Below are positions 1 through 53,418 of a DNA stretch of 53,418 nt, piece by piece (within the stretch, counting starts at the first letter, position 1; each line of letters opens with the position of its first letter). The notes under the pieces are model-generated. The model was not told the DNA's origin and did not search any database. It saw only the letters and a list, made by a program, of their open reading frames with translations. This DNA comes from Nitrospira sp. (lineage in GTDB: Bacteria; Nitrospirota; Nitrospiria; Nitrospirales; Nitrospiraceae). A program made the position numbers and the translations under genes. The stretch is taken from positions 769,477 to 822,894 of the forward strand of contig SWDG01000006.1 in NCBI GenBank assembly GCA_005116965.1. Reading direction: 5' to 3'.

Positions 1-194
1 TTATAGATACAAGGTCTCATCAAGCTGTCAGAGAGAAGATGCCGCATGTCGTCGGCTGGGTCAAGTAGCAGTGAGGCGGCCGCGTTTCTTGCGTCATCGT
101 TGAAGGGCGGCTATGCTGCCACACATCGCTTGGATGTGTGGACGAGCCATGACGAGATGAGTTCTTCTGTCGATGAGATGAAAGGAGGACGAGC
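1..194. other. Intergenic leader upstream of SIMPL gene
   Basis: No gene is recognisable here. It contains a perfect 9-bp hairpin at 119-141 (CCACACATC, 5-nt loop, GATGTGTGG) about 50 bases before the next start codon, and a strong Shine-Dalgarno AAAGGAGG at 181-188. The hairpin has no following T-run, so it may be a 5'-UTR stem rather than a terminator. An opposite-strand reading frame at 20-442 overlaps the real gene and resembles no family. Confidence 0.4.
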
Positions 195-920
195 ATGTTG
201 ATCGCTTGGCTGTTAGTGCTGTTGTTAGGGGCTCCGGCTATAACGCTGGCGCATGATGAGACGAAGCCCGAGACGCCGACCCTCACAGTCAGTGAAACCG
301 GGACGGTGACGCACGCACCGGATACGGCTTTTGTGACGTTCGGCTTGGAGACTGCCGGCAAATCACTCACCGAAGCGCAGAAGCGGAACAGCGCCGTTAT
401 GAGCAAAGTCATGGACCGGCTACGAGATCTGCAGATTGACAAGGAACGTATCCAAACCTCGTCCTTTACCGTCTCCCCGCAATATCGACCGCCGCCGAAT
501 CGCCCCGCTGATGTGCCGCCTACTTCTCCTGAAATTGTCGGCTACGTCGTGAGCAATATGGTGACGGTGGAAATCCGCATGCTTGACAGAGTCGGCGTGG
601 TGATCGAAGAAGTCTTGAAGGCCGGTGCGAATAGCTTTCAGGGATTGCACTGGGGGTTGCGCGATGAACAATCGGTACGTCTGAATGCCCTGAAGCAGGC
701 GGTGGCCAAGGCGCGCGAGAAAGCAGCGGTGTTGAGCGAGGCGCTGCAAGTGAAACTCGCGCGGGTGCTATCAATTCATGAGGGTGGCCATATGGTCAGG
801 CCCGCCGCCGCTATGGCACGCATGGCGATGGAGTCGGGCGCAGGCGATGTACCGATCTCACCGGGGGAGCTGAAGATCGAGGCATCAGTGACGTTGGTCT
901 ACGAAGTTGCGCCGAACTGA
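195..920 (+). CDS. SIMPL (DUF541) domain periplasmic protein
   Basis: A 241-residue protein starting at ATG 195, 6 bases after AAAGGAGG. Residues 1 to about 20 form a Sec signal peptide (LIAWLLVLLLGAPAITLA, then HDE), so the mature protein should be periplasmic or outer-membrane associated. The rest matches the SIMPL/DUF541 pattern: an early VSETGTVTHAPDTA strand, then TFGLETAGKSLTEAQ, a central YVVSNMVTVEIR segment, and a late helix of the type ALKQAVAKAREKAAVLSEAL. SIMPL proteins (for example E. coli YggE) are oligomeric and linked to oxidative-stress tolerance, but the biochemical activity is unclear. The gene seems monocistronic: the next gene is 241 bases away and has its own promoter-like region. 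Family assignment is good; exact role is unknown. Confidence 0.85.
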   Translation: MLIAWLLVLLLGAPAITLAHDETKPETPTLTVSETGTVTHAPDTAFVTFGLETAGKSLTEAQKRNSAVMSKVMDRLRDLQIDKERIQTSSFTVSPQYRPPPNRPADVPPTSPEIVGYVVSNMVTVEIRMLDRVGVVIEEVLKAGANSFQGLHWGLRDEQSVRLNALKQAVAKAREKAAVLSEALQVKLARVLSIHEGGHMVRPAAAMARMAMESGAGDVPISPGELKIEASVTLVYEVAPN

Positions 921-1113
921 AGTGCGGCTTTTCCTTGTATGACTCGATCAGAGGGATGGTGCTTCAATCAGGGATATGAACGAAGTTGGTCCCATATCTT
1001 TCAGTACTGGCCGGTGCCCTGTTCATGGCCAAGCGAAATGGTTTCCAGGTCGGTATCCGGTCGCCCACTTTCGCTGCCATTGCCTCACCTCATAGGGGAG
1101 CTCCTTAGGCCAG

Positions 1114-1152
1114 TTGACTAATAACTTGACTCATGCTTGACTCATTTATTAT
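1114..1152 (+). promoter_or_regulatory. Triple TTGACT array, putative fic promoter/operator
   Basis: TTGACT occurs three times, at 1114-1119, 1126-1131 and 1137-1142. The last two lie inside an 11-bp tandem repeat, CTTGACTCATG followed by CTTGACTCATT. A TATTAT box at 1147-1152 would place transcription start within a few bases of the fic ATG at 1162, which has no Shine-Dalgarno. That suggests a leaderless mRNA and a repeated site where a regulator could block the -35. Inferred from sequence only. Confidence 0.4.
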
Positions 1153-1161
1153 CCTGAACGC

Positions 1162-2166
1162 ATGGGTTTTCAACCCAAGCTCAGCATTACTTCCGCTACA
1201 GTAAGAGAACTGGAAGCCATTGCAGGCATGCGCGAGCGCATTCTTGCAGCAACGATCCAGGTGCCGTGGATTCCAAAACTGCAGCGCGATGCACGAGTGC
1301 GAAATACCCACAGCTCTACAGCTATTGAAGGTAACCCGCTCACGCTGGAGCAGGTGCGTCTCATCGAAGAGGGACATAGTCTAGCGACCGAACCGCCTCG
1401 GTCGCAACGGGAGATCCTCAACTACTTGGCGGGACTTCGGTTTATCGAACGACACAACAAGAAGAAACGGATCGTCCATACAGACATCTTAAAGTTACAC
1501 AAGCTGCTCGCCACAGAAATAATGGATCAAGGTTCTGCAGGCCGATATCGAGATATGCAGGTCTTCGTGGGGCAATACACACCCCCAGCGCCGGATATGG
1601 TCAGCGGGCTGATGAGCGAACTTCTGGAATGGTGGAATAACCGTGCCCGCGAATGGTCACCGGTTGTGTCGTCAGCCATACTCCATTACCAGTTCGAGGA
1701 TATCCACCCGTTTGCTGACGGTAACGGTCGTACCGGCAGAGCGCTTGCACTGTGGGAACTCTACCGTCGAGGGTTTGACACACACCATATCTTTTCGGTC
1801 GATGAAGTGTATTGGGAAGACAGGTCAGCCTACTATGCGGCACTTGCCAATGTGCGGAAGCAGGGGAGCGATCTGACAGCTTGGGTTGAGTACTGTGCCA
1901 AGGCATTGCGAATTACATTAGAGCGCGTTTGGACCCGTATCCAGCATCTCCAGGCCAGTTCTGGCCCGAAAAAAATAGTCCTGCGCCCACGCCAAGAACA
2001 ATTGCTCCGGCTGCTTAAAGACCGGGGAGCGATGACACCCAAAGAGCTTCGTGAAGCGCTACGTATTTCTAAACAGGGAGCCATGGATCTTCTGAATCCA
2101 CTTTTGGAAGCGGGACTTGTACAAAGAAGCGGAACAAAGAAGTCAGGATGGTATAGTCTTGCCTAA
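1162..2166 (+). CDS. Fic family protein (class II, putative AMPylase) with C-terminal winged helix
   Basis: A 334-residue protein. The Fic core motif is complete at about residues 187-198 (HPFADGNGRTGR; the His is catalytic and DGNGR binds nucleotide phosphates). An N-terminal STAIEGN at about residues 54-60 matches the class II inhibitory motif [S/T]xxxE[G/N], whose Glu blocks ATP binding, so activity is probably autoinhibited. The last ~70 residues (QEQLLRLLKDRGAMTPKELREA and following) look like a winged helix-turn-helix, common in Fic proteins that also bind DNA. Such enzymes usually transfer AMP from ATP to protein hydroxyls; the target cannot be inferred. There is no Shine-Dalgarno before ATG 1162 and the promoter abuts the start, so the mRNA may be leaderless. 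The next gene starts 18 bases downstream and is probably co-transcribed. Confidence 0.9.
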   Translation: MGFQPKLSITSATVRELEAIAGMRERILAATIQVPWIPKLQRDARVRNTHSSTAIEGNPLTLEQVRLIEEGHSLATEPPRSQREILNYLAGLRFIERHNKKKRIVHTDILKLHKLLATEIMDQGSAGRYRDMQVFVGQYTPPAPDMVSGLMSELLEWWNNRAREWSPVVSSAILHYQFEDIHPFADGNGRTGRALALWELYRRGFDTHHIFSVDEVYWEDRSAYYAALANVRKQGSDLTAWVEYCAKALRITLERVWTRIQHLQASSGPKKIVLRPRQEQLLRLLKDRGAMTPKELREALRISKQGAMDLLNPLLEAGLVQRSGTKKSGWYSLA

Positions 2167-2184
2167 ATATCCAGAAAGCAATGG

Positions 2185-3210
2185 ATGGACTGTGGATCCG
2201 TCATGACAACAAACCCTAATATCCATCGAAACCTCAGCCAAACTGCACAGGTTGCAACGTGCCCTGAAATTGAGCAGCTTTTCTATGAGTTTGAAGAGGC
2301 CCTGAAACAGTTTGGCATTCCGATCCAGCCAGGCTCAGAGCTTGAGGGGGCGTACTTTTCTGTTCGGGAACTGATGGGGAAGAACCAGGATGTCCATATC
2401 TGTGATCCACAGGAAGATATCCGTCATGGATTCAGAGAAGTTCTAGGTATTTGGGTATTTCTCCGGCAAATCGTTCGGTTGAAGGACCACGTGAGTTTCT
2501 CGACATTTGTGCCGCATCTAACGTTGCTGAACAAAGGAACAGTAGTTCAGAACATGCGAGTTCAGCTGAGCCAGGAGGCTACCAATAAGATTTTTGAGCT
2601 TTTGTTTGCCGTGGCTTTGCTTGACCTGAGCGATGAAGTTGTTCTTGACCACCCTTCCTCGGCTAAGGGTGATAATCCCGATGTTTTAGCAACGATTGAC
2701 GGGCAATGCTGGGGATTTGCATGCAAGACCATCTATGGGTCGTCCGGGAAGACTTTTTATGACAACCTGAAGAAAGGGGTGGAGCAGATTGAAGCAGCTC
2801 CCAAGGCGCAGGTTGGCACTGTGGTGATGAATTTTCGCAACATCATCAACCATGATAAGTGCTGGCCTATCCTCAATGAAGCTGAATACCGCAATGGTGC
2901 GGAACCACGTTTTGCCGCATACGATCGGCCAGAGGAGTTTGTTCGTGAGTATATTTCGGAAGTGGTCACGCAAAAGCATCGCCAGGTAGTTGATGAGATT
3001 GGTCTTCCCAACATTATGAAGTTATTTTCCGGTAAAAAGGCGTTGCCCGGGTATCTCGCTTACTGCCCGACATGTACCGGAAGGAATACCGTCTATGGTC
3101 CAGCTCCTCGATCAATCAATATGCTGAGTGTTGGAGAGTTCGGCAACCTGCAAGCTCATCAAGGGATAATTGAGAAGATCAACTCGGCATTGCATGAATG
3201 TTCGCGATAA
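2185..3210 (+). CDS. Hypothetical protein, possible PD-(D/E)XK-type nuclease fold
   Basis: A 341-residue protein 18 bases after fic; an alternative ATG at 2203 gives 335 residues. No family was recognised with certainty. The middle of the protein reads NPDVLATIDGQCWGFACKT: a strand with Asp, a turn, then a strand ending in Cys-Lys. This resembles the PD-(D/E)XK nuclease core (D...xEXK) with the Glu replaced. It is followed by a helix with Gln and Glu (KKGVEQIEAAP). A Cys pair (YCPTCTG) lies near the C-terminus. There is no signal peptide or membrane segment. Pairing with a Fic/wHTH protein suggests an accessory or defence-type two-gene unit, but that is context-based inference. Confidence 0.55.
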   Translation: MDCGSVMTTNPNIHRNLSQTAQVATCPEIEQLFYEFEEALKQFGIPIQPGSELEGAYFSVRELMGKNQDVHICDPQEDIRHGFREVLGIWVFLRQIVRLKDHVSFSTFVPHLTLLNKGTVVQNMRVQLSQEATNKIFELLFAVALLDLSDEVVLDHPSSAKGDNPDVLATIDGQCWGFACKTIYGSSGKTFYDNLKKGVEQIEAAPKAQVGTVVMNFRNIINHDKCWPILNEAEYRNGAEPRFAAYDRPEEFVREYISEVVTQKHRQVVDEIGLPNIMKLFSGKKALPGYLAYCPTCTGRNTVYGPAPRSINMLSVGEFGNLQAHQGIIEKINSALHECSR

Positions 3211-3230
3211 TGAGAAGAAGCTGACGGAGG

Positions 3231-3249
3231 TTGGTCGTTAACCGACCAA
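3231..3249. terminator. Hairpin between convergent genes
   Basis: TTGGTCG, TTAAC, CGACCAA forms a 7-bp perfect stem in the 69-base gap between two convergent genes. No T-run follows on either strand, so it is at best a weak bidirectional terminator. Confidence 0.3.
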
Positions 3250-3279
3250 GATGCTACTCAGTTGAGATTCGTGAACTAG

Positions 3280-4374
3280 CTACTCTTCTGTCTTTGTTCC
3301 ACCTTCCCACAGCTTCACGGTCCGATCCCAGGAGGCGCTGGCGAGGCGCTTACCATCGGGAGAAAAGGTGATACAACGCACACCGCTACTATGGCCTTTG
3401 AGTGTTCGGAAGTTGCGGCCGGTCGATAGATCCCAAAACTTGATGGTCTCGTCGTCACTCGCGCTGACCAAGACTTTCCCATCCGGCGATACAGCGAGAC
3501 TGCGGACCCAGCCTTTGTGGCCGGTGAGGGATTTTCTCTCAACGACGCTCGGCATCTCGAACAGCTTGATCGTGGCATCCCGGCTGCCGGTGATCAGGAG
3601 TTTCGCGTCCGGGGTAAAGGTCATGGCTCCGATCCAGTAGTCCATGGGTTTTTGGAAACCGCCGTCATCCTCGATATAGTAGCCGCGGGTCTCGGTGGAA
3701 TCTTCCTGGTTTTTCCGCCAATGGCCGTCGTGGAGAATTGTTTCCTCGCCGCTTGGGAGGACTTCCCACATCTTAATCTTCCCGATGTCGGTTCCGCTGG
3801 CCAGATGAATGCCGTCTGGGGAGAACGCCACACAGACCGACCAGTGATGGTCGTACTCATCCTTCCCGAGCAACGTCATCAGCTCGGTTCCCGTAGTGAC
3901 TTCCCAAATCTTGATGTCTTTGTTATAGCTGCCACGTGCGAGCATGAGCCCATCCGGCGAGAGCGAAAGGCTGCAGACGTTATGATCGTACCGTGAGAAC
4001 AGGAGCTTCATGGGCTCGCCGGTCCTGCCGTTCCACAACCGGATCGTGCGGTCCTCACTCCCGGTGGCCAAGGTCTGTCCGTCCGGTGTGAAGACAATGG
4101 CGCGAATATCATGGGTGTGGCCGCGCAGGGAACGCAGGAGCCGACCGGTTTCGATGTCCCACATACGCACGAGGCGTTCAGCGCCGCCGCTGGCGAGCAT
4201 CGACCCATCAGGGGAAAAGGCGACCACCCAGACTCCGTGCGAATGGCCGCGGAACGTGTTCACTTCCCGACAGTCGGCTTGCCAGAAGTCCAAAAAATCG
4301 ATGGGAGGTGTTGATGCAGCGACTGTCTCTAAGGAGACGCTCGGGAGTGGTGGAGTCATTGTCGGTTCCGGCAT
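3280..4374 (-). CDS. WD40-repeat protein (single seven-bladed propeller)
   Basis: The start is taken as ATG 4374 (364 residues); a TTG at 4416 would add 14 residues, and neither start has a clear Shine-Dalgarno. Seven WD40 repeats are visible, with blade endings such as RMWDIETG, RLWNGRTG, KIWEVTTG, KMWEVLPS, KLFEMPS, KFWDLSTG and KLWEGG. Most contain the FSPDG or SPDG turn. This is enough for one complete beta-propeller and almost nothing else. The blade around residues 205-250 has an insertion rich in acidic and aromatic residues (RGYYIEDDGGF). With no signal peptide, a cytoplasmic protein-interaction scaffold is likely. It faces the opposite direction from its neighbours and has no obvious partner. 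Confidence 0.85.
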   Translation of the reverse strand: MPEPTMTPPLPSVSLETVAASTPPIDFLDFWQADCREVNTFRGHSHGVWVVAFSPDGSMLASGGAERLVRMWDIETGRLLRSLRGHTHDIRAIVFTPDGQTLATGSEDRTIRLWNGRTGEPMKLLFSRYDHNVCSLSLSPDGLMLARGSYNKDIKIWEVTTGTELMTLLGKDEYDHHWSVCVAFSPDGIHLASGTDIGKIKMWEVLPSGEETILHDGHWRKNQEDSTETRGYYIEDDGGFQKPMDYWIGAMTFTPDAKLLITGSRDATIKLFEMPSVVERKSLTGHKGWVRSLAVSPDGKVLVSASDDETIKFWDLSTGRNFRTLKGHSSGVRCITFSPDGKRLASASWDRTVKLWEGGTKTEE

Positions 4375-4565
4375 GTGCAGTGTGTTTTCTTGGCCGTCTA
4401 GTCCTTGATTGGTCAACAGGCCAGCCAGTATAATTCTGTTGGTCGTTCGGATCGTAAGAGATGCCTCGCGGCCAAGTCAAGCCGGCTCCCATGGCTATGT
4501 CGTCCAGGGACAGTCGTGCACTGTGTTTTTTACTGTTCCCCCCAACTGCCGCTGAGGATTTTTTC

Positions 4566-5564
4566 ATGGAAATCAGATTTCAACCAGCTTTGCTCCAGGA
4601 AGTCATCGATTCGTTTGTTGAAAAGACGGAACGAGAAGGGGATCCCACCTACTACAAGGAATTCCATGAGTATGCCGACCCGATTTACGAGAAATACATG
4701 CTCGAAGACCGGGAGGCGGAGTTCAAAAAGTTGTATCAATATCTCTTCGGCATCTGGGGGTTTTCCGATATCGTCCGCGATTCATTCAACGAGTATCCGC
4801 TCTTGAAGGAGAAGGTAGGCATTGTCCTGATCAAAGGCGTGCTGAAGGAAGATCAGGAAGGCGTCGATATTCTCCGCAAATGGGGGTCCGTTGAAAAGGA
4901 CTTGGCGAAGCAGTTTGAAGAAAATGGTCAGAAGGGCGTTGGGATCAAGCTGATTCCCCGTCGTTTTTATGATCCGGCTCTGACCCGCTATTGCCGCCAT
5001 GAGCTGATGCACATCTCCGACATGATCGACCCGCTGTTCGGCTACGACCCAGATACCAAGCTGGGACAGAATCCCGGCGAAGAGACGCTCATCTTACAGC
5101 GCTATCGCGTACTCTGGAGTTTGAGCGTCGATAGTCGGCTGGTTGCGGCAGGCAAGGAGCCGATGCTGAGCAAGGAGGACCGCTTCAAGGAATTTCGGTC
5201 GTGGTACCGGAAGATTCCGCCTCCTCAACTGAAGTCGGTATTCGAGGGGCTCTGGCAGACTGCCTATTTCTCCCATTCAGAGTTGATCGAAATGGCCGCC
5301 GACATTCTTCGTGTGATGGATCGGGCTGTGGATGTGGAAGGTGGTGAAGTTCCTGAGACTGAAAACAAAATCATGCTCATGCCGGGGTTCCCGTGCCCGC
5401 TGTGTCGGTTCCCCACCTATTCGTGGGTCGAGGATATGGGGACGAAAGTGGAACCCTACGTGCTCGACTTCATCCGCGAGAATCATCCTGGATGGGACGT
5501 GGACTTCGGAGCCTGTGATCGTTGTGTGGAAGTGTACAAATTGCGAGCAGATGGAGTGATGTAA
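4566..5564 (+). CDS. Uncharacterised HExxH and zinc-ribbon protein at head of redox cluster
   Basis: The start is ATG 4566, chosen because GAGGA sits 7 bases upstream; a longer frame from 4461 lacks such a site. The product is 332 residues with no signal peptide. At about residues 143-147 it has HELMH inside RHELMHISD, matching the HExxH zinc-metallopeptidase motif. The C-terminus carries a four-Cys zinc-ribbon pattern, CPLC ... CDRC. No named family was recognised. It is the first gene of a co-directional run containing a polyferredoxin, a TorD-like chaperone and an NxrC-like subunit, so a role in assembly or processing of a periplasmic molybdoenzyme is a reasonable guess. The HExxH could be coincidental, because no third zinc ligand was identified with confidence. 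Confidence 0.65.
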   Translation: MEIRFQPALLQEVIDSFVEKTEREGDPTYYKEFHEYADPIYEKYMLEDREAEFKKLYQYLFGIWGFSDIVRDSFNEYPLLKEKVGIVLIKGVLKEDQEGVDILRKWGSVEKDLAKQFEENGQKGVGIKLIPRRFYDPALTRYCRHELMHISDMIDPLFGYDPDTKLGQNPGEETLILQRYRVLWSLSVDSRLVAAGKEPMLSKEDRFKEFRSWYRKIPPPQLKSVFEGLWQTAYFSHSELIEMAADILRVMDRAVDVEGGEVPETENKIMLMPGFPCPLCRFPTYSWVEDMGTKVEPYVLDFIRENHPGWDVDFGACDRCVEVYKLRADGVM

Positions 5565-5594
5565 TGACAACGCGGAAGGGGTTTCTGGAGTAAG

Positions 5595-5654
5595 AGTTTC
5601 AGGTTTCAGGTTTTTTAGAGGCCCGCGTAACACGAAACTTGGAACTTGAAACTT
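5595..5654. repeat. GTTTCA/GAAACTT inverted-repeat element
   Basis: Left half AGTTTCAGGTTTCAGGTT and right half GAAACTTGGAACTTGAAACT are imperfect inverted repeats around a TTTTAGAGGCC centre. A related unit set occurs at 39078-39170. This looks like a dispersed intergenic repeat with stem-loop potential. It sits directly before the polyferredoxin start, which has no Shine-Dalgarno. Confidence 0.45.
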
Positions 5655-5664
5655 AAGTCGTCCC

Positions 5665-6264
5665 ATGGCCACCAACCCCTCATACGGGCGGCGGGATTTT
5701 CTGAAAGACTCCGTTATTTCTACGGTCAAAGCCGCGCGCGAACTCGTCAAAGAGGCTGAGGGTGTTCCAGCGGAGCCGCCGCCTCCGCCGATGCGTATGG
5801 ACTGGCTGCGTCCCCCTGGTGCGGTAGAAGAATCGCTGTTCCTTGAACGTTGTACGAAGTGCAATGATTGTGTCACGGCCTGTCCACCGGGCGCGATTGC
5901 GGCCCATCCCCGGGACGGGACACCCGTGCTTTTCGCCGATCAGTCGCCCTGCCTGTTATGTGAGGATCTTCCTTGCATTACAGCCTGTGGGACAGAGGCG
6001 CTCGTTCCGGTCGAGGGGGTCAACCATGTCCGAATGGGAATCGCGACAGTGTCGCATCGACTCTGCACGGCAGGCCAAGGCTGCCATGCCTGTGTCTCGA
6101 AGTGTCCGACGGATGCCCTTGCGATGGACGTTGCGTCCCTGCATCTTTCCGTGGTGAAGGAAGCCTGTGTTGGCTGTGGAATGTGTGAAATGGTTTGTAA
6201 AACCGTCAATGACCATGTCGCGATCCGTGTGGTACCATCGAGGCAGCTTGGAAGAGTCGATTGA
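5665..6264 (+). CDS. Four-cluster 4Fe-4S ferredoxin (NapF/NapG-like)
   Basis: A 199-residue iron-sulphur protein. Four Cys clusters are visible: CTKCNDCVTAC (from C63), CLLCEDLPCITAC, CTAGQGCHACVSKC and CVGCGMCEMVC. This predicts four [4Fe-4S] centres, as in the NapF/NapG/MauM group of electron carriers or maturation proteins of periplasmic nitrate reductase. A twin-arginine-like sequence GRRDFLKDS occurs at residues 8-16, but no good hydrophobic stretch follows, so Tat export is uncertain. It lies between the HExxH protein and the TorD-like chaperone. A plausible role is electron transfer to, or maturation of, a type II DMSO-reductase-family enzyme such as nitrite oxidoreductase. There is no clear ribosome-binding site before ATG 5665. 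Confidence 0.85.
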   Translation: MATNPSYGRRDFLKDSVISTVKAARELVKEAEGVPAEPPPPPMRMDWLRPPGAVEESLFLERCTKCNDCVTACPPGAIAAHPRDGTPVLFADQSPCLLCEDLPCITACGTEALVPVEGVNHVRMGIATVSHRLCTAGQGCHACVSKCPTDALAMDVASLHLSVVKEACVGCGMCEMVCKTVNDHVAIRVVPSRQLGRVD

Positions 6265-6333
6265 TGATTGCGCCACATCCTGCGATGTTGCTTGGAAGAA
6301 AATTACTATTCACAAGATCAAACTAGTTCACCC

Positions 6334-6362
6334 TTGACTTCGCACGGGTCTTTTCATATACA
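6334..6362 (+). promoter_or_regulatory. Sigma70-type promoter for chaperone/NxrC-like operon
   Basis: TTGACT at 6334-6339 and TATACA at 6357-6362 are separated by 17 bases, close to the sigma70 consensus. It lies about 75 bases upstream of the TorD-like gene and would start an mRNA covering that gene and the NxrC-like gene. Confidence 0.6.
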
Positions 6363-6435
6363 TACGAGGTCCTGCGACCCGGCTTTGGAGGCTACGGTGG
6401 TGGGGTGAACTAAGGTGGTCGGGAGGCGATTTGTT

Positions 6436-7407
6436 ATGACGAGTCAACAGCCGATGCAAGGCGTATCTGCATCTGCCACCGCCACGTTGCCGAGTCCTGT
6501 GTCCATCAAGGACTCCCCCGCCGTCGAACGTGCGCTTAATCGCAGTAAAATCTATTTGTTGGTCTCCTGGAGCCTCCTGTACCCGGAAGATGAGGAATTT
6601 CTTGATTACCTCCGGTGCGGCGAGTTTGTGGAGGATGGCCGGGCTGCCCTTGATGCATTAGAGGTTGCCCTCGGCACTGAGGGGGGCGAGCGAGCCAAGA
6701 AGAAATTGACTTCGCTGAGGACGCAGTTGGCCCTGGTTGAGAATCTGATTGCCTCCGAGTGTGTCAACTGGCAGCTCAGCGATCTCCAGTCGGAACATCG
6801 CCGGGTGTTCAGCAACGTGATTACACTCGATTGCCCTCCCTACGAAACCCTGTTCGGGAATGACCACGTGTTCGCCCAATCCCATGTGATGGGCGACATT
6901 TCAGGATTCTATAAAGCCTTTGGAGTTGAGTTGTCGAAAGACATCCATGAACGGCTTGATCACCTCAGTGTCGAGTTTGAGTTCATGCACTTTCTCGCGT
7001 ACAAGGAATCCTACTCGCTCTGCCACGATGGGCCGGAGAAGACGCAGATCGTGGTCGACGCAGAGAAGAAGTTTGTCAAAAATCATATCGGTCGATGGGT
7101 CCCGCTGTTCTGTCGCATGTTGACCAAAAAGGCGGACTCGGGTCTCTTTAAATTGGTGGCCGATATGGCTGCGGATTGGATGGATTTCGAAACGGCCTTC
7201 TTGGGCGTGACCCCTCAGCCCTACACGGAAACCGACTATCGTCCGGCGACATTCAGCTCCCCCGAAGGTCAAACGTATGAATGCGGCGCGCAAGACCAGG
7301 GGAACGAGTTGACCATGTTGTTGAACGAAGTTGGTGCGCAGTCCTTTATGGATGTGAAAGAGAAAGACAAGGAGAATGAGGAGGGGCAACCTTCCGGAAC
7401 GGCGTGA
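6436..7407 (+). CDS. TorD/NarJ-like molybdoenzyme chaperone
   Basis: The start is ATG 6436, with GGGAGG 9 bases upstream; the GTG at 6415 lies before that site. The 323-residue product is all-helical in appearance. It contains the TorD/DmsD/NarJ-type pattern around PPYETLFGNDHVFAQ and MGDISGFYKAFGVE, followed by ERLDHLSVEFEFMHFLAYKE. These correspond to the conserved region that binds Tat signal peptides or apoenzyme before molybdenum-cofactor insertion. It is longer than typical TorD (about 200 residues) because of an N-terminal Pro/Ser extension and a C-terminal tail of about 80 residues (YRPATFSSPEGQTYECG and following). It directly precedes an NxrC-like subunit and is followed, some genes later, by TatA. 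It probably assists folding of a type II DMSO-reductase-family enzyme. Confidence 0.88.
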   Translation: MTSQQPMQGVSASATATLPSPVSIKDSPAVERALNRSKIYLLVSWSLLYPEDEEFLDYLRCGEFVEDGRAALDALEVALGTEGGERAKKKLTSLRTQLALVENLIASECVNWQLSDLQSEHRRVFSNVITLDCPPYETLFGNDHVFAQSHVMGDISGFYKAFGVELSKDIHERLDHLSVEFEFMHFLAYKESYSLCHDGPEKTQIVVDAEKKFVKNHIGRWVPLFCRMLTKKADSGLFKLVADMAADWMDFETAFLGVTPQPYTETDYRPATFSSPEGQTYECGAQDQGNELTMLLNEVGAQSFMDVKEKDKENEEGQPSGTA

Positions 7408-7472
7408 GTAAGTGTGGTAACGGTTCGAGAGCGAACACAGTCTTTACACTAATTCAGAGGAGGGAGTGCACT

Positions 7473-8423
7473 ATGAGGGTAGCGCAGACGACCAACAAGA
7501 AATTGGTGTTTGCCATTCTTCTCTCCGCCCTCACTGTCGGCCTGATGCTGACATTGGGGCGAGTACCGCTGGCCGTCAGTCAACCGGTGACGATACCGGC
7601 GAAGACGGTGAAGGGCCAAATTCCTATGGATGGCGCCAACCCCATGTGGGAAAGTGTCCCGGGCGTGGTCATTCCGTTGAGCGGTCAGCTCATCACGACC
7701 CCGATGCATCCGAATATCTCGGTGAAGTCGGTATTCGTGAAAGCGATGACCAACGGCAAGGAAATTGGGATGCGGCTGGAGTGGATTGATCAAACCAAGA
7801 ATGACACGGCGATCGGCCCACAAGACTTCCGGGACCAGGTTGCGGTGATGTTTCCGGTGAATACGGCGGGGGCTCCGCCGTTCCAGTGTATGGGACAGTC
7901 CGGTGGGACGACCAACATTTGGCGGTGGAATGCTGAATGGCAGAAGGACCTCGGCAAGGACAGCGCGGGAATGTGGGATGTCGACGATCAGTATCCTGGA
8001 ATTTTCTGGGATTATTACTTTGAAGAGCCGGCGGGGGGCGTGACCTATCCAGACCGTATTGGTCGGAGCTTGGGACCATTCAACTCTGGTATCTGGTCTG
8101 GGAACATCATGTCTGATCCGACACTTCGCGTGAGTTCCGTTGAAGATTTGAGCGCGAACGGCTTTAGCACCCTCACGACGCAAGCTCACCAGGACGTTAT
8201 CGGAAATGGTGTCTGGGAACCATCAGGGTCGGTTAAGGGCGGAGCCTATTCCGGTCCGACATGGCGGGTGGTCGTGAAGCGGACATTGGAAAGCGGCGAT
8301 GCGAACGATGTCCAGTTCAAGGCAGGCATGTCGGTGCCGATCGCCTTTGCGGTCTGGGATGGTGCCAACATCGAACGGAACGGCATGAAGTCGCTGTCGA
8401 CCTGGTTTACGCTGAAGCTGTAG
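7473..8423 (+). CDS. NxrC-like haem b-binding gamma subunit 1 (ethylbenzene dehydrogenase gamma family)
   Basis: The start is ATG 7473, with AGAGGAGGGAG just upstream; the product is 316 residues. Residues 1 to about 35 are a Sec signal peptide (KKLVFAILLSALTVGLMLTLG). The mature part matches the haem-binding gamma subunits of type II DMSO-reductase-family enzymes (EbdC, candidate NxrC). It has a VPGVVIPLSGQLIT strand, EIGMRLEWIDQTKND, FQCMGQS, RVSSVEDLSANGFSTLTT and a C-terminal ERNGMKSLSTW. By analogy with EbdC, the Met of CMGQ and the Lys of NGMKS are the likely axial ligands of haem b. Such a subunit would pass electrons from the iron-sulphur subunit toward cytochromes in the periplasm. 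A paralogue lies at 14195-15019. Catalytic subunits are absent here, so which enzyme it serves is inferred. Confidence 0.85.
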   Translation: MRVAQTTNKKLVFAILLSALTVGLMLTLGRVPLAVSQPVTIPAKTVKGQIPMDGANPMWESVPGVVIPLSGQLITTPMHPNISVKSVFVKAMTNGKEIGMRLEWIDQTKNDTAIGPQDFRDQVAVMFPVNTAGAPPFQCMGQSGGTTNIWRWNAEWQKDLGKDSAGMWDVDDQYPGIFWDYYFEEPAGGVTYPDRIGRSLGPFNSGIWSGNIMSDPTLRVSSVEDLSANGFSTLTTQAHQDVIGNGVWEPSGSVKGGAYSGPTWRVVVKRTLESGDANDVQFKAGMSVPIAFAVWDGANIERNGMKSLSTWFTLKL

Positions 8424-8760
8424 CGATCGGAGCGGCAAGTAACAGCCGCGACGTCGCGTAATTTTATAAAGGCCTCGGATCGGAATCCCGGTAAGTGAGG
8501 GAACGGGGGCGTGACATTCGAGACAGTTGCTCGCCCCTTCACTCGCTGTGGCCTTGCTGGACGGATTTTTTGAGCATCCTGATGTTACTCTAGCGTTAGT
8601 ACCGTGCGGAATATTCCACTCATACGATTGCCAGTAACCAGATTTCTCCGGAACCTAAGCCTCTCTATGTCTGCGGGATTGCATTTACCGAAGCGCGGAG
8701 GGTATAAAAGAAGATGGTCTCGAACTCACTGATTTTCAAGCATAAAAGGACCAGTGTCGC
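8424..8760 (+). other. Intergenic region between NxrC-like and radical SAM genes
   Basis: 337 bases with no coding signal. A perfect 12-bp palindrome CGCGACGTCGCG at 8447-8458, followed by TAATTTTAT, could act as a weak terminator after the NxrC-like gene. No convincing promoter hexamer pair was identified for the radical SAM gene. Confidence 0.3.
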
Positions 8761-10539
8761 ATGAAAGTCTCGCTGCTTTTCCCCCCAACCTGGCATCCAT
8801 CTCAACCCTACCTCAGTTTGCCGTCTCTGACTGGGTTTTTGCGTCAGGGTGGGGTGTCTGACGTCTCGCAGCGCGACCTTGGAATCGAATTGTTGGATAC
8901 AGTGCTGACCAGAGCGTATGCGGCTGAAGTCTACCAGCAGTTGATCGCCAAGCAGCGCGAACTTGAGCGGACTCAGACTGGGGAGACGGGTTTTGGAAGT
9001 CGCGAGCATTACGCGAAGGTGACCGATTCGCTCGATCGGTTCTCCTATCTCGTCGATCGGATTGAGCTCGCCAAGGAGACATTGCGCAGTGAAGGATTTT
9101 ACGATCCTGACGCCTATCGAGCGAGCTTATTCATGATCGACAAATGGTTGGAAGTTGTTTCCTCTGTGTATTTTCCGACCCGACTTACGGTTGTGGATAA
9201 TCAATTTGGGAACTACTCCATCTATTCCTCGAAAGATTTGATGAAGGTCATTCATGACGAAGGGCAGAATCCTTATCTGAGTCTCTTCCGGGATCGGTTC
9301 ATTGCCTCGATCGTGAATGACCGTCCTGATCTCATCGGAGTCTCGATTACGGCCACATCTCAGATCATCCCTGGCCTCACCCTCTGTCGGCTGATCAAGG
9401 AAGCTGCCCCGGATCTTCACGTGACGATTGGCGGCAGTATCTTTACCCGTCTCGTGGACAACATTCGTCGTTGTCCGAGCCTCTTCGAATTAACCGATGA
9501 CATCGTCGTGTTTGAGGGCGAAACGGCCTTGCTGGAATTGGTCAATCAGCTGGCGGGTAAGAAGGATTACAGTAAGGTTCCCAACCTGATCTATCGGCAG
9601 AATGGCAAGATTACGGTCAATCAACCGTTCTATTCTGAAAATGTCAATCAACTTCCAGCGCCGAATTATGATGGATTCCCGCTGGATCGCTATTTGTCGC
9701 CGGAGCCGGTCTTGCCGGTCCAGTTTTCGCGGGGCTGTTACTACAAGGATTGTGCGTTCTGCGCACTGACCCTCGACCATCAGAATTTTAGACAGAAAGA
9801 CCCTGGTCGGACGGTCGAGGAGCTGCAATGGCTCAAACAACGCTATGGGGCGCGCCATTTCTTTTTTACCGACGAATGCTTTGCGCTGGCGCCGACAAGG
9901 CGGTTGTGCCAGCAGCTGATCGAAAAACAGCTTGATATCAAATGGACCTGTGAGATGCGGTTCGAGAAAAATCTCTCACGCGAGCTGCTGGCGTCCATGC
10001 GGGATGCCGGGTGCTTGAAGATCGTCTTTGGGTTGGAGTCCTTCAATCAGCGCATCATGGATTTCATGAAGAAGGGGATCAAGCAAGAATGGGTTCGGCG
10101 TATCGCGAACGACTGTGTGGATCTTGGCATTGCGGTGCATTGCTACATTATCGTTGGGTTCCCCACGGAAAAAGAAGACGAAGCCCTCGAAACTATGAAT
10201 TTCATCGTCGAAAACAAGAAGCTCCACGAGTCGTATGGATTTTCTTGCCAGCCCTGCCTATTTGACCTGGAAAAAGAAGCGCCCATTATGAACGACCCCG
10301 GCGGGTATGGGATTCGACGGATCATGCGTCCGTCGGCGGAGGATCTGAGCCTCGGGTTTTTCTATGAAGTGCAGGAGGGGATGACTCCCGACGAGGCCGA
10401 GAAACTGTATCAGTATGTCTATGGGCGGATCAGTGAAGTCGTGTGCGAGCTTCCCTTCAACTATGCGATGGCCGATGGCTTACTGTACATCTCACGGGCG
10501 AAGGAAGGAGCCGGACAGGCGTCGGTGGCAGCACATTGA
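8761..10539 (+). CDS. B12-binding-type radical SAM protein
   Basis: A 592-residue protein. The iron-sulphur motif is CYYKDCAFC at residues 326-334, with CX4CX2C spacing rather than the usual CX3CX2C. Upstream there is an N-terminal Rossmann-like cobalamin-binding region (VSLLFPPTWHPSQPYLSLPS; DLIGVSITATSQIIPGL; LHVTIGGSIFTRL). Downstream come radical SAM core strands: FFFTDECFAL, WTCEMRFEK, GCLKIVFGLES, and HCYIIVGFPTE. These enzymes reductively cleave S-adenosylmethionine, and B12 members often methylate unactivated carbons. The substrate cannot be read from sequence. There is no DxHxxG motif for base-on cobalamin binding, so B12 binding is family-based inference. It lies between an NxrC-like gene and a membrane protein and probably heads the run to TatA. 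Confidence 0.8.
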   Translation: MKVSLLFPPTWHPSQPYLSLPSLTGFLRQGGVSDVSQRDLGIELLDTVLTRAYAAEVYQQLIAKQRELERTQTGETGFGSREHYAKVTDSLDRFSYLVDRIELAKETLRSEGFYDPDAYRASLFMIDKWLEVVSSVYFPTRLTVVDNQFGNYSIYSSKDLMKVIHDEGQNPYLSLFRDRFIASIVNDRPDLIGVSITATSQIIPGLTLCRLIKEAAPDLHVTIGGSIFTRLVDNIRRCPSLFELTDDIVVFEGETALLELVNQLAGKKDYSKVPNLIYRQNGKITVNQPFYSENVNQLPAPNYDGFPLDRYLSPEPVLPVQFSRGCYYKDCAFCALTLDHQNFRQKDPGRTVEELQWLKQRYGARHFFFTDECFALAPTRRLCQQLIEKQLDIKWTCEMRFEKNLSRELLASMRDAGCLKIVFGLESFNQRIMDFMKKGIKQEWVRRIANDCVDLGIAVHCYIIVGFPTEKEDEALETMNFIVENKKLHESYGFSCQPCLFDLEKEAPIMNDPGGYGIRRIMRPSAEDLSLGFFYEVQEGMTPDEAEKLYQYVYGRISEVVCELPFNYAMADGLLYISRAKEGAGQASVAAH

Positions 10540-10563
10540 CCGCATTTTTTTGCGACAGCTATA

Positions 10564-11712
10564 ATGTCTGCCCTGATGGGAATGGTCATGAAGGTAGCAA
10601 CGCTCAGCGAGCGGGTGACGGGGAAAGTGTCGGACTTCGGTCCACTGTTTGAGTATACCGTCAAGCTCGTTCTCCTCACCTCGTTTCTTGAGCTGGTTCT
10701 CTATCGTCTGGTCTCTCGTCTTGGAATGCATCTCAGCAAGCTGGCGGCAGATCACCCGTGGATCACTCCCACATTCACGGCTCTGACCGAGGTGGGCACG
10801 TGGCTTCTCAATATCGTCGCCGTATTGTTGTTTTTGGCGCTGACATTGGCCCTGATCAATCGCTGGGGAGGGGCTACAACAAGCCAGCTCAGCAAACTTG
10901 GCAGCGCAGGGGCGGCACTCTTGTTGCTGTTGACGATTGTGTTTCTCGTGGTGCAGCCCGGCATGCTGGGCGCAGTCGTGTACAACGGGTTAACGCTGCT
11001 GGTGCTGACGGCGTTTCTGTCGGAATATGTGATGACCCATCGTGAGCCGGCACAGCGTGTGCTGGCGGCCACGTATTACTTGGGCATTGCAGGGTGGCTC
11101 TATTATCAGATTGTATCGACCATATATAGTTTGACGGGAACGATAGCGGCGCCGCCCTTGGTCTACGAATCACATCGCATGGGTGAGGCGTTGATGGTGT
11201 TAGCCAGCTTCTTCGTGTTTGTGGCCTATGGCAAGAGCAAGAGTCTCTCGCTGCGAACGAAGAACCGACAGCAGTGGAACCGGGCCATGTGGTTTTGGTC
11301 GACGACGGGTGTCATTTTTGCCGCACTCATCGTGGCCGACTATCTTTTGGAACTGTATAGTCCGGCCTTCGCATCGGCCTTTCGGCAGGCCTCGCAAGGC
11401 ATCGGCTGGATCTTTCAATTCGGGATGGGCTATACCTTCTATCTCCCCTTTGCGGTGTATGTGGGGGGATTACTCTGTTGGTCCTACACCGTTGTGAGGT
11501 TGCTGATGATCGGGCGACTGGCCGGCTATGGGGTTGGTCTGATGTTTATCGCCGGGTATGCCTTACTGTTCTCCAACCTGACGTTGATGGTTGTTCTTGG
11601 AGTCATATTACTTACCCTTGATCGAGTGAAGCCAACCGCTGCTGAATCGCTGCCGGCCTCCGCTGGCCCTGTATTGCCGGCAACGGATGGCCTCGTCCAC
11701 GGTCAAGCCTAG
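10564..11712 (+). CDS. Polytopic membrane protein of unknown function
   Basis: A 382-residue protein with about eight to ten hydrophobic segments, for example TWLLNIVAVLLFLALTLALI, AALLLLLTIVFLVVQPGML, NGLTLLVLTAFLSEYV, ALMVLASFFVFVAYG, FWSTTGVIFAALIVADYLL, GLMFIAGYALLFSNLTLMVV. The start is uncertain: ATG 10564 is used, but ATGs at 10576, 10582 and 10588 are in frame. A Pro/Ala-rich cytoplasmic tail ends the protein. No family was recognised. It is flanked by the radical SAM gene (24 bases upstream) and a TPR gene (20 bases downstream), so co-transcription is likely. Confidence 0.75.
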   Translation: MSALMGMVMKVATLSERVTGKVSDFGPLFEYTVKLVLLTSFLELVLYRLVSRLGMHLSKLAADHPWITPTFTALTEVGTWLLNIVAVLLFLALTLALINRWGGATTSQLSKLGSAGAALLLLLTIVFLVVQPGMLGAVVYNGLTLLVLTAFLSEYVMTHREPAQRVLAATYYLGIAGWLYYQIVSTIYSLTGTIAAPPLVYESHRMGEALMVLASFFVFVAYGKSKSLSLRTKNRQQWNRAMWFWSTTGVIFAALIVADYLLELYSPAFASAFRQASQGIGWIFQFGMGYTFYLPFAVYVGGLLCWSYTVVRLLMIGRLAGYGVGLMFIAGYALLFSNLTLMVVLGVILLTLDRVKPTAAESLPASAGPVLPATDGLVHGQA

Positions 11713-11732
11713 TGTGAGAGCGAGAGAGAAGA

Positions 11733-12542
11733 ATGATGGAAAATATAGGACCGACGCCAGTGCAGTCAGAGACCGTTCTTGACCCTGGCGATCAGCCGCT
11801 CCCTCCGGATGAAGAGATCTCCGGGATCGAACAATTGCTGGTCGACGAACCTGATGACTTTCAGGCTCGCTGTCGTCTTGGTGAATTGTACTTCAGCAAA
11901 GGGCGGCTCGACGATGCGCTGGCAGAAGTCAAGAAAGCGATTGAGATGGCGGAATCTCTTCGCGCGGAAATGAATCGCTCGCTCGCCATGTATTACGCAA
12001 ATCTGGGAACGATCTATGCGACGAAGAACATGGCCGATGAAGCCGAGGCCGAGTTTCGGCATGCGCTGGATATCTTCGCCCATGATGTTCTGGCGCTGTT
12101 CAATCTGGGAAGGCTCTACGCAGACAAGAAGAAATACATGGAGGCCAAGGGGTACTACGAACGTCTCGTTGAGATCACACCAGATGATCCGATTGCTTGG
12201 TACAATCTCGCCGGCGTCTATATTGAGCTGGATAACCCCCAGGTCTCCGACTACAACACGATCGACATGGGAATTCAGTGCTATCTTCGTACGTTGGAGC
12301 TGGATCCTAAACACTTGGAGTCAAGCTTCAAGCTGATGGAAATCGCGCTCAGTCATAAAAAGACCGATTTGGCAGTCAGGGTCATGGAGAGCGCGGTGGA
12401 GCACAATCCGGATGAACCACTCGCGTATTACAACCTCATCAGTGTGTATGACAAGTGCAAGATGTTTGAGCAGGCGGAAGAAGCCCGCAAACGGTTGAAA
12501 GAGCGATTTGCCAAGAAGCCGAAGGATGGTCCGAAGTCCTAA
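11733..12542 (+). CDS. Tetratricopeptide repeat protein
   Basis: A 269-residue protein; the start is ATG 11733 (or 11736) after GAGAGAAGA. After an acidic, Pro-rich N-terminus it shows about five TPR units: DFQARCRLGELYFSKGRLDD, AMYYANLGTIYATKNMADEA, VLALFNLGRLYADKKKYMEA, PIAWYNLAGVYIELDNPQ, EPLAYYNLISVYDKCKMFEQ. There is no signal peptide, so it should be a cytoplasmic scaffold. Its position between the membrane protein and tatA, 24 bases before tatA, suggests a role in assembly or export of the cluster's redox enzyme. That role is inferred from context. Confidence 0.85.
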   Translation: MMENIGPTPVQSETVLDPGDQPLPPDEEISGIEQLLVDEPDDFQARCRLGELYFSKGRLDDALAEVKKAIEMAESLRAEMNRSLAMYYANLGTIYATKNMADEAEAEFRHALDIFAHDVLALFNLGRLYADKKKYMEAKGYYERLVEITPDDPIAWYNLAGVYIELDNPQVSDYNTIDMGIQCYLRTLELDPKHLESSFKLMEIALSHKKTDLAVRVMESAVEHNPDEPLAYYNLISVYDKCKMFEQAEEARKRLKERFAKKPKDGPKS

Positions 12543-12566
12543 CTTACCTTTAGGAAGAGGTGCACT

Positions 12567-12842
12567 ATGTTTGGGAGTCTAGGGTTTACCGAGCTGATTC
12601 TCATCCTCATGATTGTGCTCATTATTTTTGGCGCAGGGAAATTACCGCAGTTAGGCGAGGGGATCGGCAAGGCGATCAAGGGCTTTAAGAAGTCTGTCCA
12701 TGAGGCGGATGCGATCGAGGCCGAAGCACAGGCCGCGGCTCAACAGGCGACGGCGCCGCAAGCCGTGACTGCAGCGCCCACTCAGAGTGCCACATTGAAT
12801 CAAGCTGCCGGGGCCGCTGCACAGCCGGCTCCGCGCGTCTAG
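12567..12842 (+). CDS. tatA: Sec-independent protein translocase subunit TatA
   Basis: A 91-residue protein with typical TatA/E structure: [20 protein letters not shown] (N-terminal membrane helix with the conserved Glu), the [20 protein letters not shown] hinge and amphipathic helix, then an Ala/Gln-rich acidic tail. TatA polymerises to form the twin-arginine pore. A TatA next to NxrC-like genes and a TorD-like chaperone fits export of a folded molybdoenzyme complex, as expected for the periplasmic nitrite oxidoreductase of Nitrospira. The Shine-Dalgarno AGGAAGAGG lies just upstream of ATG 12567. No tatC is present in the window. Confidence 0.93.
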
Positions 12843-12847
12843 CCCGC

Positions 12848-14107
12848 GTGTCTATGGATACGGAACTAGGCTTGGCCGCTGGCTATATCGAAACCTTTGC
12901 TGGGAACGGCAAGGCCCGAAGTACGGGTGACGGCAAGCGTGCGGTAAAGGCCGGAATCCCGCTGCCCCATCACGTTGCATTGGACCGGGAAGAGAAGTGG
13001 CTGTACTTCGCTGAATCGGGATCTGACCGAGTCCGGCGCATTGACCTGCTACAAGGCACACTCCACAATTTCGCCGGCATCGGGGAAACCTGCTATAGCG
13101 GAGATGAGGGCTCCTGTGCAGAAGCCGGACTGTATCTGCCCTTGGGCGTTGCGTTTGATTCCCACAATAATTTGTATATCTGTGACTCCGGGAGCAACCG
13201 GATTCGGAAAATCGATCATGAGACCGGCATCATTACGACGGTGATCGGTACCGGTCAGCATGGGTTCAATGGGGACGGTCCGGCGCTGGACGTCAATTTG
13301 ACCTGGCCTGCGGCGATCACCATTGATCGCGAGGATGTCCTTTTTATCGCTGATACCCAAGCCCACAAGGTCAGGCGGTATGATCCCAAGACGGGAATGG
13401 TGACGACGATTGCTGGGGCCTGGACGGCTGAAGATGAGGCGCGAGAACAGCCCTTGGTGGCGAGGAATTTGGTTGTGCTGTCAGGCGATGCGATCGGAAT
13501 CGATTTCAGCGATGATCAGGGATGGCTCATGCCGGTCTGTTCCGATGGCTTGGATATGTCGATGTATCTGGATGATGGGAGGCCCGCGATGGAGGCGCGC
13601 CTCTATGACATTGTCGGGCTCGCGGTCGATGCAAAGGGCGATGTGTACGTGGTCGACAAGGGCAGCAATCGTGTCAGAAAAATCGATTCCCAGACGGGAA
13701 TTATTTCGACGGTCGCAGGGGTCTGCCGATACGGATATGATGGTGACGATAAGCCGGCCGTTAGGGCCATGCTCCACGCCCCAGAGGCCGTGGTCTTTGA
13801 TCACGATGGCAATCTCTACATTTCCGATACCATGAATCACCGGGTTCGCAAGGTGGATGTGAAGACTGGCGTCATGACTACGGTGGCGGGGAATGGCGAC
13901 AGTGGGTATGAGGATAAGAATATCGGCGGCTGCGGGGCTGCTCGATTTGTCGCCAAGGAATCGGCAGGGATGTTGAAACATGGCGACGGTCTGCTGGCGA
14001 TTGAGGCCGTGGTGAATTCGCCAGTCGGTTTGGCCATGGATTCACAAGGCCACCTCTATATCTGCGAACGCGGAGAGAACAAGATTCGCCGTCTGAAGCT
14101 CGTCTAA
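12848..14107 (+). CDS. NHL-repeat beta-propeller protein
   Basis: The start is GTG 12848, or ATG 12854 two codons later; the gene begins 5 bases after tatA stops. The ~419-residue protein consists of NHL repeats with the pattern (L/V)YI(C/S)D(S/T)xxNRxRKxD, such as NLYICDSGSNRIRKID, VYVVDKGSNRVRKID, NLYISDTMNHRVRKVD and HLYICERGENKIRRL. Each is followed by a TGIITTV(I/A)G(T/N)G-type turn, giving about six blades. No signal peptide is visible, so location is uncertain. Such propellers usually mediate protein interaction. Tight linkage to tatA and the second NxrC-like gene suggests a part in the same complex or its assembly. Confidence 0.85.
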   Translation: MSMDTELGLAAGYIETFAGNGKARSTGDGKRAVKAGIPLPHHVALDREEKWLYFAESGSDRVRRIDLLQGTLHNFAGIGETCYSGDEGSCAEAGLYLPLGVAFDSHNNLYICDSGSNRIRKIDHETGIITTVIGTGQHGFNGDGPALDVNLTWPAAITIDREDVLFIADTQAHKVRRYDPKTGMVTTIAGAWTAEDEAREQPLVARNLVVLSGDAIGIDFSDDQGWLMPVCSDGLDMSMYLDDGRPAMEARLYDIVGLAVDAKGDVYVVDKGSNRVRKIDSQTGIISTVAGVCRYGYDGDDKPAVRAMLHAPEAVVFDHDGNLYISDTMNHRVRKVDVKTGVMTTVAGNGDSGYEDKNIGGCGAARFVAKESAGMLKHGDGLLAIEAVVNSPVGLAMDSQGHLYICERGENKIRRLKLV

Positions 14108-14194
14108 CCCTTCCCCTCGATCCTCCACGTTTGTCCCGCACGGGTTTTGTGGTATTCTGAGTTCGCTTTTCTCTCGGAGTCCTGTGCGGTGCGA

Positions 14195-15019
14195 ATGACC
14201 TACATTGACAGTTCCCGCTCTCATCTCCTTGGGTTTTTTTTCAGCCTTATTGTCGTGGCCAGTGTGCTCGGGGCGTTTGGCATTCCGCTGGTCAGTTCCG
14301 AGGGGATGACCATCAGATCGTATGTGGTCCACGGTGATCTGCCGAATGCTGCCGATGATACCGCTTGGCAACAGGTCTCACCAATCACGATTCCCCTGAG
14401 TGGGCAGGTGATTACCAGACCGGTGTGGCCGGAACCCACAGTGCGCGCACTAACCGTACGGTCCATCCACAACGGGACCGAGATCGCCTTTCTACTAGAA
14501 TGGCAGGACAACACGAAGAATGATCGGCTCACTCCGGGGACCTTCCGGGATGGCGTCGCAGTCGGTCTTCCGCTCGGCGATGCGCCGGCATTTTTCTGCA
14601 TGGGGCAGCTGGACCACTACATCAATATCTGGCATTGGAAGGCGGACTGGCAAACCGATATCGATCGACGGGCAGCGAAGACATCGGAGAAGAAAGAAGG
14701 CGGAGTGCGGACCTTCGAAGTCATTCCGAGGCGGGTGTCGTCAGTCGAGGATTTGATCGGCGGGGGATTCAGCACATTGACTACAAAAGATAAACAAGGA
14801 CGGGTGCAGGGACAGGCGATCTGGAAGGACGGTGTCTGGCATGTCGTGATGCGCCGCCCTCTGGTGAGCGAAGAGCAAGAGAATGAAGCCACACTCGTTC
14901 CTGGTCGTATGCAGACCGTGTCATTTGCCGTGTGGAATGGGGAAAACAAAGAGCGAAACGGCCAGAAGGCTGTGGCGCCATGGTTTCAACTGAGCATTGA
15001 TCCGCTTGAGAAGCGGTAA
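14195..15019 (+). CDS. NxrC-like haem b-binding gamma subunit 2
   Basis: The start is taken as ATG 14195 (274 residues); GTG 14189 is an alternative. Residues 1 to about 35 are a signal peptide (HLLGFFFSLIVVASVLGAFG). It is a paralogue of the subunit at 7473-8423: ITIPLSGQVIT, EIAFLLEWQDNTKND, FFCMGQL, NIWHWKADWQTD, RVSSVEDLIGGGFSTLTT and ERNGQKAVAPWFQL all have counterparts there. The Met of CMGQ and the Lys of NGQK are the predicted haem b axial ligands, by analogy with EbdC. It lacks about 40 residues in the middle (the FWDYYFEEPAGG region of paralogue 1). It probably carries electrons for a second isoform or complex of a nitrite oxidoreductase-type enzyme. Confidence 0.83.
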   Translation: MTYIDSSRSHLLGFFFSLIVVASVLGAFGIPLVSSEGMTIRSYVVHGDLPNAADDTAWQQVSPITIPLSGQVITRPVWPEPTVRALTVRSIHNGTEIAFLLEWQDNTKNDRLTPGTFRDGVAVGLPLGDAPAFFCMGQLDHYINIWHWKADWQTDIDRRAAKTSEKKEGGVRTFEVIPRRVSSVEDLIGGGFSTLTTKDKQGRVQGQAIWKDGVWHVVMRRPLVSEEQENEATLVPGRMQTVSFAVWNGENKERNGQKAVAPWFQLSIDPLEKR

Positions 15020-15036
15020 CTCGTATTATTGAGAAG

Positions 15037-15155
15037 GTGAAGCGTATCTCGTGAAACGTGAAGCCCGCTCCGCCGACGGTGCGAGGTGAGCGCAGGACGG
15101 AAAGCGAGCGTGTTCCATCTTTGCTTGCGAGATACGCTTCACGAGATACGAGCGA
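15037..15155. repeat. Dispersed intergenic repeat with 15-bp inverted ends
   Basis: GTGAAGCGTATCTCG at 15037-15051 is a perfect inverted copy of CGAGATACGCTTCAC at 15128-15142, enclosing GC-rich sequence that includes GTGAAGCCCGCTCCGCCGAC. Parts of the same element recur at 39057-39070 (GTGAAGCGTATCTC) and, in reverse orientation, at about 39202-39229 (GTCGGCGAAGCGGGCTTCAC). It is a small non-coding, possibly MITE-like repeat between the NxrC-like and PDZ genes. Confidence 0.55.
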
Positions 15156-15208
15156 CGTATCAGCCATGTCTCAGCGCGCACTACTGAACAGTTGTAGGAG
15201 AAGCCTTC

Positions 15209-15643
15209 GTGAGCGGAAGAAGGGTGTTGGGCGTGGTGTTGGTGGGCCTGTTCCTCTTCACCGACGTTGGGGGCGCACAGGCTGAGGCGCAATCCAATGG
15301 GATGACGGAGGAAGAAGCGGCTCGGCTCGGTGAGGAATTCGGGATCGTCGTCGGAGCCGTGGACGAGGACATTCAGCAAGAACTGAAGCTCCAGCAGCCG
15401 CAGGGAGTCGCCGTGTTCGAAGTGATTGGGAATTCACGCGCGGATTACGCAGGGATTAAGGTTCGTTCCGTCATTAAGGAAATCGATAAGCAGGAGATCC
15501 GAAACATGGCTGATTTCGGACGAGCCATCAAGAAGGCCATGAAGGAATGCAATTTTACGGTCGGCACCTATGAGCCGGCGGATCCAGGTGATCCGGTCGG
15601 CTGGGGCGTCAATTTCCACTTTGTTGGCTGCAAACGAGATTAA
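15209..15643 (+). CDS. Exported single-PDZ-domain protein
   Basis: The start is GTG 15209 with AGGAGA about 9 bases upstream; the product is 144 residues. An N-terminal hydrophobic segment (VLGVVLVGLFLFTDVGGAQA) is a signal peptide. The remainder is one PDZ-like domain: FGIVVGAVDEDIQQEL, QGVAVFEVIGNSRADYAGIK, SVIKEIDKQEIRNMADF. No protease domain is present, so it may be an adaptor that binds protein C-termini in the periplasm. It is 14 bases upstream of a pentahaem cytochrome c and is likely in the same operon. Confidence 0.78.
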   Translation: MSGRRVLGVVLVGLFLFTDVGGAQAEAQSNGMTEEEAARLGEEFGIVVGAVDEDIQQELKLQQPQGVAVFEVIGNSRADYAGIKVRSVIKEIDKQEIRNMADFGRAIKKAMKECNFTVGTYEPADPGDPVGWGVNFHFVGCKRD

Positions 15644-15657
15644 GGAGTGAAGGTCGT

Positions 15658-16962
15658 TTGAACATGGTGAGGCTGCGAATCGTCGGCATAATCGGGATGC
15701 TAGTGATGGCGGGTTGCCTGACGAGCCTCTATCACGAGCAGGCGATTGCTCAGGAGGCGAACAGTCGGTCTGTGCCTGAGTGGGTAGCTGAAATCGAGAA
15801 AGTCTTCATCCGCTCGGAGGACTGCAAGCAGTGCCATGAGCGTCATTACGAAGAGTGGAAGGGCGCCAGGGAGCAGACACCTGATTTGAAGACCTTTGGC
15901 CGGGTGGATGCGGCCCTTTTACATGGCACGTCGTTGGAGTCACCGGTCTTTCGAACGGTGTTAGGTCTTTGGAAACAGACGAATCCGACCGCGGATGAAC
16001 AGGGACGATGTCTCTCCTGTCACGTGCCTGCCGTTACCGTGTTCCCTCAGCATGCTGAGAAGATGGTGGCGCACGTGCTTGCCCGCAAGGCGGGATTCGA
16101 AGGAATCGGTTGCTCAGCTTGCCATTTAATGAACGGAATGGAAAAGGGATTAAACTCACCGCCGACATTTAAACTACAGCCAGGCAACACCCTCTATGGC
16201 CCCTATCCCAATCCCGAAGAAAATCTTGTCCATCCTGCCGCGCAGTCTGAGCACTTTCGAGGAGCCAATTATTGTGCCGCGTGCCATTTCGACAAAGTCA
16301 AGGATGTGGCGCAGAGGAATCTGCCGGGAGAAATTCTTGAGGGAACGATTTGTCAGGATTGCCACATGGAGCCCTCGACCGGCAGTTCCACGTCGAGACG
16401 TGGGGCCATGACGAGAGCCATCGGACGCCACTGGTTTCGAGGTGTCGTCGTTGCCGGTACGATGCTCAAGAATCGGAATCTGCAGGCGGAATGGCTGCCT
16501 CGTATCGATGTGGATGTGACGAAGGCCGGCACGGTGGTGGAGGGAACCGGGATTGTGAAAGTCGGCAGTCTCCCGCACAGTTTCCCTGATGGCGATCCGG
16601 TGCTGAAACAGTTTTTTTTGACTGTCACGGCAAAGGATGCAGCAGGCAAGATCTTAGCGGAAGAGACGAAACAATTTGGGTTGCCGTACGACAAAATCCT
16701 TCGCGGTCCGATTCCTGATCCCTTCATTAAGGGTGGCAATACGAGAAAGGTCCCATTTGCGCTGGCCCTCCCAGCCGACACAGCTGCTTCGTCGATCGAA
16801 GCAGTGCTCACCTATGCGCTCATTCCCATGCCGGAGCCTCCCGTGCTGGAGAAGTACCTGACGACGTTAGAGACTGAGACGACCAGGGAGGAGGCGAGGA
16901 AGATCGTGCAGGAGTATACGCAGCGGCATTTTCTGACTTACCGCGTGAAAGCACTGCCGTGA
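15658..16962 (+). CDS. Pentahaem cytochrome c lipoprotein (c554-like) 1
   Basis: A 434-residue protein with five CXXCH haem c sites at about residues 56 (CKQCH), 118 (CLSCH), 152 (CSACH), 206 (CAACH) and 232 (CQDCH). The N-terminus ends in a lipobox (LVMAGC, Cys20), so it is probably a lipid-anchored periplasmic or outer-membrane electron carrier. The C-terminal ~190 residues are haem-free and beta-rich (VGSLPHSFPDGDPVLKQFFL), possibly an immunoglobulin-like domain. The HYEEW after the first haem and the CQDCHMEP around the fifth are shared with the two other cytochromes in this window. The start is either TTG 15658 or ATG 15664. It is followed by a paralogue after a 1-base gap, consistent with tandem duplication. 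Confidence 0.88.
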   Translation: MNMVRLRIVGIIGMLVMAGCLTSLYHEQAIAQEANSRSVPEWVAEIEKVFIRSEDCKQCHERHYEEWKGAREQTPDLKTFGRVDAALLHGTSLESPVFRTVLGLWKQTNPTADEQGRCLSCHVPAVTVFPQHAEKMVAHVLARKAGFEGIGCSACHLMNGMEKGLNSPPTFKLQPGNTLYGPYPNPEENLVHPAAQSEHFRGANYCAACHFDKVKDVAQRNLPGEILEGTICQDCHMEPSTGSSTSRRGAMTRAIGRHWFRGVVVAGTMLKNRNLQAEWLPRIDVDVTKAGTVVEGTGIVKVGSLPHSFPDGDPVLKQFFLTVTAKDAAGKILAEETKQFGLPYDKILRGPIPDPFIKGGNTRKVPFALALPADTAASSIEAVLTYALIPMPEPPVLEKYLTTLETETTREEARKIVQEYTQRHFLTYRVKALP

Positions 16963-16963
16963 A

Positions 16964-18217
16964 ATGACTGTGAGGATGGGACGAGTCGATGGCATGACCA
17001 GGGTTGGGCTGAGTGGGGCAGTGATACTGTCTGTTGTCTGTATCCTTGCGGGGACGAGCACGACGGTCTCTGCGCAACAGGCTCCAACTCAGTCGGTGAT
17101 CGAGAAAACCTTTCCCCATTCCACTAAATGCAAACGGTGTCACGAACGGGTCTATGAAGAGTGGGAAACCTCGCCGTTGGCGAAGTCCATCCATTCTCCG
17201 GCGTTCCGTGCCTCGCTTGATGTGTATCTTAAATCCTCAGGTGGAAAAGACAAAGCTGCGTGTTTCCGCTGCCATGCCCCGCATGTGCGGGAGTTTTCAG
17301 ATTCCGCCCAACTCTTTATTGATCAAACAAAAGCAGGCGACCCCTCCTTGGATGGTGTCGCTTGCAGCCAGTGCCATTTGATCAAGCAGGTCGATCGGGC
17401 CAAGCATCCTCCGGAGCCGAAATATGAGATAGGTGGAAAGACGCTGTATGGGCCCTACAAGGATTTCGTTCAGAACCTTGCGCATCAGTCGATGGAATTG
17501 AGCCTCTTCCAGAAGTCTGATCTATGCCTGAACTGTCATCAGTCGGTGCCGTCGGCAACGAACTTGGGCAAGGCGAACGATTTGCTTGGGAATTGGGACC
17601 AAAGTCGGGCCGTCAAGTCTGGGAAAGAATGCCAGACATGCCATATGCCACAACAAGTAGGGGAGTCAGCCAATGGGGAAAAGAAACGCACGATCGCTAA
17701 TCATAGTTTCCCTGGACGAATTGGGAAGTTGCGTCAAGAGGCAGCGAAGCTAGATGTGCAAACCAAGGTCGACGGTGACAAAACGACTGTTGTGGTCATG
17801 GTCCAAAGTCTAGTGCCGCATAATTTGCCTGCCACCCATCCGGCTTGGGCTGCGGTGGTTCTCAATCTGGACATCAAAGGGAAAAATCTCAAAACGGTGT
17901 TCACCGACAAGCGGGTCTATGGTCGGACGTATCTGGATATCCAGGGACAGGTGACGATCTTTGATTTCGAGGCGGCGAAAGTCGCTGAAGACACGGTTTT
18001 GAAACCAGAAGAGACGAGAGAAGAAGTATTCACGTTTCCGACGCCGAAAGATACTAAGACGTTCGATGTCGAAGTTGGACTCAATTACGCGCCATTAACG
18101 GGCCCTCCTGCATTCCTCCAACGTGTCGAAGCAGAATCCTCCCAGGGATCACAAGATCCAGTTTTCCAGCCGATCGAGATTGTGAAGCGCACGGAGAATA
18201 TTCCGGTTGGCAGGTAG
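16964..18217 (+). CDS. Pentahaem cytochrome c (c554-like) 2
   Basis: The ATG at 16964 follows the previous stop by one base; ATG 16994 is an alternative. The 417-residue product has a signal peptide (AVILSVVCILAGTSTTVSAQ) and five CXXCH sites at about residues 56 (CKRCH), 100 (CFRCH), 134 (CSQCH), 188 (CLNCH) and 223 (CQTCH). VYEEW after haem 1, LYGPYKDF between haems 3 and 4, and CHMPQ at haem 5 mirror the genes at 15658 and 40181. A haem-free C-terminal domain of about 190 residues follows (VQSLVPHNLPATHPAW). It is likely a soluble periplasmic multihaem electron carrier. The partner could be the NxrC-containing enzyme encoded upstream, but that is inference. Confidence 0.87.
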   Translation: MTVRMGRVDGMTRVGLSGAVILSVVCILAGTSTTVSAQQAPTQSVIEKTFPHSTKCKRCHERVYEEWETSPLAKSIHSPAFRASLDVYLKSSGGKDKAACFRCHAPHVREFSDSAQLFIDQTKAGDPSLDGVACSQCHLIKQVDRAKHPPEPKYEIGGKTLYGPYKDFVQNLAHQSMELSLFQKSDLCLNCHQSVPSATNLGKANDLLGNWDQSRAVKSGKECQTCHMPQQVGESANGEKKRTIANHSFPGRIGKLRQEAAKLDVQTKVDGDKTTVVVMVQSLVPHNLPATHPAWAAVVLNLDIKGKNLKTVFTDKRVYGRTYLDIQGQVTIFDFEAAKVAEDTVLKPEETREEVFTFPTPKDTKTFDVEVGLNYAPLTGPPAFLQRVEAESSQGSQDPVFQPIEIVKRTENIPVGR

Positions 18218-18290
18218 CTGTGAGGCGTAAAGGGCAAGACGTGAAACCTGATGGATTTGAATCTGTTCGGCGCTGAGGTATACTGAGCCC

Positions 18291-18509
18291 ATGTCCTTCA
18301 ACCTTCCTCTCAAAGACATGAGCCTCCACGAGAAGCTTGCTGCGATGGAGTCGCTGTGGGAAGACATCGCCCGTACTCCGGAAGCCATCGAGTCCCCCGC
18401 CTGGCACAAAGACATCCTTGATGAGCGCCGCCAACGAGTTGCCGAGGGACAATCTCAATTCGTCGATTGGGAGACCGCCAAAGCGGACATTCGAAACAAG
18501 GTCTCGTGA
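18291..18509 (+). CDS. Addiction-module antitoxin (Unstab_antitox / TIGR02574 type)
   Basis: A 72-residue protein with the characteristic pattern of this antitoxin family: SLHEKLAAMESLWEDIAR, then SPAWHKDILDERRQRVAEG, and DWETAKADIR at the end. These small antitoxins bind and neutralise a ParE/RelE-type toxin encoded just downstream. Here the stop codon overlaps the next start as GTGA (18506-18509), giving translational coupling. Autoregulation is usual for such operons, but no operator was identified. Confidence 0.85.
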   Translation: MSFNLPLKDMSLHEKLAAMESLWEDIARTPEAIESPAWHKDILDERRQRVAEGQSQFVDWETAKADIRNKVS

Positions 18510-18805
18510 AAATCAGGATCCTGGACGAGGCCCAGGATGATCTCATCCAGGGCTTCCGCTTCTATGAAGGTCGGGAGGTTGGTCTTGGGGCCTACTTCCT
18601 AGACTGCTTGTTCTCAGATATTGATTCTCTTCTCCTGTACGGCGGAATCCATCAAGTCGTATATGACCATCACCGTTGCCTCTCCAAGCGTTTCCCGTTC
18701 GCCATTTACTACAGCGTGCAGGAAAACATCGTTCATGTGCATGCCGTATTGGATTGTCGTAGAAATCCATTATGGATCGGGAAACGATTAAAAGGAGAGG
18801 GCTAG
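18506..18805 (+). CDS. ParE/RelE superfamily toxin
   Basis: The start is GTG 18506, overlapping the antitoxin stop by four bases; a longer frame exists but would overlap the antitoxin by 43 bases. The 99-residue product reads VKIRILDEAQDDLIQGFRFYEG, then SLLLYGGIHQVV, SKRFPFAIYYSVQENIVHVHAVLDCRRNP, a typical ParE/RelE fold with the late YYSV...VHAVLDCRR strands. It could be a gyrase poison or a ribosome-dependent RNase; the sequence alone does not decide. It forms a toxin-antitoxin pair with the preceding gene. Confidence 0.85.
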   Translation: MKIRILDEAQDDLIQGFRFYEGREVGLGAYFLDCLFSDIDSLLLYGGIHQVVYDHHRCLSKRFPFAIYYSVQENIVHVHAVLDCRRNPLWIGKRLKGEG

Positions 18806-19188
18806 TCGGGTGCTCCAGCCAGGAACAGAAATCGTGCCGAGACTGAAAATGTCCAGGAACCATTGATTGCTTTTCGGACGAGGGACACTGTCCACGCGAT
18901 TTCGTCACAAACCGTCATGAACAAGGCGCAGTGAAGTAAAGGGACAGGCTCCGGCATAGCCGGTGCCTGTCCCTGTTTTGCCGATGTCCCCTCCCTCCAG
19001 CGGCTTGACACGTCCTTGGGAAGTCGGGAGAATCGCTGAGCCTTGTGGAATGTGGTCACGATAATATTCTGATCAAGATACTCACCAGTTAAAGGGGCGA
19101 ATGCATGCCTGACGAGGGTGACCCATATTGGAGGCTCCGTCCGCGAGCGGTGACCCCCGACCACGAGATCTGTGCATGTGACTCGGCG
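18806..19188. other. Gene-poor spacer with REP-like hairpin
   Basis: 383 bases without a convincing gene. The hairpin at 18941-18973 is annotated separately. A long opposite-strand frame (18802-19383) spans this spacer and the next gene but resembles no family. No promoter was identified. Confidence 0.35.
18941..18973. repeat. REP-like palindrome
   Basis: GGGACAGGCTCCGGC, ATA, GCCGGTGCCTGTCCC: two 15-base arms with a single T/T mismatch around a 3-base loop. GGGACAGGC...GCCTGTCCC palindromes are typical of REP/BIME elements mobilised by RAYT (REP-associated) transposases. No RAYT gene is in the window, so this would be a non-autonomous copy. Confidence 0.6.
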
Positions 19189-19614
19189 ATGTCCATCGTT
19201 CTTCAGCCACACTTCAGCCCGAATCCGCTGTCGTGCGCGCGTTGTAACCTTGAGGTGCCTCCGGAGCGAATAGGGATGAACGCGTCTGTTGCTGAGAGTG
19301 TGGCAAGGTGGTGCGCGTTCCATGAAGCATTCAATGTGTTGTGGCTTGACTCGGGCGAGTTCGAGGATTGGGCGGCCAACCAACTGAGCGATCCGGCAAG
19401 CGCCGTGAATCGGCGCGGTCTCTCTCTAGCACGGCAGCTCAGTGAATGGCGACGTTGCTACCTGTGGTGGTTTCAGAAAACGAGCCAAGAGGGTGGCGAA
19501 ACGGCGGTCTGTCCATGCTGCGCGCTACTACTCGAACCACGCTTCACGGGCGAGCGGCCAGAAGGCGGTGGCTTGCTAGTTTGCGAGGCATGTTCGTTAG
19601 CAATCGCCGTCTAA
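19189..19614 (+). CDS. Zn-ribbon-containing hypothetical protein (possibly DUF2310-like)
   Basis: ATG 19189 (141 residues) is preferred over ATG 19105, because the conserved-looking part begins at MSIVLQPHF. Two Cys pairs near the N-terminus (CARC) and several near the C-terminus (CPCC, CEAC) suggest zinc binding. Between them are ESVARWCAFHEAFNVLWLDSGEFEDW and SARQLSEWRRCYLWWFQ-like segments rich in Trp. Similar cytoplasmic proteins occur scattered in proteobacteria; the DUF number is from memory and tentative. Function unknown. It stands alone between a toxin-antitoxin pair and a convergent methyltransferase. Confidence 0.6.
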   Translation: MSIVLQPHFSPNPLSCARCNLEVPPERIGMNASVAESVARWCAFHEAFNVLWLDSGEFEDWAANQLSDPASAVNRRGLSLARQLSEWRRCYLWWFQKTSQEGGETAVCPCCALLLEPRFTGERPEGGGLLVCEACSLAIAV

Positions 19615-19687
19615 TCTTCGTGATGAAATCCAGGGGGACCGTTCCCCTTTACTCAGAGATTAAGATAGTTCGTACTCGATCGCTGTG

Positions 19688-20371
19688 TCATCCCTGGATG
19701 CTGCCGATTACGATGGCATGGGCGACGAACCGGCCGTAGGTCGCGTCCTTGCATCCATTCCAATCAGACTCAACCCAATAGTTCTGCTTTGAGATCCGCT
19801 TAAGAAAATGCTGGGTCGTGAACGGACTCTTACCGTTGTTCTGCAAATAATCGAAGTAGCGGTTGTACCCGATTGGTAGGCTCGCCACGAGCCGGCCGGA
19901 TGGAGCGAGGCATGTGGCTCGCAGATGATCGATCGCCTGCAGCAGTTTGCCTGGTTTCTGTGGCTGTTCGTCCCACCCGACATGCTCCAAGGTCGAGATG
20001 CTGATAATCAGATCATATTTGTCCTGCGGGACAAACTCGACGATATCCTGATTGATGACGCCTGAGCTGACCTCATATTTGTCGATGACCTCATGATGAA
20101 TGGGAAAATAGTGAGAGAGGACGTTGCCCACTTCGAGCACCCGTTTGCCTTCATATTTGAGGAGGAGCTCACGGAAGATGGGGATCTCGACGCCACGCTC
20201 GTTTTTCCAAGTCCTGTTATACGGGTGGTACAGGTACTCGTACTCTCGACCGTCGAATTGGAACGCCTTGGCTCTCACGCTGCGGGTCAGTGTCATCTTC
20301 ATCGCGCGCCAATATCTCCGAGCGGCGCTCTCGCCGGCAGCGGCGCTGGTGTAGTCGTAGGTGTAAGGCAT
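19688..20371 (-). CDS. SAM-dependent methyltransferase
   Basis: A 227-residue protein. Motif I of class I methyltransferases is seen as KRVLEVGNVLSHY (a V-L-E-V-G-N variant of the usual GxGxG). A DLIISISTLEHVGWDE segment matches motif IV/post-IV of the Methyltransf_11 type, and LAPSGRLVASLPIGYN matches the later LkPGG strand. The substrate is unknown; linkage to a sugar-related or polysaccharide locus is not evident. It lies 12 bases downstream of the 84-residue hypothetical gene on the same strand and probably shares its mRNA. Confidence 0.8.
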   Translation of the reverse strand: MPYTYDYTSAAAGESAARRYWRAMKMTLTRSVRAKAFQFDGREYEYLYHPYNRTWKNERGVEIPIFRELLLKYEGKRVLEVGNVLSHYFPIHHEVIDKYEVSSGVINQDIVEFVPQDKYDLIISISTLEHVGWDEQPQKPGKLLQAIDHLRATCLAPSGRLVASLPIGYNRYFDYLQNNGKSPFTTQHFLKRISKQNYWVESDWNGCKDATYGRFVAHAIVIGSIQG

Positions 20372-20383
20372 GAAGAAAGCTGA

Positions 20384-20638
20384 CTACTCGAAGACGATGG
20401 ATGATCCCGGTGATTTCATCTTGAAGATCTGCAAGGCGTTATAGATGCCTTTGGCGGGATGGTTCAGGATCAGGCGTGAATTGGTGATATGGGTATCGAG
20501 TAGTTCGTACTGCCCGCCGCTGTAGTAGAGATCACAGTCGTCGATCTGACAGTTCTTGTAGACGTGATTATCCAGGGGAAGTTTCGCCTTCGAGAAGGTC
20601 TGCCCATCGATAATGATATAGCTTGGTTCGAATGCCAT
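20384..20638 (-). CDS. Small hypothetical protein, right-handed beta-helix-like
   Basis: An 84-residue protein with short regular strands (SYIIIDGQTF, KNCQIDDCDLYYSG, LLDTHITNSRLIL), which suggest a few turns of a pentapeptide or parallel beta-helix fold. No family name can be assigned. It starts at CAT 20636-20638 and is directly upstream of the methyltransferase, so they are probably co-transcribed. Confidence 0.6.
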   Translation of the reverse strand: MAFEPSYIIIDGQTFSKAKLPLDNHVYKNCQIDDCDLYYSGGQYELLDTHITNSRLILNHPAKGIYNALQIFKMKSPGSSIVFE

Positions 20639-20730
20639 AGGGTTCCTACCACGAGGACTATAGCAAATTTGGCAATAATCGTAAACCAGCCCAGGAGAGA
20701 GGTTGGGCTATGAAGTATCTGGAAGGAATT

Positions 20731-21900
20731 CTAATTCGGGACGATCCGAGACACGGTGCCACCAGTGGTTAGGATATAGAGCTCTCCCAAGCCGTCCTGG
20801 CCGAAGCTGGTGATGGAAGAGGAAGCAAGCAGTGGCCATTCTGTTTGTTCGAGAGCGGAGCCATTATTGAAGCGGAAACTACGGACAAAACCGGCGCAGA
20901 AGTCGGCGTAGAAATAGGTGCCCTGAATGACTGGTATTGCTGTTCCTCGATAGACGTAGCCTCCTGTGACGGAGCAGGCACCCTTCTCATGCGGATACTC
21001 AAGTGTCGGCAACGTGAGCGTTCCATTAGTACAGTTGGTGGATGGGTTAAAACAGGACGACCCTTCCATGAGCCGCCAGCCGTAATTGAGTCCGCGTCCG
21101 GCATTGGAGCCTTGTGACACGTTGATTTCTTCGCGGGCGTTCTGACCGACATCGCCGATGTACAGATCATCGCCATCAAACGAAAATCGCCATGGATTCC
21201 GCAACCCATAGCTCCACACCAGCTGATCCCCTCCGCTGAGGACAAAAGGGTTGATAGTTCCACTTGTGCAGGCTGTTCCTGGGGTCGTCGGGTCGATCCT
21301 GAGAATTTTCCCCAGCCGGCTTGCGAGATTCTGAGCATTGTTGCTCGGGTCACCTGAACTTCCCCCGTCTCCAACGGCTGCGTACAGGCAACCATCCGGT
21401 CCGAATGCCAACATGCCTCCGTTATGGTTCGCGAAGGTTGGATGGGGAATGGAGACCAAGATGAATCGTGAATTTGGATCAGCGACGTTGGGGTTCGGTG
21501 CCGACACGACAAACCGGGCGATGGTGATGGCGCCAGTAGCATCCGTATAATTGACGTAAAACCGACCGTTGGCATTGTAGTTTGGGTCAAAGGCCAGCCC
21601 CAACAATCCTCGTTCCCCTCCGCTCGTGATACCGGTCAGGGTCAGAAATGTCGAGAGCACGCTGCCAGTTGCCCGATCGAGAACTTTAATGGTGCTACCC
21701 TGTTCGACAACGAACAGGCGAGTCTGGTCTCCAGGGGGAGAGGTAAGGAACACTGGCGAACTCAGATTGTTTGCGACAGTGTGGAGCTTGAGACTGCTGG
21801 AAGTCGGGGCAGCGTTTTCTGTGTTACTGTCGCTCCCGCACGCAGAAAGGAGGCCGGCGAAACACAGGCTCAGAGGTATGGAGATGATCGCCTGTCTCAT
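20731..21900 (-). CDS. PQQ-dependent sugar dehydrogenase-type lipoprotein
   Basis: The start is ATG 21900, with GGGGGAAGG upstream; the longer frame to 21960 lacks support. The 389-residue product has a lipobox, SLCFAGLLSAC, so it is probably membrane-anchored on the periplasmic side. The rest matches the soluble glucose/sorbosone dehydrogenase (GSDH) six-bladed propeller: RGLLGLAFDPNYNANGRFYV, FANHNGGMLAFGPDG, AAVGDGGSSGDPSNNAQ, LGKILRIDP, YGLRNPWRFSFDG, LYIGDVGQNAREEI, TGGYVYRG. The His of NHNGG corresponds to the catalytic base in this family and Arg/Asn of GLRNPWR to PQQ-site residues. The oxidised sugar is unknown. No pqq biosynthesis genes are present here. Confidence 0.85.
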   Translation of the reverse strand: MRQAIISIPLSLCFAGLLSACGSDSNTENAAPTSSSLKLHTVANNLSSPVFLTSPPGDQTRLFVVEQGSTIKVLDRATGSVLSTFLTLTGITSGGERGLLGLAFDPNYNANGRFYVNYTDATGAITIARFVVSAPNPNVADPNSRFILVSIPHPTFANHNGGMLAFGPDGCLYAAVGDGGSSGDPSNNAQNLASRLGKILRIDPTTPGTACTSGTINPFVLSGGDQLVWSYGLRNPWRFSFDGDDLYIGDVGQNAREEINVSQGSNAGRGLNYGWRLMEGSSCFNPSTNCTNGTLTLPTLEYPHEKGACSVTGGYVYRGTAIPVIQGTYFYADFCAGFVRSFRFNNGSALEQTEWPLLASSSITSFGQDGLGELYILTTGGTVSRIVPN

Positions 21901-22247
21901 GGTTGCACCTTCCCCCTGTTTGAAAGATGATCCGTACCCTATCATTTCTAGCGGTGCCAATTCGCGAGTGCAGCCTCAGTATCCCATGGATAGGGCATGG
22001 TGGAACCCCGGTTCCACCCCTCTCTAGTCCATATGTGGGCGGGGAGGCTGTTTCTGAGCGCCTCGCATTTGGTCTTGATCCGGCCAGTCCAACTCTACTA
22101 GAATGAGCGCGTTTTTCAGGTCATTAGCTTCGAGTTCGACTCCGCACCGCTTTAGGTTTCCCCACTCATGCATGTACGTTGGATGGGTTGAAGCCACGGT
22201 GAGCCGTGTGACCTAAGGAGTGCGTTTAACCAGCAGGAGGATTTCCA
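21901..22247. other. Divergent intergenic region upstream of hppA
   Basis: 347 bases between the sugar dehydrogenase start (minus strand) and hppA (plus strand). It should hold both promoters. No clear -35/-10 pair was identified. The only firm signal is the hppA Shine-Dalgarno AGGAGG about 8 bases before GTG 22248. Confidence 0.35.
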
Positions 22248-24302
22248 GTGAGTGATTCATCGATTATCACGTTTGCCATCATCGCGGCCTTCGCTGGTAT
22301 TGCCTATGGGTTGTACCTTGCGATGTGGGTATTCAAGCTTGATGCAGGCAATGCGAAAATGCAGGAAATTGCGAAGGCAATACAAGAAGGTGCCAGTGCC
22401 TACATGAATCGACAGTACAAAACCGTCGGCTATGTGGCTGCGGTGCTCTTCGTCATGCTCTGGGCCGCTGGGGCCGTCTCCGACAAGTTTGGCTTGCTGA
22501 CGGCGGTCGGGTTTTTGGTCGGCGCGGGAGCCTCGTCGATTGCCGGCTATGTGGGGATGATCATTGCCGTGCGTGCCAACGTGCGGACGGCGCAGGCAGC
22601 CCACAATGGCATGAATGCCGCCTTGACCGTCGCGTTTCGAGGGGGAGCGGTGACGGGTCTGTTGCTGATCGGCCTGGGGCTGTTATCGATTACGACCTTC
22701 TATATGGTCGCGCAATCAATCGCGGGGCAAGAGAAAGCCATTCACGCTTTGCTGAGCCTCGGGTTTGGCGGAAGCTTGATCTCGGTATTTGCTCGTGTCG
22801 GTGGCGGCATCTACACCAAGGCCGCGGATGTGGGTGCGGATCTCGTCGGCAAGGTCGAAGCGGGAATTCCGGAAGACGACCCTCGTAATCCAGCGGTCAT
22901 CGCGGATAACGTGGGCGACAACGTTGGTGACTGCGCCGGTATGGCGGCAGACCTGTTCGAAACCTACGCCGTGACGACAGTGGCGGCGATGGTCTTGGCC
23001 TTTACGATGTTTAAGGGGGCGACTGCCCCAATCCTGTATCCGTTGGTCTTAGGAGGCGTGACGATTTTCGCGACGATCATCGGGGTTCTCTTCGTGAAGG
23101 TGAGCCCGGGCGAGGAGGTCATGACGGCGCTCTATAAGGGGCTGTTCGTGGCCGGCGGGATCGCTGCAGTGGTATTTCTCCCGATCACTCTCATGATCAT
23201 GGGCGGGGTAGGGGGCGTCAGCGGCTTCAGCTACTACATCGCCGCATTGATGGGATTGGCGGTGACGCTGGCGCTTGTATTCATTACCGACTATTACACA
23301 TCGAAGAGCTATGAACCGGTGCAATATATTTCCAAAGCCAGCGAAACCGGCCATGCGACGAACATCATTGCGGGGCTGGCGGTCGGTATGCAAGCGACGG
23401 CGGCGCCGGTGGTGGTGATTGCAATGGCGATCCTGGGCAGCTACTCGGTCTGCGGTGGCGCGGAGTCCGGGGGGTTGTACGGCGTGGCGGTGGCGGCGGT
23501 CTCAATGCTGTCGATGGCCGGGATTGTCGTGGCGATCGATGCGTTTGGCCCGATCACGGACAATGCCGGCGGCATTGCCGAAATGTCGCATTTGGGTAAA
23601 GAAGTTCGGGACATCACTGATCCGTTGGATGCGGTCGGCAATACGACCAAGGCGGTGACAAAAGGCTACGCGATTGGGTCAGCCGCGTTGGCAGCGGTGG
23701 TGTTGTTCGCGGAATATTCTCGTGAGGTGGCGGCCATCAATCCCGCGCTGGCGGCGTTTGACCTCTCCAACCCGAAAGTGTTGGTCGGTCTGTTTCTCGG
23801 CGGCATGTTGCCCTTCATCTTTGGTGCGATGTGCATGAGGGCCGTGGGTGAAGCCGGCGGCTTGATCGTGGAAGAAGTGCGGCGGCAGTTCCGGACCATC
23901 AAGGGCATCATGGAAGGCACGGGGAAGCCTGACTACGCAACCTGCGTCGATATCGTGACTCAAGCGGCGATTCAGAAAATGATGATCCCCGGTTTGATTC
24001 CTGTGGTGTCGCCGATTCTGGTGGGCGTGATTCTCGGTCCGCAGGCGCTTGGCGGTGTGTTGGTCGGCAGCATCGTGACCGGCATATTCGTCGCGATTTC
24101 GATGACGAGCGGCGGTGGGGCCTGGGACAATGCGAAGAAGTATATCGAAGAGCAGGGGTTGAAGGGCACCGATACGCACAAGGCGGCGGTCACCGGTGAT
24201 ACGGTCGGCGATCCGTACAAGGACACGGCAGGACCGGCGGTGAATCCGATGATCAAGGTCATCAATATCGTGGCGTTGCTGATCGTGTCGTTAATCGTCT
24301 AA
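22248..24302 (+). CDS. hppA: Membrane-bound proton-translocating pyrophosphatase (K+-independent type)
   Basis: GTG 22248 follows AGCAGGAGGATT. The 684-residue product has about 16 membrane segments. It carries the pyrophosphate site motifs: [20 protein letters not shown] with [20 protein letters not shown], and the late [13 protein letters not shown] and [15 protein letters not shown]. It couples pyrophosphate hydrolysis to ion pumping across the inner membrane. The sequence [10 protein letters not shown] has Lys at the position where K+-dependent forms have Ala, so a K+-insensitive H+ pump is predicted. In a chemolithoautotroph with a low energy budget this recovers energy from biosynthetic pyrophosphate. 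It is followed by a terminator-like hairpin and so is probably monocistronic. Confidence 0.96.
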
Positions 24303-24352
24303 TTAAAAGGCGGTTGCGCACTCGATACCATATAGATTCACTCAGATGAGAA

Positions 24353-24382
24353 AGCGCCGTGTCCCAGCTGGGGCACGGCGCT
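24353..24382 (+). terminator. Terminator hairpin after hppA
   Basis: AGCGCCGTGTCCC, AGCT, GGGGCACGGCGCT: 13-base arms with one T/G pair and a 4-base loop, followed by TCTCGTTTCTC. This is a strong stem with a moderate pyrimidine tail, about 50 bases after the hppA stop. Confidence 0.65.
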
Positions 24383-24400
24383 TCTCGTTTCTCCCTTGTC

Positions 24401-24430
24401 TTGACGGGTTTCCATACCCTAGAGTATGGT
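24401..24430 (+). promoter_or_regulatory. Palindromic promoter/operator upstream of pup
   Basis: TTGACG (24401-24406) and TATGGT (24425-24430) are 18 bases apart. Inside lies an 18-bp near-perfect palindrome, CCATACCCTAGAGTATGG (24412-24429), centred on CTAG with one mismatched pair. A palindrome filling a long spacer recalls promoters of MerR-family regulators. This is an architecture-based guess; a simple repressor is equally possible. Confidence 0.5.
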
Positions 24431-24494
24431 AAATTCATTGATGACAGCTGCTGGCTGATCGCGAGGGTTTCCCTGGTCCACGGGAGGTGCTCGA

Positions 24495-24692
24495 ATGGAA
24501 AAGCAGGAACGGAAGCAAGAACCGAGACGTGAACCGCAGGGCAAGGAGGAGGTTAAGGCCAACCCTAAGGTGGTCGAGACCGGCAAGAAGCTGAAGGAAG
24601 ATATCGACAAGCTGGTCGATGAGATCGATGATGTGCTTGAAAAGAACGCTGAAGAATTTGTGAAGAATTACGTCCAAAAGGGAGGGGAATAG
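24495..24692 (+). CDS. pup: Prokaryotic ubiquitin-like protein Pup (C-terminal GGE)
   Basis: A 65-residue protein after GGGAGGTG. It is highly charged and disordered-looking at the N-terminus (MEKQERKQEPRREPQGKEE). The C-terminal half closely matches mycobacterial Pup: DKLVDEIDDVLEKNAEEF, then VKNYVQKGGE. The mycobacterial tail is VRAYVQKGGQ. Because this one ends in Glu rather than Gln, no deamidation by Dop should be needed before PafA ligates it to substrate lysines. Pup-tagged proteins are unfolded by the Mpa/ARC ATPase and degraded by the 20S proteasome. None of those genes is near: pup stands between hppA and recJ, under its own palindromic promoter. Confidence 0.93.
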   Translation: MEKQERKQEPRREPQGKEEVKANPKVVETGKKLKEDIDKLVDEIDDVLEKNAEEFVKNYVQKGGE

Positions 24693-24837
24693 CGCCACCG
24701 CTAGCTCTCCTTCGAGTCACCCTGCCATTTCCTTCACATCCTTCGGTTTGACAAAGAAGAAGCCCCTTATTACAGTCTTCCTCGTTCTCCTGCCATTGGG
24801 AGTATGTGTGTGGCCTAGGCCATTAAAGGAGATGGGG

Positions 24838-26535
24838 ATGAAGTCTAAGCTCTGGGTTTTCTCTCAAGTTGATCCCATCCAACGCGGCCTCTTATCAAAG
24901 GCCTTGTCGATCTCCTCGGCGACCGCCTCGTTGTTGCTCAATCGGGGTGTGATGAACGTGGACCAGGCGACGGCCTGGATGTCTCCTCTCCGAACTCATG
25001 ATCCTTTCTTAATTCCCGACATGGAACGGGCAGTTGACCGCCTATATCAGGCCATGCAACGTCGTGAAGTCGTTTGTTTTTACGGCGATTACGATGTGGA
25101 TGGCATGTCGGCCACAAGTATTTATCTGTCATTCTTCCGTGGGCTCGGTGCCGAAGTCCGAGCCTATGTTCCTCATCGGCTGCGTGAAGGGTATGGACTG
25201 AATGAGACTGCGGTTCGGACCTTGGCAGAGGAGGGTGCTTCTCTATTGGTGACGTCCGATTGCGGGACCACGTCGCACCATGAAATTCGCCTCGCGAATC
25301 AATTGGGGATCGACGTGGTTGTGACCGATCATCATCAAAGCGATATGGAGATGCCACCTGCGTTGGCGGTGATGAATCCGCATCGGCCCGAAGCGCGGTA
25401 TCCTTTTCACGGGCTCTGTTCCGGAGGTCTGGCGTACAAGGTGGCGCAGGCCTATGAGATGAAATACGGTTCCGGTTCGGTGCCGTTGGAGTCGCTCTTG
25501 GATTTGGTCGCGCTTGCCACGATCGCCGACGTGGTTCCGTTACAAGACGAAAATCGACTATTCGTTCGAGAAGGTCTGGTTCATCTTTCGCGCGGTGCCC
25601 GCTGTGGCCTACGGGCCTTGAAGCAGGTTGCCGGTATTAGTCGTGAGTGCACAGCGGAGACCATCGCGTTTAAACTTGGGCCTCGGCTGAATGCCGCAGG
25701 GCGCTTAGATGACGCGATTAAAGGGGTCAGACTTCTGACGACGGAGTCGGAACGGGAAGCGCAAGAGTTGGCTGAAGAGCTTGAACAGTTGAATCGAGCC
25801 CGCCGTGAGCTTGAGGCTGATATTGTGGAGCAAGCAGTTACGCAGGTGGAATCACGGGAGTTGCCGGGCGGTATTGTGCTGTATGCACGAGGGTGGCATC
25901 TCGGGGTCGTTGGCATCGTCGCGGCCCGTATCATGGAACGGTTTCATCGTCCGACGGTCGTTATTGCCGTGAATGAAGACGGTATTGGGAAGGGGTCGGC
26001 TCGGACTGTGCCAGGGTTCGACCTCTATCAAGCATTAGCCGGTTGTCGAGACCTCCTCATGGCGTTCGGTGGCCATCCCAGCGCGGCTGGGGTTACGATC
26101 CAAGAGGGGCGGTTGCCTGAATTTGCCGAACGCTTTTCCGCAACGGCCGAGACGTGGATGCGGAATACTCACAGCGTTCCCATGCTGCATCTGGATTCTG
26201 AGCTGCGCTTGGCCGAGGTCACGCTACAGCTGATTCGTGAAATCGGGACGCTACATCCATTCGGCGCGGGGAATCCCGAGCCAACGTTCGCTGTCCGAGG
26301 GCTGAACGTTCTCAATGCTCGCGTGGTCGGAGAGAAACATTTGAAGATGACTGTTCGGCAGGCTGGATCTCTGCCGTTTGATAGTATTGGATTTGGGATG
26401 AAGTCCCTGGAAGATCGTGGATTGTCCCTGAAGACGCCTATCGATGTGGCCTTTACCCCAGAACTAAATCACTGGAACGGCCAGGATCGGATTCAGTTGC
26501 GTATCCGAGACATACGAGCGGCAGGGGGCGAATAG
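24838..26535 (+). CDS. recJ: Single-stranded-DNA-specific exonuclease RecJ
   Basis: ATG 24838 is chosen because AAAGGAG ends 6 bases upstream; this gives 565 residues, the usual RecJ size. Phosphoesterase motifs are present: VCFYGDYDVDGMSATSIY (DxD), LVTSDCGTT, and VVTDHHQSD (DHH). The DHHA1 segment is LMAFGGHPSAAGVT, followed by the C-terminal OB-type domain (LHPFGAGNPEPTFAVRGL). RecJ degrades 5'-ended single-stranded DNA in recombination and mismatch/base excision repair. It is separated by 3 bases from the downstream (p)ppGpp synthetase gene, so they form an operon. Confidence 0.95.
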   Translation: MKSKLWVFSQVDPIQRGLLSKALSISSATASLLLNRGVMNVDQATAWMSPLRTHDPFLIPDMERAVDRLYQAMQRREVVCFYGDYDVDGMSATSIYLSFFRGLGAEVRAYVPHRLREGYGLNETAVRTLAEEGASLLVTSDCGTTSHHEIRLANQLGIDVVVTDHHQSDMEMPPALAVMNPHRPEARYPFHGLCSGGLAYKVAQAYEMKYGSGSVPLESLLDLVALATIADVVPLQDENRLFVREGLVHLSRGARCGLRALKQVAGISRECTAETIAFKLGPRLNAAGRLDDAIKGVRLLTTESEREAQELAEELEQLNRARRELEADIVEQAVTQVESRELPGGIVLYARGWHLGVVGIVAARIMERFHRPTVVIAVNEDGIGKGSARTVPGFDLYQALAGCRDLLMAFGGHPSAAGVTIQEGRLPEFAERFSATAETWMRNTHSVPMLHLDSELRLAEVTLQLIREIGTLHPFGAGNPEPTFAVRGLNVLNARVVGEKHLKMTVRQAGSLPFDSIGFGMKSLEDRGLSLKTPIDVAFTPELNHWNGQDRIQLRIRDIRAAGGE

Positions 26536-26538
26536 CCG

Positions 26539-28719
26539 ATGAAGTATGAAACGGTGACCGATATCGATCAGTTGCTGGATCGTCTGCAAGCCTATCAGCC
26601 GGACGCTGATCTCGGCATGGTGCGAAAGGCCTATGCGTTTTCGGTGAAGGCGCATGAAGGACAAATGCGTCACTCCGGAGAACCCTATGTGAAGCACCCC
26701 GTCGCGGTGGCCGGCGTCTTGACCTCTCTGAAAACCGACGTGACGGCGATTGTGGCCGGGCTTCTGCACGATACGCTGGAAGATACGGTAGCCACGGCCG
26801 ATGAGCTACAGCGTGAATTCGGAAAGGAAGTGGTCCATCTCGTCGACGGAGTGACGAAGATCGGGAAAATTACGTTTCGCAGTTCGGAGGAAAAGCAGGC
26901 GGAAAACTTCCGCAAAATGGTGCTCTCGATGGCGGATGACATTCGCGTCGTGATCATCAAATTGGCCGATCGGCTCCATAATATGCGAACCCTTGAGCAT
27001 CTCAAAGAAAGCAAACGGCAGGAAATCGCACAAGAGACGTTGGAGATTTATGCCCCTTTGGCCAACCGTATCGGAATCGGGTGGGTGAAGAACGAGCTGG
27101 AAGATTTGTGTCTGAAGCACCTCAAGCCGGAGGCCTACGAAACCCTACGCGTGTCCGTGGCGAAACGCGACGAAGACCGGCAGCAGTATATCCAGGAGGT
27201 ACAAGCCCTTGTTGAGAAGGCGCTGGCGGAGAATGGGTTGGTCGGAGCCGTGGACGGAAGGCCGAAGCACCTCTACGGCATCTATCAAAAGATGAAGAAG
27301 CAATCGATCTCGTTCGGAGAGGTCTACGATCTCACCGCCTTGCGAATCATTACTGATACGAAGATGAATTGCTACGCGCTCCTGGGCGTCATTCATTCGT
27401 TGTGGCGGCCGCTGCCTGGCCGCTTCAAAGATTACATCGCGATCCCCAAATCGAATCTCTATCAATCTCTCCATACGACCGTGGTCGGGCCGAAGGGCGA
27501 GCACGTAGAGTTTCAGATCCGCACGGAAGACATGCATCGTGTCGCCGAGTACGGAATCGCAGCGCATTGGAAGTATAAAGAGCAGGGGCGTCTGCAGGAT
27601 AAAGACAGCAAAGCCTTTGGATGGCTCAGACAGTTCATCGAATGGCAAACGGATCTGCCTGATAATCGTCAATTTATGGATTCCGTGAAACTTGAGTTGT
27701 TTCACGACGTGGTCTATGTCTTTACTCCGAAGGGAATCGTCAAAGAACTGCCGAAAGGGGCTACGCCGGTAGATTTTGCGTATGCGATTCACACGGAAGT
27801 CGGTGATCATTGTGTCGGCGCCAAGGTCAATGGAAAGATCGTTCCACTGAGGCACGAGGTGACGAGTGGTGACACGATCGAAATTCTGACCTCCTCCAAC
27901 CAGACTCCGCACAGGGATTGGCTCAAGTTCGTACGGACCTCACGGGCCAAAACCAAGATTAAACATTGGATCAAGATAGAGGAACAGAAGCGGAGTTTGG
28001 AAATCGGGTGGCGTTTGCTTGAGGCAGAGATTCGTCGGCATGGGTTGCCCCCCTCGCAGGTCTTCAAGTCGGATGCGCTGCTCGATGTCGCCAAACAGGA
28101 AGGCTACGCCACGGTTGACGAGTTGGCCGCGGCGGTGGGATTCGGCCACGTTGCGACGGCTCAAGTCGTCGGACGGTTGGTGGCTCCGACATCGGCGGGA
28201 ACGTCCATTCAACCCGATCCGGTCAGCGTTCCCAAAGTCGTCGGTACGAGAGGAGCAGAGCCGGGTGTCCAAGTCAAGGGTGGCCGCGATCTGTTGATGC
28301 AACTGTCGCGGTGCTGCAATCCCGTTCCCGGAGACAAGATCTTGGGATACATCACGCGTGGAAGGGGCCTCACGATCCATTCGGTTGATTGTCCTAACCT
28401 CGAAGCCTTGGACTATGATCGAGAGCGTCTGGTGGTGGTGGAGTGGGATACGGCCACGTCGAGTCAACACGCGGTCAAAATCGCGGTCATCGCGGAGGAT
28501 AAGACGGGAGTGCTGGCGAATGTGTCATCGGCGATCGCTGAATGTAATGCGAATATCAGCCGTGCCGAGATCATCACCAGAGAAGATCGGAAGGCCGAGT
28601 TGGATTTCGTGGTCGAGATTGCCGACACGAGTCATCTCAACCGAGTGCTCAAAGCCGTTGAACGTGTGGAGGGTGTCTTGACGGCCAGGCGGCTGAGGTC
28701 TTGGCGCGAAAAATCATGA
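26539..28719 (+). CDS. rel: Bifunctional (p)ppGpp synthetase/hydrolase (RelA/SpoT)
   Basis: A 726-residue protein with the full RSH layout: an HD hydrolase domain (residues ~50-150; VKHPVAVAGVL, GLLHDTLEDT, KLADRLHNMRTL), a synthetase domain (~240-350; GEVYDLTALRIIT, YIAIPKSNLYQSLHTTV, EFQIRTEDMHRVAEYG), TGS (~385-450; VYVFTPKGIVKELPKGATPVDFAY), a linker with SRCCNPVPGD, and a C-terminal ACT domain (~650-720). Both hydrolase motifs (HD and ED) are intact, so it should make and degrade the alarmone. It is the stringent-response regulator and is co-transcribed with recJ. It ends 24 bases before a convergent gene. Confidence 0.95.
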   Translation: MKYETVTDIDQLLDRLQAYQPDADLGMVRKAYAFSVKAHEGQMRHSGEPYVKHPVAVAGVLTSLKTDVTAIVAGLLHDTLEDTVATADELQREFGKEVVHLVDGVTKIGKITFRSSEEKQAENFRKMVLSMADDIRVVIIKLADRLHNMRTLEHLKESKRQEIAQETLEIYAPLANRIGIGWVKNELEDLCLKHLKPEAYETLRVSVAKRDEDRQQYIQEVQALVEKALAENGLVGAVDGRPKHLYGIYQKMKKQSISFGEVYDLTALRIITDTKMNCYALLGVIHSLWRPLPGRFKDYIAIPKSNLYQSLHTTVVGPKGEHVEFQIRTEDMHRVAEYGIAAHWKYKEQGRLQDKDSKAFGWLRQFIEWQTDLPDNRQFMDSVKLELFHDVVYVFTPKGIVKELPKGATPVDFAYAIHTEVGDHCVGAKVNGKIVPLRHEVTSGDTIEILTSSNQTPHRDWLKFVRTSRAKTKIKHWIKIEEQKRSLEIGWRLLEAEIRRHGLPPSQVFKSDALLDVAKQEGYATVDELAAAVGFGHVATAQVVGRLVAPTSAGTSIQPDPVSVPKVVGTRGAEPGVQVKGGRDLLMQLSRCCNPVPGDKILGYITRGRGLTIHSVDCPNLEALDYDRERLVVVEWDTATSSQHAVKIAVIAEDKTGVLANVSSAIAECNANISRAEIITREDRKAELDFVVEIADTSHLNRVLKAVERVEGVLTARRLRSWREKS

Positions 28720-28743
28720 TCGATGGTGTTGCGGAGGCAGGCG

Positions 28744-29226
28744 TCAAGGCTGGCCGAACGGCAGTTTCGATCCTTTTTCGATTTTGTACCCGTCAACCGT
28801 CCCGCCCGCGATTTCGAGGACATACATCGCGTCGTCGCTGTTCGGGCGATACTGAGGACAGGAATCATCGCTCTTCGTGCAAATCGGGACATTCCGTTCG
28901 ATATGCGTCACCCGTTGTTTGCCGTCAATCCAAATGAGATCGAGCGCGATCTTGGTATTCTTCATCCAGAAGGTCCAGGCCTGAGGTTGGCTGAAGAAAA
29001 AGAGCATTCCGTGGTCCTTCTTGAGGTGGTCCCGGTACATGAGTCCGATGGAGCGTTTTAGGGGCGTGTCGGCGATTTCGGCCTTGATGGTGGTGCCGGA
29101 AGGAGTGTGAATCGACGCGAGCTCAGCTCCGGCGGCTCTGGCCACCCGCATATCATCGGCTAGTAATCCCCCTGTGATCACGGCAGAGAGCACAAGCCAG
29201 GTAGAAAACCTCCAACGCATCCGCAT
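28744..29226 (-). CDS. DUF192 exported protein
   Basis: A 160-residue protein with an N-terminal signal peptide (WRFSTWLVLSAVITGGLLA). The remainder fits DUF192: TIKAEIADTPLKRSIGLMYRD, HGMLFFFSQPQAWTFWMKNT, IALDLIWIDGKQRV, YVLEIAGGTVDGYKIEKG. Members are small periplasmic beta-barrel proteins of unknown biochemical function. It is convergent with the rel gene and has no partner on its strand. Confidence 0.85.
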   Translation of the reverse strand: MRMRWRFSTWLVLSAVITGGLLADDMRVARAAGAELASIHTPSGTTIKAEIADTPLKRSIGLMYRDHLKKDHGMLFFFSQPQAWTFWMKNTKIALDLIWIDGKQRVTHIERNVPICTKSDDSCPQYRPNSDDAMYVLEIAGGTVDGYKIEKGSKLPFGQP

Positions 29227-29362
29227 ATCGTAATGATCGGTTTTCCCGCAGTCAAGCAGGCTATTTGCTTGAGTTGCTGGCGAGAGGGCATGTGGTTTCC
29301 GTAATCTTGCAATCTTCTCGCCGCTTGTGCCATCCTCGCCTCAGGTTGACTGAGAGGAAACC

Positions 29363-29548
29363 ATGCAAGAAAAGCGTCGAGTGCTCTATAAAAAAGGCGT
29401 GTTCGTCTGTCCTACCTGCCGTCAGTCTTATGTGCAGGAAAAGTGGATCGAGGAGTGGCGGATTCGTTGCCATCGTTGTACCTACCGTGGAACGTTGACG
29501 GAAGTATCAGTTGAAGAGCATATGGAGGAAGAGACCATTCGACGCTAA
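29363..29548 (+). CDS. Small zinc-ribbon protein
   Basis: A 61-residue protein with CPTC ... CHRC (VFVCPTCRQSY, RIRCHRCTYRG), a classic two-knuckle zinc ribbon. It is basic at the N-terminus and acidic at the C-terminus (EEHMEEETIRR). There is no strong Shine-Dalgarno, but the frame and the Cys spacing support a real gene. Function unknown; nucleic-acid or protein binding is possible. It lies 33 bases before the flavodoxin-like gene. Confidence 0.6.
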   Translation: MQEKRRVLYKKGVFVCPTCRQSYVQEKWIEEWRIRCHRCTYRGTLTEVSVEEHMEEETIRR

Positions 29549-29581
29549 CCAGCCGTATGCTTCCATCCTGACCGTAACGCT

Positions 29582-30223
29582 GTGTCATCATACCGAACAT
29601 TCATCTCTCCTTTGATTCAACTCGGGCATGGTTTGGCCCTTGCCCTAACGGTCATCTCTGTTTGCGCCGGCTGCACATCTTGGTCTTGGGCAAACGAGGC
29701 CTCGCCATCAGTGAAGATCCTCGTCACCTACCATTCTCTTTCAGGAAATACCGAACGTATGGCGGAGGCGGTGGTTACCGGAGCACAATCGGTCTCTGGG
29801 GCGCAGGTTCTGTTGAGACGTGTTGGGCAAGTGACTGCGGAAGATCTGCTTTCTGCGGATGCGGTGGTGGTCGGTTCTCCTGTCTATTGGTCGAACATGT
29901 CAGGAGAGGTGAAGACCTTCTTCGATAACTGGCAGTTCAAGTTCGGCGTCTTTCCAGAATTCAAGATGAAAAACAAGGTTGGGGCGGCCTTCGCCACGGG
30001 AGGGCAAATCTCGAGCGGGAAAGAAGTGACGCTGTTGACCATTCTTGCTGCGATGTTGGGAAATCAAATGATTGTGGTGAGTGGCGGCGGCGCGTTTGGG
30101 GCTTCGGCGACCACAGAAGGTGAGAGCCCTGGGATTGATAAGACCGAACTTGCTGAGGCAAAAGCGTTAGGCGTGCGAGTCGCTGAGGTGGCCAGGCTCA
30201 TCAAGGCAGCATCTCCACGTTGA
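29582..30223 (+). CDS. Flavodoxin/WrbA-like lipoprotein
   Basis: The start is GTG 29582 (213 residues). A signal sequence ends in a lipobox-like SVCAGC, unusual for a flavodoxin-fold protein because most are cytoplasmic. The FMN phosphate loop is clear: VTYHSLSGNTERMAEAV. It is followed by VVVGSPVYWSNMSGEVKTFFD and GAAFATGGQISSGKEVTLL, as in WrbA/NADPH:quinone reductases. It may reduce quinones, or serve as an electron carrier, on the periplasmic side if truly exported. If the first ATG-like start were later (near SVKILVTYH), it would be a cytoplasmic flavodoxin, but no later Met is available before the fold. Confidence 0.82.
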   Translation: MSSYRTFISPLIQLGHGLALALTVISVCAGCTSWSWANEASPSVKILVTYHSLSGNTERMAEAVVTGAQSVSGAQVLLRRVGQVTAEDLLSADAVVVGSPVYWSNMSGEVKTFFDNWQFKFGVFPEFKMKNKVGAAFATGGQISSGKEVTLLTILAAMLGNQMIVVSGGGAFGASATTEGESPGIDKTELAEAKALGVRVAEVARLIKAASPR

Positions 30224-30267
30224 GGTGGCCCGTACATATGTGGGGAGAGACCGTGGTGGAGGAACGA

Positions 30268-30465
30268 TTAGCGCTCTACTGAGCTGGTCGAGGCTCCCTG
30301 GACAGCAATCTCGACAAACTCATGGATGTTTTTCGCGCAGCGGCCGCAACAGCCGTTCTGCTTGAGGCCGAACTTCGACTTGAGCTGACAGGGCATCACA
30401 CAGCCTGATCGTCCAGCCTCCCGGACATCTGATTCGGTAATGCCATTGCACAAGCACACGTACAT
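30268..30465 (-). CDS. Bacterioferritin-associated ferredoxin-like [2Fe-2S] protein
   Basis: A 65-residue protein starting MYVCLCNGITESDVREA, with later Cys residues in GCCGRCAKNI. The arrangement CxC...CxxC matches the BFD-like [2Fe-2S] fold. In E. coli, Bfd reduces bacterioferritin to release iron. Two additional Cys (GCVMPC) lie between the motifs. No bacterioferritin gene is adjacent. It is convergent with the flavodoxin-like gene. Confidence 0.85.
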   Translation of the reverse strand: MYVCLCNGITESDVREAGRSGCVMPCQLKSKFGLKQNGCCGRCAKNIHEFVEIAVQGASTSSVER

Positions 30466-30485
30466 GCTATCCTCAAGCGACGATT

Positions 30486-30935
30486 ATGAGAAGCATTCTC
30501 AGTATGCCATGGGACGGGCATGTTGTCAAGCTACGAAAAGGCACGAAGGCGACTGTGCAAGGGGCCACAACTTCAGACTATTTTCCTATCACCGTCCACC
30601 ATTGTTATGTTGGAGACACGCGTACCGTGACGCTCAATGATCCGTTCCTGCCGCCAGTGCTAGGGGATCATATTCCTGTGCGGCTCGCCAGGATTGATAC
30701 GCCGGAACTGAAAGGCGACTGCGCCGCTGAGCGGGCACTCGCGATTCAAGCGCGGGATTTTCTTGTGGCATAACTGGCAACTGCAGTGGGCGTCGATCTC
30801 CATTCACCCGCACGGGATAAATACTTCCGCCTCAACGGTCGCCTCCTCGCTGAGGGCCAAGACCTCTCACAAGCCCTCATCACCGCCAAACTCGCGCGCC
30901 TCTATGCCGGCGGCAAGAAACTGCCGTTCTGTTAG
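30486..30935 (+). pseudogene. Staphylococcal-nuclease-like protein broken by an in-frame stop
   Basis: The frame from ATG 30486 runs 95 codons to TAA at 30771-30773. It then continues in the same frame with homologous sequence to TAG 30933-30935. Before the stop: CYVGDTRTVTLN, IPVRLARIDTPELKGDC, ERALAIQARDFLVA. After it: LATAVGVDLHSPARDKYFRL, LSQALITAKLARLYAGGKK. Together these give the usual thermonuclease (SNase)-like layout of about 149 residues. The TAA replaces one sense codon with no frameshift, so this is a recent nonsense mutation, a readthrough site or a sequencing error. The usual DGDTF motif is altered to VGDTR, which argues for decay. Confidence 0.7.
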
Positions 30936-31095
30936 GTGAGGCGCCTTACATATGCCCGGTGACCGGCAGGTCTCGACCCAAAGCAGAAGTACATGACCGA
31001 CCGCTATCAGGGGGTAAATCCGATGAGGATATCTATATCTGGGCCAGCACCGCCGGACTTGATCAATGCCAGGTCTAGAAATCTTCGGTAGTAGG

Positions 31096-31263
31096 TCAGT
31101 TTGCTTTTTTCGACCTAGGATCAACATCCCTAGGATCTCTTTCATAGCTGCATTTAATACAAACAAGCTTGGCTCCGCCTTTCGTGCCGTAATCTGAGTT
31201 TAGCGGTGAAGTCCGGATTGGCAGCTTCATTTCGCCTTTGCATTTTGGGCATTGCGTGTCCAT
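31096..31263 (-). CDS. Small Cys-rich zinc-ribbon protein
   Basis: The start is ATG 31263, because GGAGGTGA lies 7-10 bases upstream; this gives 55 residues (MDTQCPKCKGEMKLPIRTS and onward). Two CxxC knuckles (CPKC and CIKC) indicate a zinc ribbon. Nothing else is recognisable. It lies in a decayed stretch between the nuclease pseudogene and a lipoprotein gene. Confidence 0.55.
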   Translation of the reverse strand: MDTQCPKCKGEMKLPIRTSPLNSDYGTKGGAKLVCIKCSYERDPRDVDPRSKKAN

Positions 31264-31430
31264 GTCACGTTCACCTCCGGTGTTCGCTTTTTGCACCATG
31301 TCTAAAAGTTACGTGATCGCTTACGCATGGGCAAGAAATTGTCGATTTCAACCTGCCCCACTACCGAGCAGAGCGTAAAATAAATGGATTACTAGGGGGT
31401 ACCTCTGCGTGGTGCTATAGTTAGTTTGCT

Positions 31431-31931
31431 ATGCTCTCAGGTCCTCTAAAACTCTTCTGGCTTCTTGTTCTGTTCTGGTACTTACCCGGTTGTGCCTTAT
31501 GGCAAGCTATAGAGGTGGACCGAGAGGTGGACCGTGCTATTGCTGAGTTTCATGCTCGCTCATCCCAGGTCAAGTTAGGAGACTCTAAAGAAAAGGTCAT
31601 GATGATTTTACAGCCTGCCCAGGAAGCAGTCCCGGCGAATTACCGTAGGCCATCCGAAACCTTCATGGCCGATAGGCGATCTGCGGGGAAAAGCATTGTG
31701 GAGATCTATTATTTCAGGTCTGCCAGGATACCGGACGGTTTAAACACAGACGATGAATTTACGCCGTATGTCTTTCGAGATGGTTCCTTAGAAGCCATAG
31801 GGTGGACGTCGCTCGGGGGAGCTAAGAATGTTGCAAAGCCGTCACAAACCACCCAACCCACCGTGATTCGATCGTCAGCGCCAAAACCCACCACCTGCTA
31901 TCACTTCGGAAATATGACGCAGTGTGATTGA
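31431..31931 (+). CDS. Small lipoprotein, possibly SmpA/BamE-like
   Basis: A 166-residue protein with a signal peptide and lipobox (LFWLLVLFWYLPGC, Cys21). A VKLGDSKEKVMMILQPAQ segment recalls the (I/V)xxGxsxxeVxxlLGxP motif of SmpA/OmlA and similar outer-membrane-associated lipoproteins. The C-terminus is Thr/Pro-rich and ends with a Cys pair (TTCYHFGNMTQCD). No Shine-Dalgarno was seen. Function unknown. Confidence 0.6.
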   Translation: MLSGPLKLFWLLVLFWYLPGCALWQAIEVDREVDRAIAEFHARSSQVKLGDSKEKVMMILQPAQEAVPANYRRPSETFMADRRSAGKSIVEIYYFRSARIPDGLNTDDEFTPYVFRDGSLEAIGWTSLGGAKNVAKPSQTTQPTVIRSSAPKPTTCYHFGNMTQCD

Positions 31932-32000
31932 CTTGTTCCCAACAACAATCCCCATAGCATTTAACGGATCGGCTTAAATTAAATATAGATAGGCCTGTTA

Positions 32001-32561
32001 ATGACCGAACGCGACGCCACTCTCAGGATGGTCGGGGAAACAATGCTTGCCTTACAAAAGGTCGAGCAGTTTCTCGCCGCCGTGCTTATGTACATGGCGA
32101 CACCTGCCGAAACCAACGGAAAGCTCGCCAAGGCGCTCCTGCGAGATAAGAACACCCTCGGCCAGCTCTTGGACCATTTCGGCAAACGTACAGAACTGCC
32201 GCCCGACTTCGCTTCAGTCTTCGAGACTCTGCTCCAAGATCGCAACGTCTTCATACATAACCTCTTCATGCAGCCGTGGTTTGACTTGAACACGCCAGAA
32301 GGCTGCGTCAGATTGGAAGATTTCATGTGCACGTTGCGAAGTAGAGCATTAATCGCGGTAAAGGTAATGGTGGCTTCGCTCAGACCAAAGGAGACTGATG
32401 CGCCAAGATCATCTGAGACCCAGTCTTACATTGACAGCGTCTTTCAGCGAATCGATGAAACTGCCCACACTGAAGTCAAAGCGCACCTCTCGGATCAGTA
32501 CATCGACAAAGTACGTGAGGACACGATTGCTAGCTTTTCCGTCAAGCGTAGAGAGGCCTAA
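32001..32561 (+). CDS. Hypothetical helical protein with HEPN-like RNVFIH motif
   Basis: A 186-residue, mostly helical protein. A helix ending in LLQDRNVFIHNLF contains R-x4-H, which fits the Rx4-6H signature of HEPN-domain RNases and related nucleic-acid-binding folds. The N-terminal region (LQKVEQFLAAVLMYMA) could be the first HEPN helix. No partner nucleotidyltransferase or antitoxin is adjacent. The family is not recognised, so this is motif-level evidence only. Confidence 0.5.
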   Translation: MTERDATLRMVGETMLALQKVEQFLAAVLMYMATPAETNGKLAKALLRDKNTLGQLLDHFGKRTELPPDFASVFETLLQDRNVFIHNLFMQPWFDLNTPEGCVRLEDFMCTLRSRALIAVKVMVASLRPKETDAPRSSETQSYIDSVFQRIDETAHTEVKAHLSDQYIDKVREDTIASFSVKRREA

Positions 32562-32574
32562 CCCCTATTGCACC

Positions 32575-32625
32575 GGACCGCTTTCTGGCGGTGCGATCTC
32601 GGTGCCGAACTTCCGCACTTGGCCG
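32575..32625. repeat. Remnant repeat, copy A
   Basis: 51 bases beginning GGACCGCTTTCTGGCGGTGC are about 84% identical to 34009-34059. On the minus strand both copies read VRKFGTEIAPP or RRKFGAEIAPP followed by an early stop. They probably derive from the 3' end of the same lost gene. Confidence 0.45.
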
Positions 32626-32817
32626 TCTTCGACCATCGGTATCCGATTTAAAGCAGACGTACACGGCGTCATTTGCTCTGATCTGACCGATTAGTCCGTT
32701 ATCCCGGCTGCTCCCCAATCCGCTGCCGGTCTCAATGTCTTCAGTGACATCCGGAATTGTGTGGGGCGTTGATGGGGCAGGCATGGGCGGAGATTCTAGC
32801 AGACCTGAGTGTACGGG

Positions 32818-33489
32818 TTACGATAGGCCTTGTTCGACCAACCCATTCTCAATCGTGACGCCCATTCGTTCTATCAGCCGAGTGAGTAATGTGAAATGGG
32901 CACGCGAGTCAGTCGCAACGGCCAGCTGTTCAGCCGTCGCCAGTTGTAGTGTATACACCAGTGAGGCGGAGGTTTTCAGGAGGGCCAGGCCATAGTCGAA
33001 GAGATCCGCTTCTCTGCCGATGAGCCGTCGCCGGCTGAGTTGACGGATACCGGCCACCGTCAAGGGAGTCGTCTCGAACGACACATCCTTCAGACGAACC
33101 AACAAGGTCTGCTCGGCTGGGCCATCGTTGTGACGCCCCGTGATATCTGTGCCGTCGAACAGGCCGCGTTGGAATCGGCGATTCTCCACCAGTGCGCGAT
33201 GAAAGAGCCCACGCCACGTTGAATCTGTGAGATCACGATCCACGGCGATGCAGGTGTCCGGCTTGAGCGGTCCGCTGACGTTGTACCCCTGCACCAGTCG
33301 CTTGCTTGCCAGGAGGTCGGGGAAGGCATCTCCCATACGGTCGGGAAAGGCCATTGTCCCGCAGAAAAGACTGACTTGTATGGCCATATAGTCCCGGAAA
33401 TGCACCTGCTGATACCGCTCCAGCAGCCACTGCAAGGTGCGCTCGTGGCATAGATGGAACGGATAAAATATGACGCCGGATCGTGTCAT
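32818..33489 (-). CDS. Hypothetical protein
   Basis: A 223-residue protein of unknown family. The N-terminus (SGVIFYPFHLCHERTLQWLL) and DYMAIQVSLFCGTMAFPDRM are the most conserved-looking parts. The middle is rich in charged helices and the C-terminus repeats Leu-rich helices (LATAEQLAVATD). There is no signal peptide and no metal motif beyond HLCHE. It stands alone in a decayed region, so it may be a relic or a lineage-specific gene. Confidence 0.6.
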   Translation of the reverse strand: MTRSGVIFYPFHLCHERTLQWLLERYQQVHFRDYMAIQVSLFCGTMAFPDRMGDAFPDLLASKRLVQGYNVSGPLKPDTCIAVDRDLTDSTWRGLFHRALVENRRFQRGLFDGTDITGRHNDGPAEQTLLVRLKDVSFETTPLTVAGIRQLSRRRLIGREADLFDYGLALLKTSASLVYTLQLATAEQLAVATDSRAHFTLLTRLIERMGVTIENGLVEQGLS

Positions 33490-34240
33490 GCCAGTGATTC
33501 AGAATAGCTGCTCTGCAACAGTATCGGCAAGCTGTCGTCCCAGGGGCAATGGAACGGATGCGGTTCTATTGCGCCACAGTGATTCTAACCGTTTTCAAGT
33601 ACTGCGCTGACGATCCCTGGAGACAACACGTACGTTGCGTAGCGGGAGCATGCTCAGTGACTGACTGACTGACAGCCCGTGGGCACGTTGGAATGCTTCA
33701 TGCCTGTTGGGTGGTTTCAGCATGTCCCGCGCCGTTCGTTCCTGATCACTATTGAACATAAGGCGGTGGATCGCACCGTCCGTTCCATGGCCCCTCGTAG
33801 GAAGGACTCCTGTATGCTGAAGTGAACATGAGCGCGGCAGGATCACAGGTGTATGTGGCAGGCACGACGCCGATGCGATTCAGCGCTGAGGCTGACATCT
33901 GAGAGGCACGGTTCCAGATCTGGTCAATAGGAGGAAGGCATGTGGCGGGATATGACAGCGTCCGTTCTATTGGCCCAGTTATAGCGAACGCTCATGCGAC
34001 AGGGCTGAGGACCGCTTTGAGGCGGCGCAATCTCGGCGCCGAACTTCCGCCTCTGGCCGAGACTTGCCGGTCGATAGGTGTGCACTTGTACTTCATCTCC
34101 CAGATCATGCCGAAGCTTTCACACCTTGCCAATATCCTTTTCTGTTAGTCTTCAGTAAGTTTCGTGCCACAACTTCCGACTATTTCCCCAAAGCACGATA
34201 CGGCAGGATTGATACCATACAGGCAGGGTTCGAAACGGCT
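33490..34240. other. Gene-poor stretch with remnants
   Basis: About 750 bases without a convincing gene. It holds short GACT tandem units near 33660 (GTGACTGACTGACTGACAG) and remnant repeat copy B at 34009-34059. A minus-strand frame of 83 codons at 33595-33846 shows no recognisable domain. It looks like decayed accessory DNA. Confidence 0.5.
34009..34059. repeat. Remnant repeat, copy B
   Basis: Begins GGACCGCTTTGAGGCGGCGC. Direct-repeat partner of 32575-32625, with about 8 differences in 51 bases. Confidence 0.45.
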
Positions 34241-34822
34241 ATGTCCACTCATTCCATCGTATTTTATAAACCCTACGGGGTGCTTCCATGCTTTACCGAT
34301 TCAGAAGGCAGGCCGACGCTGGCGGACTACATCACTGTCCCTCGTGTGTATGCGGCGGGGCGTCTCGATCAGGACAGCGAAGGACTGATGATTTTGACTT
34401 CGAATGGAGCGTTGGCACACCGGATTACCGACCCGCAACACAAATTGCCGAAAGTCTATTTGGTGCAGGTCGAACGGATTCCAGATGAACCAGCGATCGA
34501 ACGGCTCTGTACAGGCGTGCTGCTTGCTGAAAAGCGAACAAGGCCGGCGCAGGTGAGGTTGCTAGATACGGAGCCACCACTGCCAGAACGGCCCGTGCCC
34601 ATCAGGTTTCGAAAAAACGTGCCGACAGCGTGGTTAGAGATCACCATCCATGAAGGGCTGAATCGTCAGGTTCGTCGCATGACGGCTGCCGTAGGCCATC
34701 CCACATTGCGGTTGGTGCGCATCGCCATCGGACCAGTTCGCCTGGGTGACCTCAACCTGGGTGAGTGGCGAGCCTTGGCGGAGGATGAAATCAAGGCGAT
34801 CAACCAACTGAGCAATCTGTGA
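34241..34822 (+). CDS. rluE: RluE-type 23S rRNA pseudouridine synthase
   Basis: ATG 34241 is chosen because homology begins at SIVFYKPYGVLPCFTD; this gives 193 residues, without an S4 domain, as in RluE. The catalytic motif is AAGRLDQDSEGLMILTS, with Asp as nucleophile. Other RsuA/RluB/E/F-family segments are KVYLVQVE, NRQVRRMTAAVGHPTLRLVR and LGEWRALAEDE. It converts a uridine in 23S rRNA to pseudouridine. Longer upstream frames run through the remnant repeat and are not credible. Confidence 0.9.
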   Translation: MSTHSIVFYKPYGVLPCFTDSEGRPTLADYITVPRVYAAGRLDQDSEGLMILTSNGALAHRITDPQHKLPKVYLVQVERIPDEPAIERLCTGVLLAEKRTRPAQVRLLDTEPPLPERPVPIRFRKNVPTAWLEITIHEGLNRQVRRMTAAVGHPTLRLVRIAIGPVRLGDLNLGEWRALAEDEIKAINQLSNL

Positions 34823-34901
34823 ATGGTGACCTCTTGGTCACTCTGTCGTTCGCCGACCCAGGATTGGTGAGTGCTTCTGCCGCAACGGTCAATCCAGCGG
34901 C

Positions 34902-36698
34902 TTACATCGTGTCTTCTAGCTGCTGTACCATGTCCTGAATGGTATCGAATCCTGATTGCCAGAACGCTCCGGACGTCATATCCACATTCATCTTGCTCAG
35001 AATATCTCGAGGGGATTGCGATCCGCCGGTGGCGAGCAAGTCCAAGTACTGTGGGACAAACGATTCCCCTCGCTCCTTGTACATTCTGTAGAGGGCCAGT
35101 ACGAGCAGATTACCAAAGCTGTAGGCGTAGCAATAGAACGGACTGGCGAAGAGATGGGGAATCATGAGCCACTCCCATTGAAACTCTTCCGGCACTTTCA
35201 CAGCTTTGCCAAATTGCTGTCGAAGTTCAGCCAAATAGGCTTTGGCCAGCTGGTCTCCTGTCGCCCCTTCTCCCACCATTCGATGCGCTGTTTGTTCGAA
35301 GCGAATGAAATAGGCCTGCCGCATCACGGTGGCATAGATGTCATCCAGTTGACTCACGAGCAAGCCCTGTCGAACGGCTTTGTTGCGCTCGTTCGACATG
35401 AGAGTGTCGGAGAGAATGCGTTCGCCGAAGACAGAAGCTGTTTCCGCCAAGGGGAGGGTTGAATGAAAAGTAAAAATCGAATGGTCTTTGGCCAGCATTC
35501 CATGGACGGCATGGCCGAGCTCATGGGCCATGGTGGCGATGTCTCGGGCTTCCCCGGTGAAGTTCAACATCACGTAGGGTGTCAGGCCAGGCGCCACGCT
35601 GTAGCAATAGGCGCCGCCTAGTTTGCCAGGACGCGTCGGCCCATCGATGCGCCGTTCCCTCAAGACCTGTTCGGCCAGGTCTGCAAGCTGGGGCGAAAAG
35701 CCTCGATAGGCGCCCAGCACCATGCGGACGGCATCGGCATACGCATATTTCTTGGTGTCTGCCCGATGAGGGGCATAAATGTGATACCGATTCATCGGGG
35801 AAACCTTGCAGATCTTTGCCTTCAGCTTGAAGTAGGCCTGGAAGATTTCGGCATTCTTGGCGCAGGTTGCCAACAGCACATCGACTGCTTGGTCCGGCAC
35901 ATCATTGCCGAGGTTGCGGGTGGCGATGGGCGACGCAAACCCACGGAGTCCGATGTTCTCAGCTTTCCAGTCATTGACGAGCGTCCGATACATCTCTCCG
36001 AGCAGGTCCCGTTGGCCTGAGAATACCCGGTAGAGTTCTCTGTAGGCGGCTTGACGGATGGATGCCTTAGGGCTTCGCACGTGGCTCATGAGTCCTTCAC
36101 GATTCATGGTGCGGGTTTTCCCGCCAATCTTCATCGTGAATGTCAGTCCGTTGGTCACTACGTCATAGAGCATATGGACGGCGCTTCGGCCGGTGACATT
36201 TTTGACGTTAATAATTTTTTCTTCTGGTTCTGAGAGTGTATGAGGTGTATAGCGCCGGATGGTTTCCAGATAGTACCGAAGGTCGCCGGTATCGGACATC
36301 AGTCGTGCGGCATTCTTGTGATCGACTCCCTGCCACCAGAGATCAAGAAAGAGCAGGCGATTGGTAATGCCGGTGAGCCGCTCCTCCACCTGGGACTTAA
36401 ACGATCGTGCCTGGGTGTTTTTGGTGTTTTCCGAAAACCAGAGATAGGCGAATGCGCCAAGCCTGGCAGACCCTTCTGCGATTGATTCGGTAATTTTTAG
36501 GATTGAACGGAATTCAGCGCTCGCCATTGTTGCCTGGAGCCGAGGACGAGCCGACTCGACCTGCACGACCTGCGCATCCAGGGCCGTCAGATGTTGTTCC
36601 AAATCTTTCAGCGGGTTCTTCACGAGGTGGGTGAGATCCCACTGGTTGGATACAAGGGACGTAGAGGTCTTGTGTCGAACCGGATGTTTGGCGGCCAT
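34902..36698 (-). CDS. pepF: M3-family oligoendopeptidase F-type metallopeptidase
   Basis: The start is ATG 36698 with GAGGAG 7 bases upstream (598 residues); a longer frame reaches 36752 but lacks a site. The zinc motif HELGH is at about residue 391, followed by the Glu-containing FHSTLPLAETASVFGE (third ligand region), typical of M3B oligoendopeptidases. Upstream FTGEARDIATMAHELGHAVH also fits. There is no signal peptide. It degrades short peptides in the cytoplasm. It is convergent with rluE and divergent from the next gene, so it is transcribed alone. Confidence 0.92.
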   Translation of the reverse strand: MAAKHPVRHKTSTSLVSNQWDLTHLVKNPLKDLEQHLTALDAQVVQVESARPRLQATMASAEFRSILKITESIAEGSARLGAFAYLWFSENTKNTQARSFKSQVEERLTGITNRLLFLDLWWQGVDHKNAARLMSDTGDLRYYLETIRRYTPHTLSEPEEKIINVKNVTGRSAVHMLYDVVTNGLTFTMKIGGKTRTMNREGLMSHVRSPKASIRQAAYRELYRVFSGQRDLLGEMYRTLVNDWKAENIGLRGFASPIATRNLGNDVPDQAVDVLLATCAKNAEIFQAYFKLKAKICKVSPMNRYHIYAPHRADTKKYAYADAVRMVLGAYRGFSPQLADLAEQVLRERRIDGPTRPGKLGGAYCYSVAPGLTPYVMLNFTGEARDIATMAHELGHAVHGMLAKDHSIFTFHSTLPLAETASVFGERILSDTLMSNERNKAVRQGLLVSQLDDIYATVMRQAYFIRFEQTAHRMVGEGATGDQLAKAYLAELRQQFGKAVKVPEEFQWEWLMIPHLFASPFYCYAYSFGNLLVLALYRMYKERGESFVPQYLDLLATGGSQSPRDILSKMNVDMTSGAFWQSGFDTIQDMVQQLEDTM

Positions 36699-36804
36699 GC
36701 CGAGTCTCCTCTCAGGTAAGTTTTGTGCCAGGAACAGGCGGTAGTGTATCACCAGGCCACGGCGAGATTGGAGAAAATTGCCGGACTAAACAGGTGCCGC
36801 GGCG

Positions 36805-36832
36805 TTGACAGGCCACGGCTATGGTGTAAGAA
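36805..36832 (+). promoter_or_regulatory. Putative promoter upstream of 108-residue hypothetical gene
   Basis: TTGACA (36805-36810) and TAAGAA (36827-36832) are separated by 16 bases, near the sigma70 consensus and about 20 bases before ATG 36853. A divergent promoter for pepF must also lie in this 154-base gap but was not identified. Confidence 0.45.
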
Positions 36833-36852
36833 TTCTTCGAACGGACAGCACC

Positions 36853-37179
36853 ATGAACGACCATGAACTTCATCGCGTAGTTCAGTATGTCACGGCGAGT
36901 ACGTCCTATGGACGGGACACGGTGGCAGATATTCTTCGCACCGGTCTCAGTGAGTTATCGGCGTTGGCCACACATTCAGCGACAGCCTTCGAACGGGATG
37001 CGTTGCTTGAATATGTTTCCCAGTGGACGATGAAACGGACCGGGCAACCGGAACCGTTGGTTCGCGAAGTCCTGGGTTGTGCCGGCCGATGGCTGGATGA
37101 AGTCTATGATGAATTGGCCCAACGCCAGCCTGAGGCGCTGAAGTTGAGAGCGAACGATGAGGGCGATTCGGAGGCGTAG
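36853..37179 (+). CDS. Hypothetical helical protein
   Basis: A 108-residue protein from ATG 36853 (MNDHELHRVVQYVTASTSYG...). All-helical, acidic at the C-terminus (NDEGDSEA). No domain recognised. Its gene ends 6 bases before the next start, so it forms a two-gene unit with the possible nuclease. Confidence 0.6.
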   Translation: MNDHELHRVVQYVTASTSYGRDTVADILRTGLSELSALATHSATAFERDALLEYVSQWTMKRTGQPEPLVREVLGCAGRWLDEVYDELAQRQPEALKLRANDEGDSEA

Positions 37180-37185
37180 TCAACG

Positions 37186-38031
37186 ATGGGCCGGTTTCGC
37201 CCAAGAAAGACGTTCAGGTTGGTTACCTCTCTACGAGGTGGGCATCCGGGGCCGATACCAGCCTGGAAACGAGAAGAGGAAGGGCTTTCTGGCGAACTTC
37301 ATGATCGGTGGAACATGCTTCATCGTCACTGCGCCGATCAATCAAGCCACCTCCGTGTGGGCCGCCTTGTTTGGCGGCTCACGCACTATGATTACGGGGT
37401 GAGGGAATCCGCGCTCGCCGAGGTGGAATTGGCCACTCAATTACTTCGTGTCGGAGTCCGGGTCACGTTTTTGCCAGAGTCGCAGGCGCGAACAGCCGAT
37501 TTTGAATGTGATCTCGGTCGCGAACGTTTTTTCGTGGAAGTCACCGCGATGGTGGGATCGGCGGCGCGTCAACGATTACCTCTACGCGGGCTCGATCTTG
37601 ATGAGGTCGTTGGGGAGGAGGAGGATCGGGGCGTCATCTTAACTCATCGAATTCTTGCGCGTATCCGGCAAAAGGCCAAGCAATTGGCCGACTATTGCGA
37701 TCCGGTCGTGCTTTGTATTTCAATTCCACGAGCTGACCTTCAGGGGGAAAAGAACGCTCGTTCGGAAGCGATCTGGTTGGATCTGAAGGCACTCGCCGGG
37801 GTGGTGACGGTCCTGCTCACCAAGGTCCCCACCCTCAGCGCCGTGTTGATCTCGCTCTGGGATGTCGACCCGCTTCCCTCAAGGGCAGCGGTCAAGCTTG
37901 CGAATGTGGAGTTGATTGAACGCCCCAAACGGCAGCGTATTCACCCGCGCGTGCGGATGCTGATTCACAATCCAAACGCCTCAGCCCCGCTTTCCGAATC
38001 CCATGATGCTTCGATCAGGCAAACGCTGTAG
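37186..38031 (+). CDS. Hypothetical protein with possible PD-(D/E)XK nuclease core
   Basis: A 281-residue protein. A segment RESALAEVELATQLLRVG followed by ARTADFECDLGRERFFVEVT resembles the helix-strand-strand core of PD-(D/E)XK nucleases: an early Glu in the helix, D in ADFEC, then E in FFVEVT (the usual Lys is replaced by Thr). A later VVLCISIPRAD strand fits the same fold. No operon partner other than the helical 108-residue protein. Function unverified; it could be an inactive or divergent nuclease fold. Confidence 0.55.
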   Translation: MGRFRPRKTFRLVTSLRGGHPGPIPAWKREEEGLSGELHDRWNMLHRHCADQSSHLRVGRLVWRLTHYDYGVRESALAEVELATQLLRVGVRVTFLPESQARTADFECDLGRERFFVEVTAMVGSAARQRLPLRGLDLDEVVGEEEDRGVILTHRILARIRQKAKQLADYCDPVVLCISIPRADLQGEKNARSEAIWLDLKALAGVVTVLLTKVPTLSAVLISLWDVDPLPSRAAVKLANVELIERPKRQRIHPRVRMLIHNPNASAPLSESHDASIRQTL

Positions 38032-38049
38032 TGGCTTCATGGCGTGGTG

Positions 38050-38646
38050 TCACGTGAGCCCCTTCCGAGCATTATAAATTCGACCGTCGGTTTGCTGATA
38101 ACGTTGAAAGGCCGCGATGGCCTCGTCTCGGCAAAGGTCACGAGTCACGGAAATTCCCCGATCTTCCAGCGTGGCCACCCAGTTTTTAGGTTTTGGAGCT
38201 TCATCGAACCCGATTGCCGCTGCGTCGGACCCCCGCGCGGCGCAGACGACGTTTCGAACCCCGGACCAAAGAATCGCGCCATAACACATGGCGCAGGGTT
38301 CACAGCTCGTGACCAGTGTGAGCTTCGGCATACCAGGCGCGCTGAGATCGAACTGCTTCAGATTCGCGTGTGCGTTGGCGAGGGCGACCACTTCGGCGTG
38401 GGCAAGTGAACAGTTGGTGGGTTCGACGACGTTTACCCCAATGGCAATGAGTCGTCCTGTCTTAGTTTCGAAGACTGCCGCCCCGAAGGGGCCACCGGTC
38501 TGAGCGGTGACGTTGGTCAGCGCGAGTTGGATGACGAATCGCATACGATCGGCCGCCCCCGCCATCGAGTTTTGCTGTCGACGCGCAAGACGGATGGCCC
38601 AGGGTGGGAGGCGAAAGGGAGACGTGGATGGGAACCCAGACTTCAC
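38050..38646 (-). CDS. Cytidine/deoxycytidylate-family nucleoside deaminase
   Basis: The start is GTG 38646, which overlaps the preceding stop as GTGA (38643-38646); a later ATG 38565 is possible. The zinc site is complete: SLAHAEVVAL (His and catalytic Glu) and SCEPCAMCYGAI (two Cys). It resembles guanine deaminase/tRNA-adenosine deaminase-like proteins: GGPFGAAVF near the start and the AAIGFDE region after the site. A purine or tRNA substrate is likely but not decided. It is translationally coupled to the TPR gene upstream. Confidence 0.85.
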   Translation of the reverse strand: MKSGFPSTSPFRLPPWAIRLARRQQNSMAGAADRMRFVIQLALTNVTAQTGGPFGAAVFETKTGRLIAIGVNVVEPTNCSLAHAEVVALANAHANLKQFDLSAPGMPKLTLVTSCEPCAMCYGAILWSGVRNVVCAARGSDAAAIGFDEAPKPKNWVATLEDRGISVTRDLCRDEAIAAFQRYQQTDGRIYNARKGLT

Positions 38647-38960
38647 GACGGCAACGAACGCGTCAACGCCTCAAGATTCTTCGTCACCATGGCATCCCCG
38701 TTCTTCGTCGAGACGTCAATGCCCGTCGCACAGACGGTTCGGCATTCGTCGAGGCGCTCCAGTTTCTGGAGAGATTGCGCGAGCCCATAATAGGCAGCTG
38801 AGTAGGTGGGTTTTACCGTGATACATTGCTGCAGCGCCTTCACGGCTTCGTCAAAGTTCCCGTCGTCCATGTAGGCTTTTCCCAACCCAAACCAGGCGAC
38901 ATCGTCGTTCGGGTCCATGGCCAGGAATTTCTTCAGCGGTTCGATTCGTGGATTGGGCAT
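38643..38960 (-). CDS. Small TPR protein
   Basis: A 105-residue protein with two to three TPR helix pairs: DDVAWFGLGKAYMDDGNFDEA, SAAYYGLAQSLQKLERLDEC. The stop overlaps the deaminase start by four bases (GTGA), so the two are made together. Likely a protein-interaction adaptor; nothing specifies its partner. Confidence 0.8.
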   Translation of the reverse strand: MPNPRIEPLKKFLAMDPNDDVAWFGLGKAYMDDGNFDEAVKALQQCITVKPTYSAAYYGLAQSLQKLERLDECRTVCATGIDVSTKNGDAMVTKNLEALTRSLPS

Positions 38961-39239
38961 GATGGCTCCTATTGTTCATGGGAAACGATAGCAGTGCTGG
39001 CGTACATTGTCTATGGCGTTTTCTGCATGATAATCTGACGGCGTGCTTTGTATCGCGTGAAGCGTATCTCATTCAAGCGTTTCAAGTTGCTAGTTTCAAA
39101 TTATGAGTTTCGGATTGATGAAATTCCGAGGTCGAACTTGCAACCTGAAACTAGGAACTAGAAACTAGCCACTCCAGAACGGACGACGCTCGCCTCGCTG
39201 AGTCGGCGAAGCGGGCTTCACCTTTCACGGGTAATTGAT
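38961..39239. repeat. Composite repeat region upstream of HDAC-like gene
   Basis: 39057-39070 is GTGAAGCGTATCTC, as in the 15037 element. 39078-39170 carries GTTTCAAGTTGCTAGTTTC and GAAACTAGGAACTAGAAACT units (imperfect inverted repeats) like those at 5595-5654. 39202-39229 matches, in reverse orientation, the GTGAAGCCCGCTCCGCCGAC part of the 15037 element. At least two repeat families are nested or adjacent here. Confidence 0.5.
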
Positions 39240-40184
39240 ATGGGGAAGACAGGTCTCGTCTATCATCCGGCGTATCTTGAGCATGACATGGGAGCCGGCC
39301 ACCCGGAATCTCCCAATCGGTTGCGCGCGATCCTACAGCGATTGGAGGAGAGCGGGACCACTGCTCGACTGGTCAGGATTGAACCGCGAAAGGCCGAGGA
39401 TGAGTGGATCACGCAAGTCCACACCCCTAATTATCTGACAGCGCTCTCCCTCCAAGCACCCGCGAGTGGCCGCGTCTCGCTCGATCCTGATACGTCCATG
39501 TCCCCAGGCACACTGCATGCTGCGTATTTAGCGGCAGGAGGCGCATTGGCGGCGGTCGATGCCATCATGGCACAGGAGGTCGATCACGTGTTCTGCGCCG
39601 TGCGGCCTCCTGGTCACCATGCTGAAGCCGAGCGGGCGATGGGGTTCTGCTTCTTCAATAACGTGGCGATTGCTGCCCGCTATCTCCAGAAAAAATATGG
39701 GCTCACACGAGTGCTGATTGTCGATTGGGATGTCCACCATGGGAATGGGACGCAGCATAGTTTCGAGAACGATCCTTCTGTCTTGTTTTTCAGTACGCAT
39801 CAATATCCCCATTATCCCGGCACGGGTCGAGAAGCCGAGCGAGGCAAGGGAACGGGAGAGGGTTTCACGATCAATGTGCCGATGGAAGCCGGTGAGGGAG
39901 ACGACGAGTATCGCGCTGTGTTTCAGAAAGTGTTGGTAGCGGCAGCCGATGATTTCAAACCAGAGTTTGTCATCATCTCAGCCGGCTTCGATGCGCATAA
40001 GGATGATCCGTTGGCGAGTATGGGATTGACTGAATCCGGCTATGCGGAGTTAACCGAGATTGTGGCGGGTATCGCCACACGCCACGCGAACGGCCGTATT
40101 CTCTCCTCACTCGAAGGTGGATATAACCTGACGGCGCTTGCCGCCTCCGTTCACGCACACATCGGCGCGCTTCTGAACGCATGA
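39240..40184 (+). CDS. HDAC-like (class II / AcuC-type) deacetylase
   Basis: A 314-residue protein with a complete zinc deacetylase active site: RPPGHHAEAERAMGFCFFNN (His pair), VLIVDWDVHHGNGTQ (Asp and His zinc ligands), FFSTHQYPHYPGTG, and the late SAGFDAHKDDPL (Asp ligand). Bacterial members act on acetylated lysines, acetylpolyamines or acetoin-related substrates. The stop overlaps the start of a pentahaem cytochrome gene as ATGA (40181-40184), so the two are translationally coupled. The substrate is not predictable from sequence. Confidence 0.93.
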   Translation: MGKTGLVYHPAYLEHDMGAGHPESPNRLRAILQRLEESGTTARLVRIEPRKAEDEWITQVHTPNYLTALSLQAPASGRVSLDPDTSMSPGTLHAAYLAAGGALAAVDAIMAQEVDHVFCAVRPPGHHAEAERAMGFCFFNNVAIAARYLQKKYGLTRVLIVDWDVHHGNGTQHSFENDPSVLFFSTHQYPHYPGTGREAERGKGTGEGFTINVPMEAGEGDDEYRAVFQKVLVAAADDFKPEFVIISAGFDAHKDDPLASMGLTESGYAELTEIVAGIATRHANGRILSSLEGGYNLTALAASVHAHIGALLNA

Positions 40185-41467
40185 CACGTGGACTGAAGAT
40201 TGTTCTCGGGGCCATTGTGGCTGCGGCCATCGTGTATCTCTATTACACGGAGATCAAACCGGTCGTGATCTTCGGGTTACGCGATGACTATGCCCATGCC
40301 ATTCCGTTCCAGAACGTCCCTACAGGGCTGACCAGTCTCAAAGCCGAATCCTGTGGCCAATGTCACCGTGAGATCTATGAGGAATGGAAGACGAGCATTC
40401 ATGCCCATGCCTACGAAGATCCGTTTTTTCAGGCCTACTGGAAGAAGGATAAGAACATTTGGGTTTGCCTGAATTGCCACACGCCACTCGAGAACCAACA
40501 GCCTACACTGGTGGAAGAGATTCCGCGTGGACGGGTTGAGAAGGCCATTCAAAAGCCCAATCCCCGCTATGATCCGGAGTATCAAAAAGAGTCGGTCACC
40601 TGCGCGGCCTGCCATGTGCGCGACGGCGTGATCCATGGGCCGTTCGAAGATTCCGTAGCGCCGCATCCCACGAAATTTGACCCGAATTTTAAAACAGCCC
40701 AGCTGTGCTACCGCTGTCATAATGTCGTGTCCGGCCCGGCCCAGTTCTATAACGTGGGGCCTTGCGGGACCTATGCGGAATATGAAGGCCAGTACTGGCA
40801 GGAGCGGGGCTTCATTTGTCAGAGCTGCCACATGCCGGAGGTTGAGAGACCGGTGGCCCTGGGCGGACCGATCCGCAAGGGGCGTCGACACCTCTGGCGA
40901 GGTGGACATGATCCCGATATGGTAGGGCGAGCGGTGGCGGTTCAGGTGAAAGCGGACACCGTTGCTCCGAAGCCGGGTGATCGGGTTGGGTTTACGCTCA
41001 CCCTGACGAATGCCGGTGCCGGGCATAAGATCCCGACTGGTGACCCTGATCGATTTTTTACGGTGGAGTTCCTTGTCGAAGATCAGCAGGGACACATACT
41101 GGAGCAGCAGAGCTCCACGATGGGGCGGTGGATCCTCTGGCAGCCTGCCATTATAGAGTTGTATGATAATCGGTTGTTCCCGCAGACCAGCCGTGACTAC
41201 CAGTTTGCGTATCGGATACCTGAGAAAACGGACGGACTCAAGCTGAAGACCAGAGTGCGCTACCATATTCTGACTGATTCGCAGCATGAGATGTTGCAAA
41301 CGAAATACGGCCTGACTGGCAACGATCCCTATCGATTTGTCGTCTATGAGCGAGAATTTCCGTTGTCGGGCGAGTTGAAAACCGCATTGGAGCAACAGGA
41401 AATCCGGCTATCGCACGTCCGTCGCCAACAGAACGGGAACAGTTGTAAACCTGTCGCGCACAGCTGA
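40181..41467 (+). CDS. Pentahaem cytochrome c (c554-like) 3
   Basis: A 428-residue protein with an N-terminal membrane anchor or uncleaved signal (IVLGAIVAAAIVYLYYTEI) and five CXXCH sites at about residues 58 (CGQCH), 96 (CLNCH), 141 (CAACH), 176 (CYRCH) and 213 (CQSCH). IYEEW after haem 1, IHGPFED between haems 3 and 4, and CHMPEVERP at haem 5 are shared with the cytochromes at 15658 and 16964. A haem-free C-terminal domain (GDRVGFTLTLTNAGAGHKIP) looks Ig-like. Translational coupling to a deacetylase and proximity to a rhodanese suggest an unusual operon. Redox partner unknown. Confidence 0.88.
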   Translation: MTRGLKIVLGAIVAAAIVYLYYTEIKPVVIFGLRDDYAHAIPFQNVPTGLTSLKAESCGQCHREIYEEWKTSIHAHAYEDPFFQAYWKKDKNIWVCLNCHTPLENQQPTLVEEIPRGRVEKAIQKPNPRYDPEYQKESVTCAACHVRDGVIHGPFEDSVAPHPTKFDPNFKTAQLCYRCHNVVSGPAQFYNVGPCGTYAEYEGQYWQERGFICQSCHMPEVERPVALGGPIRKGRRHLWRGGHDPDMVGRAVAVQVKADTVAPKPGDRVGFTLTLTNAGAGHKIPTGDPDRFFTVEFLVEDQQGHILEQQSSTMGRWILWQPAIIELYDNRLFPQTSRDYQFAYRIPEKTDGLKLKTRVRYHILTDSQHEMLQTKYGLTGNDPYRFVVYEREFPLSGELKTALEQQEIRLSHVRRQQNGNSCKPVAHS

Positions 41468-41501
41468 ATCGCCCATCGCGGGCGAGAAAGAGCCAGACAT
41501 C

Positions 41502-42380
41502 GTGACCCATCCATTACTCATCGATACTGAAACGCTTCAGCAGCAGCTCGGTCAATCGGGCGTGGTCATCATCGACGTGCGCGGCAAGGCTGCCTATGAA
41601 TTCGGCGGGCATATTCCTGGGGCCGTGCATTCCACATGGCATGAGTACAGCGATCCCAATGCCGTCGCGAAAGGATTACTCAATCCGGATCTCGGCCAGA
41701 TCGAGCGTATCCTCCAGCGGCTTGGAATCAATCAAGACAGCGACGTGGTGATCTACTCTAATCCCTTCGACAATTGGGGCGATGAAGGGCGGATGTTTTG
41801 GATGTTGGAATATCTGGGCCACACCCGGTTGCGGGTTTTGGATGGTGGGTGGGTGAAGTGGACCGCCGAGAAGCGGCCGTTTGAGCATGGGTCGGTCTCT
41901 CCAACGAGGGGGAATTTCACGGCTCAACCACGTCTGGATTTGATCGCGCTGAAGGATGACTTGAAAGGCCTCGTCAGGGGGCCGCATCCGCAGACGGCGA
42001 TTCTCGATGCGCGGAGCGTTGAAGAGTATCTTGGCAAGGAGGTGTCGGGTATCCCCCGGCCCGGGCACATCCCTTCAGCTATACACGTGGCGTGGAATGG
42101 GTTCTTGAATAAGGATGCGACGGTGAAAGATCTATCCGTGATCAGGGAGATGCTGGCCGCAAAGGGGATAGACAACGGGCAGGACGTCATTTGCTACTGT
42201 ACTGGCGGGGTGAGATCGGCCTGGCTCTATTTTCTTCTCAAGCTTGTCGGGTATTCGAAGCTCAGAAACTACCCTGGCTCGTGGTGGGAGTGGAGTCGTG
42301 ACTTCGCTTGTCCAGCAGAGAAAGATATTCATGCGCTTCAGAAAATGCTTGGATTTGATCAAGCCTCCAAGCCTTCTTGA
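41502..42380 (+). CDS. Two-domain rhodanese-type sulfurtransferase
   Basis: The start is GTG 41502; the product is 292 residues. The N-terminal rhodanese domain (VVIIDVRGKAAYEFGGHIPG) has no active-site Cys. The C-terminal domain (AILDARSVEEYLG ... DVICYCTGGVRSAW) carries the loop CTGGVRS with catalytic Cys in the expected place. This is the usual layout of thiosulfate or 3-mercaptopyruvate sulfurtransferases, which pass sulphane sulphur to cyanide or thiols. There is no signal peptide. It lies 34 bases downstream of the cytochrome gene on the same strand. Confidence 0.9.
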   Translation: MTHPLLIDTETLQQQLGQSGVVIIDVRGKAAYEFGGHIPGAVHSTWHEYSDPNAVAKGLLNPDLGQIERILQRLGINQDSDVVIYSNPFDNWGDEGRMFWMLEYLGHTRLRVLDGGWVKWTAEKRPFEHGSVSPTRGNFTAQPRLDLIALKDDLKGLVRGPHPQTAILDARSVEEYLGKEVSGIPRPGHIPSAIHVAWNGFLNKDATVKDLSVIREMLAAKGIDNGQDVICYCTGGVRSAWLYFLLKLVGYSKLRNYPGSWWEWSRDFACPAEKDIHALQKMLGFDQASKPS

Positions 42381-42463
42381 CAGTTTCGAGACATGCTGTG
42401 TAAGGTGAATTGGAGAAGTCTTTAAGCGGGAACTTCGCATTTTTCACCATCAAGGAGGCAGCC

Positions 42464-42814
42464 ATGATGAGAAGAATTTGTCGTAGTGCGATGTTCGTAT
42501 TCGGATTTGGCCTGTTGCTTGGCGCACCAGTGCTGAGTGGTTCAGCGCTTGCCGCTGCCAATCCGCATGTGAGCGAAGCCGTCGAGCATGCACGAGGTGC
42601 CGCATCACATGGAAAAGAAGGCCATGCCGATGCCTGTGTGCAGCATGCGGAAGAGGCGCTCAAGCATGCGATGGCCGCAGGAGCGAAAAATCCTCATTTG
42701 GACGAAGGGCTCAAGCATTTGACCGAGGCGGTGAAGCATGGGAAGGCCGGCCATGCGGAGGCCTGTACCGAACACGCGAGTGGTGGGGCTACGCACCTGG
42801 CTGAAGTCAAGTAG
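42464..42814 (+). CDS. SmbP-like His-rich metal-binding protein
   Basis: The start is ATG 42464 with AAGGAGG upstream; the product is 116 residues with a signal peptide ending near SALAAA. The mature part repeats a His-containing heptad pattern: NPHVSEAVEHARGAASHGKE, GHADACVQHAEEALKHAMAA, NPHLDEGLKHLTEAVKHGKA, EACTEHASGGATHLAEVK. This is the pattern of SmbP, the small copper-binding four-helix protein known from Nitrosomonas. It likely binds Cu2+ or other divalent metals in the periplasm. The single Cys in each half (DAC, EAC) is extra relative to SmbP as I remember it. A strong hairpin follows the gene. Confidence 0.8.
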   Translation: MMRRICRSAMFVFGFGLLLGAPVLSGSALAAANPHVSEAVEHARGAASHGKEGHADACVQHAEEALKHAMAAGAKNPHLDEGLKHLTEAVKHGKAGHAEACTEHASGGATHLAEVK

Positions 42815-42840
42815 TCGGCTGAGCCCCACGAGAGTGTTTT

Positions 42841-42877
42841 CCAGAACGGGCAGGGACGCAATCCCTGCCCGTTCTGG
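42841..42877 (+). terminator. 16-bp perfect stem-loop after SmbP-like gene
   Basis: CCAGAACGGGCAGGGA, CGCAA, TCCCTGCCCGTTCTGG. The perfect 16-bp stem should stall or end transcription, but no T-run follows on the plus strand. On the minus strand it is followed by AAAACAC. It may be a terminator of weaker type or a processing hairpin; the next gene starts 18 bases later. Confidence 0.5.
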
Positions 42878-42895
42878 TATGAAGAAAGGGATGTC

Positions 42896-43687
42896 ATGCG
42901 CGTCGGGTTTTACCAATTCGATTCACAGTTCGGTGCGGTGGCCAAAAATCTGGAGATGGTTACGGCCACGCTTGACCGGGCGGATGCGGACCTGATCGTG
43001 CTGCCGGAGTTGTTTGCGTCCGGCTATCAGTTTCTTTCACAGCAGGAAGCGTATCAGCTTGCTGAACCGGTTCCTGATGGCCCCACGGTCCGTTGTCTGG
43101 TCGACATCGCGAAACGCCGGAAGCTGCATCTTGTGGCGGGACTGCCTGAGCGATCCGGTTCCCGCTGCTACAACTCCGCCGTGGTCGTGGGACCGTCTGG
43201 TTTTCTGGGATGCTATCGGAAGACCCATCTCTTTTTCGAAGAGACACAATACTTCACGCCCGGTGACTCAGGATTTCTTGTGTGGGACGTTGGGGCTGCG
43301 AAGATCGGGATCATGATCTGTTTCGATTGGTACTATCCGGAGGCGGCACGCACTCTAGCGATGCAGGGGGCCGAGATCATTTGTCATCCCTCTAATCTGG
43401 TCTTGCCGAACTGCCCGGATTCCATGCCGGTGCGGTGTCTCGAAAATCGGGTGTTTGCTGTGACGTGCAATCGCATCGGGAGCGAGGCACGAGGTGGGAA
43501 AGAGCGGTTGACCTATATCGGCCAGAGCGAGGTGGTCACTCCGAAGGGGGTGATTCAACATCGGGCGTCTCATGACCAAGAAGAGCTGACGATCGTTGAG
43601 ATTGACCCGGCACAAGCCCGCAACAAGAGTTTAAATCGCTACAACGATCTGCTTCGCGACCGTCGCACGTCGCTGTACAAGATGTAA
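42896..43687 (+). CDS. Carbon-nitrogen hydrolase (nitrilase superfamily)
   Basis: A 263-residue protein with the catalytic triad of the superfamily: Glu in LPELFASGY, Lys in YRKTHLF, Cys in IMICFDWYYPEAAR. The general architecture (MRVGFYQFDSQFG start, GFLGCYRKTHLFFEETQYF, VFAVTCNRIGSE) fits omega-amidase/NIT-type or N-carbamoyl amidase-type members. The substrate (an amide or carbamoyl compound) is not predictable. ATG 42896 is preceded by AAGAAAGG. Confidence 0.9.
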   Translation: MRVGFYQFDSQFGAVAKNLEMVTATLDRADADLIVLPELFASGYQFLSQQEAYQLAEPVPDGPTVRCLVDIAKRRKLHLVAGLPERSGSRCYNSAVVVGPSGFLGCYRKTHLFFEETQYFTPGDSGFLVWDVGAAKIGIMICFDWYYPEAARTLAMQGAEIICHPSNLVLPNCPDSMPVRCLENRVFAVTCNRIGSEARGGKERLTYIGQSEVVTPKGVIQHRASHDQEELTIVEIDPAQARNKSLNRYNDLLRDRRTSLYKM

Positions 43688-43765
43688 ATTCTCTCCACCA
43701 TCATTTCCTGCTGAGAGCAGCCCAGTGCTTGCGCAAGTTGCCTGGGCAGAGTAGGATTTCGCTCT

Positions 43766-44326
43766 ATGGACACCGAACTCCGTAAAGGGATGTTTCTGAT
43801 CGCGGCGCCAAGCCTCCGCGATCCGAACTTCCGCCAGACCGTTGTGTTGCTGTGTGAGCATGGATCGGAAGGAGCGCTCGGCGTCATCGTGAATCGTCCG
43901 ACGGCCATGTCCATCTCTGAGGCCTTGCCTCAGGTTCCGGTGCTCGAGGGATCAGCCCATGTGCTCTATGCCGGTGGTCCTGTGCAGACGAATCAAGTGA
44001 TGCTGCTGTACCGGGGTGATCAATTTCCGGATAATGCGCACCACGTGTTCGACGGAGTTTGCCTTGGCGGAGACGTCGGCATGGTCGAACGTATTTTGAC
44101 CGGTGTCGGGACGAAGGAATCTTTCCGCGCCTATCTTGGCTATTCAGGGTGGGGTCCAGGCCAGCTAGAGGATGAAATGAAAACCGGCTCATGGATTACG
44201 TTGCCTGCGGATCCGCAGGCAGTGTTTGAAAAGGAACCGACGCGTGTCTGGGGGGATATCCTTCTTACGCTGGGCGAAGCCTATCAACCGTACGTCGACA
44301 TGCCCTTCGATCCATCCTGCAACTGA
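43766..44326 (+). CDS. yqgE: YqgE/AlgH family protein
   Basis: A 186-residue protein with the family signature: KGMFLIAAPSLRDPNFRQTV, LLCEHGSEGALGVIVNRPT, LYAGGPVQTNQVMLLYRGD, FRAYLGYSGWGPGQLEDEM, WGDILLTLGEAY. Family members are small proteins of unknown biochemical role, often near RuvX in proteobacteria. No ruvX is present here. It is transcribed in the same direction as the nitrilase but 78 bases away. Confidence 0.93.
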   Translation: MDTELRKGMFLIAAPSLRDPNFRQTVVLLCEHGSEGALGVIVNRPTAMSISEALPQVPVLEGSAHVLYAGGPVQTNQVMLLYRGDQFPDNAHHVFDGVCLGGDVGMVERILTGVGTKESFRAYLGYSGWGPGQLEDEMKTGSWITLPADPQAVFEKEPTRVWGDILLTLGEAYQPYVDMPFDPSCN

Positions 44327-44537
44327 AGCCTTCGCGCGTCCCGACCGACACCGACTCCATCATCATTGAAGCGTGCCCACGCCGAGTGCTAGGCTCGTCT
44401 CTGCTGTGAGGGAGAGTGGCTTGTTGCGGAGGTCATCCGTGTTTGTATGATAGTTCGGATGCAAGGCTTCTGTCGCGATCGTCGCGGCAAACGTGGAGTT
44501 GGATGAGAGAGCTGCTACGAAGAGGGAGAACGAATAC

Positions 44538-45917
44538 GTGAAACAGCCAGATACGTCTCGGCCAGGAGCTGAGGCCTTGTTGAGAAAGTTACACGAACGC
44601 CCGCACCAGCCGATCGGGAGATGGCTGCGGGCCCCGGCCCATGTGCACTATAAAGCATTTCGCATGTCTGACCCGCCGACACAGCGTCCGGCCAGTCGGG
44701 TGGAATTCCAGTCGCTGTTGGGACATCTGAAGATTTCTGCCGAGGCGACCTACGTCAGGGAGAATTTCGGCTACGGCGTGAAGGAATCGGAACACGGCGA
44801 TCGGCTCATCCTCATATGGCAAGCCCATACGGAATACTATAGTTACCAGCTCTGGCATCTGCCGTCGCAAGCGAACGGCGCCCCGACTTTTGGGCCATTG
44901 ACGTTTTCAGAGTACACGTTTCCCGTGGAGCCGCTTGGGACGGTGGTCTGCCGGTTGGACATTCTGCTGATGACGGGCATGCTCCCGCCTCGTCACGAGC
45001 TACGAGGGCTGATGCCTGGCCCAGCTCTGTACGGCAGCCGAATCTTCAATGAGCAGACATGCGTCGCGACAAGTTTTACACCGGACGACCAAGAGCGAGA
45101 GCGGTACTGGGTCAGTGTTGGGCCGTCGCAAGGCGATCCTTCACGCCTGAAAGACATTGTCGATGCCATTGTCCGGATCGAGACCTACTATCATTTGCTG
45201 CTGATGCAGAAACCTCTGTTCTCCGCTGCCGTCGATCAGGTCTATAAGTTCGAGCAGGTTCATCTGAAACAGCGCGAGATCATCACGAACCACATTGGAC
45301 ACGCTGATTCCCAGACGTTGCAGCGCTGGTTGAATACCCTCACGCAGGATCTCCTGAAAACCAACCGCATGGCGGGCACCTTGCATTTTGAACTGTCTGC
45401 GTCGCTTCCCTATGACAAGATCGTGCATACGACGTTGGCGTCGCTTGCCGAGCATCCCATGGAGTCCTATCGCCCCATCTCCGATTATGTGTTGAGCGGT
45501 ATTACTGGTGTGGCGGAAGGGCACCAACAGCTCTTGCGTCGTATCGAGACTCTCCGTGGCGGATTTGAGGGCATCATCACCATCATTCGCACCCGCATCG
45601 ACCTGATTCTGGAATCGCAAAATCTTGCGCTGCTTCAGAGCGTTGATAAAACGACCAAGAGCCAAGTGCTGCTACAGCACACCGTCGAGGGGTTGTCGAT
45701 CATTGTCATTGCCTATTACCTGGCCGGACTTTGTGGATATGTGTTCAAAGGGTTTCAGGAAATGGGTTGGCTCAAGAATGCGAACATTGCCTCGGCGGTG
45801 TTCGTTCCTATCGCCATTGGTCTTGCCTTCGCTGTGACGACGTTCAGCAAGAAATTTCTGCACAAGAAGCTGGAAGATGAACAGCCTAAGCAGAAAACTG
45901 ATAAGTCAGAGGTATAG
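44538..45917 (+). CDS. DUF3422 membrane-anchored protein
   Basis: GTG 44538 is preferred, because AGAGGGAGA lies 7-10 bases upstream; an earlier GTG at 44493 gives 474 residues. The 459-residue product opens with LRKLHERPHQPIGRWLRAPAHVHYKAF, the DUF3422 signature. It has two C-terminal membrane helices (SIIVIAYYLAGLCGYVFKG and ASAVFVPIAIGLAFAVTTF) and a short charged tail. Function unknown. The large N-terminal part should be cytoplasmic. Confidence 0.85.
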   Translation: MKQPDTSRPGAEALLRKLHERPHQPIGRWLRAPAHVHYKAFRMSDPPTQRPASRVEFQSLLGHLKISAEATYVRENFGYGVKESEHGDRLILIWQAHTEYYSYQLWHLPSQANGAPTFGPLTFSEYTFPVEPLGTVVCRLDILLMTGMLPPRHELRGLMPGPALYGSRIFNEQTCVATSFTPDDQERERYWVSVGPSQGDPSRLKDIVDAIVRIETYYHLLLMQKPLFSAAVDQVYKFEQVHLKQREIITNHIGHADSQTLQRWLNTLTQDLLKTNRMAGTLHFELSASLPYDKIVHTTLASLAEHPMESYRPISDYVLSGITGVAEGHQQLLRRIETLRGGFEGIITIIRTRIDLILESQNLALLQSVDKTTKSQVLLQHTVEGLSIIVIAYYLAGLCGYVFKGFQEMGWLKNANIASAVFVPIAIGLAFAVTTFSKKFLHKKLEDEQPKQKTDKSEV

Positions 45918-46412
45918 CCAACCATCAGCAGTGACTCAAAGTTGTACAATCCCGCATCGCTGATCCAGGCTGATATGCTTGGAGTGCATCGGCACATCGT
46001 GCTCTCTGCGATCATACTGCTCACTCACAGCCTGTAGCCTAGTACGTTTTTGCATCCGGGCTGGATGTTTCGCTAGTTCCAAAACCAGTCAGAGATGACC
46101 ATGCGTGCATGGATGGTTGTCGTCTTCTGTTATCGGATTCGATACACCGTGTGGATCTCATTTGATACATGCGGTGATCCTTGGGGTGATGGGCTCCACG
46201 ATGTCCCAAGATGCAGTGAGATCTATGAGTCTGAAAGTAAAGAGATTGTGTGCGACCTCTCCGATGTTTTATTCCTCTGATTTACTGCTGGCATCTCGCT
46301 TGCTGTTACTTGCTGTCAACAGATGCAAGATAGCGAGTCGAGCTGCAAGCAATATCTGCTGGCTCAAGCGTTGTCCATATAAGATTGAGTGAATTGCGGG
46401 AAGGAGGTCATT
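45918..46412 (+). other. Gene-free region before leader ORF
   Basis: About 495 bases in which no gene, tRNA or repeat is evident. Short overlapping frames at 46095-46392 show no recognisable domain. It should contain the promoter of the haem-binding-type gene downstream, but no clear -35/-10 pair was found. Confidence 0.35.
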
Positions 46413-46502
46413 ATGCGGTTCACTTCAGCCCATGGATCGGCACATATCAGTGGTCGCAAGTTAATTCACTTACAGCATAACGAAAAGGGGATTCTACGAT
46501 GA
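46413..46502 (+). CDS. Possible 29-residue leader peptide overlapping next gene
   Basis: ATG 46413 follows AAGGAGGT at 46401-46408, one of the strongest Shine-Dalgarno sequences in the window, with spacing of 4 bases. The frame (29 codons, starting MRFTSAHGSAHISGRKL) ends in TGA at 46500-46502, overlapping the next start as ATGA. This suggests a translated leader that couples translation into the downstream gene. The peptide is His-rich (five His), but its sequence is not recognisable. The spacing is short, so it may be fortuitous. Confidence 0.4.
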   Translation: MRFTSAHGSAHISGRKLIHLQHNEKGILR

Positions 46503-47509
46503 CAGATTTTAAGACGATGAAGACGGAACCGGCAAAGCTCGAGAATAAAACGCGAAGGCTTGAAAAGCCTAAGACGAATGACCCGGAACTTGGACCGTTA
46601 CAGCTTCTTCCCGGGAAATGGGCGAACCTGCCAAACTTGCCTGGCCGCGGGTGGAATATGATCGCACTGCCCTTTGTGGCGCCGCCGCCGCCGGGTGTCC
46701 CCTTCCCCCTCAATTATCGGTTGCTGGTGAATCAATACAATGAAGAGCTAGAGTTTACTCTGGTTGATAAGGCCGTGCCGAATCGTGGCGTCCGTCTCGC
46801 TCCAGGGACTCCTGCTAATACTGATCAGTTTCTCGTGGCGTTGGATTATCAGCAGAGGATCACACAGATTGCTTCTGATGATTTCCCTCAGAGTACGGTG
46901 AGACCTCCAGATGGTAGCACCATTCACCATGAGCCGGGCTTGTGGGTGCATATGATTAACGGCATCACGGACGGCCTGAATATCGGGCGGCTCGCAACGA
47001 TTCCCCATGGCGACTCGGTGTTGGCCTTAGGTCGAAGCAGTGAACACTCAGGTGCACAATCCATCCCTGATATCAGTGGTTTGCCGATCGGGGTCGATCA
47101 AGATCTGAAGAATCCCTATCTGGCTCCGTACAAGCATTTTAATGACAATTTTTTTAAGGGCTTGTTCAACCCTGTCAGCCCAAACGATCTGCTTGAAGCT
47201 GCGAATCAAGGGGTGGATATTGTGAAAACGACGGTTCTTGATGTTGACTCGACGCATCCGACGGGTGGTGTGGTCAACATTCCTTTTGTCGTGAGGCAGG
47301 CCAATGCGACCGTCGTGAAGTCCACATTTTGGATTCAGGAATTAGCGGAGAAAGATAAGTATAAGAAGCCGAAGCTCCGTCTGCAATATTCACAGTTGGT
47401 CATGCTGGACTTCTTCCCACGTGTGGATGGTTTGCCTCCCGGCTGTTGCCCGGGTCAGATTAAATGGCCGCATGTCAGCATCAATACGATGGAGAAGGTT
47501 GTCGAATAA
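46499..47509 (+). CDS. Putative haem-binding protein (GPLxxLPGxW type)
   Basis: A 336-residue protein. Near residue 30 it reads LGPLQLLPGKWANLPNLPGR, then GWNMIALPFVAPPPPGVPF and NEELEFTLVDKAVPNRG. This resembles proteins often labelled haem-binding, with the GPLxxLPGTW opening. Later segments are IHHEPGLWVHM and RLATIPHGDSVLALG. No CXXCH and no signal peptide are present, so any haem would be non-covalent. The label is from memory of the family opening and not tested. A leader ORF overlaps its start; AAAAGGGG lies a few bases upstream of ATG 46499. Confidence 0.5.
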   Translation: MTDFKTMKTEPAKLENKTRRLEKPKTNDPELGPLQLLPGKWANLPNLPGRGWNMIALPFVAPPPPGVPFPLNYRLLVNQYNEELEFTLVDKAVPNRGVRLAPGTPANTDQFLVALDYQQRITQIASDDFPQSTVRPPDGSTIHHEPGLWVHMINGITDGLNIGRLATIPHGDSVLALGRSSEHSGAQSIPDISGLPIGVDQDLKNPYLAPYKHFNDNFFKGLFNPVSPNDLLEAANQGVDIVKTTVLDVDSTHPTGGVVNIPFVVRQANATVVKSTFWIQELAEKDKYKKPKLRLQYSQLVMLDFFPRVDGLPPGCCPGQIKWPHVSINTMEKVVE

Positions 47510-47566
47510 CATTTCTTTAACTCGCGCATTGAGGCCGTGGTGGACGTTCGGTTCGCCGCGCCTCAT

Positions 47567-47740
47567 GCGTCGGGAGGTTCCGGCTTGAGCGCATCTCCAA
47601 GAATCGTCCCGTATAGGCCGCTGCTACTTTTGCGACTTGTTCCAGTCGTCCTTCCGCGACAATCTGCCCGCCGCCGGCACCGCCTTCGGGGCCCAGGTGG
47701 ATGATCAGCCGACTTGATCACATTGAGACGGTGTCACGAT
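47567..47740 (-). pseudogene. Displaced uvrA 3'-end remnant, copy 1 (degenerate)
   Basis: The minus strand encodes a decayed UvrA C-terminus: VIKSAD, then [33 protein letters not shown] and (after a one-base deletion) [10 protein letters not shown] before TGA. Compared with intact uvrA there is a 5-base deletion just after VIKSAD and a 1-base deletion after GRFL. It lies immediately downstream of the RelE/ParE-type toxin gene. It is the oldest-looking of three uvrA tails in this region. Confidence 0.75.
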
Positions 47741-47772
47741 CATGAGAGTGTTATATCCGCAGTGTCAGGTAG

Positions 47773-48147
47773 CTATTCCTCATGCCAAAATTTCTTGAGG
47801 TCGAACGACAGCTGTCGATGATGTTTCACCGCGAGGAAGATCACCTGGTGTCGGCGTACGAGATACAACACGAGATACTCGTCCATCACGCACTCACGCA
47901 GGTCGTCCTGTTTGCCGAGAAGCGTGCTCAGCCGTTTGCTCAGCACTCTTGCCTTTGTGGACTTGATCGTGCGGGCTAAAAACGATCGGCCAGACTGTGG
48001 GAATCGACACAGAGTCGGTATGACATCGTCGAACAGCCGAGCGAGGAAATGGCGGAATGTTGTGCGGCTGTGGGGTTCGAGGAATTCTTCAATGGCGCTA
48101 AGATTAGCAGAAAAGTTTTCGGTAAACCTCGGCCGTTTACCGGCCAT
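47773..48147 (-). CDS. RelE/ParE superfamily toxin
   Basis: A 124-residue protein with the RelE/ParE pattern: FTENFSANLSAIEEFLEPHS, FDDVIPTLCRFPQSGRSF, LRECVMDEYLVLYLVRRHQV, IFLAVKHHRQLSFDLKKFW. It pairs with the antitoxin at 48137-48418 (11-base overlap). It probably acts as a ribosome-dependent RNase or gyrase inhibitor; the sequence does not decide. It sits between two uvrA-tail copies. Confidence 0.82.
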   Translation of the reverse strand: MAGKRPRFTENFSANLSAIEEFLEPHSRTTFRHFLARLFDDVIPTLCRFPQSGRSFLARTIKSTKARVLSKRLSTLLGKQDDLRECVMDEYLVLYLVRRHQVIFLAVKHHRQLSFDLKKFWHEE

Positions 48148-48418
48148 GACGTGCTTTGAGTTGGGTGAGGCTCATGGTCTTGCCTGCTTTGAGGTCAGTG
48201 AGACCTTTGATGGCTTCTTCCAGTAGTCCGAGATGGATGTGCTCCCGCTCTAGCCGGTGGTAATGGTCTAGGCGATCTGCGTCGATGAGCGCCGCGCAGC
48301 TACCCCCGTTCTTGGTAATCAGTTTCTCGCTCCCGTTCGTTCGTACCTCGTCGCACAACTCGGTGAGCTTTGCTCGTGCTTGACTGAGTGAAACGACATC
48401 TTTGGATGTAATTCCCAT
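48137..48418 (-). CDS. Phd/YefM-type antitoxin
   Basis: A 93-residue protein. The N-terminus (SKDVVSLSQARAKLTELCDE) and EKLITKNGGSCAALIDADR match the Phd/YefM DNA-binding antitoxin fold. The C-terminal helix (LGLLEEAIKGLTDLKAGKTM) should bind the toxin. It is the first gene of the module, overlapping the toxin by 11 bases. It probably autorepresses its own promoter; an inverted repeat was not located. Confidence 0.85.
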   Translation of the reverse strand: MGITSKDVVSLSQARAKLTELCDEVRTNGSEKLITKNGGSCAALIDADRLDHYHRLEREHIHLGLLEEAIKGLTDLKAGKTMSLTQLKARHGR

Positions 48419-48475
48419 CGAGTTCCCCCTTTTGTCTGAGTAGCTAGGTGAGTCTATATTCTGTACAGAATTACG

Positions 48476-48692
48476 TCAAGATCCGTCGGCTCTAAATATC
48501 TTGCCTAGAAACTGCCCCGTATGTGACGCCGTCACTTTCGCCACCTGTTCCGGTCTTCCTTCCGCAATGATTTGTCCCCCGTCGGCGCCGCCTTCGGGGC
48601 CGAGGTCGATGATCCAGTCTGCGGACTTGATGACATCCAGATTGTGCTCGACGACGACCAGGGTGTTGCCAGCATTCACAAGTTTCTGGAGA
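48476..48692 (-). pseudogene. Displaced uvrA 3'-end copy 2 (in frame, about 72 codons)
   Basis: Minus-strand frame with [60 protein letters not shown] and [11 protein letters not shown], then TGA. This matches the last ~70 residues of the intact uvrA (about 85% at DNA level over the aligned part) but diverges at the terminal 8-10 residues. The upstream break, within the LHKLVNAG region, abuts the vapC stop (48699-48701). It has no start of its own and is the 3' end left behind by an insertion, or a tail duplication. Confidence 0.85.
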
Positions 48693-48698
48693 GAGTAA

Positions 48699-49133
48699 CT
48701 AGGGTTCAACAATCTTAAGGCCTGGGACTTTCGCTGCGATTCGCCGAAATTCGAGTACGTTGCTGGTCACGACGGTTGCGCCGATTTCTCTTGCTGTGAG
48801 AGCGATGAGAACATCATTCATGGGCCCAAGTCGGTCGCGTAATCCGGAAGCGTTTCCATACATGGCTCGAAAGAGCTGCCCAGCCCGATCAAGAACAGTA
48901 GGCGTTAGGCCGAGAGTGCGTTCGGAAGAGAATGCGTGTTGAAGTCGGTCAATGGCTTTTTTGCGTCTTGGTGTGTCTGCGCCGAGCCGAAGTTCAAGTA
49001 GAACAATGGCTGAGATGAACCGCACAATAGTCCCATGTCCACCCAAGACCCATTCTATGTGTCTATCTGCTCTTAAGAAATCGATGAAAACATTCGTATC
49101 GAGGAGGACCTTGCCACCTATCGGTAAGGCCAT
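48699..49133 (-). CDS. vapC: VapC-type PIN-domain toxin
   Basis: A 144-residue PIN protein. Catalytic acidic residues are present: [13 protein letters not shown] (first Asp), [12 protein letters not shown] (Glu), [14 protein letters not shown] (Asp), and [10 protein letters not shown] near the end. VapC toxins are RNases that cleave specific tRNAs or rRNA. It overlaps the antitoxin gene by 16 bases (49118-49133). Its stop lies 6 bases from the uvrA-tail copy 2 breakpoint, so this module was placed exactly at the end of uvrA. Confidence 0.9.
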
Positions 49134-49321
49134 GGTCGGTCGTCGCCTTTCAAAATTCCTTTCAGAGGTCGAAGTGCCTTACTCAGTCGTTGTTCCTCAA
49201 TCAAGAGAGAGAGTGCCTTGTCAATCGCTTCCTGCTCGGAGGCAACTCCGAAATATCGCTTTGCAGCATCGATCTTTCGCTGATCCAATACGAGGTGCTT
49301 GTGCTTCAGCGCAGTAGTCAT
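49118..49321 (-). CDS. vapB: VapB-like antitoxin
   Basis: A 67-residue protein with a ribbon-helix-helix-like N-terminal half (HLVLDQRKIDAAKRYFGVAS, EQEAIDKALSLLIEEQ) and a C-terminal tail ([17 protein letters not shown]) that would wrap the VapC toxin. It precedes and overlaps vapC. ATG 49321 lies just downstream of the intact uvrA stop (81 bases). Confidence 0.82.
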   Translation of the reverse strand: MTTALKHKHLVLDQRKIDAAKRYFGVASEQEAIDKALSLLIEEQRLSKALRPLKGILKGDDRPWPYR

Positions 49322-49401
49322 GGCCCCTCCAAAATGTACATGCGATGTACATAACCAGTATAAACGATCACATCGTTACACGGCAAGGCCGCAGAGACTT
49401 C

Positions 49402-52203
49402 TCAGCTTATGGAAGATGCGCTCGCTATGGCGTTTGCGAGAAACCGCCCGGTATGCGACGCCGTCACTTTTGCAACCTGCTCCGGTCTTCCCTCCGCAAT
49501 GATTTGTCCTCCGGCCGCGCCGCCTTCGGGGCCGAGGTCGATGATCCAATCCGCCGCTTTAATGACGTCCAGATTGTGTTCGACGACGACCAGCGTATTG
49601 CCCGCATTGACGAGTTTGTGGAGGACGGCGAGGAGCTTCTTGATGTCGTCAAAGTGCAGGCCGGTGGTCGGTTCATCCATGACATAGAGAATATCTTTCG
49701 CGCTGGCGTCCTTCAGCTCGGCGGCAATTTTTAACCGCTGGGCCTCGCCGCCGGAGAGTGTCGTGGCGGATTGGCCTAGTCGCAAATATCCGAGCCCGAT
49801 GGAGGTGAGCAGGTGTAAGCGTTCCTGGAGCTTGGGCATCCCAGTGAAAAATGAAAGCGCTTCCTCCACTGTCATATTGAGCACGTCCCAGATGTTCTTG
49901 CCTCGGTAATGAATCTTCAAGATCTCGGGTTTGAAGCGCTTGCCGTTACAAATTTCGCAGGGTGCGTAGATATCCTCGAAGAAATACATCTCTAACTTTT
50001 CCACACCGCTGCCTTCGCAGCGTTCGCAGCGACCGCCAGAGGCATTAAACGAAAAGTGGCCGGGTGTGAATCCTTGCGTGAGTGCTTCCCGTTCAGAAGC
50101 AAACAGCCGGCGGATCTCATCGAAGGCTTTGAGGTACGTCACAGGATTGGAGCGAGGAGTACGCCCGATCGGCTGTTGGTCGATCAACTTGATGCCTTTG
50201 AGGTGCTCGATGCCTTTGATGGCCTTGAAGCGCCCCATGGGAAGGGAGTCCACGCGAAACGCGCGGGCCACGGCGCGGTAGAGAGTGTCCTCGACCAATG
50301 TACTTTTGCCAGAGCCGGAGACGCCGGTGACACACACGAGCATGCCGAGGGGAATCCGAACGGACAGGTCTTTCAGGTTATGTTCAGCCACGCCGGCCAT
50401 CACCAGCATCTTGCCGTTGCCGGATCGTCGCTTGGCGGGCAGGGGAATGCGGTCTTCGCCTCGCAAGTATCGGGCTGTCGTGGGACGACGGTCCTGGATG
50501 AATTCCTTGGCTGGTGCCGCACAGACAATCTCGCCGCCCTTTTCGCCCGAGTGAGGGCCAAGTTCGACAATGTAGTCGGCGGATTCGATCATGCGTCGGT
50601 CATGCTCAACGACCACGACGGTGTTTCCAGTATCGGCGAGATCGTGGAGGATCCCGGCGAGGAGGTTGGTATCCCTTGCATGAAGGCCAATCGTCGGTTC
50701 GTCGAGGACGTAGAGTGTGCCAACGAGCCGGGAACCCAGCTGATTGGCCAGCGCAACTCGTTGCGCCTCACCACCGGACAGCGTCTTTGTCTGCCGGTTG
50801 AGCGTCAGATACCCAAGGCCGACTCGTTGGAGGAAGCTCAGTTTGGCAGTGAGCTGGCGGAGAATATCGGCAGCGATCGCGTGCTCAGTGGGCGAGAGGG
50901 ATAAGGAGTCTACCCATCCTGAAAGGTTCTCGACAGTCCGCTCCATCGTCGTATGAATGTCGGCATCGGCGATTTTGACAAACAGCGCGTCCGGCTTCAG
51001 GCGGCTGCCATGGCAACCAGGACAATCGAAAGGCGTGCGGTAGCGGCTGAGGAAGACACGGACATGGAGCTTGTACCGCTTGCCTTCCAGGTACTCAAAG
51101 AAATCGTTGATCCCATCGAAGGATTTGTTGCCTTCCCAAAGCAGTTGCTGGGTATCCGTGGGAAGCGATGTGAACGGGATCGTGATATCGACGCCTTTCC
51201 GTTTCATTGCAATCAGCATCTGCTTCTGCCACCAGGCGGAGCTGGGCTTGCTCCAGGGTTCGATCGCACCTTCGGCCAGAGACTTTGCCTGGTCGGGAAT
51301 GACCAGTTCGGGATCGTACCGCAGCACATTGCCGAACCCTTTGCATTCCGGGCAGGCCCCGAGTGGATGGTTGAACGAAAAGAGAACGGGCCGCAGCGGT
51401 TCGAAGGTTCGCCCGCATTTCTGACAGAGGAATTGCGTGCTGTACGACTGCTGCCCATGACCGATGAGGTCGATCGAGCAGCGGCCATCTCCTTCGCGAA
51501 AGGCTGTTTCCACTGCTTCGACGAGACGAGTGCGATTGTCGTCTCTGATGACCAAGCGATCGAGGACGATGTGGAGCGAGTGAGATTGATGGAGCCGAGG
51601 CCGGCCGGCCTCGTGCAGATCGACGATCTCGTCGTTTGCTTTGAGCCTGGCAAACCCACGCGTCAGGAGTGACTGGACAAACGTCGCCTCTGCTTTAGCG
51701 GATGGCGTCGCGATGGGAAACAGCACCATGGCCCTGGCCTCGGGCCATCGTGTGAGGAGGTCGTCTGCCACACTGTCTGGCTGGAACGATCGGGCCTCTT
51801 GCTTACAGTCAGGACAGATGGACTTGCCAATCTTGGCGAAGAGCAGGCGCAGGAGATCGGCAATTTCCGTCGTCGTCCCAACCGTTGAACGGGACGTGCG
51901 CACTTGGTTTTTCTGTTCAATAGCAATGGCTGGTCGCACGTTGAGAATACGGTCCACATCGGGTCGAGCCACCTTATCGAGGAACATGCGGGCATAGGTC
52001 GAGAGCGATTCGACATACCGCCACTGACCTTCGGCAAAGATCGTGTCGAACGCGAGCGAGGATTTGCCGGATCCCGACACGCCGGTGATCGCCGTCACCT
52101 GATTGTGAGGGATCTGCAGGGAGACGTTCTTCAGATTATTCTGCCGCGCCCCCTCAATGATGAGGTGATCAGTTGAGGGTTTGGGGGGCAGAGGGGTCGG
52201 CAT
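49402..52203 (-). CDS. uvrA: UvrABC system protein A (excinuclease ATPase), divergent paralogue type
   Basis: The start is taken as ATG 52203 (933 residues); ATGs at 52218 and 52236 are alternatives, and the long N-terminal frame to 52497 is not credible. Two ABC ATPase modules are complete: Walker [17 protein letters not shown] and [16 protein letters not shown], signatures [14 protein letters not shown] and [15 protein letters not shown], Walker [13 protein letters not shown] and [12 protein letters not shown]. Zinc knuckles are CQKC...CPEC and CERC...CEIC. UvrA scans DNA for damage and loads Uvr[21 protein letters not shown] and [19 protein letters not shown] differ from the E. coli-type sequence, so this may be a second UvrA class. 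Its 3' end is repeated twice downstream with toxin-antitoxin modules between. Confidence 0.92.
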
Positions 52204-52286
52204 AGCGAGGGTTCTCATTGGTGAATGACCGACCATGGTAGCAACTAGTGCGGGTTGGTTCAACGACGGAGAATCGTCCCAATATC

Positions 52287-52317
52287 CGTTCGTGCTGAGC
52301 CTGTCGAAGCACGAACG
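52287..52317. repeat. TTCGTGCTGAGCCTGTCGAA-type palindromic repeat, copy 1
   Basis: CGTTCGTGCT, GAGCCTGTCGA, AGCACGAACG: perfect 10-bp arms and an 11-base loop. This TTCGACAGGCTCAGCACGAA sequence is a widespread REP-like intergenic element in many environmental bacteria. Confidence 0.7.
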
Positions 52318-52366
52318 TGTCGAATGACTCAGAGCAGGCATGTCAAAGGGTAGAGCTGTCGTGCAG

Positions 52367-52403
52367 GTTCGTTCATGGTTCGACCAGCTCACCACGAACG
52401 AAC
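52367..52403. repeat. TTCGTGGTGAGC-type palindromic repeat, copy 2
   Basis: GTTCGTTCATGGT, TCGACCAGCTC, ACCACGAACGAAC: 13-base arms with one mismatch and an 11-base loop. It is a variant of the copy at 52287, lying 50 bases away. Confidence 0.65.
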
Positions 52404-52499
52404 TTCTGGAGTGAGATATTCGTAGTATCGGGAGTCTTGCCTTTGTCGGGCGAACAGGTAGAATGCGCCACCTAGGCTTCACTACGCGTCGTGACAAGA

Positions 52500-53418
52500 A
52501 TGGCTGATCGATTACCCAATCAGTTCGTTGTCTTCTTGAGTTACCACTGGCGCGACCATGCGCACGTTGAGGCGCTCGCCAAACGGTTACGTGAACAGAA
52601 TCTCACAGTGTTTCTCGACCGGTGGTATCTGACGCCGGGGCAATCCTGGCCGAAGGCATTAGAAACCACGCTAGCGAACTGTCGCGCGGTAGCCGTGTGC
52701 ATTGGGCAGGGCGAGATGGGACCGTGGCAGCAGCGGGAGCAGTACCTCGCGTTGGAGCGACAAGTAGCCGCCGAACGTCAAGGCCAAACCTTTCCCGTTA
52801 TCCCCGTTCTGCTTCCTGGCGCTGAGCCGCCACTCGGATTCTTGAGTCAGAATACCTGGGTCGATTTCCGTGCTCGTGTCGACGATCCAGTGTTGCTGCA
52901 CACACTGGTCCAGGCCATTCATGGCCAGCCGCCCGGTCCGGACGCACAAGAGTCGGTCCGTGAAACGCTCTCCACCATCTGCCCCTACCGGGGCCTGCTC
53001 TATTTTCGGGAAGAAGACGCGCCGTTCTTCTTTGGGCGTGAAGCCGCCATCACGCAGCTCGTCAGCGCAGTGCAGCAGCACCATCTTGTCGCAGTAGTTG
53101 GCGCGTCGGGCAGTGGAAAGTCGTCTGTCGTGCGAGCGGGCCTGGTGCCGAAATTGCGGAAGAGTCGTGATTGCGTTTGGGAGATCGTGACCATCGTTCC
53201 AACGGATCGGCCTATTCATGCGCTGGCGGCGGCCCTCATGCTGTTCCTGGAGCCGGACATGACAGAAACCGATCGGTTGATCGAAACGAACAAGCTGGCC
53301 GAGGCCCTGCTCAGTCAGACCATCAAGCTGCGCGAAGTCGTTGATCGTGTGCTTGCGAAGCAGCCGGGCACGGATCGCCTGCTCCTCATTGCCGATCAGT
53401 GGGAGGAACTCTTCACAC
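52500..53418 (+). CDS. TIR-nSTAND NTPase protein (partial, runs off window)
   Basis: An open frame from ATG 52500 to the end of the window (306 codons, no stop). Residues ~7-130 form a TIR domain: NQFVVFLSYHWRDHAHVEAL, LTVFLDRWYLTPGQSWPKAL, and GPWQQREQYLALE near its end. From about residue 163 comes an nSTAND1-type P-loop NTPase: CPYRGLLYFREEDAPFFFGR, Walker A AVVGASGSGKSSVVRAGLVP, and Walker B-like RLLLIADQWEELF at the window edge. Such proteins usually continue into WD40 or TPR sensor repeats and belong to a group that includes NAD+-depleting antiphage systems. The divergent uvrA and toxin-antitoxin modules suggest an accessory/defence setting. The C-terminal sensor is not visible. Confidence 0.85.
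   Translation, partial: MADRLPNQFVVFLSYHWRDHAHVEALAKRLREQNLTVFLDRWYLTPGQSWPKALETTLANCRAVAVCIGQGEMGPWQQREQYLALERQVAAERQGQTFPVIPVLLPGAEPPLGFLSQNTWVDFRARVDDPVLLHTLVQAIHGQPPGPDAQESVRETLSTICPYRGLLYFREEDAPFFFGREAAITQLVSAVQQHHLVAVVGASGSGKSSVVRAGLVPKLRKSRDCVWEIVTIVPTDRPIHALAAALMLFLEPDMTETDRLIETNKLAEALLSQTIKLREVVDRVLAKQPGTDRLLLIADQWEELFT

Follow-up and report, generated by a model that had tools for sequence, protein, structure and literature searches.

A displaced pup gene in Nitrospira and a second, UBact-type tag–proteasome set in the same genome

The actinobacterial Pup–proteasome system, found in Mycobacterium and others, comprises the tag Pup with its GG[EQ] end, PafA, Dop, an ATPase and the 20S subunits PrcB and PrcA, and its pup gene is located between dop and prcB. 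A 2012 paper described the gene order as rigidly conserved across every organism capable of pupylation (PMC3511204). Two complete systems, L1 and L2, are described for Leptospirillum ferrooxidans in the same paper, where the second tag is presented without GGE; in today's naming that tag would be UBact. UBact systems are attributed to Lehmann et al. (2017) in PMC12751074. Bacterial proteasome subunits form two subclusters (PMC5666114), and a 2026 review gives a single 20S alpha and a single beta subunit in all Actinomycetales and Nitrospirales species except Rhodococcus erythropolis (PMC13022661).

We analysed a stretch of 53,418 nucleotides (the window) from a Nitrospira sp. genome (G000; 3.73 Mb, 27 contigs, completeness 99.2%, contamination 0.8%). 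The features around its pup gene are the following:

22248..24302, plus strand: hppA, H+-translocating pyrophosphatase (Pfam H_PPase, 1.1e-265; synteny); context only
24352..24383, plus strand: terminator-like hairpin after hppA, 14 pairs, short T-rich tail
24401..24430, plus strand: pup promoter TTGACG-18-TATGGT, sigma-70-like; TTGACGG and GAGTA blocks kept in the genus
24483..24489, plus strand: pup ribosome-binding site GGAGGTG, invariant among the aligned genus members
24495..24692, plus strand: pup, stop included; 65 amino acids ending KGGE (Pfam, NCBIfam and PDB matches; pN/pS)
24748..24776, plus strand: recJ promoter TTGACA-17-TACAGT, kept in the genus
24838..26535, plus strand: recJ (Pfam DHH, DHHA1, RecJ_OB); context only
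26539..28719, plus strand: rel, RelA/SpoT family (Pfam HD_4, RelA_SpoT, TGS, ACT_4; synteny); context only

The pup product (MEKQERKQ...LVDEIDDVLEKNAEEFVKNYVQKGGE, C-terminus YVQKGGE) has the size and terminus of a Pup, i.e. 60–70 residues and a C-terminal GG[EQ]. The initial annotation had named it Pup, and this is borne out by its matches to Pfam Pup (PF05639; E 1.6e-21, 77.4 bits, cut-off 27) and to the Pup C-terminal model of NCBIfam (TIGR03687; 61.6 bits, cut-off 41.45), as well as by a gapless alignment with the Pup fragment of PDB 3m91 (E 4e-11). The UBact models (NF033388 / PF20513) do not match it; UBact is a separate gene of the same genome, on contig C1. Based on copies from 18 members of the genus, pN/pS is 0.037 (mean pS 0.71, pN 0.026), so pup is a genuine gene under strong purifying selection and a chance ORF is excluded. 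Some variation is seen among other Pups: the one of G005 (contig C52, L030) contains an in-frame tandem repeat of nine residues, KVVEAGKKL twice, directly before the binding helix. In G031 (contigs C79 and C106) there is only a weak Pup match and a Pup-ligase fragment full of stops, and the Pup system there has possibly decayed.

Concerning the surroundings of the gene, the neighbours named in the initial annotation are correct: pup lies between hppA and the recJ and rel genes, and this arrangement extends across the order. Common to the genus upstream of pup are CTTGACGG, a spacer and GAGTA(T/A)GGT. The promoter had also been called palindromic. A near-palindrome, CCATACCCTAGAGTATGG, is indeed present at about 24412-24429, where it covers the spacer and the -10 of the promoter, but we read it as a product of chance because, in an alignment of 20 genus copies, most relatives have a different left arm. 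The promoter itself is conserved and sigma-70-like, and no conserved operator was seen at it; a palindromic operator was rejected on the variable left arm. For recJ, the ORF as listed begins at TTG 24748, and homology in relatives begins at about residue 20-31; ATG 24838 appears the likelier start. Because pup has its own promoter, a hairpin ends hppA (a similar hairpin is present in part of the genus only) and recJ has its own promoter, pup is probably a transcription unit of its own. No terminator was found immediately 3' of pup, and read-through into recJ may occur. Co-transcription of pup with recJ and rel was rejected on the conserved recJ promoter 3' of pup.

A link to the stringent response had been suggested for this locus, and adjacency to rel is its sole basis. 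Regulatory rather than degradative tagging has been proposed for actinobacteria without 20S genes, and Pup at this locus could in the same way be a regulatory tag controlled together with rel. The position near rel, kept in most of the order, and the gene's own promoter would agree with this. We consider it improbable: recJ, with its own promoter, separates pup from rel, no conserved operator was recognised at the sigma-70-like pup promoter, and the genome contains a full Pup-type 20S cluster whose ATPase has a GHYL tail.

That cluster (cluster A) is located on the same contig as pup and begins 54.6 kb downstream. Its order is ATPase-Dop-PrcB-PrcA-PafA (L035, 10730-17001), and all five proteins score above the cut-offs of the curated Pup-system family models: 737.9 bits vs 504.75 for the ATPase, 551.8 vs 492.3 for Dop, 302.7 vs 191.9 for PrcB, 307.2 vs 139.05 for PrcA and 565.7 vs 551.3 for PafA. 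In each of the 16 cluster-A loci read, the ATPase ends in GHYL or GHYF. In G000, dop is followed by prcB after 23 bp and the tag gene is absent from this usual slot, so that pup and cluster A do not form a canonical operon with pup between dop and prcB. No proteasome, PafA, Dop or ATPase gene was seen among the window ORFs examined, in agreement with the initial annotation. The genome-wide search it had proposed for pafA, dop, prcA/prcB and the ATPase finds all of them on the pup contig, in cluster A. Its description of pup as an orphan in a non-proteasomal setting therefore holds for position, outside a proteasome operon, and does not hold for function: the Pup-type cluster is complete, and genomes without UBact keep exactly the pair of pup and cluster A. 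The gene is displaced from its proteasome genes, not orphaned.

In total, G000 has four Pup-ligase-family genes, two in cluster A and two in a second cluster (cluster B). The 20S beta subunits of both clusters retain Thr1, Asp17 and Lys33, as read by eye from the sequences. Two more loci, L040 (C7) and L042 (C27), account for an HslV and for another Ntn-hydrolase match, which is weak (Pfam Proteasome, 8.6e-6) and has no NCBIfam name.

The empty slot in cluster A would also fit a pup gene that is a relic, with the true tag of the cluster encoded by an undetected gene. This is very improbable. The low pN/pS, the invariant ribosome-binding site and the conserved promoter speak for a gene in use, Pup is present in nearly every genome with cluster A, and a search of G000 found one Pup and no second one hidden elsewhere, even at E 10. 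There is thus no further pup in a proteasome operon, a PafA is present, and the second cluster holds UBact.

Outside the order Nitrospirales (class-mates and families f13, f20 and f21 were read), pup is found inside the cluster, between dop and prcB; in family f11 a contig break lies between dop and pup, and pup is ahead of prcB. In the Nitrospirales families f1-f4, pup is located beside recJ, usually in the order hppA-pup-recJ-rel, and some f3 genomes have no hppA in the stretch read. In single-contig genomes, pup and cluster A are between about 46 kb (G191) and about 1.4 Mb (G250) apart. A single move of pup in the common ancestor of Nitrospirales would be the simplest history. Such a position for pup contradicts the rigid gene order of PMC3511204.

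The C-terminal Glu had been taken to make deamidation by Dop unnecessary, which is supported by the precedent of Corynebacterium glutamicum, where a native Glu terminus is known; Dop is retained with a Glu-ended Pup because it also removes Pup (PMC3511204). The Glu is not a distinguishing trait: two Pups of the same order (G033 and G036), and also those of G066 and G098, end in Gln with the same machinery. Since the terminus varies in this way among relatives, the native Glu is an ordinary feature that alternates with Gln inside the order.

Cluster B is found on contig C1 of G000 in the order ATPase-Dop-UBact-PrcB-PrcA-PafA (L036, 10120-16809, minus strand). Its tag has 64 amino acids, ends RQRTGE, is located between dop and prcB, and is UBact according to NF033388 (4.9e-22, 77.9 bits vs a cut-off of 35) and Pfam UBact (2.7e-21). 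All its enzymes fall below the Pup-system cut-offs (ATPase 436.4, Dop 472.4, PrcB 167.9, PrcA 68.4 and PafA 314.5 bits), and identities between the proteins of the two clusters are 28-42%. The ATPases of the nine UBact clusters noted end in ..[VI]I or ..IE, without the GHYL/GHYF tail, despite the adjacent 20S genes. The C-terminus of UBact is Gln in two genomes, G057 and G129. A PDB search for UBact relatives returned none. In G148 a second UBact-like stretch (C1, 1039871-1040017) scores 24 bits against the family cut-off of 35.

We surveyed 246 Nitrospirota genomes, each at least 85% complete; ligase-family genes were tallied across all of them and a Fisher test was applied. Pup is found in 116 genomes, UBact in 86 and both in 84. 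Exactly four ligase-family genes are present in 81 of the 86 genomes with UBact and two in 28 of the 32 with Pup only, and all but one (the draft G009) of the 128 genomes without either tag have none. The 20S beta genes are distributed similarly: two in 81/86 UBact-positive genomes and one in every Pup-only genome (32/32). The closed genome G057 (2.6 Mb, L145), a natural UBact-only organism, contains UBact and cluster-B enzymes and no Pup. Some drafts are off the pattern: G003 has Pup and UBact with cluster-B enzymes only, G009 has cluster A with no detected Pup, and G183 has no detected Pup; these breaks are taken as putative assembly gaps. Most Nitrospira genomes carry two complete tag–proteasome sets, N. 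moscoviensis and N. defluvii included. Cluster B as assembly contamination was rejected: both systems are present in these two species and in 12 single-contig genomes, and given the latter, the pattern is not accounted for by mixed bins.

These distributions also bear on whether Pup is shared, with both ligases or both proteasomes using it and the separate locus feeding two machines. In favour of such sharing, the PafA proteins of the two clusters are homologues (34.5% identity) that both retain the catalytic Asp motif. It is nevertheless unlikely, given that cluster B already has a tag gene between dop and prcB, that UBact and the second enzyme set coincide almost one to one, and that the UBact-only closed genome keeps the cluster-B enzymes only. 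Moreover, BLAST does not align Pup with UBact, and their termini differ (GGE vs TGE).

A tree built from 52 PafA and Dop proteins resolves four supported groups, namely PafA-A, Dop-A, PafA-B and Dop-B. The PafA of C. glutamicum groups with that of cluster A and the Dop of A. cellulolyticus falls in the A half, while the cluster-B enzymes stand apart from this half together with those of the UBact-only genome. Based on these groups and the 28-42% identities, the A/B split is old and not a recent duplication in G000. Clades and co-occurrence together point to cluster A as the partner of Pup, which is most likely the tag of that cluster, transcribed separately; some cross-reaction of Pup with the cluster-B enzymes may occur.

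We therefore read 24495-24692 as the Pup tag of the Nitrospira Pup–proteasome system, whose gene left the slot between dop and prcB and is now transcribed on its own from a site between hppA and recJ, with UBact and cluster B as a second, largely separate pathway; we give this a probability of about 0.88. Pup would be produced ready for use, with its C-terminal Glu. Judging from the families, the cluster-A PafA would phosphorylate the side-chain carboxylate of this Glu and join Pup to substrate lysines, and the cluster-A Dop would detach Pup from its targets. The cluster-A ATPase, with its GHYL tail, would recognise Pup and thread the pupylated substrates into the 20S core of the same cluster. 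UBact would serve the second pathway in the same cell through the ligase, Dop, ATPase and 20S of cluster B, and separate transcription could set the amounts of Pup independently of the enzymes. We lean slightly towards a further reading in which Nitrospira cells run the two pathways orthogonally, with a dedicated ligase, Dop, ATPase and 20S for each, and Pup comes from a locus of its own, which would allow the tag to be kept apart from the degradation machinery.

If both sets work, one bacterial cell contains two protein-tagging systems that are homologous yet distinct and run in parallel, and the specificity between tag and ligase and the purpose of UBact become directly testable with Pup as a built-in control. 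The order-wide relocation of pup means that a tag can stay uncoupled from its machine for a very long time. In the literature searched, to which the original UBact paper did not belong, neither the displacement of pup across the order nor the presence of two systems as the Nitrospira norm was found described; priority for both is uncertain. A phage origin was rejected: the sole match labelled phage, MT835496.1 ('Bacteriophage sp.', an unverified faecal scaffold; L171, 41633-45716), has ATPase-Dop-Pup-PafA in the actinobacterial order and is probably a mislabelled bacterial contig.

Compared with the actinobacterial system, the Pup of the window and cluster A share the GG[EQ] end and the full enzyme set, whereas pup is found at a separate locus in Nitrospira. 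Corynebacteria have no 20S subunit genes, whereas G000 has two sets; the native C-terminal Glu and the retained dop are shared with C. glutamicum (PMC3511204). Two complete sets in one genome are also described for L. ferrooxidans (L1 and L2; PMC3511204), both there in one gene context, unlike the Nitrospirales pup outside its cluster. The two sets of most Nitrospira genomes stand against the single alpha and beta stated for Nitrospirales in PMC13022661. Cluster B is a UBact system, with a UBact gene between dop and prcB whose product ends RTGE, whereas the tag encoded in the window is an ordinary Pup; what is unusual is its order-wide gene arrangement, alongside this second complete system.
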